This document shows positions 1 to 64,000 of a DNA stretch of 64,000 nucleotides, one piece after another (the first letter of the stretch is position 1; each line of letters opens with the position of its first letter). Origin of the DNA: Alcanivorax limicola (GTDB taxonomy: Bacteria > Pseudomonadota > Gammaproteobacteria > Pseudomonadales > Alcanivoracaceae); NCBI RefSeq assembly GCF_019931215.1, contig NZ_JAIOUB010000003.1, positions 1-64,000 on the forward strand, read 5' to 3'. Below the pieces are notes generated by a model that did no database searches, had not been told where the DNA came from, and saw only the letters and a program-made list of their open reading frames with translations. Made by a program: the position numbers and the translations under genes.

Positions 1-25
1 GTGAGAGTAGGTCATCGTCAGGCTC
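1..25 (+). rRNA. rrf: 5S rRNA, 3' end only (partial)
   Basis: The first bases read GAGAGTAGGTCATCGTCAGG, which matches the conserved 3' segment of gammaproteobacterial 5S rRNA (the E. coli counterpart contains GAGAGTAGGGAACTGCCAGG). Most of the gene lies to the left of the window. It is followed at once by a strong intrinsic terminator, so this is the promoter-distal end of an rRNA operon. The exact mature 3' end is uncertain by a few bases. Confidence 0.85.
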
Positions 26-80
26 CTAAATATAAAAGACCCCCGCCGCTCCGCGTCGGGGGTTTTTTATATTTAGGAGC
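22..80 (+). terminator. Long intrinsic terminator closing the rRNA operon
   Basis: Two 28-base arms (22-49 and 53-80) pair almost completely around a 3-base TCC loop at 50-52, with one C/T mismatch and one G/T wobble. The core is a GC-rich stem with CCCCC opposite GGGGG, followed by TTTTTT at 63-68. The outer arms are AT-rich and also pair, which is unusual. The structure is nearly symmetric and could terminate transcription from both directions. The first bases of the left arm overlap the predicted 5S 3' end. Confidence 0.9.
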
Positions 81-102
81 GAAGTCCTCCTCCCACTACC
101 TC

Positions 103-185
103 GCAGCGCAACGCGCTGCCATGTGACACCGGCTATCGCCGGTGGACGCCGCAGGCGCCCCGAAGGGGTCAACGCACCGCGTTGA
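103..185. repeat. Cluster of five consecutive small hairpins
   Basis: Five perfect inverted repeats follow one another almost without gaps: arms 103-109/113-119 (loop AAC), 127-133/138-144 (loop TATC), 147-150/154-157 (loop GCA), 158-161/165-168 (loop GAA) and 169-175/179-185 (loop ACC). The GCA and GAA triloops closed by C-G belong to the GNA class known to make unusually stable DNA mini-hairpins. No gene is supported between the terminator and position 360; a 73-codon open frame at 142-363 runs through the hairpins and is not believable. The role is unknown; REP-like extragenic DNA or a structured RNA are options. Confidence 0.7.
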
Positions 186-359
186 TCAAGTAGGTCGACC
201 ATCTCCCAGCTTATTACCGCAACTGCCCAGGCACGCCGAGCAACCCAAAGCCCCTGCCATAGTCCGGCCCTATCGCCAAAAGAGTATTAATCACCTTAAC
301 GCCACCCCCAGATATGCGATGATCTACCTGAGAATCAATGTCATCTGGAGCGCAGCACC

Positions 360-575
360 ATGATCAAGACAGCCAGTTTCGGAGTCATGCACATCGTTGT
401 CGCCTTTCTGGTCGTCTGGGCTATGACAGGTGACTGGATGATTGGCGGTGCAGTGGCGTTGGTTGAGCCGCTGGTCAACACCGTGGCGTACCACTTTCAC
501 GAGAAGGTCTGGTTACGGATACGCGACCGGAAGGGACGTGAGGGTGGGGGCAGTGACGATATGCTGGCCGCTTGA
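360..575 (+). CDS. DUF2061 small membrane protein
   Basis: A 71-residue protein with two hydrophobic segments (about residues 8-22 and 26-42) and the pattern EPLVNTVAYHFHEKVW typical of the DUF2061 family of predicted inner-membrane proteins. The tail is short, basic and then glycine-rich. An upstream GGAGCG about 7 bases before the ATG can serve as a ribosome binding site. The family has no established function. The gene stands alone between the rRNA operon end and a converging lipoprotein gene. Confidence 0.8.
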   Translation: MIKTASFGVMHIVVAFLVVWAMTGDWMIGGAVALVEPLVNTVAYHFHEKVWLRIRDRKGREGGGSDDMLAA

Positions 576-619
576 GGGCAGCGGCCAGCCTTCATAAGTC
601 AGATCAGCATGGGTCAGGA

Positions 620-1582
620 TCAGTTACTCAGGTTGATGGTGCGTGTTTCTCCTGCCGCAACGGTGACGTTGGCGACCTTCAGGAAGGTGACATTGGTATC
701 CTGGGCATTGGGTCTGTCACCCAATGATCGGCATGTGAACGCCACGGTATAGGTGCCCTGAGGTACAAAGCCGATTTCGAATTCGTAGGTGCTGTTGGTG
801 AGGTTCATGCGCACGTCGGCAGTGGTAATCGGGTTCAGGCGTGTGCCGACAGGTTGCCCCTGGGCGTTGACATGGATATCCCCGGGTGTCCGATTGCTGC
901 CTTCGTATAGATAGACCGCATTGCCGAGCCCACGCCCCTCATCGGCAGCCAGGTCGCTGGTGCAAGAGCTGGTATTGATCAGGCCGTTACTGACAGTGCC
1001 TTCAATGATGCCGCTCTTGTCGTTGTTTACCAGCCGCATTGCAGGGCGGAGCAGATAAAAGTCCTCGCCGGAGGGTTTCAGCAGCGCGCGTCGCAAATCA
1101 AGGTCGATGGTGAGCCGGTTGCTCTCATTGGGCTCGATGCGAAAATCGCGGGTCAATTGAAGGTAGCGATCGCTGGTGCCGGGGGCATCGGTGCCCAGGC
1201 GCAGGGGCAGGGTGCCGCCGGTGTCGCGAGTACGCACTTCTGAGTCACCGTCTTGTTCCGAGATGAACAACCGCAGCCATTCATAGTCGCCGGCCCGAAT
1301 CTCATCCAGCGGGAACAGTATCTGGGATTGGCTACCTTGCAGTTCCAGCAGGTTATTGACCACCACCGGCGGATCCAGTGTCAGGCGTTCGGTGCCACGG
1401 TCATAACCCAGGTGGATGGCGGTCACTGTCAGGCGCACGCGATCCACGTCATCGGCGGGTGCGTCGGTGATAGCAAAACTGGCGTCACCGCTGCCCTGGC
1501 TACCGACTTTCAGATCGCAGCCGTCTGAGGCAATGGCACCGACAATGGCAATGACCCCGAAGGGCAGGTACTGCATCCACAT
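620..1582 (-). CDS. DUF4382 domain protein, probably exported or lipoprotein
   Basis: The 320-residue product starts with a short hydrophobic segment (residues 5-18) and then a cysteine at 22 in the context SDGC, a weak lipobox. Residues about 34-185 match the DUF4382 pattern: FAITDAPADDVDRVRLTVTA, then a stretch ending NNLLELQG and a conserved DEIRAGDYEWLRL. The C-terminal part looks like a beta-sandwich with the phrase VPQGTYTVAFTC. DUF4382 proteins are envelope or secreted proteins of unknown role. GGAGA lies 9 bases before the ATG. It diverges from the TetR gene at 1773 across a 190-base gap. Confidence 0.8.
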   Translation of the reverse strand: MWMQYLPFGVIAIVGAIASDGCDLKVGSQGSGDASFAITDAPADDVDRVRLTVTAIHLGYDRGTERLTLDPPVVVNNLLELQGSQSQILFPLDEIRAGDYEWLRLFISEQDGDSEVRTRDTGGTLPLRLGTDAPGTSDRYLQLTRDFRIEPNESNRLTIDLDLRRALLKPSGEDFYLLRPAMRLVNNDKSGIIEGTVSNGLINTSSCTSDLAADEGRGLGNAVYLYEGSNRTPGDIHVNAQGQPVGTRLNPITTADVRMNLTNSTYEFEIGFVPQGTYTVAFTCRSLGDRPNAQDTNVTFLKVANVTVAAGETRTINLSN

Positions 1583-1772
1583 GATCTTGTCTCCCGATGG
1601 TCCCCGGAGTGTAGCGAATAAGGCGGGCGGGCTGTAGTGGTTGTGGTACGGGGTCAGTGCTTGACCTGATGGGCCAATGGGCAGGCGCGATCCGAATAAG
1701 GATAAACTCTCTGTTTACGCCCTGTTCACGGTTGGTTAAGCTTTGCACCACTGCGGCCAGCTGTTGTGAGTC

Positions 1773-2471
1773 ATGATGGAGTTCAAGTCAAACCAGGATC
1801 TCGACGCGATTCGCGAAGTGGTGAATCAGGTTCTTGATGCGTATCAGGGTCAGGATCGCAGTGTGCAGCGCTCCCAGGCTCGGGCGGAGATACTGATCCA
1901 CTCCATGGCGGTCTTTGCCCAGCGTGGCTTGCACCGGACCACGGTGCAGCATCTGCTGGATGCGGCGAACATCTCCCGGCGCACCTTCTACAAGTACTTC
2001 CGCAACAAGGTGGACGTGCTGGAGAACATCTACCGGATCTTTGTCGAGAACATGATCCTGCGCTTCCAGCAGCAGGTGAACCGCTCGAATACGGTCCGGG
2101 ACATCATCCGCAACACCACGGATATCTACTTCGAGTACCACGTCAGCATGGGTCCGGTGATTCGTCTGATGATGGAAGAGGCTCGCCGTTCGGGCTCAGC
2201 CTTGGCCCCGTATCGGGAGAATGGCCAGAATCTGGCCGTAGAGATTCTGGCAAAAGAGATCCACCGGCTGATCGGCAAGCGTTTTGATCCGTTGGTGCTG
2301 CGCACCTTGCTCTGGAGCCTTGAGAACTACTCCATTTACCTGCTGGCCGATGGCAAACTGAGTGATGCAGAAGTCACCCGCTGCAAACGGGTCATGACTG
2401 GTATTGCCGAGGCGGTGGTGCTGGGTGAAGCGGATGAGGCTCTGCTCGGGCCGGCTCAGCCGGTCGCCTGA
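1773..2471 (+). CDS. TetR/AcrR family transcriptional regulator
   Basis: A 232-residue protein. An N-terminal extension of about 35 residues precedes a TetR helix-turn-helix: RAEILIHSMAVFAQRG, then TTVQHLLDAANISRRTFYKY and the usual F/KYFRNK end of the DNA-recognition segment (about residues 36-85). The remaining residues are a helical ligand-binding domain with no family signature I recognise. Two adjacent ATG codons (1773 and 1776) could start it. Its target is unknown; the divergent DUF4382 gene is the obvious candidate by position. Confidence 0.85.
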   Translation: MMEFKSNQDLDAIREVVNQVLDAYQGQDRSVQRSQARAEILIHSMAVFAQRGLHRTTVQHLLDAANISRRTFYKYFRNKVDVLENIYRIFVENMILRFQQQVNRSNTVRDIIRNTTDIYFEYHVSMGPVIRLMMEEARRSGSALAPYRENGQNLAVEILAKEIHRLIGKRFDPLVLRTLLWSLENYSIYLLADGKLSDAEVTRCKRVMTGIAEAVVLGEADEALLGPAQPVA

Positions 2472-2505
2472 GCCATCACGGTCCGGTGCCTGGAGCAGTG
2501 CCTGT

Positions 2506-3351
2506 TCAGGGCTTCCTGAATTTCAGTGTCATCCGGTCACTTTCCCCGATCGCCAGGTAGTGCTCCCGGTCCGTGTCGCCCAGGCGCAGGCTGGGAGGCA
2601 GGGTCCAGACGCCTTCCGGGTGGTCGGCACTGTCAGCCGGATTGGCATTGATTTCACTGCGCTCCAGCAACTCGAACCCGGCAGCTTCCGCCAACGCAAT
2701 CACGTATTCCTCGGTCATGTAACCGGACGCTATCTGCTCATCCAGGTCCCGGCCTGCGGGGGCTCGGTGCTCGACAACACCCAGAATGCCGCCGGGGCGC
2801 AGGGCTGTATGGAAGGCGCTGAATGCTGCCTCTGCGCTGCCGGCGCTGGCCCAGTTGTGCACATTGCGGAAGGTCAGCACCCGGTCGGCGCTGGCTGGTG
2901 GGGCAATGGCGGTGTGCGCCGGTGGTGCGAGAACGGTGAGTGCCACCCGGTCGTAGACCGCTGGTTCCGCTGCCAGCTTGTCCTGGTAGGCAACCAGTGA
3001 GCGCTGAAAGAAGGGCACCGGGGTGTCCGGATCAAAATGCGCAGCATACAGTTGGCCCTCGTCGCGCAGCAGCGGCGCCAGAATTTCTGTGTACCAGCCA
3101 GCGCCAGGCCAGATTTCCACCACCGTCATATCCGGCTCAACGTTGAAAAAGGCCAGTGTCTCCACAGGGCGCCGCCAGACATCTCGCGCGACGAAGGCAG
3201 CAGTGCGGTGCTCGCCTTGCGTGGCAGCAATAATGGGGTCGTGCTGTGCCCCGTTCTGGCAGGCGCCGAGGAGCAGGGTTGCGGACAGCAGAAGTGTCGC
3301 GGTCAACAGCAATGGGGCGTGTCGGGACGGCGGGTGTCGCAGGCTGTGCAT
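2506..3351 (-). CDS. Methyltransferase-like lipoprotein (COG4798 type)
   Basis: A 281-residue product when started at the ATG at 3351, which has GGAG 9 bases upstream; a longer frame upstream overlaps the neighbouring gene and lacks support. The N-terminus is a lipoprotein signal with a long leucine-rich core and LLGAC, lipidated cysteine 31. The rest resembles a class I methyltransferase: motif I VVEIWPGAGWYTE, and later ALRPGGILGVVEH. This matches the group annotated as predicted methyltransferase, often with a signal peptide. A SAM-type fold outside the cytoplasm is odd because SAM is not known to be available there, so the true substrate is unclear. Confidence 0.75.
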   Translation of the reverse strand: MHSLRHPPSRHAPLLLTATLLLSATLLLGACQNGAQHDPIIAATQGEHRTAAFVARDVWRRPVETLAFFNVEPDMTVVEIWPGAGWYTEILAPLLRDEGQLYAAHFDPDTPVPFFQRSLVAYQDKLAAEPAVYDRVALTVLAPPAHTAIAPPASADRVLTFRNVHNWASAGSAEAAFSAFHTALRPGGILGVVEHRAPAGRDLDEQIASGYMTEEYVIALAEAAGFELLERSEINANPADSADHPEGVWTLPPSLRLGDTDREHYLAIGESDRMTLKFRKP

Positions 3352-3385
3352 CGTGGTGCTCCGCAGTGAGAGTGATGGACGAGCG

Positions 3386-3973
3386 TTAGAGAGGGGTGCG
3401 CATGCCGGCCACCAGCACACGCAGGTAGGTGACCGCTTGCTCCTCAAGATTGCCCTGGCCGGTGAGCGACCAGGTGTAAGCGGTGCCCATTATCAGATTC
3501 ATCATCAGCTGCATGGTGCTGCGAGTGTCCAGCGCCACAAAATAGCCTTGTTCCCGCAGTGCGCTGAAGAATACCTCGGCGATGGGCATGTTCTGCTCCA
3601 CCAGCGCCAGATGGCGGCGCTGGATCTCACCGGCAAACTCACCTGCTTCCTGAACCAGTACGCGAGTGAAGGCCTGGTTGCCAGCGATGAAGCGGGCAAT
3701 GACACGGCAGGCGCCTTCCAGCCGCTCGATGGGCGGCCCATCGCTGAGCAGCTGACGCAGTGCCAGATCACGAAGCTGATTGAGATTTTCTTCGACAATC
3801 ACCAGCAGCAGCTGTTCTTTGGATTCAAAGAACTTGTAGATGGTGGCCTTGCCCACCCCGGCGGTCTGGGCGATGGTTTTCACCTCCGCAATGCGAAAAC
3901 CTTCCCGGGCAAATACTTCCCGCGCAGCACTGAGAATCCGTTCCCGTCGTTGATCTGTGGCTTGCTGCCCCAT
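3386..3973 (-). CDS. TetR/AcrR family regulator, AefR-like C-terminal domain
   Basis: A 195-residue protein starting at MGQQATDQ. Residues 8-55 form a standard TetR helix-turn-helix (RRERILSAAREVFAREGF, then TAGVGKATIYKFFESKEQL). The C-terminal helices (ERLEGACRVIARFIAGNQAF and LVEQNMPIAEVFFSALREQG) resemble the AefR-like TetR C-terminal domain. The frame stays open upstream into valS, but the ATG at 3973, just after the valS stop, is the believable start. Being downstream of valS on the same strand it may be cotranscribed. The lipoprotein gene at 2506 lies directly downstream and could be part of its unit. Confidence 0.85.
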   Translation of the reverse strand: MGQQATDQRRERILSAAREVFAREGFRIAEVKTIAQTAGVGKATIYKFFESKEQLLLVIVEENLNQLRDLALRQLLSDGPPIERLEGACRVIARFIAGNQAFTRVLVQEAGEFAGEIQRRHLALVEQNMPIAEVFFSALREQGYFVALDTRSTMQLMMNLIMGTAYTWSLTGQGNLEEQAVTYLRVLVAGMRTPL

Positions 3974-4001
3974 CGTCGTGTCTCGGTCCTGTTGTGTGCA
4001 G

Positions 4002-6761
4002 TTACATGTACTTGATCTTTTCCAGCTGCTCTTCCAGGCGAGCAAGCGCAGAGCGCAGATCTGCGGCCTTGGCTCGCTCCTTCTCGACCACGGCATCGGG
4101 TGCCTTGTCGACAAATGCCGGGTTCTTGAGCTTGCCTTCGCAGCGGGCCACGTCGGTCTGCAGCTTTTCCACTTCCTTGCCCAGGCGCGCCATTTCCTTT
4201 TCCTTGTCGATCAGTCCGGCCATGGGCACCAGCAGTTCCATGCGTCCCACCAGCTGCGTGGCTGATGGCGGCGCGGAATCTTCGGCGGACAGCATGGTGA
4301 TCGACGAGAGGCGGGCCAGTTTGCACAGGAAACCACGGTTGGCATCGACCCGTGCCTGGTCTGACGCGTCGCCGTTGTGCAGGTAGACGTCCAGCGCCTT
4401 GCCTGGCGGGATATTCATTTCGCCGCGCACGTTACGTACTGCCGTAATGACATCACGAATCCAGCGGATATCGGCTTCGGCCTGCTCGTCAATTTTCGCC
4501 GGGTCGGATGCCGGGTAAGGCTGCAGCATGATGCTGTCGCCACTGCGGCCGGCCAGCGGAGCAATACGCTGCCAGATTTCCTCGGTGATGAACGGCATGA
4601 AGGGATGAGCCAGACGCAACAGGGTTTCCAGCACGCGCAGCAGCGTGCGGCGGGTGCCGCGCTTGCGTGCTTCACTGTAGTCGTCGCCATACAGCACGGG
4701 CTTGGACAGCTCGAGATACCAGTCGCAGTATTCGTTCCAGATAAATTCATAGGCAGCGTGAGACGCCTGATCAAAGCGGAACTGATCCAGGGATTCGCTG
4801 ACGTCTTGCTCTGCACGCTGCAGGGCAGAGATGATCCAGCGATCTGCCAGGCCCAGCTCGACGTCGCCTTCCAGGCCGCAGTCCTGCTCTTCCGTATTCA
4901 TCACCACATAGCGAGCGGCATTCCAGATCTTGTTGCAGAAGTTGCGGAAACCCTCGATGCGGCCCATGTCCCACTTGATGTCGCGCCCGGTGGCGGCCAG
5001 CGACAGGAAAGTGAAGCGCAGGGCGTCGGTGCCATAGGCGGCAATGCCGTCGGGAAATTCCTTGCGTGTCTGCTTGTCGATGCGGCTGGCCATTTGCGGC
5101 TGCATCAATCCGCCGGTGCGTTTGGCCAGCAGGTCTTCCAGGCTGATGCCGTCGATCAGATCCAGGGGGTCCAGTACGTTGCCCTTGGATTTGGACATCT
5201 TCTGGCCTTCGGCATCGCGCACCAGCCCGTGTACGTAAACGGTTTTGAACGGCACATCACCGGTGAATTTCAATGTCATCATGATCATCCGGGCAACCCA
5301 GAAGAAAATGATGTCAAAGCCGGTGACCAGCACATTGCTGGGATGGAAGGTCGCGAGCTCGGGCGTCTTGTCCGGCCAGCCCAACGTGGAGAAAGTCCAC
5401 AGGGCGGAACTGAACCAGGTGTCGAGGACGTCGTTGTCCTGCAGCAAGGGCGTGTCGCCCAGCTGGTGCTTCTCGCGCACGTCGCCTTCACTGCGGCCGA
5501 CATAAATGTTGCCGGCGTCGTCGTACCAGGCCGGGATGCGGTGGCCCCACCACAACTGGCGTGAAATACACCAGTCCTGCAGGTCACGCATCCAGGAGAA
5601 GTACATGTTTTCGTATTGCTTCGGCACGAAGCGGATGCTGCCGTTTTCGACGGCGTCTATCGCTGGCTTGGCCAGGCTTTCTACCGCGACGAACCACTGG
5701 TCCGTCAGGTAGGGCTCGATAATGACGCCGGAGCGGTCGCCGCGCGGCACCATCAGTTTGTGATCGTCGACTTTTTCCAGCAGACCAAGTGCGTCCAGGT
5801 CGCTGACGATCTGCTTGCGCGCCACCAGCCGATCCATGCCGCGATAGGCTTCCGGGACGTCGTCATTGAGGCTGGCATCGATGGTCATGATGTTGATCAT
5901 CGGCAGCTGGTGGCGCTTGCCGACGTCGTAATCATTGAAGTCATGTGCCGGGGTGATCTTGACGCAGCCGGAGCCGAAATCCGGATCAACATAATCGTCG
6001 GCAATGATCGGGATGTCGCGTTCGGCCAGCGGCAGGCGCACGGTCTTGCCGATCAGGTCCTTGTAACGCGGGTCTTCCGGGTGCACGGCTACGGCGGTGT
6101 CGCCGAGCATGGTTTCCGGCCGCGTGGTGGCCACCACCAGATGGCCGGAGCCATCCGTAAGCGGGTAGCGGAAGTGCCACATATGGCCCTGTTCTTCGTG
6201 GTTTTCCACTTCCAGGTCAGAGATGGCGGTGTGCAGGGTGGGGTCCCAGTTGACCAGCCGCTTGCCGCGATAGATCAGTCCCTCTTCATGCAGGCGCACG
6301 AAGGCTTCCTGCACGGCGCGGGACAGGCCCTCATCCATGGTGAAACGTTCTCGGGACCAGTCCAGTGAGGAGCCCAGCCGGCGCAGCTGGCCGGTAATGG
6401 TGCCGCCGGATTCTGCCTTCCAGTCCCAGATACGCTCGATAAACGCGTCGCGGCCCAGGTCGTGTCGGGTCTTGCCCTCGGCGGCCAGTTTGCGCTCCAC
6501 CACCATCTGCGTGGCGATGCCGGCGTGGTCGGTGCCGGGCTGCCACAGCGTATTGCGCCCCTGCATGCGGCGATAGCGGATCAGGGTATCCATCACGGCA
6601 TTATTGAAGCCGTGGCCCATGTGCAGGGAGCCGGTGACGTTGGGGGGCGGGATCATGATGCTGAAGGGCTCGCCTTCGCCCTGCGGGGCAAAGTAACCGG
6701 CGTCTTCCCAGCATTGGTACCAGCGCTTTTCTATGGCTTCGGGTTGATACGTTTTATCCAT
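4002..6761 (-). CDS. valS: Valyl-tRNA synthetase
   Basis: A 919-residue class I aminoacyl-tRNA synthetase that charges tRNA-Val. The HIGH-type motif appears as HMGH in [14 protein letters not shown] near residue 45, and KMSKS in [13 protein letters not shown] near residue 520. The editing (CP1) domain with [13 protein letters not shown] is present, and the C-terminus has the family's coiled-coil tRNA-binding arm ([17 protein letters not shown] and onward). Length is close to the normal ValRS. It is the last core gene of the leftward pepA-holC-unknown-valS set. Confidence 0.98.
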
Positions 6762-6818
6762 GATCTGAGGCGTTACCCGGGCTGCTCGACGAAGCCCGCG
6801 ATTATACAGAGATCGGCC

Positions 6819-7496
6819 TCAGGCGTCGTCTCTGTCCCGCATTTGCTGCGTCAATCGGTCGCGCAGCTCGCGCTCGATGCGCGGCATCCAGACCGCCAGT
6901 ATCTCGTCCACGGCGGCGCGGATGGTGGCGTCGTCCGGGCGCCGGGGCGTGCTCTGGCTGACCTGGGCGGCCGCGCTGGTGGTCGGCTTCTCCGCAGCGG
7001 TCGATGTACTCGGCCGCAGGCCTTCCGGGGTGTGGGCGCGGTGCTGGGCCAGGCGCTCCATAGTGTGGCGGGGCAGAAAAGGGTTCTCACGCGCTGACAG
7101 CAGCTCCTGCAGCGGGTTGCCTGCCGCCGTTTTGCTGGCCGGGGCAGTCGAGGAGGAAGGTGCCCCTGGCGCTTTGGCGACATGCTGGCCAGAGGGGGCG
7201 GCTTTCGGGCGCGGCGTCGCGGCAGGCGGGGCGTCGGGGAGCGAGTCAGGCTCGAGCAGCGGGATATCCAGATCGCCGGGCAGCCCCGCCGACACGTCGT
7301 CGAGCGCGTCGCCCAGCAGGCTGCGGATATCATCCAGCTCGTCCAGCAGCCCGGGTTTGCCCGTACTGCCTGCGCGGCCGCTGCGAAAAATAGCGTCTGG
7401 TGGCGGCAAATCTGTCTCTCTGCTCACAACAACCCCCGGTGATATTGCGGTGGCAGCGGTGTCAGGCCGCCCCACGTATCGTTGCCCAAATGCCAT
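6819..7496 (-). CDS. Uncharacterised proline/alanine-rich protein between holC and valS
   Basis: About 225 residues from the ATG at 7496. The N-terminal third has a possible short motif LLDELDDIRSLLGD; the centre is rich in Ala, Pro, Ser and Thr and is probably disordered; the last 35 residues (DDATIRAAVDEILAVWMP and onward) look like a charged amphipathic helix. Pseudomonas also carries a hypothetical gene in this slot, from memory. An alternative GTG start at 7427 with GGGGG upstream would remove a weak N-terminal stretch and may be the true start. No enzyme motif is visible. Its place suggests a link to replication or to translation, but this is only positional. Confidence 0.65.
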   Translation of the reverse strand: MAFGQRYVGRPDTAATAISPGVVVSRETDLPPPDAIFRSGRAGSTGKPGLLDELDDIRSLLGDALDDVSAGLPGDLDIPLLEPDSLPDAPPAATPRPKAAPSGQHVAKAPGAPSSSTAPASKTAAGNPLQELLSARENPFLPRHTMERLAQHRAHTPEGLRPSTSTAAEKPTTSAAAQVSQSTPRRPDDATIRAAVDEILAVWMPRIERELRDRLTQQMRDRDDA

Positions 7497-7589
7497 TGTT
7501 GTCAAAGGTCAGGGTGCAGGACAAGCGTTTGAGTGCCGCAGCGATACCTGCATCACAGCCTGAGGGGCAGCTTGCCTCAGAGCCGAGGG

Positions 7590-8009
7590 TCAGAGCCGAT
7601 GGTCGGTGACGGGGTAACCGCGTTCGCGGTAGAACTTCCAGCGGGCACGGCCCTGATCCCGCAAGGCCGGGTCGCCGCAGATCATCTCCGCCACGCGCTG
7701 GAAGCGCGCATAGAAATCGGGGACCTCGCCGGCAAGGTTGATCAGCACATCGTGGTGCTCGCCGGGATCGTCGCCGTGCCCCAACACCACCGGGCTGCCC
7801 GCAGCAGCTGCCGTGCCCAGCAGGGCGTGGGGCAGGAAGCCTGCGGGCGGTTGGGCCCAGAAGGTGGCATCCAGCGCCTCGGCGTCGGCCGCCGACGCGC
7901 TGTGGATATAGACCCGGCGCTGCTGCCGCCAGGCCTTCTCCGCGATGCGCCAGGCCAGGCTGGCACGCACGCCGGGGGTGTCGGTAATGTAGAACAGCAC
8001 TTCAGTCAT
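7590..8009 (-). CDS. holC: DNA polymerase III chi subunit
   Basis: A 139-residue protein matching HolC: the start EVLFYITDTPGVRASLAWRI, the middle VYIHSASAADAEALDATFWA, and the end ARWKFYRERGYPVTDHRL. Chi joins the clamp-loader to single-stranded DNA binding protein in the replisome. The ATG at 8009 overlaps the end of pepA by 8 bases, so the two are translationally linked, an arrangement common in this class. Confidence 0.93.
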   Translation of the reverse strand: MTEVLFYITDTPGVRASLAWRIAEKAWRQQRRVYIHSASAADAEALDATFWAQPPAGFLPHALLGTAAAAGSPVVLGHGDDPGEHHDVLINLAGEVPDFYARFQRVAEMICGDPALRDQGRARWKFYRERGYPVTDHRL

Positions 8010-9489
8010 CGCCGCTGCCGGCCTTGTGCATCAGGTAGCGGGTCAGCATCGGTACAGGACGGCCGGTCGCGCCTTTCAACTTGCCGCCGCTGACCCAGGC
8101 CGTGCCGGCGATATCCAGATGCGCCCAGCTCACGTCTTTGGTGAAGCGTGACAGGAAGCAGGCAGCAGTAATCGAGCCGGCCTTCGGCCCGCCGATATTG
8201 GCCATGTCGGCAAAGGGGCTGTCCAGCTGTTCCTGATAATCGTCCCACAGCGGCATGGGCCAGCCCCGGTCGCCACAGTCTTCGCCCGCCAACAGCAGTT
8301 CTTCTGCCAGTTCGGCATCGTTGGCATAGACAGCTTGTGCATGGGCGCCCAGCGCGACGACGCAGGCGCCGGTCAGGGTCGCGATATCCACCACCGCGGA
8401 GGGTTTGTACTTCTGCTGCACATAGGTCAGCGCGTCGCACAGTACCAGTCGGCCCTCGGCATCGGTATTGAGGATTTCAACGGTCTGGCCGGACAGCGTG
8501 CGCACGATATCGCCGGGCCGCGAGGCGCGGCCGTCCGGCATGTTTTCCGCAGCGACCACAACGGCCACCAGATGGATCGGCAATTGCAGCTCGCACACGG
8601 CCTTCACTGTGCCGAAGACGCTGGCCGCGCCGCACATGTCGTATTTCATTTCGTCCATGCTGGCGCCGGGCTTGAGGGAGATGCCGCCGGTATCGAAAGT
8701 AATGCCCTTGCCGACCAGGGCCACCGGCGCGCCTTTGGCGCCCTGGTATTCAAAGATCATGATCTGGCCATCCCGCTCGCTGCCCCGGGCCACGGAGCAG
8801 AAGGCGCCCATGCCCAGCTTTTCAGCCTGTTTTTCGCTGATGGTCTTGAGCTTGAGCGCCGGGTATTCGTCCGCCAGCGCCTTGGCGACGGTTACCAGAT
8901 AGTCCGGGTGGCAGTCGTTGGGCGGGCGGTTGCCGAGATCTTTGGCCAGTGCCATACCGGCGGCGATGGCGGTGCCCTCGGCCAGTGCCTGCTTCGCGTC
9001 TGCCGCCGGGGCGCTGGTCAGGAAGGTAAAGCGCTTCAGCGCCGGGGCGCCGGACTTGTCGCTGCGATACGTATCGTAGCGGTAGGTGTTGTCAGCTACA
9101 CCACGGCTGCCTTCGCGCACGATCCAGGCGGTGTCGTGCTCTTTGACGGCAATATTGTCCAGCAGCCAGGCGGCGCTGCGCGCACCCGTCGCGGCCACGC
9201 CTTTGGCGACGGTGGCAGCCAGTTGCAGGAAGGCCTGCACGCCCAGCGCGCCTTCCGCGCCGGTGCCGACCAGCAGCAGGCGCGTGGCGCTCAGTTCCGG
9301 CGGTTGTTGCAGTAACAGGGTCTGTTGCTTCTTGCCGGCGAAGTCGCCGCTCTTCACGCAAGCGCTGATCAGCTTGCGGGTGGCGTCGGGCAGGGTGTCA
9401 GGCAGATCGGTGGCACCCTTGTTCAACGCGACCACCAGGCAATCGGCTTTCAGGAGGGCGGGGGCTTTACTGCTGACGGCGTAATCCAT
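8002..9489 (-). CDS. pepA: Leucyl aminopeptidase (cytosol aminopeptidase, M17)
   Basis: A 495-residue M17 metallopeptidase that removes N-terminal residues from peptides. The family signature NTDAEGRLVL is present, as is the metal-binding and catalytic region GKGITFDTGGISLKPG followed by MKYDMCGAASV. In E. coli the protein also acts as a DNA-binding factor in site-specific recombination and gene control. It diverges from lptF with a 165-base intergenic region, as in other Gammaproteobacteria, and is followed by holC. Confidence 0.97.
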   Translation of the reverse strand: MDYAVSSKAPALLKADCLVVALNKGATDLPDTLPDATRKLISACVKSGDFAGKKQQTLLLQQPPELSATRLLLVGTGAEGALGVQAFLQLAATVAKGVAATGARSAAWLLDNIAVKEHDTAWIVREGSRGVADNTYRYDTYRSDKSGAPALKRFTFLTSAPAADAKQALAEGTAIAAGMALAKDLGNRPPNDCHPDYLVTVAKALADEYPALKLKTISEKQAEKLGMGAFCSVARGSERDGQIMIFEYQGAKGAPVALVGKGITFDTGGISLKPGASMDEMKYDMCGAASVFGTVKAVCELQLPIHLVAVVVAAENMPDGRASRPGDIVRTLSGQTVEILNTDAEGRLVLCDALTYVQQKYKPSAVVDIATLTGACVVALGAHAQAVYANDAELAEELLLAGEDCGDRGWPMPLWDDYQEQLDSPFADMANIGGPKAGSITAACFLSRFTKDVSWAHLDIAGTAWVSGGKLKGATGRPVPMLTRYLMHKAGSGDD

Positions 9490-9654
9490 GGAGGCTCCGG
9501 TGGGTAACAGGGGACAGAGTGTGGACAGATGCTAGCAGATTGCGTGGCGCGGTACATGCGGCGGTGCTCACCCCGCACGGCTGGGGTACAATACGGCGCT
9601 CAACGTTGCGCCACGTCGTTTCGACGGTGCCTTTCCCGGTATGCAGGCTGACCC

Positions 9655-10770
9655 TTGATTCTCTATCGCTACGTCAACAAGCAACTGTTCATGACCACGG
9701 TCGTCGTTACCTTCGTGCTGGTGATGGTGCTGGTCAGTGGGCGTTTCATCCGTTATCTGGCCTCCGCGGCGGTGGGTGATATCGACGCCACGGTGCTGTT
9801 CTCCGTGATGGCGTTCCGGTTACCCGAATTCCTGCAGATGATTTTGCCGTTGAGTCTGTTTATCGGCGTGCTGCTGGTGCTCGGGCGCATGTATACCGAC
9901 AACGAAGTGGTGGTGTTGCGTGCCTGCGGTGTCAGCCAGCAGCGCCTGATCCGGGCGATGGCGGCGCCGGTGGCGGTGACCACCATGGTGATCGGTTTCT
10001 TTGCACTGTATGTCACGCCGCTGGCTGACGAAGAAGTGTCGCGGATCTTTGAGGAACAGCAGGGGCGCTCCGTGCTGGAATTGCTGACGCCGGGACGTTT
10101 CCATGTACGTGGCTCGGGGAATACCTATCGGGCTACTTATGCAGAGGGGTTCGATCGCGACAAAGGTTCTTTGAAACGGGTTTTTATTTCGGATTTCCGC
10201 ACCTATTCCGGGGAAAGCCAGAGCGAGATGCTGACCGTCTGGGCAGAAACCGGCACGCTGATAGAGCATGAGGGCATGACCTATCTGGAATTGCTGAACG
10301 GCCATCAGTACAGCGGCCAGCCGGGTGACGGTGATTTCCGCAAGGTGCTGTTCGAGCGCGCCCTGGTGCGCGTGGGCGAGGAGCGCAGCGTGCCGCGCCC
10401 GCCGGAAGTGCGTGCCCTGAGCACGCTGACGTTGATGGACAATCTGGACGACCCGGAGGCGGATGCTGAATTGCAGTGGCGTATCGCCCTGGTGTTGCTG
10501 GTGCCGGTAATGACCATCGCTGCGATTCCCCTGGCGCGGGTCAACCCGCGCCAGGGCCGCTTCGGCAAGTTGATTCCCGCTGTGTTGCTGTATCTGTTTT
10601 ACGTCGGCCTGATCATGGTGATGCGCGGCTGGATCGAGGACACGCCACCGGCGGAGCGGCCGTTCTGGTACCACACCGCCTGGGTGCATTTGCTGGCCAT
10701 CATACTGGTGGCCAGTCTCTACCTCTGGCCGGTATTCCGGGCACGCACCAAAGGGGTGGCGCAAGCATGA
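9655..10770 (+). CDS. lptF: LPS export ABC transporter permease LptF
   Basis: A 371-residue inner-membrane subunit of the LptB2FG complex, which extracts LPS from the inner membrane for transport to the cell surface. It begins ILYRYVNKQL and continues with hydrophobic segments near residues 12-35, 50-72 and 95-120, a long periplasmic part (about 125-270), then three more segments. The start codon is TTG; there is no in-frame ATG at the conserved N-terminus, and the family alignment of the first helix supports this start. A TACAAT (9587-9592) could be the -10 element, though no good -35 is seen. The stop overlaps the start of lptG. Confidence 0.93.
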   Translation: MILYRYVNKQLFMTTVVVTFVLVMVLVSGRFIRYLASAAVGDIDATVLFSVMAFRLPEFLQMILPLSLFIGVLLVLGRMYTDNEVVVLRACGVSQQRLIRAMAAPVAVTTMVIGFFALYVTPLADEEVSRIFEEQQGRSVLELLTPGRFHVRGSGNTYRATYAEGFDRDKGSLKRVFISDFRTYSGESQSEMLTVWAETGTLIEHEGMTYLELLNGHQYSGQPGDGDFRKVLFERALVRVGEERSVPRPPEVRALSTLTLMDNLDDPEADAELQWRIALVLLVPVMTIAAIPLARVNPRQGRFGKLIPAVLLYLFYVGLIMVMRGWIEDTPPAERPFWYHTAWVHLLAIILVASLYLWPVFRARTKGVAQA

Positions 10771-11831
10771 TCCTGATTCGCCGCTATCTGTGGAATGCCG
10801 TGCTGCTGCCGTCGCTGGCCGTGTTGGCGGTGCTGCTGGCCCTGGACGGGCTGTTCAGCTTTATCGACGAGCTGGGCAAGCTGCGCGCCAATTATCAGGT
10901 CATGCAGGCGATGCAGTATGTCGTCACCACCATGCCGCGCACGGCTCATGAGTTCCTGCCCATGGCGGTGCTGCTGGGGACGCTGCTGGGGCTGGGGGTG
11001 CTGGCCAACAGTGGCGAACTGACCATCATTCGAGGCTCCGGCACCTCGCCGCGCCGCATCAGCTGGCTGGTGATGCGTCCGGCCATCGTGCTGCTGCTCG
11101 TCGGCATGGCGGTGGGGGAGTATGTGGTGCCCTGGAGTGAGCGTATCGCGCAGAGCAATCGGGCCATCGCCGAACGGGGCGAGGATATTACCTATCGGTC
11201 CCGCTCCGGGTTCTGGCACCGTGAAGGTAACGAGTTCATTCACATCAATGCGGTGCAGTCCAATGGCGTGCTGCACGGTGTGACCCGCTATCGCTTCCAC
11301 GAAAACCGCACCTTGGCGGAAACCCAGTTTATCGGCCGCGCAATCTATCAGAACGAAAGCTGGTTCACCGAGGACATTTCCGGCACCTCGTTGCTGGAGG
11401 ACAGCACAGTGCCTTACCGGCAGAGCACGGGTGTGTGGGAGTCGGAGCTGACGCCGGAGTTGTTGTCGATCATCGTACTGAGCCCGGAAAATCTGGCGCT
11501 GACCAAGATCTGGGGCTACGCCCATTATTTGCAGCGCCAGGGGCTCGAGGCGGGGGAGTATCTGCTGTCTTTCTGGCAGAAGCTGTTCATGCCGTTCGCG
11601 ACTCTGGGCATGGTGCTGATTGCCATTTCCTTCATTTTTGGCCCCCTGCGTGAAGTCAGCATGGGGCTGCGACTGACCACCGGCATCATCGCCGGCATGG
11701 TGTTTCATTATGGCCAGCAGTTTATCGGCCATGTCTCGCTGATCTTCCAGATGCCGCCGCTGCTGGCGGCCGCTGTGCCCGCAGCCGTATGCCTGGCCGT
11801 CGGGATCTGGCTCCTCGGCCGCATTCGCTGA
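10767..11831 (+). CDS. lptG: LPS export ABC transporter permease LptG
   Basis: A 354-residue partner of LptF in LPS export. The ATG overlaps the lptF stop as ATGA. The same topology is visible: N-terminal RRYLWNAVLLPSLAVLAVLLALD, further helices near residues 60-115, a periplasmic jellyroll-like part, and C-terminal helices (FMPFATLGMVLIAISFIFGP). A longer open frame upstream of 10767 lies inside lptF and is not real. Its end faces the RDD gene with only a few bases between the stops. Confidence 0.95.
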   Translation: MILIRRYLWNAVLLPSLAVLAVLLALDGLFSFIDELGKLRANYQVMQAMQYVVTTMPRTAHEFLPMAVLLGTLLGLGVLANSGELTIIRGSGTSPRRISWLVMRPAIVLLLVGMAVGEYVVPWSERIAQSNRAIAERGEDITYRSRSGFWHREGNEFIHINAVQSNGVLHGVTRYRFHENRTLAETQFIGRAIYQNESWFTEDISGTSLLEDSTVPYRQSTGVWESELTPELLSIIVLSPENLALTKIWGYAHYLQRQGLEAGEYLLSFWQKLFMPFATLGMVLIAISFIFGPLREVSMGLRLTTGIIAGMVFHYGQQFIGHVSLIFQMPPLLAAAVPAAVCLAVGIWLLGRIR

Positions 11832-11838
11832 CCCTGAA

Positions 11839-12309
11839 TCAGGCTTTCTTTACCGGTTTCGGTAGCAGCATTGTTTCGGTGCCGGAAAGCCGGTCATGCA
11901 GTGTCTGGTGAGGCGGCACCAGTGCCAGCAGGTAGCCCGCGCCAAGCAGTATCCAGCTCAGAATGCCTGCCCCGAAACGCTTCACGGTCTGTAACAGCGT
12001 CAGCATGTGATTGCCTGGCGACTGCGTGCGGATGCGCCAGGCGCGCATGCCCAGTGTCTGGCCGCCATGCAGCCAGAACCAGGCATAGAAAGCCCATATC
12101 TCCAGCAGCAACAAAGGTAACAACACGCCGCGCAGGAACCAGGTCGGGGGGCGGATTACACCATTCACGTCGGTGACGGCGAGCCCGGAATGGGTATACA
12201 ACGGGATCACGATGCCGGTGGTAATGAAGACCAGCGCGATCAGCAGCAGCAGGTCATAGCCCAGTGCGGCCAGGCGACGCCACAGGGGCGCGGGGGAGAG
12301 CGGTGTCAT
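11839..12309 (-). CDS. RDD family membrane protein
   Basis: A 156-residue membrane protein. The family pattern begins with LWRRLAALGYDLLLLIALVF (Arg followed by Asp in the first helix), with a second helix near 57-80, then GQTLGMRAWRIRTQSPG and a final helix with HDRLSGTETMLLP. RDD proteins are small inner-membrane proteins; some act in ion transport, most are unassigned. This gene commonly sits near lptFG and pepA in related bacteria. Convergent with lptG. Confidence 0.9.
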   Translation of the reverse strand: MTPLSPAPLWRRLAALGYDLLLLIALVFITTGIVIPLYTHSGLAVTDVNGVIRPPTWFLRGVLLPLLLLEIWAFYAWFWLHGGQTLGMRAWRIRTQSPGNHMLTLLQTVKRFGAGILSWILLGAGYLLALVPPHQTLHDRLSGTETMLLPKPVKKA

Positions 12310-12503
12310 GACACCTCACCGTTTGTGATTCGGGCTGCGCAGTCTCACGCGTTTTGCGCCGATTGACAATATCCGGCATGCTTGGGCCCACGCCTTGACT
12401 GCCGGGTCAGCAGACGGAAGCGGTTCTGCAACAGACTTGGCGGCGTGAAGATTGACGCAGCCCCGGCTGCGGCGATAACAACAACCGATACGGGACATGT
12501 TCG

Positions 12504-13382
12504 ATGGATGTGCTGCAGCTGCTGATCAGCGGCATCGCCAACGGCTGTATTTATGGCCTGCTGGCGCTGGGCTTCGTGCTGATCTACAAGGCATCGGAAG
12601 CGGTCAATTTTGCCCAGGGCGATATGCTCATGCTCGGGGCGTTTCTGGGAATCACCTTCATCAATACCGGCTATGCGGACCTGCCCTTCCTGATGGGGCT
12701 GGTGTGCGCCGCCCTGGTGCTCGGTGCGTTTGGCTATCTGCTGGAGCGCTTCGTGCTGCGCGGCATCTTTGGCCAGCCGCAGTTTGCCATGGTGATCCTG
12801 ACTATTGCGCTGGGTTTCCTGATCCGCTTTTTTGCCGGCACCGTCTGGGGCCACAACCCCATGTCCCTGGAAACGCCGTTTACCGGGCAGGTGCTGCGCT
12901 TCGGCGGTCTCCTGATTCCGATGGTGGACGCGGTCATTATTGGCGCCACGGTATTGCTGACCACGGTGCTGTATTTCTTCTTTGCCCGTACCCGTCTCGG
13001 CGTTGCCATGCAGGCCAGCAGCCAGAATCAGATGGCGGCCTACTACATGGGTATTCCGGTGAAGCGGGTCAACGCCATCGTCTGGGCCCTCGCGGGGGTT
13101 GTCGCGGCCATCGCCGGGGTGCTGTTCGCCGCCAAGGGCGCGGTGGAGCCTTCGGTAGGCCTGTTGTTCGGTATCAAGGCCTTTGCCGCCGCCGTGATTG
13201 GTGGATTAGGCTCCTTGCCGGGCGCGCTGGTGGGCGGTTTGCTGGTGGGCATCGTCGAACCCTTCGCCGGGCGCTATCTGCCCAGTGGCTTTGGGCAGGT
13301 GGCGCCTTACGTGCTGATGTTGGCGGTGCTGATCCTGAGACCGGGCGGTTTGTTCGCCCAGGTCAGCCAGAAGAAAGTGTAG
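12504..13382 (+). CDS. Branched-chain amino acid-type ABC transporter permease (LivH family)
   Basis: A 292-residue permease with eight or so hydrophobic segments. It begins LLISGIANGCIYGLLALGFV and has EAVNFAQGDMLMLGAF, the signature of LivH-type permeases, and later FGIKAFAAAVIGGLGSLPGA. It forms the membrane channel together with the next gene. It heads a tightly spaced operon of two permeases, two ATPases and an acyl-CoA synthetase, with the binding protein gene at the end. The substrate is not likely to be a simple amino acid given the synthetase. Confidence 0.93.
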   Translation: MDVLQLLISGIANGCIYGLLALGFVLIYKASEAVNFAQGDMLMLGAFLGITFINTGYADLPFLMGLVCAALVLGAFGYLLERFVLRGIFGQPQFAMVILTIALGFLIRFFAGTVWGHNPMSLETPFTGQVLRFGGLLIPMVDAVIIGATVLLTTVLYFFFARTRLGVAMQASSQNQMAAYYMGIPVKRVNAIVWALAGVVAAIAGVLFAAKGAVEPSVGLLFGIKAFAAAVIGGLGSLPGALVGGLLVGIVEPFAGRYLPSGFGQVAPYVLMLAVLILRPGGLFAQVSQKKV

Positions 13383-13398
13383 GGCGGGGGCGCAATCA

Positions 13399-14496
13399 AT
13401 GAGAGTTCAGTTCAAGAGCAGTTACGACGACGACATCAATCTGTTTCAGGACAACCGGCATCGCATCCAGTACGGCATCCTGATCCTGTTGGCGATTGCA
13501 GCGCCTTTCGTGTTGCCGGAGTACTTTGTCGGTGAGTTGACCCAGATTGCCATCTGGTCGCTGGCCGGTCTCGGTCTGATGCTGCTGGTGGGGCACACCG
13601 GTCAGGTCAGCCTCGGTCATGCGGCGTTCATGGCCATCGGTGCCTTTGCCAATATCGCGCTGATGGCACGCGGCTGGCCGTTTATTCCGGCGCTGATCGC
13701 CAGTGCCGTGATCACGGGCGTGGCCGGGGCCGTACTGGCGCGGCCACTGTTACGCATGACGGGCATCTATCTGGCCATCGCCACCCTGGCGTTGAGCGTG
13801 ATCATCGAGGATATCGCCATCATCGCCGAGCCGGTGACGGGTGGGGTCAGCGGTGTGCTTGCGCCCATCATCGAACTATTCGGCTACGAGATCGACCGCT
13901 ATGGCACGCCCACTGCTTTCTACTACCTGTGTCTGGGGGTGTTGCTGCTGGTGACGCTGATGTATGCCAACCTGCTGCGCTCGCCTTCCGGCCGTGCGTT
14001 TCTGGCGGTGCGTGACAGCGAGGTGTCGGCGCGGGCGCTGGGCGTGAACGTGGCCAATACCAAGACGCTGGCCTTCACCTTGTCCTGTGCCATCACCGGG
14101 CTCGCCGGGGCGTTGTACGCTCACATGGTGCAGGTGGTGAATTACGAAAGCTTCCTGATCCTGATTTCCATCACGCTGCTGCTGCAGGTGGTGATCGGCG
14201 GGCTGGGCGCCATGCATGGTGCTTTCCTGGGGGCTATTGTGGTGGTGCTGCTGCCCCAGGTGATCGCGACCCTGCGAGACCTGGTCAACGCGCACACCCC
14301 GATTGCACTGGGCAACTATCCGGGTATGGACATGGCTGCCTTCGCGCTGATTATTCTGGTCATGGTGATTTATGAGCCGCGTGGCCTTTATGGTGTCTGG
14401 TTGAAGGTGCGCACCTGGTTCCAGTTGTTTCCGCTGTACCGCAAGGGCATGTTCCGCCGTTCCCGTACTTACCTGAAAACGGAGCGCATGCGATGA
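13399..14496 (+). CDS. Branched-chain amino acid-type ABC transporter permease (LivM family)
   Basis: A 365-residue permease, second channel subunit. The LivM pattern is clear: GLGLMLLVGHTGQVSLGHAA, then GIYLAIATLALSVIIEDIA, and a region FLILISITLLLQVVIGGLGA. The hydrophilic N-terminus (residues 1-27) and basic C-terminus (after about 330) are cytoplasmic by inference. It starts 16 bases after the LivH-type gene and its stop overlaps the next start by 4 bases. Confidence 0.93.
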   Translation: MRVQFKSSYDDDINLFQDNRHRIQYGILILLAIAAPFVLPEYFVGELTQIAIWSLAGLGLMLLVGHTGQVSLGHAAFMAIGAFANIALMARGWPFIPALIASAVITGVAGAVLARPLLRMTGIYLAIATLALSVIIEDIAIIAEPVTGGVSGVLAPIIELFGYEIDRYGTPTAFYYLCLGVLLLVTLMYANLLRSPSGRAFLAVRDSEVSARALGVNVANTKTLAFTLSCAITGLAGALYAHMVQVVNYESFLILISITLLLQVVIGGLGAMHGAFLGAIVVVLLPQVIATLRDLVNAHTPIALGNYPGMDMAAFALIILVMVIYEPRGLYGVWLKVRTWFQLFPLYRKGMFRRSRTYLKTERMR

Positions 14497-15263
14497 GTCT
14501 GTTACAGGTCGAGAATCTGTCCATTGCCTTCGGCGGCGTCAAGGCCGTGGATGGTGTCAGCTTCAACGTGGAAGCCGGTGAAGTCTTCACCATTGTCGGG
14601 CCGAATGGCGCCGGCAAATCCACGATCTTCAATCTGATCAGTCGGCTCTATGAGCCGAGTGGCGGTCGTATCCTCCTCGATGGTCAGGACATCACCCGTT
14701 TGCCCGCGCACAAGATAGCGCCGCTGGGCATTGCCCGGACCTTCCAGAATATCGAGCTGTTCGATCACTCCACGGTGCTGCAGAACCTGCTTATGGGGCG
14801 GCATGTGCGCCGCAAGACGCTGTGGGTGGAGGACCTGTTGTTCCTGCCCCGTGTGCGCCGGGCCGAGCGCGAACATCGCCGTCACGTGGAAGAAGTGATC
14901 GATTTTCTGGATCTGGCGGCGTATCGCGACAAGCTGATTGCCGGTTTGCCCTATGGCGTGCGCAAGGTGGTCGAGATTGCGCGCGCCCTGTCATCGGGAC
15001 CGCGCCTGATCCTGCTGGATGAACCGGCATCGGGGTTGAGCGTGGAAGAGACCAAAGACATGGCCTGGTGGATCGAGGATATGCAGAAGGATCTGGGCCT
15101 GACCATCCTGATGGTGGAGCACGACATGAGCCTGGTATCGCGGGTCTCTGATCGCGTGCTGGCGGTGGCTGAAGGCAAGCCGCTGGCGCTGGGTACGTCT
15201 GCCGAAGTGCAGGCAGATCCGCGCGTGATTGAAGCCTATCTGGGTGCGGAGGAGACGGCATGA
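14493..15263 (+). CDS. ABC transporter ATP-binding protein (LivG family)
   Basis: A 256-residue ATPase. Walker A is GPNGAGKST (residues 36-44), the Q-loop lies in ARTFQNIELF, the signature position has the LivG-typical degenerate LPYGVRKVVEIARAL, Walker B is LILLDEPASGL and the switch His is in MVEHDM. It pairs with the LivF-type ATPase to drive import. ATGA overlap with the permease gene before it and with the ATPase gene after it indicates translational coupling. Confidence 0.94.
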   Translation: MSLLQVENLSIAFGGVKAVDGVSFNVEAGEVFTIVGPNGAGKSTIFNLISRLYEPSGGRILLDGQDITRLPAHKIAPLGIARTFQNIELFDHSTVLQNLLMGRHVRRKTLWVEDLLFLPRVRRAEREHRRHVEEVIDFLDLAAYRDKLIAGLPYGVRKVVEIARALSSGPRLILLDEPASGLSVEETKDMAWWIEDMQKDLGLTILMVEHDMSLVSRVSDRVLAVAEGKPLALGTSAEVQADPRVIEAYLGAEETA

Positions 15264-16030
15264 CGAACACGCTGGAAGTCCGCAATCTGGAAGCCTTCTA
15301 TGGCCCGGTGATGGCCCTGCGCGGGGTGTCACTGTCGGTGCCGGAAGGCAAGATCGTGACCATTCTCGGCTCCAATGGCGCGGGCAAGACAACGCTCATG
15401 AAAACCGTGTCCGGCTCACTGGCGCCACGCAAGGGCACGGTGACGTTCCATGGCGAACAGATCGGTGGCAGCGAACCGGATGTGCTGGTGCGCAAGGGCA
15501 TTGCCCATGTGCCGGAAGGGCGCGAAGTCTTTCCATTCCTGACGGTGGCCGAGAACCTGGCCATGGGCGCCTATACGCGCCGCGACAGGGACGGTGTGGC
15601 CGCCGACATCGAGATGGTCTACGACTATTTCCCGGTACTGCGCGAGCGGCGCAGCCAGCCGGCGGGCACCCTGTCCGGCGGCCAGCAGCAGATGCTGGCC
15701 ATTGGCCGGGGGCTGATGTCGCGACCGAGGCTGATGCTGCTGGACGAACCGTCCCTGGGGTTGTCGCCGCTGTTGGTGAAAGAAATCTTCACCATTATCC
15801 GCCGGCTGAATCAGGAGCAGGGCGTGACCATGCTGCTGGTGGAGCAGAATGCCCGGGTGGCATTGCAGACCGCTGATCACGGTTATGTGCTGGAAACCGG
15901 CCGTATCGTGATGGACGGCTCGGCGGACAAGCTGCTCGCCTCGGAAGATATCCGTGAGTTTTATCTTGGCCAGTCGGCAGATAGTGACCGACCGGAAAAA
16001 CGCTGGAAACGCAAGAAGACCTGGCGCTGA
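15260..16030 (+). CDS. ABC transporter ATP-binding protein (LivF family)
   Basis: A 256-residue ATPase, second motor subunit. Walker A is GSNGAGKTT, signature LSGGQQQMLAIGRGL, Walker B LMLLDEPSLGL and switch histidine replaced in the usual LivF manner by the Q of LLVEQNAR. Its end is longer than a typical LivF of about 235 residues, with a basic tail KRWKRKKTWR. Its stop overlaps the start of the synthetase gene by one base. Confidence 0.94.
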   Translation: MTNTLEVRNLEAFYGPVMALRGVSLSVPEGKIVTILGSNGAGKTTLMKTVSGSLAPRKGTVTFHGEQIGGSEPDVLVRKGIAHVPEGREVFPFLTVAENLAMGAYTRRDRDGVAADIEMVYDYFPVLRERRSQPAGTLSGGQQQMLAIGRGLMSRPRLMLLDEPSLGLSPLLVKEIFTIIRRLNQEQGVTMLLVEQNARVALQTADHGYVLETGRIVMDGSADKLLASEDIREFYLGQSADSDRPEKRWKRKKTWR

Positions 16031-17841
16031 TGACGACAAAAAACGACACCACAGTATACGTCGATGGCTGCGACACCATGACCAAGCTCTGGCGCAAGAA
16101 GTGCCTGGAGCGCGGCGCGCGCATCGCCCATCGGGAAAAGCACCTTGGCATCTGGCAGGCAAGCACCTGGCAGGACTACTACGAGCGCGCTCGCGCGATC
16201 GGTGTGGCATTGCTCGAGCTGGGCCTGGAACGCCACCAGCCGGTCTCGATCCTCAGCGAGGACTGCAAGGAGTGGCTCTACTGCGACATGGGTATTGCCG
16301 GCGCCGGGGGGATCCCCAACGGCGTCTATACCACTGACAGTGCCGAGCAGCTCGCCTATCTGGTCAATGATTCCGGGTCGGGATTCCTGTTTGTCGAGAA
16401 CGACGAACAACTGGACAAGTATCTGCAGGTCCGGGATCAGGTACCGACCCTGAAAAAAGTGATCGTGTTTGATCGCAAGGGGCTCCGGGACTTCAGTGAC
16501 CCCATGGTGATGTTCATCGATGATCTGTACGCGCTGGGTAACGGCGTTGCCGATGCCGAGGCGCGTTTCAGCGCGGGCATCGATGCCAGTCAGCCGGATG
16601 ACATTCGCATGCTGATCTACACCTCCGGCACCACGGGGGCACCGAAAGGGGCCATGATCAGCCATCGCAATATCCTGTTCCAGTTGCAGGCCGGCGAGAA
16701 AATGCTGGGCATCAACGACAGCGATGAACAGCTCTGTTTTCTGCCGCTGTGTCATATTCTGGAGCGGCTGGTGTCCGTGGAAATGCCGACCTATGTCGGC
16801 TCCACCGTCAATTTTGCCGAGAGCCCGGAAACGGTATTCGATAACTTGCGTGAAGTGTCGCCGCACACCTTCACCGCCGTGCCGCGTCTGTGGGAAAAAA
16901 TCTACAGCGCGCTGATCAATCAACGCAATGAAGGCACTCGGCTCGGGCAGTGGGCGTTCGATCGCGCCATTGCGGCCGGGATGGCCTGTCGGGCAACAAA
17001 GACGCCGTCGTTCATGCAGCGGTTGCAGTACAGCCTCTGGAATGTGCTGGTGCTGCGCAACGTACGTGAAATGATCGGCATGGCCAATATCCGCCGCGCC
17101 ACCACCGGTGCCGCGCCGATTGCGCCGGACCTGATTCGCTGGTTCGATGCACTGGGTGTGCCGCTGTTCGAGGGTTACGGCATGACCGAGAGCACCGGCG
17201 TGATTTCCCTGAATACCGAGGAACGCAGCCAGGTGGGCAGCGTGGGCCATCTGCTGCCCGGCACCGAGGTGCGTATTTCTGAAAAAGGCGAAGTGCTGGT
17301 GCGTGGCGGCCATGTGTTTGCCGGGTACTGGCGCAAGCCGGAAAAGACCGCCGAAGATATTCGCGATGGCTGGTTGCACACCGGCGATATGGGCCGGTTT
17401 GAAGATGGCATGCTGACCATTACCGGGCGTATCAAGGACATCATCATTACCGCGGGCGGCAAGAACATCACGCCCGCAGAGATCGAGAGCAAGCTCAAGT
17501 TCTCGCCCTATATCTCTGATGCTGTGGTGATCGGCGACCAGCGCAAGTATCTGACCTGCCTGATCATGATCGATCAGGAAAATGTGGAGAAGTATGCTCA
17601 GGCGCGCCAGGTACCCTTTTCCGATTTCGCTTCACTGTGTCGTGCCAAAGAGGTTGTGGAGCTGGTGGACGGTATTGTGAGCGAGGCGAACAAGGCGTTT
17701 GCCCAGGTGGAGCAGATCAAGTATTTCCGGTTGATCGATGTGCTGCTTACTGCCGAGGATGAAGAGCTCACCGCCACCATGAAGCTCAAGCGCTCCTTCG
17801 TGGAGAAAAAGCACAAGCCGCTTATCGATGACATGTATTGA
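16030..17841 (+). CDS. AMP-binding long-chain acyl-CoA synthetase (COG1022 type)
   Basis: A 603-residue adenylate-forming enzyme that should convert a carboxylic acid, ATP and CoA to an acyl-CoA. The phosphate-binding motif YTSGTTGAPKGAMISHRN is at about 196-213, the A5 motif GYGMTESTG near 380, and the A8/A10 region GRIKDIIITAGGKNITPAEI near 460. Two extra features fit the FAA1/COG1022 long-chain family: the early IALLELG-type block (here VALLELGLERHQPVSIL) and the long C-terminus. It sits inside the ABC-transporter operon, so the imported compound is probably activated at once. The family assignment is firm, chain length is not. Confidence 0.9.
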   Translation: MTTKNDTTVYVDGCDTMTKLWRKKCLERGARIAHREKHLGIWQASTWQDYYERARAIGVALLELGLERHQPVSILSEDCKEWLYCDMGIAGAGGIPNGVYTTDSAEQLAYLVNDSGSGFLFVENDEQLDKYLQVRDQVPTLKKVIVFDRKGLRDFSDPMVMFIDDLYALGNGVADAEARFSAGIDASQPDDIRMLIYTSGTTGAPKGAMISHRNILFQLQAGEKMLGINDSDEQLCFLPLCHILERLVSVEMPTYVGSTVNFAESPETVFDNLREVSPHTFTAVPRLWEKIYSALINQRNEGTRLGQWAFDRAIAAGMACRATKTPSFMQRLQYSLWNVLVLRNVREMIGMANIRRATTGAAPIAPDLIRWFDALGVPLFEGYGMTESTGVISLNTEERSQVGSVGHLLPGTEVRISEKGEVLVRGGHVFAGYWRKPEKTAEDIRDGWLHTGDMGRFEDGMLTITGRIKDIIITAGGKNITPAEIESKLKFSPYISDAVVIGDQRKYLTCLIMIDQENVEKYAQARQVPFSDFASLCRAKEVVELVDGIVSEANKAFAQVEQIKYFRLIDVLLTAEDEELTATMKLKRSFVEKKHKPLIDDMY

Positions 17842-17902
17842 CAGTATTTGTAATCAATATCTGCAATAGAGACGCGACCGTTCCGGTTGCAGGAGAGAGA
17901 TG

Positions 17903-19060
17903 ATGAAACGTGTACTGATCGGGCTTCTGGCCCTGACGGCGGCTTCAGCGGTATCGGCCCAGCGTGGCGTGACGGATAATGAAATCGTCGTGGGCGGCAT
18001 GCACGACCTGTCCGGTGTATTTTCCGCGTTTTCCGTGCCCGCTGTACGCGCGGCCCAGCAATATTTCGATGAGGTGAATGCCGACGGCGGCGTGCACGGT
18101 CGACGCATTCGCTACATTGTGGAAGATCACGGTTACCAGGTGCCGCGCGCCATGCAAGCGGCCAACAAACTGGTCAACCGGGACCGCGTCTTTGCCATGC
18201 TGATGAACATGGGCACACCGCACAATCTGGCAGCGTTCCGGGTCATGGACCGCCAGGATGTGCCCAGCCTGTTCCCGCTGGCGCTGTCGCGCCAGATGCA
18301 GGAAGAGGGTGACTTCAGCCGACGGTTTGTCTATTCCTCCAGCTACTACCATCAGGTGCGTGCAGCGCTGGAATGGATGGAGTCCGAGAAAGGCATCGAA
18401 CGTCTGTGCATCATGTACATCCCCTCCGACTTTGGTGAGGAAGTGCATCAGGCCGGCAAGGATGTCGCGGAGAACAGCAATATGACGCTGGTGGCGGCGA
18501 CCTCCCATCGCCCCGACGAGAGCGATTTCTCCGGCACCCTGTCGCGGCTGCGTTCACGGGACTGCGAGCTGGTCATACTGGCTGTGGCCATCCGGCCGAT
18601 CATTTCCGTCATGGCGACTGCCCGTGACATGGGCTGGGATGACGTGAAGTTCATGGTGTCCCCGGCGGGCTTTCATTCCGCCGTCGCAGCTGCACCCGGT
18701 GGTGTAACAGAAGGCCTGTACGGCCCGGCAGCCGGTGAGGACATTTACAGCCGGATCGAAGAGCCTGCTGTCGCCGAGTGGGTTGAAGCCTATCGCAAGG
18801 CACATGGTGACAGGCCGAATACCGGTGCGGCGCTGGGTCGGACCATTGCCGAGGTGTTTGTGCGCGGGCTGGAGGCAGCCGGTCGTGATCTGACCGTGGA
18901 TTCGCTGGTGGCCGCGCTGGAAACGCTGGATTATGAAGATCCGATTTCCGGTGCGCGCGTGGTCATGAATGCGGACAACCACGAGGCCATCAGCGGCGTC
19001 TATGTGTCACAAGTGCAGGACGGCGTCTGGAATCTGGTCGAGGTGCTCGAGCAGCGCTAA
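17903..19060 (+). CDS. ABC transporter substrate-binding protein (Leu/Ile/Val-binding family)
   Basis: A periplasmic binding protein of about 385 residues. A signal peptide (MKRVLIGLLALTAASAVSA) is followed by RGVTDNEIVVGGMHDLSG, typical of the family, then the two-lobe fold with AAQQYFDEVNADGGVHGR and VEDHGYQVPRAMQAANKL. ATG codons stand at 17900 and 17903; AGGAG at 17891-17895 favours the second. It is the last gene of the transporter unit, 58 bases after the synthetase, with TTGACA at 17838-17843 as a possible separate -35 element, though no good -10 is seen. A strong terminator follows. Confidence 0.92.
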   Translation: MKRVLIGLLALTAASAVSAQRGVTDNEIVVGGMHDLSGVFSAFSVPAVRAAQQYFDEVNADGGVHGRRIRYIVEDHGYQVPRAMQAANKLVNRDRVFAMLMNMGTPHNLAAFRVMDRQDVPSLFPLALSRQMQEEGDFSRRFVYSSSYYHQVRAALEWMESEKGIERLCIMYIPSDFGEEVHQAGKDVAENSNMTLVAATSHRPDESDFSGTLSRLRSRDCELVILAVAIRPIISVMATARDMGWDDVKFMVSPAGFHSAVAAAPGGVTEGLYGPAAGEDIYSRIEEPAVAEWVEAYRKAHGDRPNTGAALGRTIAEVFVRGLEAAGRDLTVDSLVAALETLDYEDPISGARVVMNADNHEAISGVYVSQVQDGVWNLVEVLEQR

Positions 19061-19071
19061 GACTATCGGTG

Positions 19072-19105
19072 CGGAGCAGCCGGGTTCTTCTGGCTGCTCC
19101 GTTTT
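19072..19105 (+). terminator. Intrinsic terminator after the ABC transporter operon
   Basis: A perfect 10-base stem (19072-19081 with 19092-19101, CGGAGCAGCC against GGCTGCTCCG), a 10-base loop, and TTTT at 19102-19105. It begins 12 bases after the stop of the binding protein gene. Confidence 0.9.
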
Positions 19106-19434
19106 GCTACCCCGGCATCCACAGCATTACCTCCCTGCCTTATCTTGCATTAACGCGTCTCATTCTCCTTCTTTTCACTTGCCTGATTCTGTGTGGGCTG
19201 TGGTGGCTAGCGTGCGCCGTCCGGTCATTTTCTGATGCGTGTCAGGCGGCGACCCTTGCTCAAAACTTAATACCCGCGCAGGCCCTTGATCTGGGGCGGA
19301 CCGTCCCAATTTCCCTCACGTCATTCACGACATCATGTATGTAACAATCTGATGTCGATTGCATCAATTTTTCATGATAGAAATTATGTTGCACCGGTTA
19401 GGCCGGGGTAGCGCATGGTTTTGGGAGAAGCCAG
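19106..19434. other. Intergenic stretch with a candidate operator palindrome
   Basis: No convincing gene is present. A frame at 19069-19344 contains one hydrophobic segment but begins inside the terminator and lacks a start signal. The notable element is an inverted repeat, CGACATCA at 19328-19335 and TGATGTCG at 19350-19357, 14 bases apart and about 80 bases before the membrane protein gene at 19435. There is no T-run, so an operator is likelier than a terminator. The DNA is locally more AT-rich than the genes around it. Confidence 0.5.
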
Positions 19435-20148
19435 ATGAACGAGAAATGCCCTGAGTCACCGAACGAGCTTCCCGGATTAGGTCGCCCCCCCGAGATCGGG
19501 GCGGGTGTGCGTGCCCAGCTGCGGCCGGTGCTTGCCGCAATGGGAGAGTTCCTGCTGGTCGGTGTAGCACTGATGATTGTGCCGCTCTGGTTGTTTGTCG
19601 ATGTGCAGATTGTTGGCGGCCCACTCAGAGAAGCCTCCTTTACCGAGGTGACCCAGTCATTGTTGCTGCTTTGTTGCGTCGCACTGTTTGCGCGCCGGGC
19701 AGTGACCTTGCCGGCACAACGAGGATTCCTGACATTGGTCAGCGGGTTCATCCTCTGCATGTTCATTCGTGAGCAGGATCACCTGCTCGATTTCATCTAT
19801 CACGGCTTCTGGGTCATTCCGGCACTGGCTGCCGCCGGGGCTGCCATCGGCTACGCACTCTCACCGGGGCGCCGGGACACCATCCTGCCAGCCATGGCGC
19901 GCTATATTGGCTCCCATTCCTATTACTACATGTTCTTCGGTTTGCTGATGGTTCTGATATTCAGCCGGGTGTTCGGCAGCGGTTCCATGCTTTGGGAGCC
20001 GGTCATGGGCGAGCAATACAACAGAGATATCAAGACGGTTATCCAGGAAGGGCTGGAGCTGTTCGGTTATGTGCTGATGGCGTTCAGTGCCTGGTTCTTC
20101 TTCCGCGATACACGCAGTCATGGGGATGAGCGCGAGACGCTCGTATGA
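19435..20148 (+). CDS. Uncharacterised multi-pass membrane protein
   Basis: A 237-residue protein with about six hydrophobic segments (near 38-56, 70-86, 98-110, 120-142, 160-180 and 208-225 by eye). It contains CMFIREQDHLLDFIYHGFWV, with several acidic and His residues next to a membrane segment, and SHSYYYMFFGLLMVLIFSRV. I do not recognise a family. Charged residues in the membrane hint at a binding or redox role, but this is only a guess. It stands alone and ends facing the tRNA gene. Confidence 0.75.
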   Translation: MNEKCPESPNELPGLGRPPEIGAGVRAQLRPVLAAMGEFLLVGVALMIVPLWLFVDVQIVGGPLREASFTEVTQSLLLLCCVALFARRAVTLPAQRGFLTLVSGFILCMFIREQDHLLDFIYHGFWVIPALAAAGAAIGYALSPGRRDTILPAMARYIGSHSYYYMFFGLLMVLIFSRVFGSGSMLWEPVMGEQYNRDIKTVIQEGLELFGYVLMAFSAWFFFRDTRSHGDERETLV

Positions 20149-20269
20149 GGCGGCGGGCCAGTGCGGCAGGTTTGGCGTGGGACAATTGATCAGACATGGC
20201 TCTGCCGGGGCGGCGCCGCGGCAGGGCATGTATCAGGACACATGTACTAAGGATCATGTGCTGGGAATA

Positions 20270-20356
20270 TGGTACCAGAGGCCGGACTCGAACCGGCACG
20301 GGTTTTACCCCAACGGATTTTGAATCCGTCGTGTCTACCAATTTCACCACTCTGGC
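20270..20356 (-). tRNA. tRNA-Leu (anticodon CAA)
   Basis: On the minus strand the 87-base gene starts GCCAGAGTGG and ends CTCTGGTACCA, with CCA encoded. The acceptor stem pairs 7/7 counting a G-U first pair. The anticodon loop TTCAAAA gives CAA, reading the UUG codon. The T-arm reads GTTCGAGTC and a long variable arm (TGGGGTAAAACCC) marks a class II tRNA. It closely resembles E. coli leuX. A 6-base inverted repeat at 20239-20260 lies just past the 3' end and may help termination. Confidence 0.95.
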
Positions 20357-20366
20357 ATGGGCGGGC

Positions 20367-20401
20367 AGTATACCAAGACCGCTTGCATATGGAAGCGGTC
20401 T
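20367..20401 (-). promoter_or_regulatory. Probable tRNA-Leu promoter with an overlapping palindrome
   Basis: Reading on the minus strand, TATACT (20372-20367) lies about 11 bases before the tRNA 5' end and suits a -10 element. Just upstream a perfect 9-base inverted repeat, arms 20376-20384 and 20393-20401, with an 8-base spacer, covers the expected spacer and -35 zone. No clear -35 consensus is visible. The palindrome lacks a T-run and may be an operator or part of the queA leader on the other strand. Confidence 0.5.
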
Positions 20402-20476
20402 GACGGCCTTAAGTGGCGCTGGCCCTGTGTGGCCTGTATCCTTTGCCTCCCTTTTTGCTCGTGCCGGTACAGTACG

Positions 20477-22677
<2,201 letters not shown>

Positions 22678-22694
22678 TGAAACGGAGTAACCGC

Positions 22695-23093
22695 ATGCGT
22701 TCCAAGACCTCGACCGGCCGTGATGGCGTCCGCGCTACCAGCCTGACTACCCGTATCCTGCTGGCCATGGCGGGCCTCTCGCTGGCTTCTCCGGCGTTGG
22801 CCGAGGGCGGCGGCGGTGGCGGCGGCTTCGAGCTGATCTTCATCGTTGTCATGATGGTGGTGTTCTATTTCTTCCTGATCCGTCCGCAGACCAAGCGTGC
22901 CAAAGAGCACCGTGAACTGGTCTCTGCCCTGGCCAAAGGGGACGAAGTCGTCACCAGCGGCGGCATTCTGGGCAAGGTCAACAAGGTCTCTGACGACTAT
23001 GTCGTGATGGAGATTGCGCCGAACCTGGAAATCAAGGTTCAGAAACATGCCGTCCAGGCGACCCTGCCGAAAGGCACTATCAAGTCAGTCTGA
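22695..23093 (+). CDS. yajC: Preprotein translocase subunit YajC
   Basis: A 132-residue single-pass inner-membrane protein associated with SecDF. The ATG at 22695 has GGAG 9 bases before it; TTG 22674 or ATG 22677 would add a few residues. An unusually long N-terminal signal-like part ends at ALAEG, then a seven-glycine run precedes the conserved membrane segment FELIFIVVMMVVFYFFLIRP. The YajC core follows with ALAKGDEVVTSGGILGKV. A classical YajC is shorter and lacks the cleavable-looking leader, which is known in Pseudomonas relatives. Confidence 0.95.
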   Translation: MRSKTSTGRDGVRATSLTTRILLAMAGLSLASPALAEGGGGGGGFELIFIVVMMVVFYFFLIRPQTKRAKEHRELVSALAKGDEVVTSGGILGKVNKVSDDYVVMEIAPNLEIKVQKHAVQATLPKGTIKSV

Positions 23094-23109
23094 TCTGCCG
23101 GAGAGTCTC

Positions 23110-24990
23110 ATGACCCGCTACCCGCGCTGGAAGTTTTTCCTGCTGGTGGCTGTGCTGGCCGTTTGCGGCCTGTATGCCATGCCCAACCTGTACCCGGATG
23201 CGCCGGCCATTCAGATTACCAGCGCCCAGGCCGGGGGTGAGGTCGATGAGCGGGCCATGTCGCGGCTGCGCAGCGCCCTGGATGACGCCGGTATCGTCTA
23301 CAGCGACGCGGAACGCGTGGGGACATCCTGGCTGCTGCCGCTCAGCGACAGCGAAGCCCAGCAGCGCGCTCGCGAGCTGGCCCAGCGTACGCTGGGGCGT
23401 GACTATGTTGTCGCCCAGAATCTGGCGCCGACCACACCGGACTGGCTGCGTCGCATCAATGCCAGCCCCATGAATCTGGGGCTGGATTTGCGTGGTGGCG
23501 TGCACTTCCTGCTGCAAGTGGATATGGACACGGCCATCGAGCAGCGTCTGGAGTCCTGGGTCAGTGAAATGCGCCTGTTGCTGCGGGATGAGAATATTCG
23601 TTACCGCGACGTCACCCATGAAGGCCAGACCATCACGGCGCGCTTTGATAGCAGTGCCGATCTGGATGCTGCCAACTCCCGGGTGCGTGACCAGTTCCGC
23701 GGGTTCAACATCAGCCGTGACAACGACAATAACGCGCTGGTGCTGAATCTCAGCAATGAGGAAATTGCCAAGATCCAGGACTACGCGGTGGACCAGAACC
23801 GCACCGCCCTGAATAACCGGGTCAATGAGCTCGGTGTGGCCGAGCCGGTCGTGCAGCGCCAGGGGGCTGACCGCATCGTGGTGCAGCTGCCCGGCGTGCA
23901 GGACGCCAGCCAGGCCCGTCGTATTCTGGGGCGTACTGCGACGCTGGAATTCAGACTGGTCGCTGATGACGTTGATCCGCGTCGTGCAGCCTCGGGTATC
24001 GCGCCGCCAGGCACGGAGATCTACCCCTTCAAACGGGACGACAGAAACCCTGTCATTCTGCGTCGCCAGAACATCGTCACCGGTGACCAGGTCACCAACG
24101 CCACCATGGGCTTTGATGAGAACGGGCAGCCCGAGGTCAACATTTCTCTCAACTCGGCCGGTGCGCGCAACATGCAGCGGGTAACGTCGCGCAACATCAA
24201 CAAGCCGATGGGCGTGCTGTTTATCGAGACGCGCACGGATATCGAGCACATCACCAATGAAGACGGTGAGCGCGAGCAGCGGGCCACAACGACGCGCGAG
24301 GCCTACGTCATCAACGTGGCCAACATTCGCGATACGCTGGGCAGCCGTTTCCGTATCACTGGCCTGGACAGCCCGGCAGAAGCGGGCGAACTCGCTCTGC
24401 TGCTGCGTGCCGGTGGGCTGGCGGCGCCAATCTATATTGCGGAAGAGCGCTCCGTGGGGCCGAGCCTGGGGGCCGACAACATCAAGGCTGGCCTGAACTC
24501 GATGATGCTGGGCCTGGCACTGGTACTGGTCTTCATGGTGCTGCGCTACAAGGTCTTTGGCGTGATCGCCAACATCGCGCTGGTCGGTAACCTGGTTATT
24601 CTGGTGGGTGTCATGTCGATGATCCCTGGCGCCACCCTGACCCTGCCCGGTATTGCCGGTATCGTGTTGACGGTGGGTATGGCAGTGGATGCCAACGTGC
24701 TGATCTTCGAGCGTATCCGTCAGGAAATGAAGTGGAACAACCTGCCGCCGCTTCAGGCTATCGAAGCCGGTTATGGTCGCGCCTTCCAGACTATTCTGGA
24801 TGCCAACATCACCACCCTGATTGTTGCCGTGATCCTGTTTGCCGCCGGCACAGGTTCGGTGCAAGGCTTTGCTGTGACACTGTTCATTGGCATCGTCAGC
24901 TCCATGTTCACCGCCATCGTCGGGACGCGCGCCATGGTTGACCTTATTTATGGTGGCCGGCAACGCGCCCCAACAGCATTGAGTATCTAG
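23110..24990 (+). CDS. secD: Protein translocase subunit SecD
   Basis: A 626-residue RND-type subunit that uses the proton gradient to pull secreted proteins through SecYEG. It starts MTRYPRWKFFLLVAVLAVC at 23110, where GGAGAG provides a binding site; the frame upstream overlaps yajC and is not used. Hallmarks are the first periplasmic domain LGLDLRGGVHFLLQVD (the D1 motif) and the membrane region GIVLTVGMAVDANVLIFERI. It is followed 2 bases later by secF. Confidence 0.97.
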   Translation: MTRYPRWKFFLLVAVLAVCGLYAMPNLYPDAPAIQITSAQAGGEVDERAMSRLRSALDDAGIVYSDAERVGTSWLLPLSDSEAQQRARELAQRTLGRDYVVAQNLAPTTPDWLRRINASPMNLGLDLRGGVHFLLQVDMDTAIEQRLESWVSEMRLLLRDENIRYRDVTHEGQTITARFDSSADLDAANSRVRDQFRGFNISRDNDNNALVLNLSNEEIAKIQDYAVDQNRTALNNRVNELGVAEPVVQRQGADRIVVQLPGVQDASQARRILGRTATLEFRLVADDVDPRRAASGIAPPGTEIYPFKRDDRNPVILRRQNIVTGDQVTNATMGFDENGQPEVNISLNSAGARNMQRVTSRNINKPMGVLFIETRTDIEHITNEDGEREQRATTTREAYVINVANIRDTLGSRFRITGLDSPAEAGELALLLRAGGLAAPIYIAEERSVGPSLGADNIKAGLNSMMLGLALVLVFMVLRYKVFGVIANIALVGNLVILVGVMSMIPGATLTLPGIAGIVLTVGMAVDANVLIFERIRQEMKWNNLPPLQAIEAGYGRAFQTILDANITTLIVAVILFAAGTGSVQGFAVTLFIGIVSSMFTAIVGTRAMVDLIYGGRQRAPTALSI

Positions 24991-24992
24991 TT

Positions 24993-25922
24993 ATGGCCAT
25001 TGCGACTCCTGAAACCAACGTCAACTTCATGCGCGTGGCAAAGCCGCTCGGCATTCTCTCCATCGTTCTGGTGCTGGCGTCGATTTTCCTGCTGGCCACC
25101 AAGGGGCTGAATTTCGGTCTGGATTTCACTGGCGGTACGGTGGTGGAAGTCGGTGCGCCGGAGGATATCTCCCTGTCGGTTGTGCGTGAGGCGCTCAGTG
25201 AAGGCGGTTACGATGCGGCGGTGGTGCAGCACTTTGGTTCGTCCCGGGATGTGATGGTAAGAATTCCGCCGGGTGAATCGGATGAGCCGGACCAGGCAGG
25301 TCTGGAGGTGTTCGAGCTGATCGGTGGTGTGGTGCCGGATCTGGATCTGCGCCGGGTGGAATTCGTTGGCCCGCAGGTGGGTGACGAGCTGCGTGACCAG
25401 TCCGGGCTTGCCATGCTCATGGCCATGGGGCTGATGCTGCTGTACGTGTGGTTCCGTTTTACCAACAAGTTTGGCGTTGCTACGGTTGCCGCGCTGTTGC
25501 ACGACGTCATTGTGGTGCTGGGTCTGTTCGCATTGTTCCAGTGGTCCTTCGACCTTACCGTGCTGGCTGCGGTACTGGCGCTGATCGGTTACTCGCTGAA
25601 TGACTCCATTGTGGTTGCTGACCACATACGCGATGACTTCCGCAATTCCCGCATGACGGACCCCACGGATATCATCAATCAGGCGCTCAACCGCACCCTG
25701 AGCCGTACCGTGATCACTTCCTTGACGACCTTGCTGGTGCTTGTCGCCCTGTACCTCTTTGGTGGCGAAATCATGCGTGGCTTTTCCATGGCCTTGATGG
25801 CGGGTGTCGTGGTCGGGACCTATTCCTCGATCTATGTGGCCAGCAATGTGCTGATGCTGATGAATGTGCACAAGGAAGATTTCCTGGTGCCGCAGCAGGA
25901 AGAACTGGACGAGATGCCCTGA
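24993..25922 (+). CDS. secF: Protein translocase subunit SecF
   Basis: A 309-residue partner of SecD. It carries the SecF pattern GLNFGLDFTGGTVVEV, then the membrane region with VAALLHDVIVVLG and GYSLNDSIVVADHIRDDFR. Six hydrophobic segments are seen. Its ribosome binding site is weak, which suggests coupling with secD. It ends 4 bases before the stop of the oppositely oriented aminotransferase gene. Confidence 0.97.
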   Translation: MAIATPETNVNFMRVAKPLGILSIVLVLASIFLLATKGLNFGLDFTGGTVVEVGAPEDISLSVVREALSEGGYDAAVVQHFGSSRDVMVRIPPGESDEPDQAGLEVFELIGGVVPDLDLRRVEFVGPQVGDELRDQSGLAMLMAMGLMLLYVWFRFTNKFGVATVAALLHDVIVVLGLFALFQWSFDLTVLAAVLALIGYSLNDSIVVADHIRDDFRNSRMTDPTDIINQALNRTLSRTVITSLTTLLVLVALYLFGGEIMRGFSMALMAGVVVGTYSSIYVASNVLMLMNVHKEDFLVPQQEELDEMP

Positions 25923-25926
25923 TCGG

Positions 25927-27123
25927 TCAGAAGTCCTGCTTTTTCATCCAGGGGATAATGCGCTCGAAGGCCCGCTCGATATTCTCCAGTGACGTGGAGT
26001 AGCTGATCCGCAGGGCGTTGCTGCAACTATCGCCGAATGTGTTCCCGGCGATAGTGCAGACGCGGGTCTCCTTGAGCATCCGCAATGCCACGTTATCACC
26101 GTCGATGCCTTCCGGCAGCGACGGGAACAGATAGAACGCACCCTCCGGTGTATAACCGGTCAGATGGGGTGTCTCGTTCACCAGCTCCACCAGCCGATCC
26201 CGGCGCCGTGTATATTCGACCAGCATGCCATCGACGAAATCCCGCGGGCCTTTCAATGCGGCCACGCCGGCCCATTGGCAGGGCGTGTTGGCCACCGTGG
26301 TCGTGAACATGTGATAGCGGCGCAGCTTGCGAATGGCGCCCTGGCTCGCAATCATCCAGCCGATGCGCATACCGGCCATGCTGAAGGTCTTGGAGAAACT
26401 CGAGACCACCATGACATGGTCGAGATCGCTGCAGCAGGACAACACGCTGGGATATTCCCGCCCGTCATACACCAGATGGTCATAGACTTCGTCGCTGATG
26501 ACGTAAACGCCGCGATAGGCGGCTTCCTTGACGATGGCCTCCACCGTTTCGCGAGGATAAATCGTGCCTGTGGGATTGCTGGGCGAGTTCAGCACAATCG
26601 CATAGGTATTCATGTCGATGGCGTCGATGACTTCCTGCGGGTCCAGCTGGTGATTGTTCTCCGCTCGCGTGGGAATGCTTTTGACGATGCCGCCGTTCAT
26701 GCGAATCAATGGCGCGTAAAGCATGAAGGAAGGATCGGGCACGATAAATTCCCGACCTGGTGCTGAGGTCGCTGTCAGCGCCAGATAGATGGCCTCCGTG
26801 GCGCCGGTGGTGATGAGAATATTTTCCGGCGACAGCGGGCGCTGGTAGCGTTGGCTGTAATAATCCGACAGCGCCTCCAGCAGCTCGGGCAAACCGGCGT
26901 CCATGGTATAGCCGGTTTGACCAGCCTGAAGGGCGTCCACGGCGGCATCTACCACATGCCGTGGGGCTGACATGTCCGGCTGACCAATGGACAGATGGAT
27001 CACGTCATCAAGATCTGCTGCCAGGTTCACCATGCGACGAATGCCCGGCACCGGAATCGTCAGTAGCGCCGGATTCCATATCGGGTCTTCGGATTCATAG
27101 AAGTCGAGATCGGCCTTGCTCAT
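25927..27123 (-). CDS. Class I/II pyridoxal-phosphate aminotransferase
   Basis: A 398-residue fold-type I enzyme. The phosphate-binding region is ITTGATEAIYLALTA, the substrate region LNSPSNPTGTIY, the cofactor-binding Asp lies in VISDEVYDHLVYDG, and the Schiff-base lysine in SSFSKTFSMAGMRIGW. It is last in the six-gene leftward operon, starting with a 4-base overlap (ATGA) inside the amidase end. Its amino acid substrate cannot be read from the sequence; the family includes aspartate and aromatic aminotransferases. Confidence 0.9.
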   Translation of the reverse strand: MSKADLDFYESEDPIWNPALLTIPVPGIRRMVNLAADLDDVIHLSIGQPDMSAPRHVVDAAVDALQAGQTGYTMDAGLPELLEALSDYYSQRYQRPLSPENILITTGATEAIYLALTATSAPGREFIVPDPSFMLYAPLIRMNGGIVKSIPTRAENNHQLDPQEVIDAIDMNTYAIVLNSPSNPTGTIYPRETVEAIVKEAAYRGVYVISDEVYDHLVYDGREYPSVLSCCSDLDHVMVVSSFSKTFSMAGMRIGWMIASQGAIRKLRRYHMFTTTVANTPCQWAGVAALKGPRDFVDGMLVEYTRRRDRLVELVNETPHLTGYTPEGAFYLFPSLPEGIDGDNVALRMLKETRVCTIAGNTFGDSCSNALRISYSTSLENIERAFERIIPWMKKQDF

Positions 27124-28559
27124 GCGGCACCTCCTGCATTGACGTCAGCGCTGGCATCCAGAAATAACGGTGGTCGTTGCAAGGTATCCGGGCGCGCCTG
27201 CTGCCAGGCCTGGCCGGCGCGTAACACCAGCGCATCGTCGAAGCGTCGCCCGACGATCTGCAAGCCGATGGGCAAGCCGCCACTCAGCCCGCAGGGCACG
27301 GACAAGGCTGGCTGGCCGGTGAGATTGAAGGGATAGGTGAAGGGCGTCCAGGTCGGCCAGCGGGTGCTGGGCCAGTCTTTGGGCACTTCACGATTGGTAT
27401 CGAATGCCGTGATGGGCAAGGTGGGTGTCAGCAGCAGGTCATAGCGTGTGTGGAACACGGCCATGCGTTCACTCAGCGCCATGCGCTCGTTCACCGCACC
27501 CAGATAATCCAGCATGGAAAGCTGCCCGGCTTTTTCCGCAACGCTGACCAGATTCGGGTCCATCAATGCGCGCTTGCGCGGACCAAGATCGCGCATGGCA
27601 TTGGCTGCGCCGCCGTAAAACAGATGGCCGAACGCCGACAGCGGATCGCTGAAGCTCGGGTCTACCTCGACCACCGTGGCACCCAGTGTTTCAAATACGC
27701 TGGCGGCGTCGCGCAGTGCTTTTTCAATGTCGGGATGCACATCCACGTAACCCAGTGATGGACTGAAAGCAATGCGCAGGCCGGCGACACCGTCGTGCAA
27801 CTGCGCCAGATAGTCGATGTCACGGCGAGGTGCCGCCTGGCTGTCGCGGGGATCGTACTCTGTCAGCACGTTCATCATCAGCGCGCAATCTTCCACCGTC
27901 CAGGTCATGGGCCCGGCATGCGCCAGACTACCGAACGGGCTTGCCGGCCAGTGCGGGACTTCACCACAGGTGGGCTTGAGGCCCGTGATGCCGCAGAAGG
28001 CAGCGGGGATACGAATAGAGCCGCCGGCATCGGTGCCCAGTGCCAGCGGGCCCATGCCCAATGCTACGGCTGCCGCGCTGCCGCCACTGGAGCCGCCGGC
28101 GGTAAGTGTCGGGTCCCAGGGGTTGTTGGTGTGACCGCAGAGCAAGCTGTCGGTGACGCCTTTCCAGCCGAACTCGGGTGTGGTGGTCTTGCCCAGTGGC
28201 ACGTAGCCATTACGTTCCAGCGCCGCAACACAGGGCGAGCGCTTGCCCAGTGTGCTTTCCGGATCTATGACACGTGAGCCCTTGACCGTCGGCCACATCG
28301 GTGTGAGGAAGACGTCCTTCACCGCCACCGGCACACCGTCGACCTTGCCGTTGGCAGTGCCGTCGCGGTAGCGCTTTTCCGCGGCGCTGGCGTATTCCAG
28401 TGTGGTGTCCGGATCCACCAGGCACCAGGCGTTGGTATGGTGATCCAGCCGCTCGATCTGTTGCAGCATGGCCCGGGTGACTTCCACCGGCGACAGTGCG
28501 CCGCTGCGGAAGTATTCCAGCATGGTGGTTGCGGTCATACTCAGCAGATCGTTTTTCAT
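27120..28559 (-). CDS. Amidase (amidase signature family)
   Basis: A 479-residue serine hydrolase of the amidase signature family. The Ser-cisSer-Lys triad is visible: Lys in VAVKDVFLTP, cis-Ser in GGSSGGSAAAVALG and the nucleophile Ser in LGTDAGGSIRIPA. Such enzymes release ammonia from carboxamides or open similar bonds. The ATG at 28559 has GGAG 8 bases ahead; the GTG at 28565 is too close to it. Genes on both sides are catabolic, so a carboxamide or cyclic amide is a plausible input. Confidence 0.9.
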   Translation of the reverse strand: MKNDLLSMTATTMLEYFRSGALSPVEVTRAMLQQIERLDHHTNAWCLVDPDTTLEYASAAEKRYRDGTANGKVDGVPVAVKDVFLTPMWPTVKGSRVIDPESTLGKRSPCVAALERNGYVPLGKTTTPEFGWKGVTDSLLCGHTNNPWDPTLTAGGSSGGSAAAVALGMGPLALGTDAGGSIRIPAAFCGITGLKPTCGEVPHWPASPFGSLAHAGPMTWTVEDCALMMNVLTEYDPRDSQAAPRRDIDYLAQLHDGVAGLRIAFSPSLGYVDVHPDIEKALRDAASVFETLGATVVEVDPSFSDPLSAFGHLFYGGAANAMRDLGPRKRALMDPNLVSVAEKAGQLSMLDYLGAVNERMALSERMAVFHTRYDLLLTPTLPITAFDTNREVPKDWPSTRWPTWTPFTYPFNLTGQPALSVPCGLSGGLPIGLQIVGRRFDDALVLRAGQAWQQARPDTLQRPPLFLDASADVNAGGAA

Positions 28560-28602
28560 TGCCACATCTCCAGATGTCGGATATCGGAATGCGAAACCCG
28601 GA

Positions 28603-29547
28603 TCAGATATCTACCTGATTGAACAAATCCTCATTGCGCTGCCAGCGTGCCAGGTTCGACAGGAACTGTTCCGCCAGCGCGCGGCGCCAGCCATGAAAGT
28701 CACCGGCCATATGGGCGGAGATCATGACCTTGGGGTGTTGCCACAGCGGATGATCTTTCGGCAGTGGCTCCTGTTCGAATACATCCAGTGCCGCGCCAGC
28801 GAGCGGCCCGTTGTCGAGTGCGTCAAGCAAGGCGTCACTGCGCACAATCGGACCGCGGCCGACATTGATCAGCACAGCGCCGGTCTTGCAGCGCGCCAGC
28901 ATGCCGGCATCAAACAGTCCCTGTGTGTCCGCCGTCAGCGGTGCCGTGATGACGATGTAATCGGCGCCGGGCAGTAAGGTCGGCAGCTGCTCGCTGGCAC
29001 AGACCTTGTCGAACGCCGGGTCCTCCCTGGCGCTGCGTGCCGTGCCGGTGACCTGCATGCCCACCGCGCGTAGCATATGGGCGACTTCGCGGCCGATGCT
29101 GCCGGCGCCAACGACCAGCGCGCGGGCATCACGAATCAGCGCAGTTTCCCGGTGCTGCCATTGGCGTGCCCGTTGCAGGCGCAGGTTCTCCAGCGTGTCT
29201 TTTGCAAATAACAGCACTGCGCCGAGTACGTACTCCGCAATACCGCGATCAAACACGCCGCGGGCATTGGTAATGATGATGTCGCTACTCTTCAGTGGCG
29301 GAATCATCAGTGCATCAACGCCCGCGCTGGTGGCATGCACCCAGCGCACCGGGCTGTTTTCAGGCCAGCAGTCTTCCAGCATGCCGGTGCGAAAATCCGT
29401 GACCACCAGGATGTCTGCGCGCTGGAGCGCGTCACGCAGTGCTGTGGCATCACGCACATGCAACAGCGTCGCGGTATCGCCAACCTCCAGGCCTGGCAGC
29501 ATGTCTTCGTCTTCTGCGGTGAGTACGGCAATCACCGGTTTTGCCAT
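28603..29547 (-). CDS. D-isomer-specific 2-hydroxyacid dehydrogenase
   Basis: A 314-residue NAD(P)-dependent oxidoreductase. The nucleotide-binding loop is VVGAGSIGREVAHMLRAVG, and the catalytic Arg, Glu and His appear in NVGRGPIVRSDAL, ALDVFEQEPLP and MISAHMAGD. The substrate domain is the usual N-terminal and C-terminal pair. It interconverts a 2-oxo acid and a 2-hydroxy acid. It begins 3 bases after the class III aminotransferase ends; the 2-oxo acid may come from one of the aminotransferases. Confidence 0.88.
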   Translation of the reverse strand: MAKPVIAVLTAEDEDMLPGLEVGDTATLLHVRDATALRDALQRADILVVTDFRTGMLEDCWPENSPVRWVHATSAGVDALMIPPLKSSDIIITNARGVFDRGIAEYVLGAVLLFAKDTLENLRLQRARQWQHRETALIRDARALVVGAGSIGREVAHMLRAVGMQVTGTARSAREDPAFDKVCASEQLPTLLPGADYIVITAPLTADTQGLFDAGMLARCKTGAVLINVGRGPIVRSDALLDALDNGPLAGAALDVFEQEPLPKDHPLWQHPKVMISAHMAGDFHGWRRALAEQFLSNLARWQRNEDLFNQVDI

Positions 29548-29550
29548 GGG

Positions 29551-30804
29551 TCAGGCTCCTGTTGCGGTCAGTGCACGTTCGAATGCCTGCACTGCGTCGT
29601 CGATTTCGTTGTCGGTGACGGTCAGCGCCGGCAACCAGCGTACAACCTGGCCGTGGATGCCGCAGCGCAACAACAGCAGGCCCTCTGCTTCCGCCGCCTT
29701 GAGCAACGCGCCGGCATGCTCGCCGTTGGGGGCTTTCTGTTGATCTACAATTTCCATGCCAAGCATCAGGCCCATGCCGCGAATGTCATCAATGCACTGG
29801 TGGCGCTGTTGCAGTGCGGCGAGCTGTTCACGCATGTATTGACCGCGCTGGTGCGCGTTGTCCACCAGATTTTCCTGGTCAATCACATCCAGCGTCGCCA
29901 GGGCGGCGGCGCAAGACACCGCATTGGCACCATAGGTGCCCCCCTGAGAGCCTGGCAGGCCTTTGCTCATCAGTGCGCTGCTGGCGGCCAGGCCGGAGAG
30001 CGGGAAGCCACTGGCGAGCCCCTTGGCGGTGAGCAGCATGTCCGGTTCCACACCGTAGTGGTTGTGGCTCCAGAATTTGCCGGTGCGGCCATAGCCCGCC
30101 TGAATTTCATCGGCGATAAGCAGAATGCCGTAACGTTCGCAGCGCTCACGCAGGCCCTGCATGAATGCCGCCGTGGCGGGGTAGTATCCGTACTCGCCCT
30201 GCACCGGTTCGATGATCATGGCGGCGGTATCCGTGGGCGCAGACTGGGTCATGAGCAGGTGATCAAGCTCACGCAGACAGAACGCCACGGTCTCTTCTTC
30301 GCTCCAGCCGTACCGGTAGGTGTGCGGAAACGGGCTGAAGCAGACGCCGGCCATCAGGGGATGAAAGCCGGTACGTACCTTGGTGGTGGACGTGGTGAGT
30401 GCGGCCGCCGCATTGGTGCGGCCATGGAAGCCACCGGTGAAGGCGATGATGTTGGCGCGCCCCGTGGCATGACGAGCCAGACGGATGGAAGCCTCTACTG
30501 CTTCGCTGCCTGAATTGAACAGGGCGATGGCGTCCAGCGCTGAGGGCAGTTTCTCGTAGAGCCGATCAGTGAGGTCCAACAGCGCTGGATGTCGCACTGT
30601 CGTATATTGACCATGCACCAGCTTGCCGGCTTGCTCACGTACCGCCTCGACAACGGTGGGGTGGCAATGTCCGGTGGCGGTGACGCCAATGCCTGAGGTG
30701 AAATCGAGCCAGCTGTTGCCCTGACTGTCATAAAGGTAGCTGCCGCGACCGTGGTCCGCGCAGATGTCGCTGGACTGTTTCAGCAGTGGTGACAGATGAC
30801 TCAT
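29551..30804 (-). CDS. Class III aminotransferase (omega-amino acid / GABA type)
   Basis: A 417-residue PLP enzyme. The conserved blocks are FTGGFHGRT, LLIADEIQAGYGRTG and the Schiff-base lysine in LLTAKGLASGFPLSG. It resembles 4-aminobutyrate and acetylornithine-type aminotransferases, which move an amino group from a terminal carbon to give a semialdehyde. The dehydrogenase encoded first in the operon would oxidise that semialdehyde. It begins 24 bases after the dehydrogenase gene at 30829 ends. Confidence 0.9.
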   Translation of the reverse strand: MSHLSPLLKQSSDICADHGRGSYLYDSQGNSWLDFTSGIGVTATGHCHPTVVEAVREQAGKLVHGQYTTVRHPALLDLTDRLYEKLPSALDAIALFNSGSEAVEASIRLARHATGRANIIAFTGGFHGRTNAAAALTTSTTKVRTGFHPLMAGVCFSPFPHTYRYGWSEEETVAFCLRELDHLLMTQSAPTDTAAMIIEPVQGEYGYYPATAAFMQGLRERCERYGILLIADEIQAGYGRTGKFWSHNHYGVEPDMLLTAKGLASGFPLSGLAASSALMSKGLPGSQGGTYGANAVSCAAALATLDVIDQENLVDNAHQRGQYMREQLAALQQRHQCIDDIRGMGLMLGMEIVDQQKAPNGEHAGALLKAAEAEGLLLLRCGIHGQVVRWLPALTVTDNEIDDAVQAFERALTATGA

Positions 30805-30828
30805 GGTGACCTCCGTAATGAATGTGTG

Positions 30829-32025
30829 TCAGTCCCTCGCGGATCGCGGTGAAGAAAGGCGCTGAATAATGTCCCGGGTGATCTGTTGTGTGCCGCGCGG
30901 CGATGTGCTGTTGGCGGCCAGATCGGCGCAAAGTGCGTCACGCAGCATCGTGGCGGCCGTGCTGGCCGCCGCATCTTCTTCGCCCATCCAGTCCAGCATC
31001 AGTGCGGTGCTGAACAGCATGGCACGGGGATCGGCCAGATCCTGGCCCGCAATATCCGGTGCACTGCCGTGGGTCGGCTCGAACAGCGGTGGCACGCTGC
31101 GGTCCTGCGGATTGATGTTGGTGGACGGCGCAACGCCCATGCCGCCGCTGAGCACCGCCGCGAGATCCGTCAGAATATCGCCATGCAGGTTGCTGGCGAC
31201 CACGACATCGAAACGCCACGGGCATTGCACAAACTTCATGCAGGCCGCGTCCACCAACTCATGATGCGTGCCGATATCGGGATAGTCGCTGGCGACCTGC
31301 GCAAACACATCGGTATACAGCTCGCCCCAGTAGCGCTGGGCGTTGCGTTTGGTGATCAGGCATACCTGCGCAGTGGCGGTGTCGCCCGCCGCATTGGTGT
31401 AATGGCGTGGAGCGTTGGCGGCCGCGCGGCTTTGCTGCCGTTGCCGCGCGCGCTCGAAGGCGTGTCGTATGACGCGCTCCGTAGCGTGGTATGAAAACAC
31501 TTCCAGTTGCGTGGCGATTTCCTGCGTGCTGCCCTGTCGCAGGCGACCACCCTGATTGACGTACTCGCCTTCGCTGTTCTCGCGGATCACCAGCATGTCC
31601 ACATCGGCGGCACGCGGATCAGCGAGGTAGCGCGTGGCGCCGGGATAGCAAATGGCGGGCCTTTCGCAGGCCCACAGATCAAACCCCTTGCGCAGCGCCA
31701 GTAGCGGCGACAGCGAAATGCCATCCGGTAGCTGGTAGCGCTGCTTGTCGCGGCTCGGACCCGGATCACCCAGTGCACCCAGCAGCAGTGTGTCGAATTC
31801 CCGCAACTGCGTCAGTGCATCGTCCGGCATCATTGCGCCGTGGGCCTGATGCCAGGCAGTGCTGGGCCAGGGCAGCCGCTGCCATGCAAGTGGCAGAGAC
31901 GAACGTTCGCGCAATACCGTGAGCACGGCCTCTGCCGCATCACTGACCTCCACGCCGATGCCGTCACCGGGCAGCAAGGCAATGCGCCAGGTGTTGCGCG
32001 CTGTGCCAGTGCTGACGACGGCCAT
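30829..32025 (-). CDS. Isocitrate/isopropylmalate-family dehydrogenase (tartrate/D-malate type)
   Basis: A 398-residue oxidative decarboxylase-family enzyme. The signature NLHGDILTDLAAVLSGGMGV and the substrate motif RENSEGEY identify the family, and VAPSTNINP with EPTHGSAPDIAG points to the tartrate/D-malate dehydrogenase group more than to leucine biosynthesis. The ATG at 32025 shares one base with the previous stop and has GGGAGG upstream; a start six codons earlier is unlikely. Its role in the operon is not obvious; a 2-hydroxy or 3-hydroxy diacid is a likely substrate. Confidence 0.85.
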   Translation of the reverse strand: MAVVSTGTARNTWRIALLPGDGIGVEVSDAAEAVLTVLRERSSLPLAWQRLPWPSTAWHQAHGAMMPDDALTQLREFDTLLLGALGDPGPSRDKQRYQLPDGISLSPLLALRKGFDLWACERPAICYPGATRYLADPRAADVDMLVIRENSEGEYVNQGGRLRQGSTQEIATQLEVFSYHATERVIRHAFERARQRQQSRAAANAPRHYTNAAGDTATAQVCLITKRNAQRYWGELYTDVFAQVASDYPDIGTHHELVDAACMKFVQCPWRFDVVVASNLHGDILTDLAAVLSGGMGVAPSTNINPQDRSVPPLFEPTHGSAPDIAGQDLADPRAMLFSTALMLDWMGEEDAAASTAATMLRDALCADLAANSTSPRGTQQITRDIIQRLSSPRSARD

Positions 32026-33497
32026 CAGCCGCCTCCCATGCACAGGTATTTGGCTTCCATGAATTCATTCAGACCGTACTTGGAGCCCTCGCGGCCCAGG
32101 CCGGATTCCTTGACGCCGCCGAAGGGTGCGGCCGCGTTGGAAATCATGCCTTCGTTGATGCCGACCATGCCGGCTTCCAGCGCTTCGCCCACGCGCCAGC
32201 AGCGATGAATGTCGCGGCTGTAAAAATAAGCGGCGAGCCCGAAGGGGGTATTGTTGGCTTCACGAACGGCTTCATCTTCCGTACTGAAACGCATGATCGC
32301 GGCCAGCGGGCCGAAGGTTTCTTCCTGGCACAGCTGCATGTCCGGCGTTACGCCGGTGATCAGTGTCGGCGTCACGAACGCACCGCCGTCCGGGTGCCGT
32401 TCGCCGCCGCTGATGCAGGTGGCGCCACGCTGTAATGCATCCTCGATGTGCGCATGCACCTTGTCCGCGGCGGCAGGATTGATCAACGCCGATTGATTGA
32501 TGCCCTCTGCAAAACCGTCGCCCACTTTCAACGTGCCCATGGCAACGCGCAGCTTTTCCACAAAGGCATCGTGCACACTGTCCTGCACCAGAAAGCGGTT
32601 GACGCACACACAGGTCTGGCCGGTGTTGCGGAACTTGGAACCCATGGCACCTTCCACGGCCTTGTCCAGATCCGCATCGTCAAAGACGATGAAAGGCGCG
32701 TTGCCGCCCAGTTCCAGGGACACTTTCTGGATATGTTGTGCGGCATTGGCCATCAATGTGCGGCCGACTTCGGTGGAGCCGGTGAAGCTGATCTTGCGCA
32801 CGATCGGGCTGGCCGTCAGGGTGTCGGCGATGGCCGTGGCGCTGCCGGTGATCACATTGAGCACACCGTCGGGCACACCAGCCCGTTTCGCTAGTTCGGC
32901 CATGGCCAGGGCAGAGTAGGGCGTGGCAGAGGCCGGCTTGACCACCATGGTGCAACCGGCGGCCAGTGCTGCGCCGGCCTTGCGAGTGATCATGGAGGCC
33001 GGGAAATTCCACGGTGTAATGGCGGCGCTGACGCCCACCGGCTGTTTGATGACGAGAATGCGCTGCCCGGCCTTCGGCGCGGGAATCGTATCACCGTAGG
33101 CGCGCCGTGCTTCCTCGGCGAACCACAACAGGAAAGAGGCCGCATAGGCAATCTCGCCCTTGGCCTCGGCCAGCGGCTTGCCCTGCTCCAGCGTCATGAT
33201 GTGACCCAGATCATCCTGGTGTGCCATCAATGCTTCGTACCAGCGATACAGTACCGCTGCGCGTTCGGCCGCTGTCTTGCTGCGCCAGTCGGGCAAGGCC
33301 TCATTGGCCGCAGCAATGGCCTTCTCGGTTTCGGCTGCACCCATTCGGGGCACGCTGCCGATCTGTTGCCCGGTGGCGGGATTGTCCACGGCCAGGGTGG
33401 CGCCGCTGTCTGCATCGCACCAATGGCCTGCAATAAAGCACTGCTGGCGGAACAGGTCGCGGTCGCTGAGTTGGCTGAGGAACGTCTCGGATGTCAT
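32025..33497 (-). CDS. gabD: Succinate-semialdehyde dehydrogenase (GabD-type aldehyde dehydrogenase)
   Basis: A 490-residue NAD(P)-dependent aldehyde dehydrogenase. The catalytic Cys is in GQTCVCVNRF and the general base Glu in SLELGGNAPFIVFDDADLD; the GabD-like features are TPWNFPASMITRKAGAALAA and EGMISNAAAPFGGVKESGLG. It should oxidise succinate semialdehyde or a similar semialdehyde to the diacid. It is the first gene of the leftward operon; GGAG stands before its ATG. The exact aldehyde is inferred from the family. Confidence 0.85.
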   Translation of the reverse strand: MTSETFLSQLSDRDLFRQQCFIAGHWCDADSGATLAVDNPATGQQIGSVPRMGAAETEKAIAAANEALPDWRSKTAAERAAVLYRWYEALMAHQDDLGHIMTLEQGKPLAEAKGEIAYAASFLLWFAEEARRAYGDTIPAPKAGQRILVIKQPVGVSAAITPWNFPASMITRKAGAALAAGCTMVVKPASATPYSALAMAELAKRAGVPDGVLNVITGSATAIADTLTASPIVRKISFTGSTEVGRTLMANAAQHIQKVSLELGGNAPFIVFDDADLDKAVEGAMGSKFRNTGQTCVCVNRFLVQDSVHDAFVEKLRVAMGTLKVGDGFAEGINQSALINPAAADKVHAHIEDALQRGATCISGGERHPDGGAFVTPTLITGVTPDMQLCQEETFGPLAAIMRFSTEDEAVREANNTPFGLAAYFYSRDIHRCWRVGEALEAGMVGINEGMISNAAAPFGGVKESGLGREGSKYGLNEFMEAKYLCMGGG

Positions 33498-33845
33498 CGT
33501 CTGTCTCCGTTGTGCGGGTTCGACCTCCCTTCAACCTAGCAGAGAAAAAGTGCCGTACACAAACAAACGGACGTTTAAGTTGGTCTGCGGCAGCATGATG
33601 CTTTGAACTGGAAAGACCTTCGTCTGTTGTCAGCGTTGCTGTCAGTGCACCCCGGTGCACCCATCAGCGCACCGATCAGTATGCCAGGATCACGCAGGGG
33701 AACTTTCCGGGCGCTGGAGTGTTTGGGCCACGAAGTATGTTTCTCTTCGGGAATGCCTGCGGAGATCCGGGTCGGCTGAACTGCGGGGCTTGCGCGTTAC
33801 AGGTATGCTGTGCGCACTATGTCTACACTTTCGGGAGAGTGAATC
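33498..33845. other. Divergent promoter region between gabD and the haem lipoprotein gene
   Basis: No gene is supported here; short frames across it are shadows. It holds a perfect 7-base inverted repeat GTGCACC/GGTGCAC (33645-33651 and 33654-33660) with a 2-base centre, and an AT-richer part near 33540-33600 that should carry the promoter of the catabolic operon. No clear -35/-10 pair could be assigned. On the minus strand the sequence GTTTGTTTGTGTACGG (33570-33555) has some repeat character and might be a regulator site. No regulator gene is adjacent. Confidence 0.4.
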
Positions 33846-34379
33846 ATGCAGAAATGTAATGCGGTGACAGGACTGGTTACGGTGCTTCTTCTGCTCGGGT
33901 GTGGCGACGACACACGTAACGACACAGGTAATGACATGCATAACGGCGTTCTGGGAGAAGGCTGGCTGCTGGAGAAAGAGAGTCATGCGGCCCGTTTCGA
34001 GCAGCTGGAGTCCTATTTGGGCGGGTTTTCCTCAGCCATGTGGGAGACAGGCCATCGTTATGACGTTGTCCATGCTGCCATTGCTGAGGGGAATCATGCG
34101 CTGGCGGATTATCATTGGCAGAAAATTCGTTCCGCTATTCGTAACGGCTACACCAAGCGCCCGGCTCGTCAGGCAAACGCCGATGCACTTTTTCTCGAAG
34201 GGCCCTGGAACGCGCTTGCCAACGCATTGAAAGAAGCAAAGGAGAATGAAGGTGCGAATGGTGCAGCAGTGCGCGAGGCGTTTATGGACGCGCGCAGCGC
34301 ATGTATGGCTTGCCATGTGGCAGAAGATGTCCCTTTCATGAATGATCAGGCGCTGTTTCGTGACTCAGACGGCTTTTGA
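33846..34379 (+). CDS. Lipoprotein with a C-terminal c-type haem motif
   Basis: A 177-residue protein with a lipoprotein signal (VLLLLGC, lipidated Cys 19), a mostly helical charged middle, and a single haem-binding motif CMACH near the C-terminus (about residues 155-159). A haem site near the end of a helical domain recalls cytochromes c', but sequence similarity is weak by eye. GGGAGAG 7 bases before the ATG is a good binding site. Base composition is somewhat lower in GC than the neighbours. It faces a converging methyltransferase gene. It probably sits in the periplasm tethered to a membrane. Confidence 0.75.
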   Translation: MQKCNAVTGLVTVLLLLGCGDDTRNDTGNDMHNGVLGEGWLLEKESHAARFEQLESYLGGFSSAMWETGHRYDVVHAAIAEGNHALADYHWQKIRSAIRNGYTKRPARQANADALFLEGPWNALANALKEAKENEGANGAAVREAFMDARSACMACHVAEDVPFMNDQALFRDSDGF

Positions 34380-34398
34380 CAGAGGGCTTGTGATTCAA

Positions 34399-35124
34399 TC
34401 AACTGCCGGAGGTCTGAAGGTGTTTCCGCAGCAGGGTGATATTGGTATCCGGCAGCATCAATGCGTAGCCATACCGGTCTGCCAGCCACTGGAAGGTGGC
34501 GGGCTTGTAGAAGCACACATGGGTCGGGTCGCGGCGATAATGCCAATGGATGAAATTGGCATCGTTCATCAGCCAGCTGGTCATGATGGCCAGAATGCCA
34601 CCGGGGCGCAGCAGTGAATCAAGCAGGGCGAACGCGTCACCGGGCGCATGGAAGTGCTCAACGACTTCGGTGCAGGTAATGAAGTCATAGTGCTGTGCCA
34701 GCGCCTGCGGGTCGGGTGCATAGACCGGATCATAGTCCTGCATGCTGAAGCCTTTTTCCCGCAGCATGCTGGACAGGGTGGGGCCAGGCCCGCAGCCGAA
34801 ATCCAGACCGCTGGCGCCGTCGGGAAAATGCTCGCGCAAGCTCGCCATCAACGGGCCGGTCAGGCGGCTCAGAAACTGCCGGTAACCGTCGTCCGCCGGA
34901 TCGTTACGGTGCAGATCGTACTGGGCTTTTTCTTCTGCCTTGCTCGGCAGTGCGGTGGGGTCGAGAAAGGTCAGGCGGCAACCGGGGCAGCGGAAATAGT
35001 CGCGGGGTTGACCGCAAAGCTCCGCGCTGGCGAGCAGCGTCGGAGCCGGATGTCCGCATAACGGGCAGGCAGGGCTGCCCGCAGCGGTGACAGGATGACG
35101 CGGTGGCTCAGCGTTTGAGGGCAT
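34399..35124 (-). CDS. Class I SAM methyltransferase with an N-terminal zinc-ribbon
   Basis: A 241-residue protein. Two CxxC-like pairs, CPLCGHP and FRCPGCRL (residues about 20-50), form a rubredoxin/zinc-ribbon-like module; then a class I methyltransferase with motif I GLDFGCGPGPTLSSML and ITCTEVVEHFHAPG. The target molecule is unknown. Such two-part proteins are often annotated as methyltransferases with an N-terminal metal site. The start lies inside suhB, overlapping it by 17 bases, so the two may be cotranscribed. Confidence 0.8.
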   Translation of the reverse strand: MPSNAEPPRHPVTAAGSPACPLCGHPAPTLLASAELCGQPRDYFRCPGCRLTFLDPTALPSKAEEKAQYDLHRNDPADDGYRQFLSRLTGPLMASLREHFPDGASGLDFGCGPGPTLSSMLREKGFSMQDYDPVYAPDPQALAQHYDFITCTEVVEHFHAPGDAFALLDSLLRPGGILAIMTSWLMNDANFIHWHYRRDPTHVCFYKPATFQWLADRYGYALMLPDTNITLLRKHLQTSGS

Positions 35125-35926
35125 CGGTCAGGTGGGGCTGAAGCTTCTGCAGCAGTGCCTTGAAGATCTTCGGGTTGCCACCGACGATATTGCCACTGCG
35201 CAGATGCTGGTGGCCGCCGGTGAGGTCGCCCACCAGGCCGCCCGCTTCGGTAATCAGCAGGCAGCCTGCCGCCATATCCCATTCCTGCAGGCCGATTTCC
35301 CAGAAGCCGTCCATGCGTCCGGCAGCCACCCAGGCCAGATCCAGGGCGGCGGAACCGGCCCGGCGCACCCCGGCAGTCTCGGCCATGATGTCCTGCAACA
35401 TGCCCATGTAGGCCTCGACATGCTGGGCCTGGTTCTTGCGGAACGGGAAGCCGGTGCCGATCAGGGCGCCATCCAGTGTCGGGCGCGGTGCCACACGCAG
35501 GCGGCGGCCGTTGAGGGCCGCGCCACGGCCACGGCTGGCGGTAAATTCTTCTTCGCGTACCGGATCAAAGATGACGCCATGCTCGATCTTGCCGTCGCAG
35601 GCAAGTGCGATGGATACCGCAAATTGCGGAAAACCGTGCAGGAAGTTGGTAGTGCCGTCCAGTGGATCAATGATCCACTGCCAGCGGGCGTCGTCGCCCT
35701 TGCCCTTGATTTCCCCGGACTCTTCCGCGAGGACGCCATAGGTGGGATAGGCCTTTTGCAGCACATCAATGATGCGCGCTTCGGCGGCACGGTCGACTTC
35801 GCTGACATAGTCATTGAGGCCTTTCTTCTCCACCTTGAGATGCTGCACATCGTCAGCGGCGCGGCGGATCAGCTGGCCGGCCTGACGGGCGGCGCGCAGG
35901 GCGATATTCACTTGCGGGGCGAGCAT
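35108..35926 (-). CDS. suhB: Inositol-1-monophosphatase family protein SuhB
   Basis: A 272-residue metal-dependent phosphatase of the IMPase family; in E. coli SuhB also takes part in rRNA antitermination. Metal motifs are WIIDPLDGTTNFLHGFP and EWDMAAGCLLITEAGG. The start at MLAPQVNIALRAARQAG (ATG at 35926) fits the family; a longer open frame to 36019 is not used. It diverges from trmJ across 158 bases, the gene order common in Pseudomonas relatives. Confidence 0.95.
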   Translation of the reverse strand: MLAPQVNIALRAARQAGQLIRRAADDVQHLKVEKKGLNDYVSEVDRAAEARIIDVLQKAYPTYGVLAEESGEIKGKGDDARWQWIIDPLDGTTNFLHGFPQFAVSIALACDGKIEHGVIFDPVREEEFTASRGRGAALNGRRLRVAPRPTLDGALIGTGFPFRKNQAQHVEAYMGMLQDIMAETAGVRRAGSAALDLAWVAAGRMDGFWEIGLQEWDMAAGCLLITEAGGLVGDLTGGHQHLRSGNIVGGNPKIFKALLQKLQPHLTDALKR

Positions 35927-36084
35927 AGGCGTTGGGCATCTTTTAAAGAACGTGGGAGAGGCGCAGTGTACCAGAAGCTGCCCGGATTGGCAGTGCCCGG
36001 CAGCGCCTGTGCGGGTCACAGCGCGCCGGCATCTGATAGACTTGCGGTTTTCCCGATCCCTCTGCCGAATTGAGTAACGCGCAC

Positions 36085-36897
36085 ATGCTTGAGACCTTCC
36101 GCATTGTCATGGTGGAAACCTCCCATCCGGGCAATATCGGCGCCGCTGCCCGGGCCATGAAAACCATGGGCCTGGCGGACTTGCGTCTGGTGCAGCCACA
36201 GCAGTTTCCCAATGTGGAAGCGACCGCCCGGGCCAGCGGCTCAGCGGATATCCTGGCGAATGCCCGGGTCTGTGCAGACCTGGACGAGGCCTTGGCGGGT
36301 GCGACCCTGGTGATTGGCACCAGTGCGCGCCAGCGCCGCATTCCCTGGCCGTGCCTGTCGCCCCGGCAGCTGGGTGAACTGGTGGCAGCGCGCGCGGATG
36401 CCGGTGAACAGGTAGCCATCATGTTCGGCCGCGAGGACCGGGGGCTGACCAACGAGGAGCTGCAGCGTTGCCATTACCATGTGGCGATCCCGGCAAACCC
36501 GGACTATGGTGTGCTCAATGTGGCGTCGGCTGTGCAGCTGATTGCCTATGAACTACGCCTGGCGCTGGTGGGGGACCCGGACGCCGATCTGCCACCGCGC
36601 CGTGCGCGCAGCCACCAGCTGGACCTGCCGCCGATGGAGTGGGATGCGCCGCCGGCGGATAACGCCGAGATGGAGCACTTTCTCCGTCATATGGAACGGC
36701 TGATCATTGAAAGCGGTTTCCTGGACCCCGATAACCCGGCTCAGGTGATGACACGATTGCGGCGACTGTTCATGCGCGCCCGCCCCGACAAGATGGAGAT
36801 CAGCACCCTGCGCGGTGTGCTGGTGAGCCTGGAAAAGATGAGCCAGGCAAAAAAGTCCGGGCGCGCACCGAATGACCCGCGCAGCGAGAAGGGCTGA
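36085..36897 (+). CDS. trmJ: tRNA (cytidine/uridine-2'-O-)-methyltransferase TrmJ
   Basis: A 270-residue SPOUT-class methyltransferase that modifies position 32 of tRNAs. The family start [20 protein letters not shown] and the knot motifs [15 protein letters not shown] and [20 protein letters not shown] are clear. The C-terminal part carries a helical extension with MARRP-like basic residues. The ATG at 36085 is chosen because the family starts there; a TTG at 36070 adds only five residues. cysE begins 10 bases after its stop, as in related species. Confidence 0.95.
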
Positions 36898-36907
36898 AGG
36901 AGCCTGT

Positions 36908-37756
36908 ATGTTCAACGGTATTCGCGAAGACATTCGCTCGGTATTCGACCGTGACCCGGCGGCCCGCAACAGCCTGGAAGTGCTGCTGACGTACCCCGGC
37001 CTGCACGCACTGCTGTTCCATCGACTGGCGCACTGGTGCTGGCAGCATGGCATGAAACTGCTGGCGCGCCTGATTTCCACCTTCAGCCGCTGGGCCACCG
37101 GTATCGAGATTCATCCGGGCGCACGCATCGGCCGCCGTTTCTTCATCGACCACGGCATGGGCGTGGTGATCGGCGAGACCGCCGAGGTGGGGGATGATGT
37201 CACGCTCTATCACAGCGTCACACTGGGCGGTACCAGCTGGAACAAGGGGAAACGCCACCCGACCCTGGAAGACGGTGTGGTGGTGGGTGCCGGCGCCAAG
37301 GTGCTGGGCCCGATCCTGGTGGGCAAGGGGGCGCGTATCGGCTCCAATTCTGTGGTCACCAAGGAAGTGCCCGCAGGGGCAACCGTTGTGGGTATTCCGG
37401 GCCGGATTGTTGCCAAGGCCACATCGCCTGCGGAGAAGCAGCGCGAAGAGATGGCGAAGAAGATCGGGTTTGAGGCCTATGGCGTCACCAACGACATGCC
37501 GGACCCGGTGGCCCAGGCGATCCGCAGCCTGCTGGATCACATGCATGCCGTGGACACCAAGATCGACCGCATGTGCGGCGCCTTGCGGGAACAGGGTATC
37601 CGTGGCTGCGACGAGAAGCTGCCGGAGCTGAACGACGCCGATTTCGATGCCGTTGACGGGGCAGATGCCGGGCCGGACATGGCCCACGAGCCCGCCGCCG
37701 AACCGGTGGCCAGCAAGGCCCGTGCCGCGTCGCCGGATGGCAAGCCGCAGCCCTGA
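36908..37756 (+). CDS. cysE: Serine O-acetyltransferase
   Basis: A 282-residue enzyme that acetylates serine as the first step of cysteine synthesis. The C-terminal left-handed beta-helix with hexapeptide repeats is present: [39 protein letters not shown], then [20 protein letters not shown] and [19 protein letters not shown] sits 8 bases before the ATG. It is longer than E. coli CysE at the C-terminus, with an acidic and Ala/Pro-rich tail. It directly precedes iscR and so feeds cysteine to the iron-sulfur genes. Confidence 0.96.
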
Positions 37757-37790
37757 GCGTGAAACTTGAGCCCTGAGCGTAATACTTGAC
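37751..37790 (+). repeat. Tandem 20-base repeat at the end of cysE
   Basis: Two adjacent 20-base units (37751-37770 and 37771-37790) share 17 of 20 bases: both begin CCCTGAGCGT and continue with an A-rich part ending CTTGA. The first copy contains the cysE stop codon. The second copy carries the -35 element of the iscR promoter, so the first copy is a spare, near-identical upstream half-site. Confidence 0.85.
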
Positions 37791-37814
37791 CAAAATACTC
37801 GGGATTAGTAACCT
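37782..37814 (+). promoter_or_regulatory. iscR promoter with an IscR type-1-like site
   Basis: TTGACC (37786-37791) and TAACCT (37809-37814) are 17 bases apart. A 25-base site (37782-37806) begins ATACTTGACC, has a 4-base A/T centre and ends TACTCGGGATT; it matches the published IscR type 1 consensus in 21 of 25 positions by my alignment. In E. coli such sites let [2Fe-2S]-IscR repress its own promoter. The site overlaps the -35 element and spacer and reaches the edge of the -10, as expected for repression. Confidence 0.8.
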
Positions 37815-37844
37815 CCTTGGGTCAATGATGTCTGAGGTGCGGTG

Positions 37845-38327
37845 ATGCGACTCACTACCAAGGGCCGTTATGCGGTCACGGCCATGCTGGATCTGGCACT
37901 ACACGCCAGAAGCGGCCCGGTGTCGCTGGCCGATATATCCGAGCGGCAGGGCATTTCCATTTCCTACCTGGAGCAGCTGTTTGCCAAGTTGCGCCGGCGC
38001 GAACTGGTGTCCAGCGTGCGCGGTCCCGGCGGTGGTTATCAGTTGAGCGCAGAGAGCGCCTCCATCAGTGTTGCCAGTGTCATCGACGCCGTTGACGAGT
38101 CTGTGGATGCCACCCGCTGCGCCGGGCTGGGGGACTGCCAGGACGGCGAGACCTGCCTGACGCACTACCTCTGGTGCGACCTGTCTGACCAATTGCACAA
38201 CTTCCTCGACGGCATCTCCCTGGGGGATCTGGTGGACCGCGCTGACGTGCGTCAGGTGGCCGAGCGCCAGAAACGCCGACAGCGCCAGCAGGACCAGGAA
38301 CGCGTACCGCTCAGTATTATTAATTAA
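37845..38327 (+). CDS. iscR: Fe-S cluster regulator IscR (Rrf2 family)
   Basis: A 160-residue Rrf2-type regulator. The winged-helix part is [19 protein letters not shown] and later [21 protein letters not shown]. Its cluster ligands Cys 92, 98 and 104 and His 107 have the same numbering as in E. coli IscR. The C-terminus is longer and very basic or polar ([15 protein letters not shown]). The ATG at 37845 is preferred to GTG 37842. It precedes iscS, with tandem repeats between and before them. Confidence 0.96.
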
Positions 38328-38363
38328 AGAGCTATCAATTGAAGCGCCATTAACTGAAACGCC
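38319..38363 (+). repeat. Three tandem degenerate 15-base repeats between iscR and iscS
   Basis: Units at 38319-38333, 38334-38348 and 38349-38363 follow consensus ATYAAYTRAARMGCY, with neighbouring copies agreeing at about 11 of 15 positions. The first unit contains the iscR stop codon, and the last ends 3 bases before the start codon of iscS. This AT-rich block occupies the whole space between the genes, including any ribosome binding site of iscS, so its copy number could affect iscS translation. Confidence 0.7.
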
Positions 38364-38366
38364 CTC

Positions 38367-39539
38367 ATGAAGCCTGTTTATCTGGATTACGCTGCCACCA
38401 CCCCGGTGGACCCCGCCGTCATTGACGTCATGATCGGCTGCCTGGGCCAGGATGGCCTGTTTGCCAATCCCGCTTCCCGTTCCCACCTGTATGGCTGGCA
38501 AGCTGAAGACGCCGTCGAGACAGCGCGCCGCCAGGTGGCCGACCTGATACACGCCGACCCCCGCGAAATCGTCTGGACCAGTGGCGCCACCGAAGCCAAT
38601 AACCTGGCATTGAAAGGCGCGGCGCAGGCCCGCAGCAAGCTGGGGCGGCATATCATCTCGGTGGCCACAGAGCACAAGGCGGTGCTGGATACCCTGGCCT
38701 GGCTGGCGCGTCAGGGCTTCGAGGTCACACTGCTCACGCCATCGGCGGACGGGCGGCTCGATCCCGCCGCCCTGCGAGACGCCCTGCGTGAGGACACCAC
38801 TCTGGTGTCATGCATGCATGCCAACAATGAAACCGGTGTCATTCATGACATCGCGGCACTGGGCCAGGTCTGCCGGGAGGCGAGTGCCGGGCGGGCCCGT
38901 GGCGAAGGGATTCTGGTGCATGTGGACGCCGCCCAGACCCTGGGCAAGTTGCCGATAGATCTGACTGAACTGCCCGTTGATCTGATGTCGTTTTCGGCTC
39001 ACAAACTGTATGGGCCCAAGGGCGTGGGCGCGCTCTACGTACGCCGCGCACCGGGTGTGGTGCTCGAGGCGCAGATACACGGCGGCGGCCACGAGCGCGG
39101 CATGCGCTCCGGCACACTGGCCACACACCAGCTGGCGGGATTTGGCGCCGCCTGCGCAGTGGCCGGCGAGAGGATGGACAGCGACAACGCCCGGATTCGC
39201 GCTTTACGCGATCAACTTTGGGCAGGCTTGCAGGCGCTGGGCGGCGTACACCTGAACGGCCACCCCGAGGCGCGGCTGCCCGGCCACCTGAACGTGGCCT
39301 TCGAGGGCCTGGACGGCGAGCTGTTGTTGACCGCACTGCCGGACATCGCCGTCTCCACCGGCTCGGCGTGCACGTCAGCCTCCCTTGAGCCCTCCTACGT
39401 GCTGCGTGCCATGGGCGTCAGCGATGCCCTGGCCCACGCGTCACTGCGCTTTTCTGTCGGGCGCTATACCACCGCTGAAGAGATTGATCAGGCGATGTCT
39501 CATATTGCGGACGCCTTGATGCGGTTGCGGGCTCGGTGA
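38367..39539 (+). CDS. iscS: Cysteine desulfurase IscS
   Basis: A 390-residue PLP enzyme that takes sulfur from cysteine. It starts [16 protein letters not shown]; the PLP lysine is in [12 protein letters not shown] (about residue 213) and the catalytic Cys 335 lies in [16 protein letters not shown], the IscS (not SufS) type. The enzyme supplies sulfur for Fe-S clusters and tRNA thiolation. None of iscU, iscA, hscBA or fdx follow; the next gene is on the other strand. The ribosome binding site is poor. Confidence 0.95.
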
Positions 39540-39571
39540 CGCTGGCACGATAAATCTCCGGACTTGAGTCG

Positions 39572-40120
39572 TTATGCCGGTGAGGCGTCCCGTCGGGTGG
39601 TGGCGAACCGCTGTTCCAGTTGCCTTGCGACCGCACTCAGGTCGGGTCTGGTCATGGCGGTGGAAAGCAGGCCGTAGCCGATGGCCAGCAGTGCGTAACC
39701 GATTTCCGCATCCAGATACGATAGACACAGGGCCAGGATGATGGGCAGATCGATAATGCCCAGCAGCATCATGGTGCCTGTCTGCACGCGCAACGCAACC
39801 TCTTGCCTTGTCGTCATTCGAGCAGCGGGCGTCGGCAGCCTGATGGCACTCAGGCGTTCGGGTGCCAGCAACCGGGTCGTGAGCGGACGTGTGCCCAGCA
39901 GAAACAGGCCAAAAAGTGCGAGCATCCCGGTGTACCCTGGAACAGGCGGGATGGGCAGAATCTTTTCGGCAGGCGGCGTGGTCGGCGGAAAGGTGAACAG
40001 AAGATAAAAGGCTCCTGCCATCGCCAGTGGCGCCACCACCATGATGGCTATCCACAGAAAGAAGATACGGCGTGTCAGGTCATCGTAGTGTTTGCCCGCG
40101 TGCGGTGTGCTTCCCTTCAT
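39572..40120 (-). CDS. Uncharacterised membrane protein
   Basis: A 182-residue protein from MKGSTPHAG (ATG at 40120 with AAGGAG upstream). It shows four hydrophobic segments (about 21-43, 63-78, 118-134 and 136-152) with a proline-rich loop TFPPTTPPAEKILPIPPVPG between the first two. I do not recognise a family. It probably belongs to the same unit as the transporter gene upstream at 40160. Confidence 0.7.
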   Translation of the reverse strand: MKGSTPHAGKHYDDLTRRIFFLWIAIMVVAPLAMAGAFYLLFTFPPTTPPAEKILPIPPVPGYTGMLALFGLFLLGTRPLTTRLLAPERLSAIRLPTPAARMTTRQEVALRVQTGTMMLLGIIDLPIILALCLSYLDAEIGYALLAIGYGLLSTAMTRPDLSAVARQLEQRFATTRRDASPA

Positions 40121-40159
40121 ATTGTTACGCTCCTTGTTAATGTTCACCCTGTTGATGCG

Positions 40160-41056
40160 TTACGGCAGAAAATGATTGAACAGCGGTACGCTGATCAGTG
40201 ACACCACGATGCCGATGCCGACAATGCGACTGGCCAAACCCGGTGCCAACCCGTGCTGTTGGGCCAGAATGCCGGCGGTGATCATGGGCGCCATGGCACC
40301 TTGTAACACAGCGATGGATAGTGCGTCGCCGGTAACATTCAGGCTTGTCGCTACTCCCCAGATCAACAGCGGTGCGAGCAGCAGCTTCCAGCCCAGGCCC
40401 CAGGCCATCGGGCCGGCTTCGTTGCCCGGCATTTTCAGTTTGAGTTGCATGCCCACTGAGAACAGCGCCAGCGGTGTCAGGGTGGAGCCCAGGCGGGCGG
40501 CGACTTCGCTCAGGGGTTCCGGTAATCCACCCACAGTGCGCAGTGCGAAGGCAGCAATCAGCGCGATGAACGCAGGGAACAGCAAGACGCGCCGGGCCAG
40601 CTGGCGCGGCGCGATATGTTGGCCGGAGTACAGGGCGGCGACGATCACGCCCAGGGAAGAGAGCACGAGAAAAGAGCCGAGCTGATCGGCGATTACCGCA
40701 GTGCCCAGGGCTTCAGTGCCGCGCAGTGCTTCGATCAATGGGTAGCCGACAAAGGCGGTATTGCCCAACCCGCAGGTCAGTACCAGCGCACCGATCTGGC
40801 CCCGGCTCCAGCCGCGCCAGCGACCGACCGCGGCAAGCAATGCCCAGGCACCGAGAAACACGCCCCACATGGCCAGTGCCGGAAACAGCATGCTGGCGGA
40901 CCACTGCAACCGGGTGATCTGGTCCAGCACCAGCGAGGGCAGGGCGATATACAGCATCCACCAGTTCAGCGACGCGGACAGCCCTTCAGGGTGCTTGAGC
41001 CGTGCGACCAGCACCCCGGCGCCCAGGCAGATCAATACCAGCCAGAGGGCGCTCAT
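40160..41056 (-). CDS. AEC family (auxin-efflux-carrier-like) transporter
   Basis: A 298-residue membrane protein with about ten hydrophobic segments. The start SALWLVLICLGAGVLVARLK and the pattern LGNTAFVGYPLIEALRG fit the AEC/BASS-like permease superfamily, which carries organic acids such as malonate or malate. The ATG at 41056 begins the family-like sequence; an upstream extension in frame is rejected. It ends 39 bases before the small membrane protein gene starts. Confidence 0.85.
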   Translation of the reverse strand: MSALWLVLICLGAGVLVARLKHPEGLSASLNWWMLYIALPSLVLDQITRLQWSASMLFPALAMWGVFLGAWALLAAVGRWRGWSRGQIGALVLTCGLGNTAFVGYPLIEALRGTEALGTAVIADQLGSFLVLSSLGVIVAALYSGQHIAPRQLARRVLLFPAFIALIAAFALRTVGGLPEPLSEVAARLGSTLTPLALFSVGMQLKLKMPGNEAGPMAWGLGWKLLLAPLLIWGVATSLNVTGDALSIAVLQGAMAPMITAGILAQQHGLAPGLASRIVGIGIVVSLISVPLFNHFLP

Positions 41057-41451
41057 TGCGTGGCGGCCTCCATAGGCAGCGGTATACAGGGGTGGGCTGG
41101 CAATCTGGTCACACGGGGCCTCGCTGGAGCTATGCAATCTGAAGGCGCAAGTATAGAGGTTGGGGGAGGCTACGGAAAATCCGTCTTTGGTGGCAAACGG
41201 GCGCCGCGCGGGCTGGTTGTCGGGGCCAGCGGCCGGTTATGAAATTGCTGGCACAATGCCATTAGATTTTTGATTCTTGTTCCGGTTAATTTTCTTTTTG
41301 GAAAAAATAAAGACATAAAATATTTATTGAAAGATTTTATATGCTCTGACATTGTCGGCGTGATTGCTTTATGGCGTCTTTTTGCGCGTGTTTTGATGTC
41401 ATATTGCCATCATATAAAAACAGGAACTCATATCGACATGGGGGTCGAAGA
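41057..41451. other. AT-rich leader region before the CVNH/haem lipoprotein gene
   Basis: The segment 41260-41345 is strikingly AT-rich for this window, with runs such as TTTTCTTTTTGGAAAAAA. A frame with no stop runs from a TTG at 41270 to a TGA at 41453-41455 that overlaps the lipoprotein ATG (ATGA), but it lacks a ribosome binding site. A CATATAAAA at about 41411-41419 could be a -10-like element; no convincing -35 is seen. I see no other gene. Confidence 0.4.
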
Positions 41452-43083
41452 ATGAAGAAAATATTGGAAGTCGCTGGCATTTCGCTGCTGGCAATGGCGC
41501 TTGGCGCCTGCAGCAACGAAGACGAAAAAGCCGTGGATACCATGGCCAGTGTTGAGAGCGTTGGCGGCGCTGAAGGTGCGCAGGCTGAAGGTGTGCAGAG
41601 TGTGACGCCACCTCCGGGGTCCTATCGGCTCAGTTGCAGCAACGCTTCAGTGAACAACGATGTGTTGTCCGCCTCCTGCAAGACGCTGGACGGTGGTACG
41701 GTCTCCGCGACGCTTCAGGGGGTCAGTGGTTGCCAGGGGCAGATCATGAACGGCGGTGATATCGGTAATATCGACGGCAGTCTGATCTGTATTCCGGATC
41801 TGCCGAAGGTTGTGCCGGGTGCGACCTTCCCAAACTCCGAGATGACCATCAATGGCTGGATTTATGGCGGCGATGAGCAGGCGATCCACCAACACGCCTG
41901 GAGCATCTGGGCCGGGCTGACGAAGCAGGCTGGCACGGTGGACGGGCAGCCGGTGCGTGCCTTTGAAACCTGGGCGACGCCGAGCAACATGATTTACCGG
42001 ATGCACAATGAAACCGCGCCGCCACAGCGGCGTCTGGATCTGGCGCCAGCACGGCAGTTGCGCAACGTGACGCCAGAAGTGGCCGCCATGGCCAGTGGTG
42101 ACAGCGTGAGTGATGGCGATACCGGTATTGCCGTTTCCGTTGCCTACAACCCGCCTGCGGCACGGCATGCCATCAACAATCGTCTTTTCCTGCAAAGCAC
42201 GCTGGATCAGTTGATCAAGGATGGTTACACGGATATTCCCGATTTCCCGGTCAATGCCATCACCATCAAGCCGGTCTACAAGGTCATCAATGCCAGCAAT
42301 ACCGAGAATGGCATTTACACGTTCCCGGGCTGGCCCGGTACGCCCGACCCGGCCAAAACCTTTGGTGAGGGTGACTGGGGTGCTTGCGTCTATGTGGATA
42401 TCAACGGTTCGGGTCGTGGCGGTAACAGCATCGATGCCGGGTGCCAGGGGCGTAGTGCGGACAACACGTTTTTCCTGAACAACTTTATCCACCACCCGGT
42501 TACCGAAGCGGATGCGGAGTATCTGGCCGCGCAGCTGAGCGTCAAGGTGGCGCCCGGTGATTACGTGATTCTGGTCGGCATGCACGTGGCGACGCGGGAG
42601 ATCAAGCGCTGGGTGTGGCAGACCTTCTGGTGGGCAGCGGACGCTGACGCGCCCTATGCACCCAGCAGCAAGGCCATTGCCGCGGCCCGTCCGGCAGAGC
42701 TGGATGACGCGGCAGCGCACTATGCCATGAGTGTGGCCTACAGCATGGTGTCACCGGCGCAGCCGATTACCGGCGGCGAAAACGTGGGGCAGCCGGTCAT
42801 CGCATATAACCCGCATCTGGAAGCCGGATTTGATCCGGGTGTGTTCCAGATTTCCCGGCCGATCAATGGCACGGATCGCTACGATTATGGTGTGCAGACG
42901 AACTGCATGACCTGTCACGGTCTGGCGGTTTACGACCCGACGGTGGATTACAGCGACAGCGCCAATCGGGAGAAGCCCTACGCCACGGATTTCTATATCG
43001 GTCTGGATGATGCGTTCTTTGAAGGCAAGCTGAGGCTGGATTTTGCCTGGTCAATTCTCGGCGTGATGGAGCTCGATAAGTAA
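41452..43083 (+). CDS. Lipoprotein with a CVNH-like domain and a c-type haem site
   Basis: A 543-residue lipoprotein (signal MKKILEVAGISLLAMALGAC, Cys 20 or 21 lipidated). After an Ala/Glu/Gly-rich linker, residues 56-113 read like a cyanovirin-N homology domain: GSYRLSCSNASVNNDVLSAS, then C76, C94 and C113 with NIDGSLICIPDL; the spacing SC..L.ASC..LDG..C..NIDGSL.C is characteristic. Residues about 120-470 form an unknown globular part with His and Trp residues (QAIHQHAWSIW, FIHHPVT). A haem motif CMTCH stands at 485-489. CVNH domains bind mannose-rich sugars. A lectin-like, haem-carrying surface or periplasmic protein is the inference. Confidence 0.75.
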   Translation: MKKILEVAGISLLAMALGACSNEDEKAVDTMASVESVGGAEGAQAEGVQSVTPPPGSYRLSCSNASVNNDVLSASCKTLDGGTVSATLQGVSGCQGQIMNGGDIGNIDGSLICIPDLPKVVPGATFPNSEMTINGWIYGGDEQAIHQHAWSIWAGLTKQAGTVDGQPVRAFETWATPSNMIYRMHNETAPPQRRLDLAPARQLRNVTPEVAAMASGDSVSDGDTGIAVSVAYNPPAARHAINNRLFLQSTLDQLIKDGYTDIPDFPVNAITIKPVYKVINASNTENGIYTFPGWPGTPDPAKTFGEGDWGACVYVDINGSGRGGNSIDAGCQGRSADNTFFLNNFIHHPVTEADAEYLAAQLSVKVAPGDYVILVGMHVATREIKRWVWQTFWWAADADAPYAPSSKAIAAARPAELDDAAAHYAMSVAYSMVSPAQPITGGENVGQPVIAYNPHLEAGFDPGVFQISRPINGTDRYDYGVQTNCMTCHGLAVYDPTVDYSDSANREKPYATDFYIGLDDAFFEGKLRLDFAWSILGVMELDK

Positions 43084-43095
43084 TCGCATGATCGT

Positions 43096-43126
43096 TGCAC
43101 CGGGTACGGATAACGTGCCCGGTGCA
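43096..43126. terminator. Terminator between two converging units
   Basis: A 13-base stem (43096-43108 against 43114-43126) with one G-T wobble closes a 5-base loop GATAA. On the plus strand it is followed by TCTTT and ends the lipoprotein transcript; on the other strand it follows the end of sufE. No long T-run is present on the minus side, so the minus-strand effect is less sure. Confidence 0.8.
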
Positions 43127-43130
43127 GTCT

Positions 43131-43628
43131 TTACAGGCGCGCGTTCGCTTCGCCTTGAATACGGCTGACCATGGCGCGTACACCGTTACCGCGCGTGGGG
43201 CTGAGATGCTTGAGCAGATCGATTTTTGAAAAGTAATCAGCCATGTCGTAATCGGCAATCTGTTGCGGGGTTTTGTGGTTCAGCGCCGCCAGGACAATGG
43301 CGGCGAGTCCGCGGACGATCAGCGCATCACTGTCCACTGCCATATGCAGGCAGCCATTCTCGGCGTCATGCTGCAATTCAAGCCAGACCTGGCTCTGGCA
43401 TCCCCGAATAAAGCGGTCTTCGGTTTTCAGTGCAGCGGGAAACGGCGGCAGTTGTTTGCCAAGATCAATGATGTAGCCGTAGCGCTCTTCCCAGTCATCG
43501 AAGAAAGACAGGTTATCGACCACGTCGTCAGCGGTGATATCGCGGCCCAGGCCGATACTATTCATGTCGAGGCTGTTCATATCAAGGCCATCAGTGCCAG
43601 AGCTCATGCTGCAGATATCCTGTGCCAT
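43131..43628 (-). CDS. sufE: Cysteine desulfuration protein SufE
   Basis: A 165-residue acceptor of sulfur from SufS. The active Cys 77 is in DRFIRGCQSQVW, and the last part ISADY-like DYDMADYFSKIDLLKHLSPTRGNG is typical of the family. The N-terminus is odd: residues 15-24 contain a near-duplicate GLDMNSLDMNS, so the first 30 residues are probably flexible. The ATG shares one base with the sufT stop. It is last of the suf operon. Confidence 0.95.
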   Translation of the reverse strand: MAQDICSMSSGTDGLDMNSLDMNSIGLGRDITADDVVDNLSFFDDWEERYGYIIDLGKQLPPFPAALKTEDRFIRGCQSQVWLELQHDAENGCLHMAVDSDALIVRGLAAIVLAALNHKTPQQIADYDMADYFSKIDLLKHLSPTRGNGVRAMVSRIQGEANARL

Positions 43629-44176
43629 CAAAAAATGCCCAACTCCACCTGCGCTTCTTCGCTGATCATGTCGCGGCTCCAGGGTGGGTCGAACAGCAGT
43701 GCCACTTCCACCTTGTCCACGTTCGGCACGCGTGCCAGGCGGTATTCAACATCACTGACCAGCACCGGCCCCATGCCGCAGGTGGGCGCGGTCAGGGTCA
43801 TCCGCACCTGCACCACGTTCTGGTCGTCACGACGGATGATGTCATAGCCGTACACCAGCCCGAGGGAGAGGATGCTGACCGGAATTTCGGGATCGTAGAT
43901 GGTATCCAGGGTGCGCTGGATATCGTCCATGCGCACGCTGCCGTCACTTTCCGGTGGATCAAAGCTCAGTGACAAGGGCTCCATGCCGATGGCATCGGCA
44001 TCGGTGCCGTCGATGCGCAGCATGTTGCCATTCCAGGTGACGGTAAAGGTGCCACCCAGTGCCTGGCGCAGATTCACGAAACTGTTTTTCGGGATGGTCA
44101 CGGGGGTGCCGGCAGGCACCCGCCGGGCAGGGACGTCGCGAGCGACGACGACAGTGCGCTGCTCTTGCTGCGTCAT
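43628..44176 (-). CDS. sufT: Fe-S assembly protein SufT (DUF59/MIP18 family)
   Basis: A 182-residue protein. The C-terminal DUF59 domain is seen as [20 protein letters not shown] with [20 protein letters not shown]; the invariant Cys of the MIP18 family is in TAPTCGMG. The N-terminal half is typical of SufT. SufT supports Fe-S maturation, often under stress. The ATG overlaps the end of the carrier gene as ATGA; a longer upstream frame is inside that gene. Confidence 0.93.
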
Positions 44177-44535
44177 ACCTTGACCGAAAAGCTTTCGCCG
44201 CAACCGCACTCGCCTTCGGCGTTGGGGTTACGGAATTTGAAGAAGCGATTGACGCCCTCGGTCACGTAGTCGATCTCGGTGCCGTTCACCATGGGCAGGC
44301 TTTTGGCGTCCACATAGACCGCGACATCATTGGCGATGGTGACCTGATGATCATCCCCCGCCGGTTCGTGCACATATTCCAGCACATACTTGTAGCCGGA
44401 ACAGCCCGAGGGTTTGACCATCAGGCGCAAGCCACGCGCGTGTTCGCGCTGCAGTTCACTGCGCGCTTGCTGTTCCGCGCTGGCCGTCATGGAGATGCGC
44501 GGCTGGCCAGGTACGAATTGCTGTACTGAGGTCAT
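44173..44535 (-). CDS. sufA: A-type Fe-S carrier protein (SufA/IscA family)
   Basis: A 120-residue A-type carrier that passes clusters to apoproteins. The three ligands are Cys 45 (GCSGYKY), Cys 110 and Cys 112 (GECGCGESF). The sequence VNGTEIDYV is the family pattern too. It lies between sufS and sufT on the same strand, 22 bases after sufS. Calling it SufA rests on position; by sequence it could equally be called IscA or ErpA-like. Confidence 0.9.
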
Positions 44536-44557
44536 AGCATGCTCTCAAAAAAAGCTG

Positions 44558-45784
44558 TCACAAGAAGCGCCGGACTTTTTCCAGCGCGGCGAACAGCCGG
44601 TCTACATCATCGCGGGTGTTGTAGGGCGCGAAGGCCGCACGCACCGTGCCGGGAATGCCGAGTGCATCCATCAGCGGCATGGTGCAGTGGTGGCCGGTGC
44701 GCACCGCAACGCCCTGTTGATCCAGCAAGGTGCCCACGTCATTGGGGTGAGCGCCTTCCAGTAAAAAGGATAGCACGGCTACCTTGTTCGGGGCGTCGCC
44801 AATGATTTTCAAGCCCGGGAAAGCCCTTGCCTGTTGTGTGGCATAGGCCAGCAGATCGGCCTCATGGGCGGCCATGGCGGTACGATCCTGTGCGCGGAAC
44901 CAGCGCACGGCGGCACCGAAGGCAACGACCCCGCCGATGTGCGGGGTACCGGCTTCAAATTTGTACGGCAACTGATTCCAGGTGCTGGTTTCGAAGGTCA
45001 CTTTCTCGATCATCTCGCCACCGGTCTGGTAAGGCGGCATGGCCTCCAGCAGTGCGCGGCGGCCATACAGCACGCCGACGCCGGTGGGGCCAAACAGCTT
45101 GTGCGCCGAGAAGGTGTAGAAATCACAGTCCAGTGCCTGCACATCCACCGGGAAGTGCGACACGGCCTGGGCGCCGTCTACCAGCACGGTGGCGCCCACG
45201 GTGCGGGCGCGAGCAATGATGTCCTGGACCGGATTGATAATGCCCAGCGCATTGGAGACATGCACTACGGCAACAATGCGGGTGCGCTCGTTGATCAGCG
45301 TGTCCAGGGTGGCAAGATCCAGTTCGCCGTTGTGTTCCGCTTTGAGCGGAATAACACGCAGCGTGGCGCCGGTACGCGCACAGACCTGTTGCCAGGGCAC
45401 GATATTGGCGTGGTGCTCCAGGCTTGAAATCACCACCTCGTCGCCGGGCTTCAGCGTGCTGCCGCCGTAGCTCTGGGCCACCAGATTGATCGCTTCGGTG
45501 GTGCCGCGGGTCCAGATGATTTCCTCGCGGCTGGCGTTGAGCAGGGCGGCAACATCGTCCCGCGCTGTTTCAAATGCCGCCGTGGCGCGCTCGGCGAGAC
45601 AGTGGGCGCCGCGGTGCACGTTGCTGTTGTCGTGCAGGTAGTAAGCCGCCAACGCATCAATGACCGCCCGGGGCTTCTGCGTGGTCGCGGCATTATCCAG
45701 ATACACAAGCGGTTTGCCGTAGGCGGTTTCACCCAGAATCGGAAATTCGGCGCGCAATGTCTCGGCGTCAAAGAGTGAATTCAC
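44558..45784 (-). CDS. sufS: Cysteine desulfurase SufS
   Basis: A 408-residue class V PLP enzyme that extracts sulfur from cysteine and hands it to SufE. It begins with GTG (VNSLFDAETLRAEFP) in a 4-base overlap with the sufD stop. The family marks are LVYLDNAATTQKPRAVID, PLP Lys in FSAHKLFGPTGVGVLYG and catalytic Cys about 367 in RTGHHCTMPLM, the short-loop SufS type rather than IscS type. The frame is open further upstream, inside sufD, but that is not used. Confidence 0.95.
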   Translation of the reverse strand: MNSLFDAETLRAEFPILGETAYGKPLVYLDNAATTQKPRAVIDALAAYYLHDNSNVHRGAHCLAERATAAFETARDDVAALLNASREEIIWTRGTTEAINLVAQSYGGSTLKPGDEVVISSLEHHANIVPWQQVCARTGATLRVIPLKAEHNGELDLATLDTLINERTRIVAVVHVSNALGIINPVQDIIARARTVGATVLVDGAQAVSHFPVDVQALDCDFYTFSAHKLFGPTGVGVLYGRRALLEAMPPYQTGGEMIEKVTFETSTWNQLPYKFEAGTPHIGGVVAFGAAVRWFRAQDRTAMAAHEADLLAYATQQARAFPGLKIIGDAPNKVAVLSFLLEGAHPNDVGTLLDQQGVAVRTGHHCTMPLMDALGIPGTVRAAFAPYNTRDDVDRLFAALEKVRRFL

Positions 45785-47103
45785 GCGTGCTCTGCCTCGG
45801 TCAATGCGCGCTCCAGCCAGGGCCGGGCCCATTCGACCACTGCCTCATCCGGCAGCGCGCTGAGCAGTTCATTGACGAAGCCAAAGGCCAGCATGCGCTT
45901 GGCGGCAGGCTCGGCAATACCCCGTGAGCGCAGATAAAACAGGGCCTGGGCGTCAAGCTGGCCACACGTAGTGCCGTGGCTGCACTTGACGTCGTCGTTG
46001 TAGATTTCCAGCTCCGGCTTGGTATCGACTTCGGCACCGGGAGACAGCAACAGGTTCTTGTTGCTCAGTTCGGCATTGGTGCCTTTTGCGCCCGCAAAGA
46101 TATGAATGCGGCCGTTGAATACCAGGCGTGCCTTGTCGCCCGCCATGCCCTTGAACAGCTGATCACTGACGGCATGGGGCACACGGTGTTCGATGCAGAT
46201 CTGGTTATCGGTATGGGTGCTGCCACGGCCGACAAAAATGCCGTTCAGTGAGGCACTGGCGCCGCTGTGCGTCATCAGCACGCGCACATCGTTGCGTCGC
46301 AGGGCATTGCCCTGCATCAACTGGAAGCTGGCGGCGCGGCTGTCGCGGCCGGGGGCCAGAATCAGTGAGCCGATATGCAGGGTGTCCGCCGCTTCGGCCT
46401 GCAAGCGGTAGTGCACCAGATCACTGTTTTCGCCGGTGGTGATTTCGGTCACCGCATTGGTGAGCACCGGCCCCTGACCGATATAGCGCTCGATCAGCGT
46501 GGCACGGCTGCCCGCGCCCAGTTGCAGTCGCAGCCGGGTGTGGCAATGGCTGGCGACATCGGCGCTGCCGAGCAGCAGGACTTCGATGGGGGCATCCAGG
46601 GCCACACCGTCGGCGACGGTCAGCAGCAGGCCATCCTGCAGGGCAGCGCTGTTGAGCCAGGCGAACGGAGTGCGCAGGGCGTCTTCGGCGATGCTCAATG
46701 GTGCCTCGGCGCTGCCGTCCAGCCGCGTCAGGCTGACGCCTTGCGGCGGCAGCTGTGACAGATCGGCATGAAAGCGGCCATTGATCAGCACCAGGCGCCA
46801 GGGCGCCAGGGGCTCCGGGAGAGCTGGCGCATTGGCGTGATCCGGGGCCTGTGTCACCAGATGGCCGGCATCCAGCGCCATCAGGCTGGTGTATTTCCAC
46901 TGTTCTGTCTTTTTGCTCGGGAAGGGCAAACGGGCCAACTGCGCCAGCGCCGCCTGGCGCCAGGCGCTCAGGGCATCGGACGATGCGGCGGTCTGTTCGG
47001 CCAGGCTGTGGGCCTGGGCGGCCAGCTTCTGCGCCAGCGGCTCGACCACAGGCGTGGGGCGGGCGGCGGCGCGGTCAGCGGTGCTGGTCACGGCGTCAGT
47101 CAT
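45781..47103 (-). CDS. sufD: Fe-S cluster assembly protein SufD
   Basis: A 440-residue scaffold subunit that pairs with SufB and the ATPase SufC. The typical C-terminal beta-helix region includes HTDNQICIEHRVPHAVSDQL and ELEIYNDDVKCSHGTTCGQL. The start ATG overlaps the sufC stop (ATGA). The N-terminal 90 residues are helical and less conserved. Confidence 0.94.
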   Translation of the reverse strand: MTDAVTSTADRAAARPTPVVEPLAQKLAAQAHSLAEQTAASSDALSAWRQAALAQLARLPFPSKKTEQWKYTSLMALDAGHLVTQAPDHANAPALPEPLAPWRLVLINGRFHADLSQLPPQGVSLTRLDGSAEAPLSIAEDALRTPFAWLNSAALQDGLLLTVADGVALDAPIEVLLLGSADVASHCHTRLRLQLGAGSRATLIERYIGQGPVLTNAVTEITTGENSDLVHYRLQAEAADTLHIGSLILAPGRDSRAASFQLMQGNALRRNDVRVLMTHSGASASLNGIFVGRGSTHTDNQICIEHRVPHAVSDQLFKGMAGDKARLVFNGRIHIFAGAKGTNAELSNKNLLLSPGAEVDTKPELEIYNDDVKCSHGTTCGQLDAQALFYLRSRGIAEPAAKRMLAFGFVNELLSALPDEAVVEWARPWLERALTEAEHA

Positions 47104-47858
47104 GCCGGGGCATCCTCCTGATCGGTGAGCCAGCCGTAGCCTTTCTGCTCCAGCTCCAGCGCCAGTTCCTTGCCGCCGGATTTGAGAATCCGGCCGCCGG
47201 CCAGCACGTGCACGTGATCCGGGACGATATAGTCCAGCAGGCGCTGATAGTGGGTCACCAGGACGATGGCACGATCCGGGCTGCGCAGGGAATTCACGCC
47301 GCGGGCGACCACTTGCAGGGCGTCGATATCCAGCCCGGAGTCGGTTTCGTCCAGCAGCGCCAGGCGCGGCTCAAGAAGCAGCATCTGCATGATTTCATTG
47401 CGCTTTTTTTCGCCGCCGGAAAAGCCCTCGTTGACGCCGCGCTTGAGGAACTGCGGATCGAGATCGACCTGTTTGCAGGTTTCGCGGGCCTTCTTCAGCA
47501 GCGTGACCGCATCCCAGGGCTCTTTGCCCTGGGCCTTGCGGGTGGCCTCCAGAGACGCCTTGAGAAACTCCAGATTGCTGACGCCGGGGATTTCCACCGG
47601 ATATTGGAAGGCCAGGAACATGCCCGCGTGGGCGCGCTGCTCCGGGTCCAGCTCGCTGACATCGTGGCCATCCAGCAGCGCCTGGCCGCCGGTGATCTGA
47701 TAGCCATCACGGCCGGAGAGCACATTGGTCAGGGTGCTCTTGCCGGAGCCATTGGGGCCCATGATGGCGTGTACCTCGCCGGCTTTTACCGACAGGTTGA
47801 GCCCCTTGAGAATGTCCTGGCCCGCCACACTGGCGTGCAGATCCTTGATTTCCAGCAT
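47100..47858 (-). CDS. sufC: Fe-S assembly ATPase SufC
   Basis: A 252-residue ABC-type ATPase. Walker A is GPNGSGKST, the signature appears as FSGGEKKRNEIMQML, Walker B as LALLDETDSGLDID and the switch His in LVTHYQRLL. Unlike transporters it is a soluble partner of SufB/SufD. It starts 55 bases after the sufB stop. Confidence 0.97.
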   Translation of the reverse strand: MLEIKDLHASVAGQDILKGLNLSVKAGEVHAIMGPNGSGKSTLTNVLSGRDGYQITGGQALLDGHDVSELDPEQRAHAGMFLAFQYPVEIPGVSNLEFLKASLEATRKAQGKEPWDAVTLLKKARETCKQVDLDPQFLKRGVNEGFSGGEKKRNEIMQMLLLEPRLALLDETDSGLDIDALQVVARGVNSLRSPDRAIVLVTHYQRLLDYIVPDHVHVLAGGRILKSGGKELALELEQKGYGWLTDQEDAPA

Positions 47859-47913
47859 CTGTGTTGATTCCTGCTCTCTGTGTTCTTGAATAAGGTTGGT
47901 GAAGGCGGGCGGG

Positions 47914-49356
<1,443 letters not shown>

Positions 49357-49408
49357 AGAGCGACCCTTGTGATCCCGGTAAGTGAGCGATGGCAATACGG
49401 CAATCGCA

Positions 49409-49437
49409 ATACCAGAGTAAAACGGTCGGGTATTATA
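49409..49437 (-). promoter_or_regulatory. suf operon promoter with an IscR type-1-like site
   Basis: On the minus strand TATAAT at 49437-49432 is a perfect -10. A 25-base site at 49433-49409 begins ATACCCGACC, has TTTT in the centre and ends TACTCTGGTAT. By my alignment it agrees with the IscR type 1 consensus in 22 of 25 positions and shares GACC and TACTC with the site before iscR. The likely TTTCAA -35 is 17 bases upstream and weak. The site overlaps the -10 and the start region, so repression by cluster-loaded IscR is plausible. Confidence 0.75.
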
Positions 49438-49680
49438 TGCCAATGCCGGAACGATTGAAAATGATGCCTGCCCCGATTGTCCGCTCCGATGATCCGGTGT
49501 GTTAGTGTTTACTCGCTTCCAGTGCTGCGCCAGCGTTCACGGCGGTACTGCCGGAACGCTGGCGTGCGGCGGCGCAACGGTATCATATTACGCCCGTGAT
49601 GCGTATAATCCGGCGCCTCTGGCGGCCTTGAGTGCGCCGTATTCACCCGTTGTCCAATGTTATGTGGAGTTGATAGTCCG
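49438..49680. promoter_or_regulatory. Divergent upstream region; candidate ndk promoter element
   Basis: Between the suf promoter and ndk I see no gene. TATAAT at 49604-49609 on the plus strand is a good -10 match for ndk, about 75 bases before its ATG, but no clear -35 accompanies it. The remaining DNA has short palindromic bits only. Confidence 0.45.
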
Positions 49681-50112
49681 ATGGCTGTTGAGCGTACCCT
49701 TTCCATCATCAAACCTGATGCCGTGGCCAAGAATGTGATTGGTCAGATCGCAACCCGTTTCGAAAGCGCCGATCTGCGTCTGGTCGCCATGAAAATGGTC
49801 CAGCTCAGCCGTGAGCAGGCAGAAGGCTTCTACGCCGAGCACAAAGAGCGCCCCTTCTTCGGCGATCTGGTGGCGTTCATGACCAGTGGCCCGGTTGTGG
49901 TCCAGGTGCTCGAGGGTGAAGATGCCATCAGCAAGAACCGTGATCTGATGGGCGCTACCAACCCGAAAGACGCCGCAGCAGGCACCATCCGTGCTGATTT
50001 TGCTGTGAGCATCGACGAGAATGCCGTACACGGCTCTGACTCGCCGGCATCCGCCGAGCGTGAAATCGCCTATTTCTTCAAACAGGAAGAAGTCTGCGCA
50101 CGTATTCGCTGA
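49681..50112 (+). CDS. ndk: Nucleoside diphosphate kinase
   Basis: A 143-residue enzyme equilibrating nucleoside di- and triphosphates. It starts [18 protein letters not shown]; the phosphohistidine is His 117 in NAVHGSDSP, and the family end EIAYFF is present. Length is exactly typical. GGAG sits about 14 bases upstream of the ATG, somewhat far. rlmN follows 18 bases later. Confidence 0.98.
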
Positions 50113-50130
50113 TTAAAGGTCGAACCCCTC

Positions 50131-51276
50131 ATGAGTGCTGAAGAGAAGGTCAACCTGCTGGGATTTTCCTACCCCGAGATGGAGGCATTCTGCCTGGAGA
50201 TCGGGGAGAAGAAGTTCCGTGCCCAGCAGTTGCTGAAATGGATCCACCATCATCAGGTGGATGATTTCGAGCAGATGACGGATCTTGGCAAGGCGCTGCG
50301 CACGAAACTGGCGCGGCTGGCGGAGATTCGTCCGCCGGAAGTGCTGCATGAGGGGATTTCCCGGGATGGCACGCGCAAATGGGTGTTCAAGGTGGACGGC
50401 GGCGGCGCGGTGGAAACCGTGTTCATCCCCGACGGTCGCCGTGGCACCTTGTGTGTGTCCTCCCAGGTCGGTTGTGCCGTGGATTGCAGTTTCTGCTCCA
50501 CCGGCAAACAGGGCTTCCAGCGGGATCTGAGCAGTGCCGAGATCATCGGCCAGGTCTGGTTGGCCAGCAAGGCGTTCGGCCCGCGCCGCAATCTCGGCCA
50601 GCACCCGGTCACCAATGTGGTGATGATGGGTATGGGCGAGCCGCTGCTGAATTATGACAATGTGGTGCGCGCCATGCGCATCATGAAAGACGACTTCGGG
50701 TACGGCATCTCCAAGCGCCGGATCACGCTGAGCACCTCGGGCGTGGTACCCATGATCGACAAGCTCAGCGATGAGATGGACGTGTCGCTGGCGATTTCGC
50801 TGCACGCGCCCAACGATGCGCTGCGCAATGAGCTGGTGCCGCTCAACCGCAAGTACCCGCTGGAGGTGCTGCTGGCCTCCTGCAAGCGCTACAGCGAGAG
50901 CGTGCCGCACCGCCACAAGTCGATCACCATGGAGTACGTGTTGCTCCGGGGCATCAACGACCAGATTGAGCATGCACGGCAGTTGGTCAAGCTGCTACGT
51001 AACACCTTCCCGGTGAAGATCAACCTGATTCCGTTCAACCCGTTCCCGCATTCCGGGTACGAGCGCCCGGCCAAGCCGGACGTGCTGGCATTCCATAAGT
51101 ACCTGAATGACAATGGTTTGATGACTACCATCCGCACCACCCGTGGCGATGATATCGACGCGGCCTGCGGCCAGCTGGTAGGCGAGGTCATGGACCGGAC
51201 CCGGCGCAGCGAGCGCTGGCAACAGTCGGTCTTCCTGCGCAGTCACTCACCGGGCGATGAGGTTACTTCAGCGTAA
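50131..51276 (+). CDS. rlmN: Dual-specificity 23S rRNA/tRNA adenine-C2 methyltransferase RlmN
   Basis: A 381-residue radical-SAM enzyme that methylates A2503 of 23S rRNA and A37 of some tRNAs. The cluster motif CxxxCxxC is Cys 115, 119 and 122 in [12 protein letters not shown]; the family blocks [17 protein letters not shown] and [13 protein letters not shown] are present. It needs a [4Fe-4S] cluster and so depends on the suf genes nearby. Its stop shares one base with pilW. Confidence 0.97.
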
Positions 51277-52058
51277 TGACAACACGATTCAGGCAATACG
51301 GCGCGATGGCGGCAGCGTTGCTGCTGGTGGGTTGCATGACGGCCACGCCGCAGCGTGAAGTGAGAACCGCCGAAGCGATCCAGCATCGTATCGCGGCGGG
51401 CATGGAATACCTGCAGATGGGCAAGCCCAACGAGGCGCGCCAGCATCTGTCCCGCGCTGTTGAGCTCGACAGCCGCAATGCGCCAGCACACAACGCCATG
51501 GCGCTCTTGTACAAGTACGAGGGCGATGACGAGCGCGAGGCCTACCACTATCGCCAGGCGCTGCGCGCAGACAGGAACTATTCACCGGCACGCAATAATC
51601 TTGGCATCCTGATGTACCAGCAGGGCAACTACCGTGGTGCCTTGCGCGAGTTCGAGCGTGCGGCCAATGATCCGGGCTACAACAACCGTGGTGCTGCGTT
51701 CGAGAATATGGCGCGTTGTCATCTGGCACTGGGTAACCGCTCGGAGGCTATCGAGTATTTCAATCGCTCCCTGCGCCTGACGCCGGACGTCTCCAGCACG
51801 CTGATAGAATTGGGCAATCTGTATCTCGCGGAAAACAATCCGCGGCTCGCCCGTCGGTATATGGATCAGTATGACCGTGTCGTGCAGACCCCCAGCGCCG
51901 GCGCGTTGTGGTTGGGTGTGCGGCTGGCGGCCGCAGAGGGCAACAGCGCCCGGCAGACCGAACTGGAGCGCAAGCTCAGCGAAGAATTTCCCAATGCTGC
52001 CGAGACCCGCGCCTGGCGCGCCTGGCGCGATGACAAGAGCCGGGGGGCTGCTGGATGA
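51276..52058 (+). CDS. pilW: Type IV pilus biogenesis lipoprotein PilW/PilF (TPR)
   Basis: A 260-residue lipoprotein (lipobox LLVGC, Cys 20) with TPR repeats from about residue 30 to 170 (AAGMEYLQMGKPNEARQHLS, HYRQALRADRNYSPARNNLG). Pseudomonas PilF and Neisseria PilW of this family help the PilQ secretin assemble in the outer membrane. Genomic place between rlmN and rodZ is standard for Gammaproteobacteria. Its end overlaps the rodZ start by 4 bases. Confidence 0.93.
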   Translation: MTTRFRQYGAMAAALLLVGCMTATPQREVRTAEAIQHRIAAGMEYLQMGKPNEARQHLSRAVELDSRNAPAHNAMALLYKYEGDDEREAYHYRQALRADRNYSPARNNLGILMYQQGNYRGALREFERAANDPGYNNRGAAFENMARCHLALGNRSEAIEYFNRSLRLTPDVSSTLIELGNLYLAENNPRLARRYMDQYDRVVQTPSAGALWLGVRLAAAEGNSARQTELERKLSEEFPNAAETRAWRAWRDDKSRGAAG

Positions 52059-52873
52059 GCGACGAAATGAATCTGCCCGGCCAGCGACTCAAGGCTGAGC
52101 GCACACGAAAGGGGCTGTCTGAGCAGGATGTGGCCGCGCGGCTGCACCTGTCCATGACCTATCTCCGGGCGCTGGAAGCGGATGATTATGACAAGCTGCC
52201 GGAGGCGGCGTTCGTCAAAGGCTATGTGCGCAACTACGCGCGCCTGCTCGGCATGCCAGCAGAAGAGCTGGTCAATCAGTTCAAGGCGCTGGTGGCTGAT
52301 GAGCAGCGTGAGAATCTGATTTCGCCGGTGCACACCATGCACCCGTCGGGCAAGCCTTTCTGGCTGATCCCGGTGCTGGCGATCGCCATTGTGGCAATCA
52401 TTGCTGTCAGCTGGTGGGTAACCCGCCCGGACGGAACAGATGTGCCACAGATTGCGGAGCGCCCGGCAGAGATTACGGTCGTGCCGCCGGACGAGCCAGC
52501 CACGTTGGATGATCAGGCTGAGGTGGCCGTGGCACGGGATAATCCGGCGCCGGAAATGGCACCGGGCACGGCGGTGCCGGAACCTGAACCCGTCGGGGAG
52601 CCCCCGGCGGTTGTCTCACCGAGTGAGCCGGTCATCGACCGGCTCCAGATCAGTTTTTCTGCAGAGTGCTGGGTGGAGGTCAACGACGCCGCCGGCGAGC
52701 GCCTGTTTCAGGGCAAGCGAGACGCCGGGGGCACGCTGTCCTTGCGCGGCGAGGCGCCGTTCAGTGTGACGCTGGGCAACGCGGCAGCTGTCGCTCGACT
52801 GCAGTTCAATGGTGAGACGATGTCTCTGCCCCAGGGGGCACCCGGCCGTGTAGTGCGCATCTCGGTGCCCTGA
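52055..52873 (+). CDS. rodZ: Cytoskeleton-associated helix-turn-helix membrane protein RodZ
   Basis: A 272-residue protein that links MreB filaments to the membrane and sets cell shape. An N-terminal helix-turn-helix (residues about 8-70) is followed by a transmembrane segment at 102-122 and an acidic, proline-rich periplasmic linker. The C-terminal part (about 190-272) matches the DUF4115 beta-domain with [20 protein letters not shown]. Overlaps pilW. Confidence 0.92.
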
Positions 52874-52895
52874 GTCTGGCTTGGAAGCGAACACG

Positions 52896-54038
52896 ATGGA
52901 CATGCAGCCCGAAATCACAATTCCGCGGCGCAAAACGCGGCAGATCATGGTAGGCAAGGTGCCCGTGGGCGGCGATGCGCCGATTGCGGTGCAGAGCATG
53001 ACCAATACCGAGACCTGTGATGTCGACGCCACGGTGGCGCAGATACAGCGCCTGGCTGATGTCGGCGCAGATATCGTGCGGGTGTCCGTGCCGAGCATGG
53101 AAGCGGCCGAAGCGTTCGGCAAGATTCGTCAGCGCGTCAGTGTGCCGCTGGTGGCGGACATCCATTATGACTACCGCATTGCCCTGAAAGTCGCGGATGA
53201 AGGCGCAGACTGCTTGCGCATCAACCCCGGCAATATCGGTCGCGAGGACCGCGTGCGGGCAGTGATTCAATCGGCCCGGGATCACGGCATCCCGATTCGC
53301 ATCGGCGTTAATGCCGGTTCGCTGGAAAAGGAACTGCAACGCAAGTACGGCGAGCCTTGCAGTGACGCACTGGTGGAGTCCGCCCTGCGGCATGCAGAGA
53401 TTCTCGATGCCCACGACTTCCAGGATTACAAGATAAGCGTCAAGGCCTCCAACGTGTTCATGACGGTGCAGGCCTATCGCAAACTGTCTGCGCAGATCGA
53501 GCAGCCGCTGCACCTCGGCGTCACCGAAGCCGGGGTATTTCGCTCCGGCACGGTGAAGTCGGCCGTGGCGATGGGCATGCTGTTGATGGAAGGCATCGGC
53601 GACACTATCCGGGTGTCCCTGGCGGCAGATCCGGTGGAAGAGATTCGCGTGGGATTCGATATCCTCAAGAGCCTGAATCTGCGCAAGAAAGGCGTCAACA
53701 TCATCGCCTGCCCGAGCTGTTCCCGGCAGAACTTCGATGTGATTGCCACCGTCAACGAGCTGGAAGCCCGGCTTGAAGATATCAATGAATCGGTAGATCT
53801 GGCAGTGATTGGCTGCCTGGTTAACGGGCCCGGAGAAGCCCGGGAAGTGGATGTCGGCCTGACCGGCGGCACGCCCAACAATCTGTCCTATGTGGACGGC
53901 GAGAAAAGCCATCATATTCGCGCCGATGACCTGGTCAACGAGCTGGAACGCATGGTGCGTGACAAGGTTGACCGGATGCGGGCGGATGAAAAAGCCGGCG
54001 TGATATTGCGCAGCGGCAGCGACGACCTTCCGCGCTGA
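52896..54038 (+). CDS. ispG: 4-hydroxy-3-methylbut-2-enyl diphosphate synthase
   Basis: A 380-residue [4Fe-4S] enzyme of the MEP isoprenoid pathway. The start at 52896 has GGAAG 8 bases upstream; TTG at 52881 is in the same frame but less likely. Family blocks: [50 protein letters not shown] (two Cys ligands) and [15 protein letters not shown] (third Cys). Fourth-position Glu ligand is not judged. Confidence 0.97.
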
Positions 54039-54067
54039 CCTGTCGCGCTGATGCCCAGGAGTTTCGA

Positions 54068-55351
54068 TTGAGCAGGAAAATTGCCTCCGTCCGGGGGATG
54101 AATGACATTCTTCCGGCGCAGACGCCGTTGTGGCAATGGCTGGAAGCGCGTGTGAGTCGCGTGCTGGATGCCTACGGCTATAACGAGATCCGCATGCCGC
54201 TGGTCGAGCCGACCGAGTTGTTCAAACGCTCGATCGGGGAAGTCACTGATATCGTCGAAAAAGAGATGTACACCTTCGACGACCGCAACGGCGATTCACT
54301 GACGCTGCGGCCCGAGGGCACCGCAGGCTGTGTGCGTGCCTGCGAGCAGCACGGCCTGCTGTACAACCAGACCCAGCGATTGTGGTATCGCGGCCCGATG
54401 TTCCGTTACGAGCGGCCGCAAGCGGGGCGCTACCGGCAGTTCCACCAGATCGGGGTGGAAACCTTCGGCATGGCGGGCCCGGATATCGATGCGGAAATGA
54501 TTCTGCTGACCGCACGCCTCTGGCGCGAGTTGGGTTTGCTGGATCAGGTGACCCTGGAACTTAACAGCCTCGGGCTGTCGGAAGACCGGGCGGCCTATCG
54601 CGAGGCACTGGTGGCCTACCTGCGGGTCCATGAGGCCCAGCTGGACGAGGACAGCCTCCGCCGTCTGGAGCGCAACCCGCTGCGGGTACTCGACAGCAAG
54701 GACCCGGGCACTCGGGCCGTGCTGGAGAATGCGCCGCAGCTGAGCGACTACCTGGGCGAGGAAGCGCGCAGCCATTTTGAGGGCCTGTGTGCCTTGCTCA
54801 ACGCGGCGGGCATTGCCTATCGCCTGAATCCGGGTCTGGTGCGTGGGCTGGATTATTACGGCAAAACCGTGTTTGAGTGGGTCACCGACGCGCTTGGCGC
54901 GCAGGGCACCGTCTGTGCCGGCGGGCGCTATGACGGCCTGGTGGCCCAGCTGGGCGGCAAACCAACCCCGGCGGTGGGCTTCGCCATGGGCGTTGAGCGC
55001 CTGATTCTGTTGCTGGCACAGCGCCAGCCGGAACTGCGACCGGATGCCGAACTCTATATTGTTTCCAGTGACGCCCCGGCGGCACTGGCGTTGGCGGAGC
55101 GGTTGCGCGATGCGCTGCCGGGCCGCCGTGTGCGTTGCCATTGCGGCGGCGGGAGTTTCAAGAGCCAGATGAAGAAAGCGGATCAAAGCGGTGCCTTGTA
55201 TGCATTGATCCTCGGAGAAAGCGAGTTGGCCGAAGGGCTGGTCATGGTCAAGCCACTGCGGCAGGATGGCGAGCAGCGGCAAGTGCCGCAGGCCGATGTT
55301 GCTGCCCTGGTGGGTGGTTTATTAACGCAGATCGATACACAGATCGGGTGA
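54068..55351 (+). CDS. hisS: Histidyl-tRNA synthetase
   Basis: A 427-residue class II aminoacyl-tRNA synthetase. Family motifs: [19 protein letters not shown], motif 2 [19 protein letters not shown], histidine-specific [16 protein letters not shown] and motif 3 [16 protein letters not shown]. The initiation codon is TTG at 54068 with AGGAG 6 bases before it; the next ATG would cut into the conserved RGMND segment. Confidence 0.97.
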
Positions 55352-55363
55352 GGAGAGTCGCAG

Positions 55364-56008
55364 GTGCGCAGCGAAGAAGAACAAGCGGAAATTCTGAAGG
55401 AATGGTGGGAAAAGAACGGCCGGACCCTGATCATCACCGTGGTGTTGAGCGTGGTCGCGCTGCTGGGCTGGCGTCAGTGGAACATCAGCCAGGATGCCAG
55501 TGCTGAAAACGCCTCGGTCATCTATGAAAACATGCTGGGTTCCCTGGAGCGTGCGGGTGCCGGTGAAGATACGGACGCCATGGCAGCGGCCCGGGAGCAG
55601 GCCGAAAAGCTGGCGGACGAATACCCGCGCAGCAGCTACGCAGGCTATGCCCGCCTTGCCCTGGCACGTCTGGCAGTGATGGACGGCGATTATGAGGCGG
55701 CCGCAGAGCAGTTGCGTGCTGTCGTGGATCGCAGCCCGACGCGTGCGCTGGAATACACCGCTCGCCTGCGTCTGGCGCGGGTGTTGCTGCAGAGCGGCGA
55801 TACCGACGCGGCCCTGGCGCAGGCCGAACGGCAATATCCTGAAGCCTGGCGGGCCCAGGCCCTGGAAGTGAAGGGCGACGCCCTGCGCCAGGACGAGCCG
55901 GCGGCAGCACGCGATGCCTATCGCGCTGCACTGGATGCCATGCCCGCCGGTCAAAGTGGCCGTGATCGGGTGCAAATGAAACTCGACGATATGATGTCTG
56001 CCTCGTGA
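55364..56008 (+). CDS. yfgM: YfgM/BepA-associated ancillary SecYEG translocon subunit
   Basis: A 214-residue single-pass inner-membrane protein. A cytoplasmic N-terminus ends at WWEKNGR, then one transmembrane segment (about residues 21-38) and a periplasmic TPR-like helical domain with alanine-rich repeats. The start is GTG with GAGGAG upstream. It is always found between hisS and bamB in Gammaproteobacteria. In E. coli it works with PpiD at the translocon. Confidence 0.9.
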   Translation: MRSEEEQAEILKEWWEKNGRTLIITVVLSVVALLGWRQWNISQDASAENASVIYENMLGSLERAGAGEDTDAMAAAREQAEKLADEYPRSSYAGYARLALARLAVMDGDYEAAAEQLRAVVDRSPTRALEYTARLRLARVLLQSGDTDAALAQAERQYPEAWRAQALEVKGDALRQDEPAAARDAYRAALDAMPAGQSGRDRVQMKLDDMMSAS

Positions 56009-57147
56009 AAAAACTTCTCGTCCTCGTCTGCAGCCTGCTGGTCATCGCAGGTTGCAGCAGCAATCCGCACGCCATCGAGCCCAACCCGCTGCCGGACTTC
56101 GATTCCGAGTACAAGGTGAAGCGGCTGTGGTCGCGCAATGTCGGCAAGGGTATTGGCAAGGCGTATCTGCACCTTTCGCCGGCGGCCACCCACCGTGCGG
56201 TATACGCGGCGGATCTGGAAGGACGGGTCATGGCGTTTGGCCACGAGCGTGGTCGGCGTCAATGGCGCAACGATACCGATGACCGCATCAGCGGTGGTCT
56301 CTATGCGGGGTATGGCATGGTGGTCTACGGCACCCGCGAAGGGGATGCCGTGGCGCTGTCCGAGGAGGACGGCAGCGAGCTCTGGCGGGTGCGCCTGAGC
56401 AGCGAAATTCTGGCCGCACCGGCGGCCAATGCGGATGTGGTGATATTCAAGACACTGGATGGCCAGGTTATTGCACTCGATATCGAGGACGGCTCTGAAC
56501 AGTGGCGGTTCGATGACCCGGTACCGATTCTGGTGCTGCGCGGTGCGGCCCGCCCGACCATTGTCGGCAATCGGGTCTATGTCGCGTTTGCCAGCGGCAA
56601 GGTCGCTTCACTGGATATCGCCAACGGCGTGCCGGTCTGGGAGCGTCGTGTGGCGGAGCCGACGGGACGTTCCGAACTGGAGCGCCTGGTGGACATTACC
56701 AACAACCTGATTGTGGAAGGGGGCGGGGTTTTTGCCGCGTCCTTCCAGGGGCAGGTGGCGGTGCTGGATGAAGATAACGGTCGCCCGTACTGGGGCAAGG
56801 AACTGTCAAGCTACGGCATGATGGCTTCCAGACTCGGCACCCTGTTTGTCAGTGATGCCACTGGTCATGTGTGGGCCATTGATCAGCGCACCGGCAACTC
56901 GCTCTGGAAACAGGACCTGCTGTACGGGCGTCAGCTCACAGGTGCGGCGGTCCAGCGTAACCAGGTAGTCGTGGGTGACAAGGAAGGCTATCTGCACTGG
57001 CTGGATGCCACCACCGGCCACATTACCGCCCGCCGTCGGCACCACCGTAAGGGGTTTGCCGCAGCGCCGGTAGCCTATGAAAATGTTGTTTATGTATTTG
57101 GCCGACGTGGCCGACTGGCGGCTTATACGATTGAGCCCCGCGACTGA
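56005..57147 (+). CDS. bamB: Outer-membrane protein assembly factor BamB
   Basis: A 380-residue lipoprotein of the BAM complex. Lipobox LVIAGC gives Cys 17. The body is an eight-blade PQQ-type beta-propeller with repeated aspartate/glycine-rich blades: [50 protein letters not shown] start overlaps yfgM by 4 bases (GTGA). The C-terminus with [17 protein letters not shown] closes the propeller. Confidence 0.95.
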
Positions 57148-57158
57148 GACCTGCTTCG

Positions 57159-58547
57159 ATGAAACCCGTACTGGCACTGGTGGGCCGCCCCAATGTGGGC
57201 AAGTCCACCCTGTTCAATCGTCTGACCCGCACCCGTGATGCGCTGGTGGCAGACTTTCCCGGCCTGACCCGGGATCGCAAGTACGGCATGGGTCGTGTCG
57301 GCGAGCGCCCCTATGTTGTCATTGATACCGGTGGCATCGGTGAGGGGCTGGAAGGCGTCGAGGCGCCGATGACCGAGCAGGCCAGTGCGGCGCTGGCGGA
57401 AGCCCATGCTGTGCTGTTTCTGGTGGACGGGCGTGCTGGCCTGACAGTGGCGGACCAGCAGCTGGCCAAAGACATGCGCGCGCTGAACAAGCCGGTGCAT
57501 CTGGTGGTGAACAAGACCGACGGTGTCGACGAAGATGCCGCCATGGCCGAGTTCTACTCTCTCGGGTTGACCTCGGTACACGCCATTGCGGCCGCCCCCG
57601 GCCGCGGCGTCCGCCGCATGATGGATCAGATACTGGCGGCGTTCCCGGCCTCCGAAGCGCCGGAACCGGCGTCAGAAGAAGACGGTATCAAGGTCGCCAT
57701 TCTGGGCCGTCCCAATGTAGGCAAATCCACACTGGTCAATCGCCTGCTGGGAGAGGACCGCGTGGTGGTCTATGACCTGGCCGGTACCACCCGCGATACC
57801 ATTTCCATTCCGTTCGAGCGCCAGGGGCACCGGTATACCCTGATCGATACCGCCGGCATTCGCCGCCGGGGCAAGGTTTTCGAGGCGGTCGAAAAGTTCT
57901 CCGTGGTCAAGGCCATGCAGGCCATCGAAGACGCGCATGTCGTGCTGCTGGTGGTTGATGCCAGTGAAGGGCTGACCGAGCAGGACCTGCATCTGCTGGG
58001 TTACATCATTGAAGCCGGGCGCTCCGTGGTGATGGCGGTGAACAAATGGGATGGTCTGAAAGCCGACTATCGCGAACAGGTCAAGGCGGAGATCAAGCGG
58101 CGCCTGCAGTTCGCGCCCTGGATTCGCACCCATACCATTTCGGCATTGCATGGCACCGGCGTGGGCGATCTGTATCCGTATATTCACCGCGCCTATGATT
58201 CCGCGTTCCCGAAAATCAGCACCGGCCATCTGACCCGCATGATGGAAGAAGTGGTGGCCAAACATCAGCCGCCAATAGTCGGCCGCAACCGCATCAAGCT
58301 GCGCTATGCGCACATCGGTGGCGGCAACCCGCCACGGATCATTATCCATGGCAGCAAAGCCGACTCGGTGCCGACCTCCTACCAGCGCTACCTTGAAAAC
58401 CGCTTCCGTGAGCTGCTCAAGCTGGAAGGCACGCCGGTGCGGGTAGAGTTCAAGAGTGGCGACAACCCGTTCGAAGGCAGGAAGAATACGCTGACCGAAC
58501 GTCAGATCCGGCGCAAGAAACGGTTGATGAAACACGTCAAGAAGTAG
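57159..58547 (+). CDS. der: Ribosome biogenesis GTPase Der
   Basis: A 462-residue double-GTPase for 50S subunit assembly. Both G domains are complete: first P-loop GRPNVGKST at 8-16, second at about 183-191; each has its NKTDG or NKWDG motif, and DTGG or DTAG. The C-terminal KH-like domain has [23 protein letters not shown] start; the next gene is 60 bases downstream on the same strand. Confidence 0.97.
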
Positions 58548-58607
58548 AGCTGGCGACATCTCCGGAGTATCCTGACGCCGGTGGCGGTGTCGCTGCCAGG
58601 GGGTGCA

Positions 58608-60728
58608 ATGAAATTTCGGGGGATGTTGGCGTTGCTCGCACTGACGGGCAATCTGCACGCGACGGAGCTGCTCTGGGTGCCCGAGGGTGCCGACGGCATA
58701 CCGGTCGTGCTGACACCTGCCCGCTTGCGCCAGCCACAATCTGAGGTCCCCGCCAGTGTCACCGTCATCGATCGCGAGCTGATTGAAGCCAGCGGCGCGC
58801 GTGAACTGTACGAGCTCATGCGCCTGGTGCCGGGGATGTCCGCCGTCAAGGCGGATGGCAACGTTCCCACCGTGGCCTATCACGGCACGCAGGCCCGCGA
58901 CACGCGCCGCATGCTGGTGTTGGTCGATGGTCGCTCAGTATATCAGCCCGGCTTTTCCAGGGTGCTCTGGAACGACATTCCCGTGGCGGTCAGCGACGTG
59001 GAACGTATCGAAGTGACGCGCGGCCCCAACGCGGCCTCCTACGGCGCCAATGCGGTGACCGGCATCATCAACATCATCACCCGTCATCCCCAGGACAGCC
59101 CCGATGGCAGCGTCATGTTGCGCGGTGGCAATAACGGAGTGAGTGACGCCCACGTCACCAATACCCGCCGCTGGGCGGAGGGCGCGGTGCGGACCACGGT
59201 GGCCCGGCGCAGTGATGATGGCTATGACAAGCCCTTTCGCGGGCGCGAGATTCGTGACGCCAAAGTGGTGGAAACCCTGGATATGCGGCTGGCCCATGAT
59301 CTGACGGCGCGGGATACGCTGGAGGTCTTTGCCGGCGGCGCCCGCTCCGAACTGGAGCGCCTGGAAGATGGGGCGCTGCTGGACTTTTCAGCCGTGTACG
59401 GCCCGCCAGACGAACAGATGCGCAGTGGTTTTGCGCAATTGCGCTGGCAGCGGCAGTGGTCACCGGATCATGCCTCGAAAGTGCAGTTCTATGCCCAGCA
59501 TTCCGATGGTGCGTTACGTGCGGATGTGTGCCCTTTTGATCCCTTGACCGGACAAGTCGGCCCCGGTGGTGGACTGCTTTACAGCCGTGAACTGCGCGAA
59601 CTGTACGAAGCCAGCAACCGGGATGTCGATGCCACGCTTGCGGCCGCCGCCTCCGATCCGGCTGTCATGCAGCGATACATGACGCTGATCAGCAGCGGCG
59701 CGGGACCTTTCTGCCATCGTCTGCTGCAGGATGTGCAAGAGCAACGTCTGGATATCGAGATTGAGGATACCTTGCGCATCAGTGACCAGATCAGACTGGT
59801 TGCCGGTGCCAACGCACGCCATGACCGGGGCAAGTCCGCCGCCTTGCTGAAGGGCCGCGCGCACAACAACAGCTACGCGCTGTTTGGCAATCTGGAATTG
59901 ATTCCCTTGCAGGCCCTGCATCTGAATATCGGCGGCTTCTGGCAATGGGACCAGATCAACAGCGCCCGTTTCAGCCCCCGCGTTGCGGCGATCTGGCGCC
60001 TGGCGCCCGGGCATGGCGTGCGGCTCGTGTACTCGGAGGCCGTGCGCAATGTTGACCTGTATGAAGAAAAGGCAAACACGGGTCTCCGGGCCTACAACAT
60101 GCCGGCGACGTTTCGCGCAGACACCGTCGGGTTGCTGGGTTGGGATCAGCCGGAATTGTTCGTGACCCAGACTGCCGAGGGCAACCTGAAGCCGGAACGT
60201 ATTCGCTCCCGCGAAGTCGGTTATTTTGGTCGCTTCATGCAATTTGAAGTGGATCTGCGTGTGTATGAAGAATCCCTGCGCGACCTCATCAGCGAGCCGA
60301 CCAACCCCTTCCGGTTCGACGCCACCAATGACAACCAGGTCCGCCACCGTGGTTGGGAGGCGCAGACCAGCTGGCGACCGCACCCGCAACATCTGCTGCG
60401 CGGGACCTACGCGCGGCGCCACACGGAGGCGGACGTAGTACCGGAAAGTCGTCTGGCGGCGCGCCATATCAGCAGTATGCTGTGGCGTTATGACTTTCGG
60501 GAGGGCTGGATGTTCTCCAGTGCCTATTACCTGGCACGCCAGTACAGCAGCAGGTTTACGCACGAGCAGGCGATGGCGCAGCTGACCCGCCGTGTCCCGC
60601 TGCCGCATGGCGAACTGGCGCTCAGTGCGCAAGTAGAGCACAACCTGTCCGGCGACAGCGTTGTGTTTCGCCGAAATGATTATCGGGATCGCAGCCGCTA
60701 CTGGGTCAGTGCGGCGCTGAATTTCTGA
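58608..60728 (+). CDS. TonB-dependent outer-membrane receptor
   Basis: A 706-residue protein when started at the ATG at 58608, behind AGGGGG; GTG 58581 would extend it by nine residues. Signal peptide (to about residue 20, LTGNLHA). The plug domain spans about residues 45-150, with SVTVIDRELIEASGARELYE and IEVTRGPNAASYGANAVTGI. The rest is a 22-strand-type beta-barrel ending with aromatic F (RYWVSAALNF), the usual signal for outer-membrane insertion. Its substrate is unknown; vitamin B12, haem or siderophore cannot be told apart. No TonB box was confidently placed. It heads a unit with a binding protein and a hybrid kinase. Confidence 0.88.
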   Translation: MKFRGMLALLALTGNLHATELLWVPEGADGIPVVLTPARLRQPQSEVPASVTVIDRELIEASGARELYELMRLVPGMSAVKADGNVPTVAYHGTQARDTRRMLVLVDGRSVYQPGFSRVLWNDIPVAVSDVERIEVTRGPNAASYGANAVTGIINIITRHPQDSPDGSVMLRGGNNGVSDAHVTNTRRWAEGAVRTTVARRSDDGYDKPFRGREIRDAKVVETLDMRLAHDLTARDTLEVFAGGARSELERLEDGALLDFSAVYGPPDEQMRSGFAQLRWQRQWSPDHASKVQFYAQHSDGALRADVCPFDPLTGQVGPGGGLLYSRELRELYEASNRDVDATLAAAASDPAVMQRYMTLISSGAGPFCHRLLQDVQEQRLDIEIEDTLRISDQIRLVAGANARHDRGKSAALLKGRAHNNSYALFGNLELIPLQALHLNIGGFWQWDQINSARFSPRVAAIWRLAPGHGVRLVYSEAVRNVDLYEEKANTGLRAYNMPATFRADTVGLLGWDQPELFVTQTAEGNLKPERIRSREVGYFGRFMQFEVDLRVYEESLRDLISEPTNPFRFDATNDNQVRHRGWEAQTSWRPHPQHLLRGTYARRHTEADVVPESRLAARHISSMLWRYDFREGWMFSSAYYLARQYSSRFTHEQAMAQLTRRVPLPHGELALSAQVEHNLSGDSVVFRRNDYRDRSRYWVSAALNF

Positions 60729-60778
60729 CTGTGGTTGACGGGTTCACCCAGACTGATCAAGGAGAAGGCAAGGTCCTT

Positions 60779-61732
60779 ATGCCGCCCATTCAATCTGCAC
60801 GACAGCGAATGCGGCTTACACGGGCAATCGCCTGCCTGCGCGCTGTGGTGTGGGGCATGCTGTTGTGCGCCTGTGTGGCCCGGGCCGATACAGGCATCGC
60901 TCTGGCGGTGTCCGGCGCGGGGGATACTTTTCAGACCCGTTTCGGCGAGGCCTTGTCCGCCAGCCTGCAGGAAAAAGGCGAGCGACATCACTGGCGCGCA
61001 CCGGCGCGCAGTGAATTGCTGATTGCCCTGGGCGACGACGCGTTTCGTGGTGCCCTGATGCTGCAGCGCCCGGTGCTGGGCGTATTTGTCAGCCGTCAGG
61101 TGGCATTGGATGCCTACGCCTCCGGGTGCGCATGCAGCGCATTTTTTCAGGAAGCAGATCCGGTACGCCAGCTGCGTCTTGCCCGGCTGCTGTTCCCGGG
61201 CGCGCGGCGTATTGCACTGGTGACCAGCCCTCAATCTGCCTGGAATGCAGGCTTGCTGCTGGCCCACGCCGAGGCCCACGATTTGCTGATCGAGCACCAC
61301 ACGGCGGTCAATGCCGGTGATCTGGCGCGCGGCCTGCCGCGCTGGCTGGCACAGGCTGATCTGCTGCTGGCGGTGCATGATCCGGAACTCTACAGCCCGG
61401 AGACTGCCCGGTTGGTGCTGCTGACCAGCTATCGCCAGAACAAACCCGTGATCGGCCCGGATGAGTTCTTCGTTCAGGCGGGCAGCGTTGCCAGCAGTTA
61501 TACCTCCGGCGCGGACATGGTCGATCAGGTGGCTGATGCGGTGGCCCGTTTCCGGAAGCGCGGGCGCTTGCCGCCACCGGATTTCAGCGATCATATTTCC
61601 GTGCGGCTCAACGAGCATGTGGCGCGGACTTACGAAGTGCCATTGCAGGACCCGGGAAGCCTGGCGCAGCAGCTGATGCGACAATCGACGCAAGCACCAT
61701 CGACGCAAGAAAGGGGAGAGACACCACGGTGA
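60779..61732 (+). CDS. Periplasmic substrate-binding-like protein (ABC_sub_bind fold)
   Basis: A 317-residue protein from the ATG at 60779, with signal peptide ending at RADTGIAL. The body resembles the PF04392-type binding proteins: an early segment FGEALSASLQEKGE, then PVRQLRLARLLFPGARRIAL and NAGDLARGLPRWLAQADLLL. There are two nearby Cys (about positions 117-119, SGCACS). No ABC permease or ATPase genes adjoin it. A binding protein next to a histidine kinase may present ligand to the sensor. The assignment rests on fold pattern only. Confidence 0.65.
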   Translation: MPPIQSARQRMRLTRAIACLRAVVWGMLLCACVARADTGIALAVSGAGDTFQTRFGEALSASLQEKGERHHWRAPARSELLIALGDDAFRGALMLQRPVLGVFVSRQVALDAYASGCACSAFFQEADPVRQLRLARLLFPGARRIALVTSPQSAWNAGLLLAHAEAHDLLIEHHTAVNAGDLARGLPRWLAQADLLLAVHDPELYSPETARLVLLTSYRQNKPVIGPDEFFVQAGSVASSYTSGADMVDQVADAVARFRKRGRLPPPDFSDHISVRLNEHVARTYEVPLQDPGSLAQQLMRQSTQAPSTQERGETPR

Positions 61733-63687
61733 TCGCGCGGCATTCGATCAGGCAGCAGCTGCGTTGGCTGGGCATCTTGCCGGCAGTGATTCTGCTGTTG
61801 TTGTTGCTGGGGCTGTTGACCTGGCAGCGCTTTGGCGACGCCGAGGCAGAGCTGTCGGGCAAAGGGCAATTCATGGTGCGGCAGCTGGCGATGGCCTCCG
61901 AGTACGGCGTGCTCTCCGGCAATCACGAGGACCTGCGCCAACAGGCGCAGCTGGCGTTGCAGGATACCGAGGTGCGCTATGTATTGTTTGCCGATGCGGA
62001 GGGTGGCACCTTGCTTTACCAGGGTGTGGCCGGTGCGATGGATGCCGATGACGCTGTGAGGCCCGCGTTGCGGGAGTTCAGCGCGCCCATTGTTCGGCAG
62101 CCTCTGACGCTGGCGTCTCCGGAGGCCGAGGCTGCCCCGGACAACCTGTCATTGAGATCGCAGATGGCGCGCCCGGAAGCCGTTGGCGAGGTGCGCCTCG
62201 GGTTGTCCGGCACCTCGGTGGCGCGCCGTCAGCGGGAAATTCTGCTGGCCAGTCTGGGGCCGGCGCTGGTGGCAATTATCGCGGCCCTCTGGATCGCCGG
62301 ACGCATGGCGCGCTCACTGTCGGCGCCGATTACGCGACTTTCGCGGCTGGTGCGCGTCATTCGTGGCGGCGGCTACCACGTGCGCGGGGCGACGCCCCTG
62401 CGCGGCGAGCTGGGCGCCTTGCAGCGCGATATCAATGAGTTGGCCGCCGCGCTGGAACGGGCCCGCCGCGAACAGGATGCCGCGATGGATGACCTGCGGG
62501 ATGCCAGCCAGCGCGCCGAGGCGGGTAGCCAGGCGAAAAGCGAGTTTCTGGCCATGATGAGCCATGAGTTGCGCACCCCGATGAATGGCGTGCTGGGCAT
62601 GCTGCAATTGCTGGCGGTGACACCGTTGAGCCGCGAGCAGCAGGAATACGCCGGTGCGGCGGTGGAATCCACCAATCATCTGCTGGAAGTGATCAACGAT
62701 ATTCTGGATTTCTCGCGCATAGAATCCGGGCGCATGGAGCTCGAACAGCTGTTCTTTTCGCCGGAAGAAATGCTGCGCAACTGTATGGCAAATTTCCGCT
62801 CCCTGGCCGAGCAAAAGCAGCTGACCCTGGCGTTGCAGGGCGCCGAGGTCCTGCAGGGCCTGGAAGTGCGCTCCGACCCCACTCGCATGCGCCAGGTGCT
62901 GAGCAACCTGGTGGCCAACGCCATCAAGTTTACCGAGCAGGGCCGGGTGACTGTGCGAGTCGATTGCCAGGCGGTGCCGGGTAGCAGTCGCACAGAGTTG
63001 CGTTTGTCGGTGGAAGATACCGGCATCGGTATTGCGCCGGACAAGCTGCCCGGGCTGTTCAACGCGTTTTCCCAGGTGGATTCCTCCACATCCAGGCGTT
63101 TTGGCGGGGCCGGGCTGGGGCTGGCGATTTCCCGCCGCCTGTGCAGCATGCTGGGCGGCCAGCTGACCGTGTCGAGTACGCCGGGGCAGGGCACCTGTTT
63201 TACGGCCGTGTTCATGCTCGACAGTCGGACCGGCAGCCGCCGCGCCCCAACGCCCGCAGCAACACAGTCGCCGACCTTGCAGGGGCGTGTGCTGCTGGTG
63301 GAGGACAATGACGTCAATCGCATGGTGGCAGAGCACATGCTCAGCGGCACCGGTGCTCTGGTGGTCACTGCCGAGCACGGCGATGCCGCACTGACGCTGC
63401 TGAACAGCCAGCACTTCGATTGCGTGTTGATGGATGTGCAGATGCCAGTACTGGATGGCCTCACGGCCACCCGGCGCTGGCGCCAGCAGGAAGCCGAGGC
63501 GGGCGCCCCGCGGGTGCCGATCATCGCCCTGACCGCCAATGCCCTCTCGGGCGAGCGTGAGCGCTGTCTGGCGGCCGGGATGGATGATTATCTGGCGAAG
63601 CCGTTCCAGCGCCACGCGTTACTCAACCTGGTCGCACGCTATCTCGACAAGGGCCCGGCCGAGACCGTGTGTCCTGACGGGGGCTGA
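61729..63687 (+). CDS. Hybrid sensor histidine kinase with receiver domain
   Basis: A 652-residue protein with a GTG start overlapping the binding-protein stop. Transmembrane segments lie at about 13-31 and 171-190 with a 140-residue periplasmic part between, then HAMP (191-245) and a coiled helix. HisKA with His 279 (FLAMMSHELRTPMNGVLG), the HATPase with N-box NLVANAIKFTEQ and G-box GGAGLGLAIS, and a receiver with Asp 569 in VLMDVQMPVLDG (about 519-640). No Hpt domain. It must pass phosphate to an unlinked Hpt or regulator. Confidence 0.93.
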   Translation: MIARHSIRQQLRWLGILPAVILLLLLLGLLTWQRFGDAEAELSGKGQFMVRQLAMASEYGVLSGNHEDLRQQAQLALQDTEVRYVLFADAEGGTLLYQGVAGAMDADDAVRPALREFSAPIVRQPLTLASPEAEAAPDNLSLRSQMARPEAVGEVRLGLSGTSVARRQREILLASLGPALVAIIAALWIAGRMARSLSAPITRLSRLVRVIRGGGYHVRGATPLRGELGALQRDINELAAALERARREQDAAMDDLRDASQRAEAGSQAKSEFLAMMSHELRTPMNGVLGMLQLLAVTPLSREQQEYAGAAVESTNHLLEVINDILDFSRIESGRMELEQLFFSPEEMLRNCMANFRSLAEQKQLTLALQGAEVLQGLEVRSDPTRMRQVLSNLVANAIKFTEQGRVTVRVDCQAVPGSSRTELRLSVEDTGIGIAPDKLPGLFNAFSQVDSSTSRRFGGAGLGLAISRRLCSMLGGQLTVSSTPGQGTCFTAVFMLDSRTGSRRAPTPAATQSPTLQGRVLLVEDNDVNRMVAEHMLSGTGALVVTAEHGDAALTLLNSQHFDCVLMDVQMPVLDGLTATRRWRQQEAEAGAPRVPIIALTANALSGERERCLAAGMDDYLAKPFQRHALLNLVARYLDKGPAETVCPDGG

Positions 63688-63715
63688 TCGGTGCCCTGTT
63701 TGGTGTTCGGGGCTC

Positions 63716-64000
63716 TCAGGTGCGCTCGGGCAGCACCTCAGACAGAATGTCGCCGTCCACCAGCCGCGTGCGCAGGCGTGTGCCGGGTGTCACGTCCCGC
63801 ACTGAACGCAATGCATCGCTGTCAGACGCATCGCCGACAAAGGTGATGCTGTAGCCCCGCGCCAGCGTCGCCAACGGGCTGGCGGTTTGCAGGCGCTGCC
63901 CCAGTTGCCCCAGGGTGCGCTGGGCATCTTGCAGCGCTCGGGGCGCAGGCAGCCGTAGCCGCCGCGTCAGCGAATCGAGATGCAGCCGGTGGCGTTGCAC
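63716..64000 (-). CDS. xseA: Exodeoxyribonuclease VII large subunit, C-terminal part (truncated by window edge)
   Basis: The last 94 residues of XseA, the catalytic subunit of a nuclease that degrades single-stranded DNA. The phrase SPLATLARGYSITF and the following VRDVTPGTRLRTRLVDGDI are typical. The 5' part continues beyond the right edge. It converges with the kinase gene, about 28 bases apart. Confidence 0.93.
   Translation of the reverse strand: MQRHRLHLDSLTRRLRLPAPRALQDAQRTLGQLGQRLQTASPLATLARGYSITFVGDASDSDALRSVRDVTPGTRLRTRLVDGDILSEVLPERT

Follow-up and report, generated by a model that had tools for sequence, protein, structure and literature searches.

Among the described systems closest to the protein analysed here are the cytochromes P460 and c'-beta (PF16694) and the lectins of the cyanovirin-N homology (CVNH) type (PF08881). 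Cytochrome P460 has a ferrous band near 460 nm and takes part in hydroxylamine oxidation, according to PMC11928373. The window, by which we mean the whole stretch of 64,000 nucleotides from Alcanivorax limicola (positions 1 to 64,000 of contig NZ_JAIOUB010000003.1, assembly GCF_019931215.1), contains a gene whose product joins half of a CVNH lectin to a domain with one c-type haem site, and this architecture is accepted with high confidence. A search of titles and abstract starts gave no publication which joins CVNH to a cytochrome or which describes the family of the haem domain; six papers mention both CVNH and cytochrome c somewhere in their text. We think it somewhat probable that the protein is an envelope lipoprotein with one c-type haem and an N-terminal half-CVNH lectin, likely to be a redox enzyme and not a simple carrier. 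That it is a lectin-tethered redox enzyme is held with moderate confidence.

The original prediction described a 543-residue open reading frame with CMTCH at residues 485-489; the start, strand and length of the frame at 41452-43083 (+) and the motif positions were all confirmed (Table 1). The cysteines of the protein are residues 20, 62, 76, 94, 113, 312, 331, 485 and 488. An AlphaFold model built from 32 rows (the window protein and 31 of the 41 homologous loci) has a pLDDT of 84.4 and a pTM of 0.85, with pLDDT below 50 for residues 1-47. The description as a lipoprotein holds for the window protein and its close Alcanivorax relatives, whereas several CVNH-bearing relatives have, as judged by eye, an ordinary signal peptide. 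The CXXCH lies on a predicted exported protein and the genome of the organism encodes CcmF, a component for c-haem attachment, so that on sequence grounds the protein is a putative c-type cytochrome. It would be exported, lipidated and have its haem c attached by the Ccm system.

Table 1. Coordinates of the features of the gene and its product in the window.
Feature	Position	Strand	Basis
Signal peptide with lipobox LGAC, Cys20	41452..41511	+	Sequence; lipidation predicted from the motif
Linker, residues 21-52	41512..41607	+	Low AlphaFold confidence over most of its length
Single CVNH repeat, residues 53-118, conserved cysteines 62, 76, 94 and 113	41608..41805	+	PDB profile search, Pfam on isolated rows, Foldseek, 11-row alignment
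One-haem domain, residues 119-543 (~425 aa)	41806..43080	+	41 homologous loci, pLDDT mostly >85, phrog_19967
Lys273 codon, invariant	42268..42270	+	55/55 rows and 11/11 viral-contig proteins; aligned with the P460 cross-link lysine
MHVATRE, residues 377-383; M377, H378 and E383 invariant	42580..42600	+	55/55 rows each; 11/11 viral-contig proteins
CMTCH haem c attachment motif, residues 485-489	42904..42918	+	Sequence; conserved in homologues

A CVNH pattern with four cysteines had been claimed for residues 56-113. The whole window protein has no match in Pfam, and its isolated CVNH region reaches E 0.12 and 13.6 bits against PF08881, below the cut-off of 24.5 bits. A profile of 11 rows (alignment A2: the window protein and 10 of the 12 CVNH-bearing loci, the truncated L008 and L013 being omitted) found 14 PDB sequences at E<=1: 12 are cyanovirin-N or a homologue, one is the mannan-binding lectin 2y1s, which we take to be a CVNH protein, and one is unrelated. 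The best E values were 1e-6, for a tandem construct, and 4.5e-4, for a sequence common to nine cyanovirin-N entries. Pfam CVNH is matched by 10 of the 11 isolated rows (best E 2e-4). Of the 32 full-length rows, 10 match the NCBIfam model mannose_binding_lectin (best 3.3e-5), against which the window row scores 17.1 bits, the cut-off being 80. With the model of the window protein as query, Foldseek ranks 1-23 are all CVNH, at E values of 0.033-1.1 with none below 0.001. The superposition is 0.8-1.3 Å rmsd over 34-35 columns on the CVNH entries 2jzj, 3hnu, 3hnx and 2l9y, and the CVNH alignments of 52-58 columns have an rmsd of about 10 Å.

The profile search proposed in the original prediction as a check on the lectin domain did find CVNH, and both the 11-row profile and Foldseek rank it first. 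The likeness in fold and profile thus stands, but the aligned region has a single repeat where the usual unit has two. By profile and modelled fold residues 53-118 are a real CVNH-type module consisting of one of the two repeats, with a hairpin that is probably packed otherwise than in cyanovirin, where the arrangement is swapped. In the comparison of the profile with PDB the cysteine pair of cyanovirin corresponds to Cys62 and Cys76, and cysteines 94 and 113 are an additional pair conserved in 11 of 11 rows. Two genomes of one genus (L061 and L062) contain frames of 253 and 204 residues which match one CVNH repeat (profile positions 1-53, below cut-off), so half-CVNH proteins may exist outside the haem-domain family.

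CVNH is absent by motif from 29 of the 41 loci, which suggests that the lectin is dispensable for the basic job of the haem domain. This absence, the single repeat, and the sugar-contact residues of cyanovirin-N, which we take to be only partly kept in the window module, could also mean that the module has lost its sugar binding and is a structural cap or a protein-docking piece only. We find this doubtful, given that the 11 rows have 22 invariant columns, that other family members carry an unrelated lectin fold, and that dN/dS between the window gene and L002 is 0.16 in the CVNH region, which is under purifying selection. The same comparison gave 0.09 for the haem domain and 0.36 for signal peptide and linker (47 aligned codons of residues 1-52). 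In the preferred reading the CVNH module would tether the protein to a glycan, be it a surface polysaccharide of the cell itself, the matrix or a neighbour.

The haem motif is conserved, so that the second outcome which would have refuted the original prediction, like the first, did not occur: CXXCH is present in 41 of 41 homologous loci and persists where identity to the window protein has fallen to 26%. Because CXXCH was itself among the six scan patterns, the motif was rechecked without motif-based choice of frames in 19 loci from other searches (L043 and L045 duplicate L002 and L003); 18 have the motif, the exception being L058, a fragment with a stop. A 55-row alignment of the haem domain was made of the 41 loci, the window protein and 13 further rows whose selection depended in part on a CXXCH; 17 positions are the same in all 55 rows: H148, W150, W174, K273, M377, H378, E383, W387, W394, N453, P454, E457, C485, C488, H489, A492 and W533. 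The many invariant residues among them, such as H148, K273, M377, H378, E383 and E457, make the conservation enzyme-like. It is this set, of which 16 positions are also kept in 11 viral-contig proteins, that argues for an enzyme. His489 would be the proximal haem ligand, and invariant residues such as K273, M377/H378 and E383 would form the pocket.

The rest of the protein is as unfamiliar as originally stated. Residues 119-543 have no match in Pfam, NCBIfam or PDB sequences, and the sole family match is phrog_19967, a family of virus proteins annotated as of unknown function, which covers residues 120-534 of the window protein (E 1.5e-28) and is also matched by each of the 32 rows in the family alignment A1 (best E 3.5e-41). 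Foldseek gave no credible fold match for the haem domain; beyond rank 23 the best E among the best 50 of 54 rows is 1.4, and two MauG chains appear among these 50 at E 8.3 and 8.8 with a probability of 0.00. An internal duplication of the domain was considered and rejected, as the self-comparison with hhalign gave a single off-diagonal alignment with E 0.74.

A run of motifs in the haem domain, FPxxAxxxKP, MHVxTxE, WxWQTF and CxxCH, recalls cytochrome P460, and the order of the predicted strands and helices is by eye compatible with the P460 fold, an antiparallel sheet of five strands. In an hhalign comparison with 15 P460 rows the best local alignment falls on the lysine strand, with E 0.008 (counted as one comparison) and a probability of 4.9%. 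The 55-row haem profile gave three short collinear alignments with P460, on the CXXCH, on the lysine strand (p 0.019) and on the MHV strand (p 0.39). When 45 P460 rows were used, the best alignment shifted to a different register (E 0.0048) and that of the lysine strand, with K273, fell to second place; overall the hhalign probabilities against P460 are only 0.2-7%. K273 sits on the P460 cross-link lysine in the hhalign alignment with 15 P460 rows, in that of the 55-row profile and in a custom alignment which allows long insertions; its partner is read as the cross-link lysine because of its spacing to the place of Ala131 and because of the Met in c'-beta sequences, by comparison with Table 2 and text of PMC11928373. 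At the aligned place of the distal carboxylate the custom alignment has V375, which is not an acid.

The custom alignment has a score of 48.9. None of 300 column shuffles came up to this score, nor did any of 300 shuffles keeping the CXXCH end; it was reached by 1 of 300 permutations of 12-column blocks and 3 of 300 permutations of 25-column blocks. When the alignment was scored without the CXXCH end, the real score was reached by 1 of 300 shuffles. When 15 single P460 pieces were compared with 208 decoys, only two pieces beat all decoys, and for seven of them between 28 and 76 decoys did as well or better. There is no P460 chain among the best 50 of the 54 Foldseek rows, and PF16694 has no match at E<=1 in 32 rows and none at E<=0.01 in the genome of the window organism. 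From these mixed tests we regard it only as a tentative suggestion that the haem domain is a distant relative of cytochrome P460 with K273 at the cross-linking lysine. That the pocket is P460- or c'-beta-like, with K273 in place of the lysine that cross-links the haem, and would oxidize or bind small nitrogen or oxygen species, is a possibility to which we give about the same limited weight.

The bacterial homologues comprise 41 loci in Pseudomonadota, Nitrospinota, Ignavibacteriota and Bacteroidota, and 25-27% identical copies are present on three Sinorhizobium plasmids. The family is sparse: it is present in 5 of 57 related genomes (its own genome counted, one match being distant), in 6 of 398 genomes of its own phylum, in 6 of 296 genomes of the phylum of the flavobacterial locus L026 (one match being the fragment L058) and in 4 of 249 genomes of the family of L026, the centre genome being counted in the last three cases. 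In a tree of 42 haem domains, which is unrooted, contains L042 on a very long branch and has L008 cut at a contig end, the 13 CVNH rows form one group with support 100/99, a row from a Nitrospinota MAG included. This group stayed intact (100/98) in a tree without L042 to which two Sinorhizobium-like rows and nine distinct viral ones had been added. The CVNH fusion has a single origin and is present in more than one phylum; since the one group includes the Nitrospinota row, it arose once and was then moved between lineages or lost elsewhere. L044 and L048 are further CVNH-bearing members.

The haem gene of the window is flanked by a gene for an AEC-type permease and by sufE, both named by eye, and the order permease, haem gene, sufE is kept in L002, L003 and L129. 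Three genomes of the same genus lack the haem gene; the permease is kept, and the flanking isc/suf genes were not found within the surrounding 7.5-8 kb. No neighbour family is general among the 41 loci, six of which were less well read by the neighbourhood script because a longer overlapping frame displaced the haem gene. One cluster of frames occurs in 6 loci, mostly overlapping the haem gene on the opposite strand; the next-widest clusters (5 loci) are confined to Tenacibaculum, and some families, clusters 9, 10, 11 and 17 among them, are common to 2-3 loci of different genera.

Several local associations should be recorded. In all five Tenacibaculum loci (L016, L017, L018, L025 and L030) a kynureninase-like gene is divergent to the haem gene and a kynurenine-monooxygenase-like gene is nearby, as judged by eye. 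A tryptophan theme as a general explanation was rejected, the kynurenine genes being found in one genus and a fusion to a tryptophan-2-monooxygenase-like protein in 3 of 42 genomes. In both Nitrosomonas loci the haem gene is followed in the same orientation, some 430 bases downstream, by a gene for a dihaem peroxidase/MauG-like protein (L010:7952-9082 and L013:7959-9011), in which two CXXCH were seen by eye. A short molybdopterin-oxidoreductase-like gene (cluster 9, named by eye) is close to the haem gene in one Nitrospinota and two Chitinophagaceae loci (L005:6382-7080, L038:9101-9793 and L039 near 12331). The homologue in Sinorhizobium meliloti RCAM1115 (L059:1343-9137) follows genes for Nif11-type peptides and two radical-SAM RiPP genes, and that of strain USDA1963 (L060) does not have these genes ahead of it.

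Three flavobacterial loci, L022, L023 and L026 (Flavobacterium, Mesonia and Salegentibacter), have frames of 1256-1260 residues which include the haem domain. They begin with a flavoprotein, followed by a predicted beta-prism lectin of about 140 residues; a hydrophobic stretch that contains a lipobox-like cysteine then leads to the haem domain. There may be an internal start within these frames. The best PDB match of the flavoprotein is the tryptophan 2-monooxygenase 4iv9 (E 5.4e-69), and that of L026 matches Pfam Amino_oxidase at E 1.1e-47. The model of the middle part, from 3 rows, has a pLDDT of 74.8 and 109 Foldseek matches at E<=0.001, the best 50 of which are jacalin-related lectins or bacterial proteins with a beta-prism lectin domain. 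By sequence search this part matched only griffithsin, at E 0.79. The haem domain is in this way associated with lectins twice in the family, with CVNH and with the predicted beta-prism fold of the fusions.

These fusions bear on two alternatives to the enzyme reading. The fused flavoprotein could donate electrons to the haem domain, and the invariant M377, H378 or H148 could be a sixth ligand; the domain might then transfer electrons or act as a sensor, with a second protein ligand on the iron, without being catalytic itself and together with a partner protein. For a carrier the domain is large, however, at more than 420 residues and with many invariant polar positions, and at E<=1e-20 the flavoprotein was found in just 3 of the 42 genomes searched, being absent from that of the window organism and 38 others, and no neighbour is general; we rate this alternative as possible, although rather unlikely. 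The other alternative is that the haem domain generates or utilises an oxidant, peroxide or a different one, which the lectin aims at neighbours or predators. The similarity of the fused flavoprotein to amino-acid oxidases and monooxygenases and the peroxidase-like gene which follows in both Nitrosomonas loci can be quoted for it, but neither association is general and PADLOC found nothing for the whole window protein (for the haem part only DrmD, at E 0.072), and we consider it very unlikely. The roles suggested originally, namely surface attachment, polysaccharide oxidation and defence against phages or protists, gained no specific support from these neighbourhood and PADLOC results. The enzyme reading, with one-haem redox chemistry carried out near the tethering glycan, is the one we would keep.

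A scan of IMG/VR with alignment A1 gave 28 loci. Twenty-three of them (L130-L152) are metagenomic contigs of 14-349 kb, coding for nine distinct proteins of 450-461 residues which are 35-39% identical to the window protein and have CXXCH and no CVNH; the protein is the same in 13 of the contigs, and of 12 stretches compared, 11 are letter-identical to L132. L153-L156 are isolate genomes whose copies resemble those of Sinorhizobium, and L157 is a fragment. Of the 17 key positions A492 alone varies among 11 distinct viral-contig proteins, five of which have Ser there; the other 16 are unchanged. In the tree the nine distinct viral proteins and the flavobacterial fusions fall together within a clade of Bacteroidota.

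PHROGs assigned endolysins in L148, L141 and L131; in L148 the gene immediately following the haem gene was assigned as a tail-collar protein. The haem gene of L130 has an endolysin gene as its preceding and a tail-collar gene as its following neighbour; two tail-collar-like genes follow the fusion gene of L022, one being related to that of L130 (60% over 55 residues). Of the 9 distinct viral lineages, 4 have endolysin genes in the same stretch with the queries used and a further 4 have a thymidylate synthase; in 2 of the 9 a tail-collar gene is directly 3' of the haem gene. PHROGs was run on ten neighbours; L148:6145 and L148:7174 had no match and L136:9816 matched only families of unknown function. 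The haem domain is carried on contigs assigned as viral, by the IMG/VR assignment and by the neighbour genes, and this speaks against the plain phage-defence role of the original prediction, though the viral copies are without CVNH.

It might also be that the family is at its root a mobile envelope factor of phages and hosts, used for example for host-surface modification or exclusion of other phages, and that the window protein is a chromosomal, lectin-bearing version. Such an origin would agree with the 23 uncultivated viral contigs and the lysis and tail genes on some of them, with the coverage of the haem domain by phrog_19967 and with the patchy bacterial spread, but an annotated phage collection gave no match with four different queries, the viral rows are inside the Bacteroidota clade and not basal in a rooted tree, and no phage gene was recognised by eye beside the window copy. 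We judge it improbable.

In ammonia oxidisers, Alcanivorax-like bacteria and Bacteroidota, a conserved protein family of more than 400 residues with a haem, whose only model is a virus family of unknown function, is a candidate for a new redox enzyme. Should the association with lectins be functional, it would be a means of placing haem chemistry on a glycan surface, and a c-type haem protein near endolysin and tail-collar genes on viral contigs would raise the question of what use a phage has for redox chemistry. The most far-reaching proposal combines these points: the haem domain would found a class of c-type enzymes with one haem that is new and spread across phyla, possibly with a greatly enlarged P460-like fold and a lysine-haem cross-link; it would also be present in large uncultivated phages beside genes for lysis and tail proteins, and would have been tied twice, independently, to mannose-type lectin folds, which would amount to glycan-targeted haem chemistry at the bacterial surface. 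It is put forward as a speculation that is unlikely to be right as a whole.

Compared with the known systems, the window protein shares with cytochrome P460 and cytochrome c'-beta (PF16694) the single c-type haem site and the C-terminal CXXCH after a beta-rich domain; its haem domain is over twice as long and has large insertions. If the link to P460 were true, there would be large lectin-bearing relatives of the class of hydroxylamine-oxidising enzymes. With the CVNH lectins (PF08881) it shares the sequence pattern of the first repeat, the cysteine pair of that repeat and a three-stranded part that can be superposed, whereas its module has one repeat and not two, contains an insertion with the second cysteine pair (94 and 113), is fused to a haem domain and scores below the curated cut-off. 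The jacalin-related (beta-prism) lectins, predicted beside the same haem domain in the three flavobacterial fusions, have a fold which differs from CVNH and is absent from the window protein. The tryptophan 2-monooxygenase and L-amino acid oxidase flavoproteins resemble the N-terminal part of those fusions and not the window protein. A further close family is phrog_19967, whose profile of 410 positions spans the haem domain and leaves the CVNH part outside, and which carries no functional annotation.
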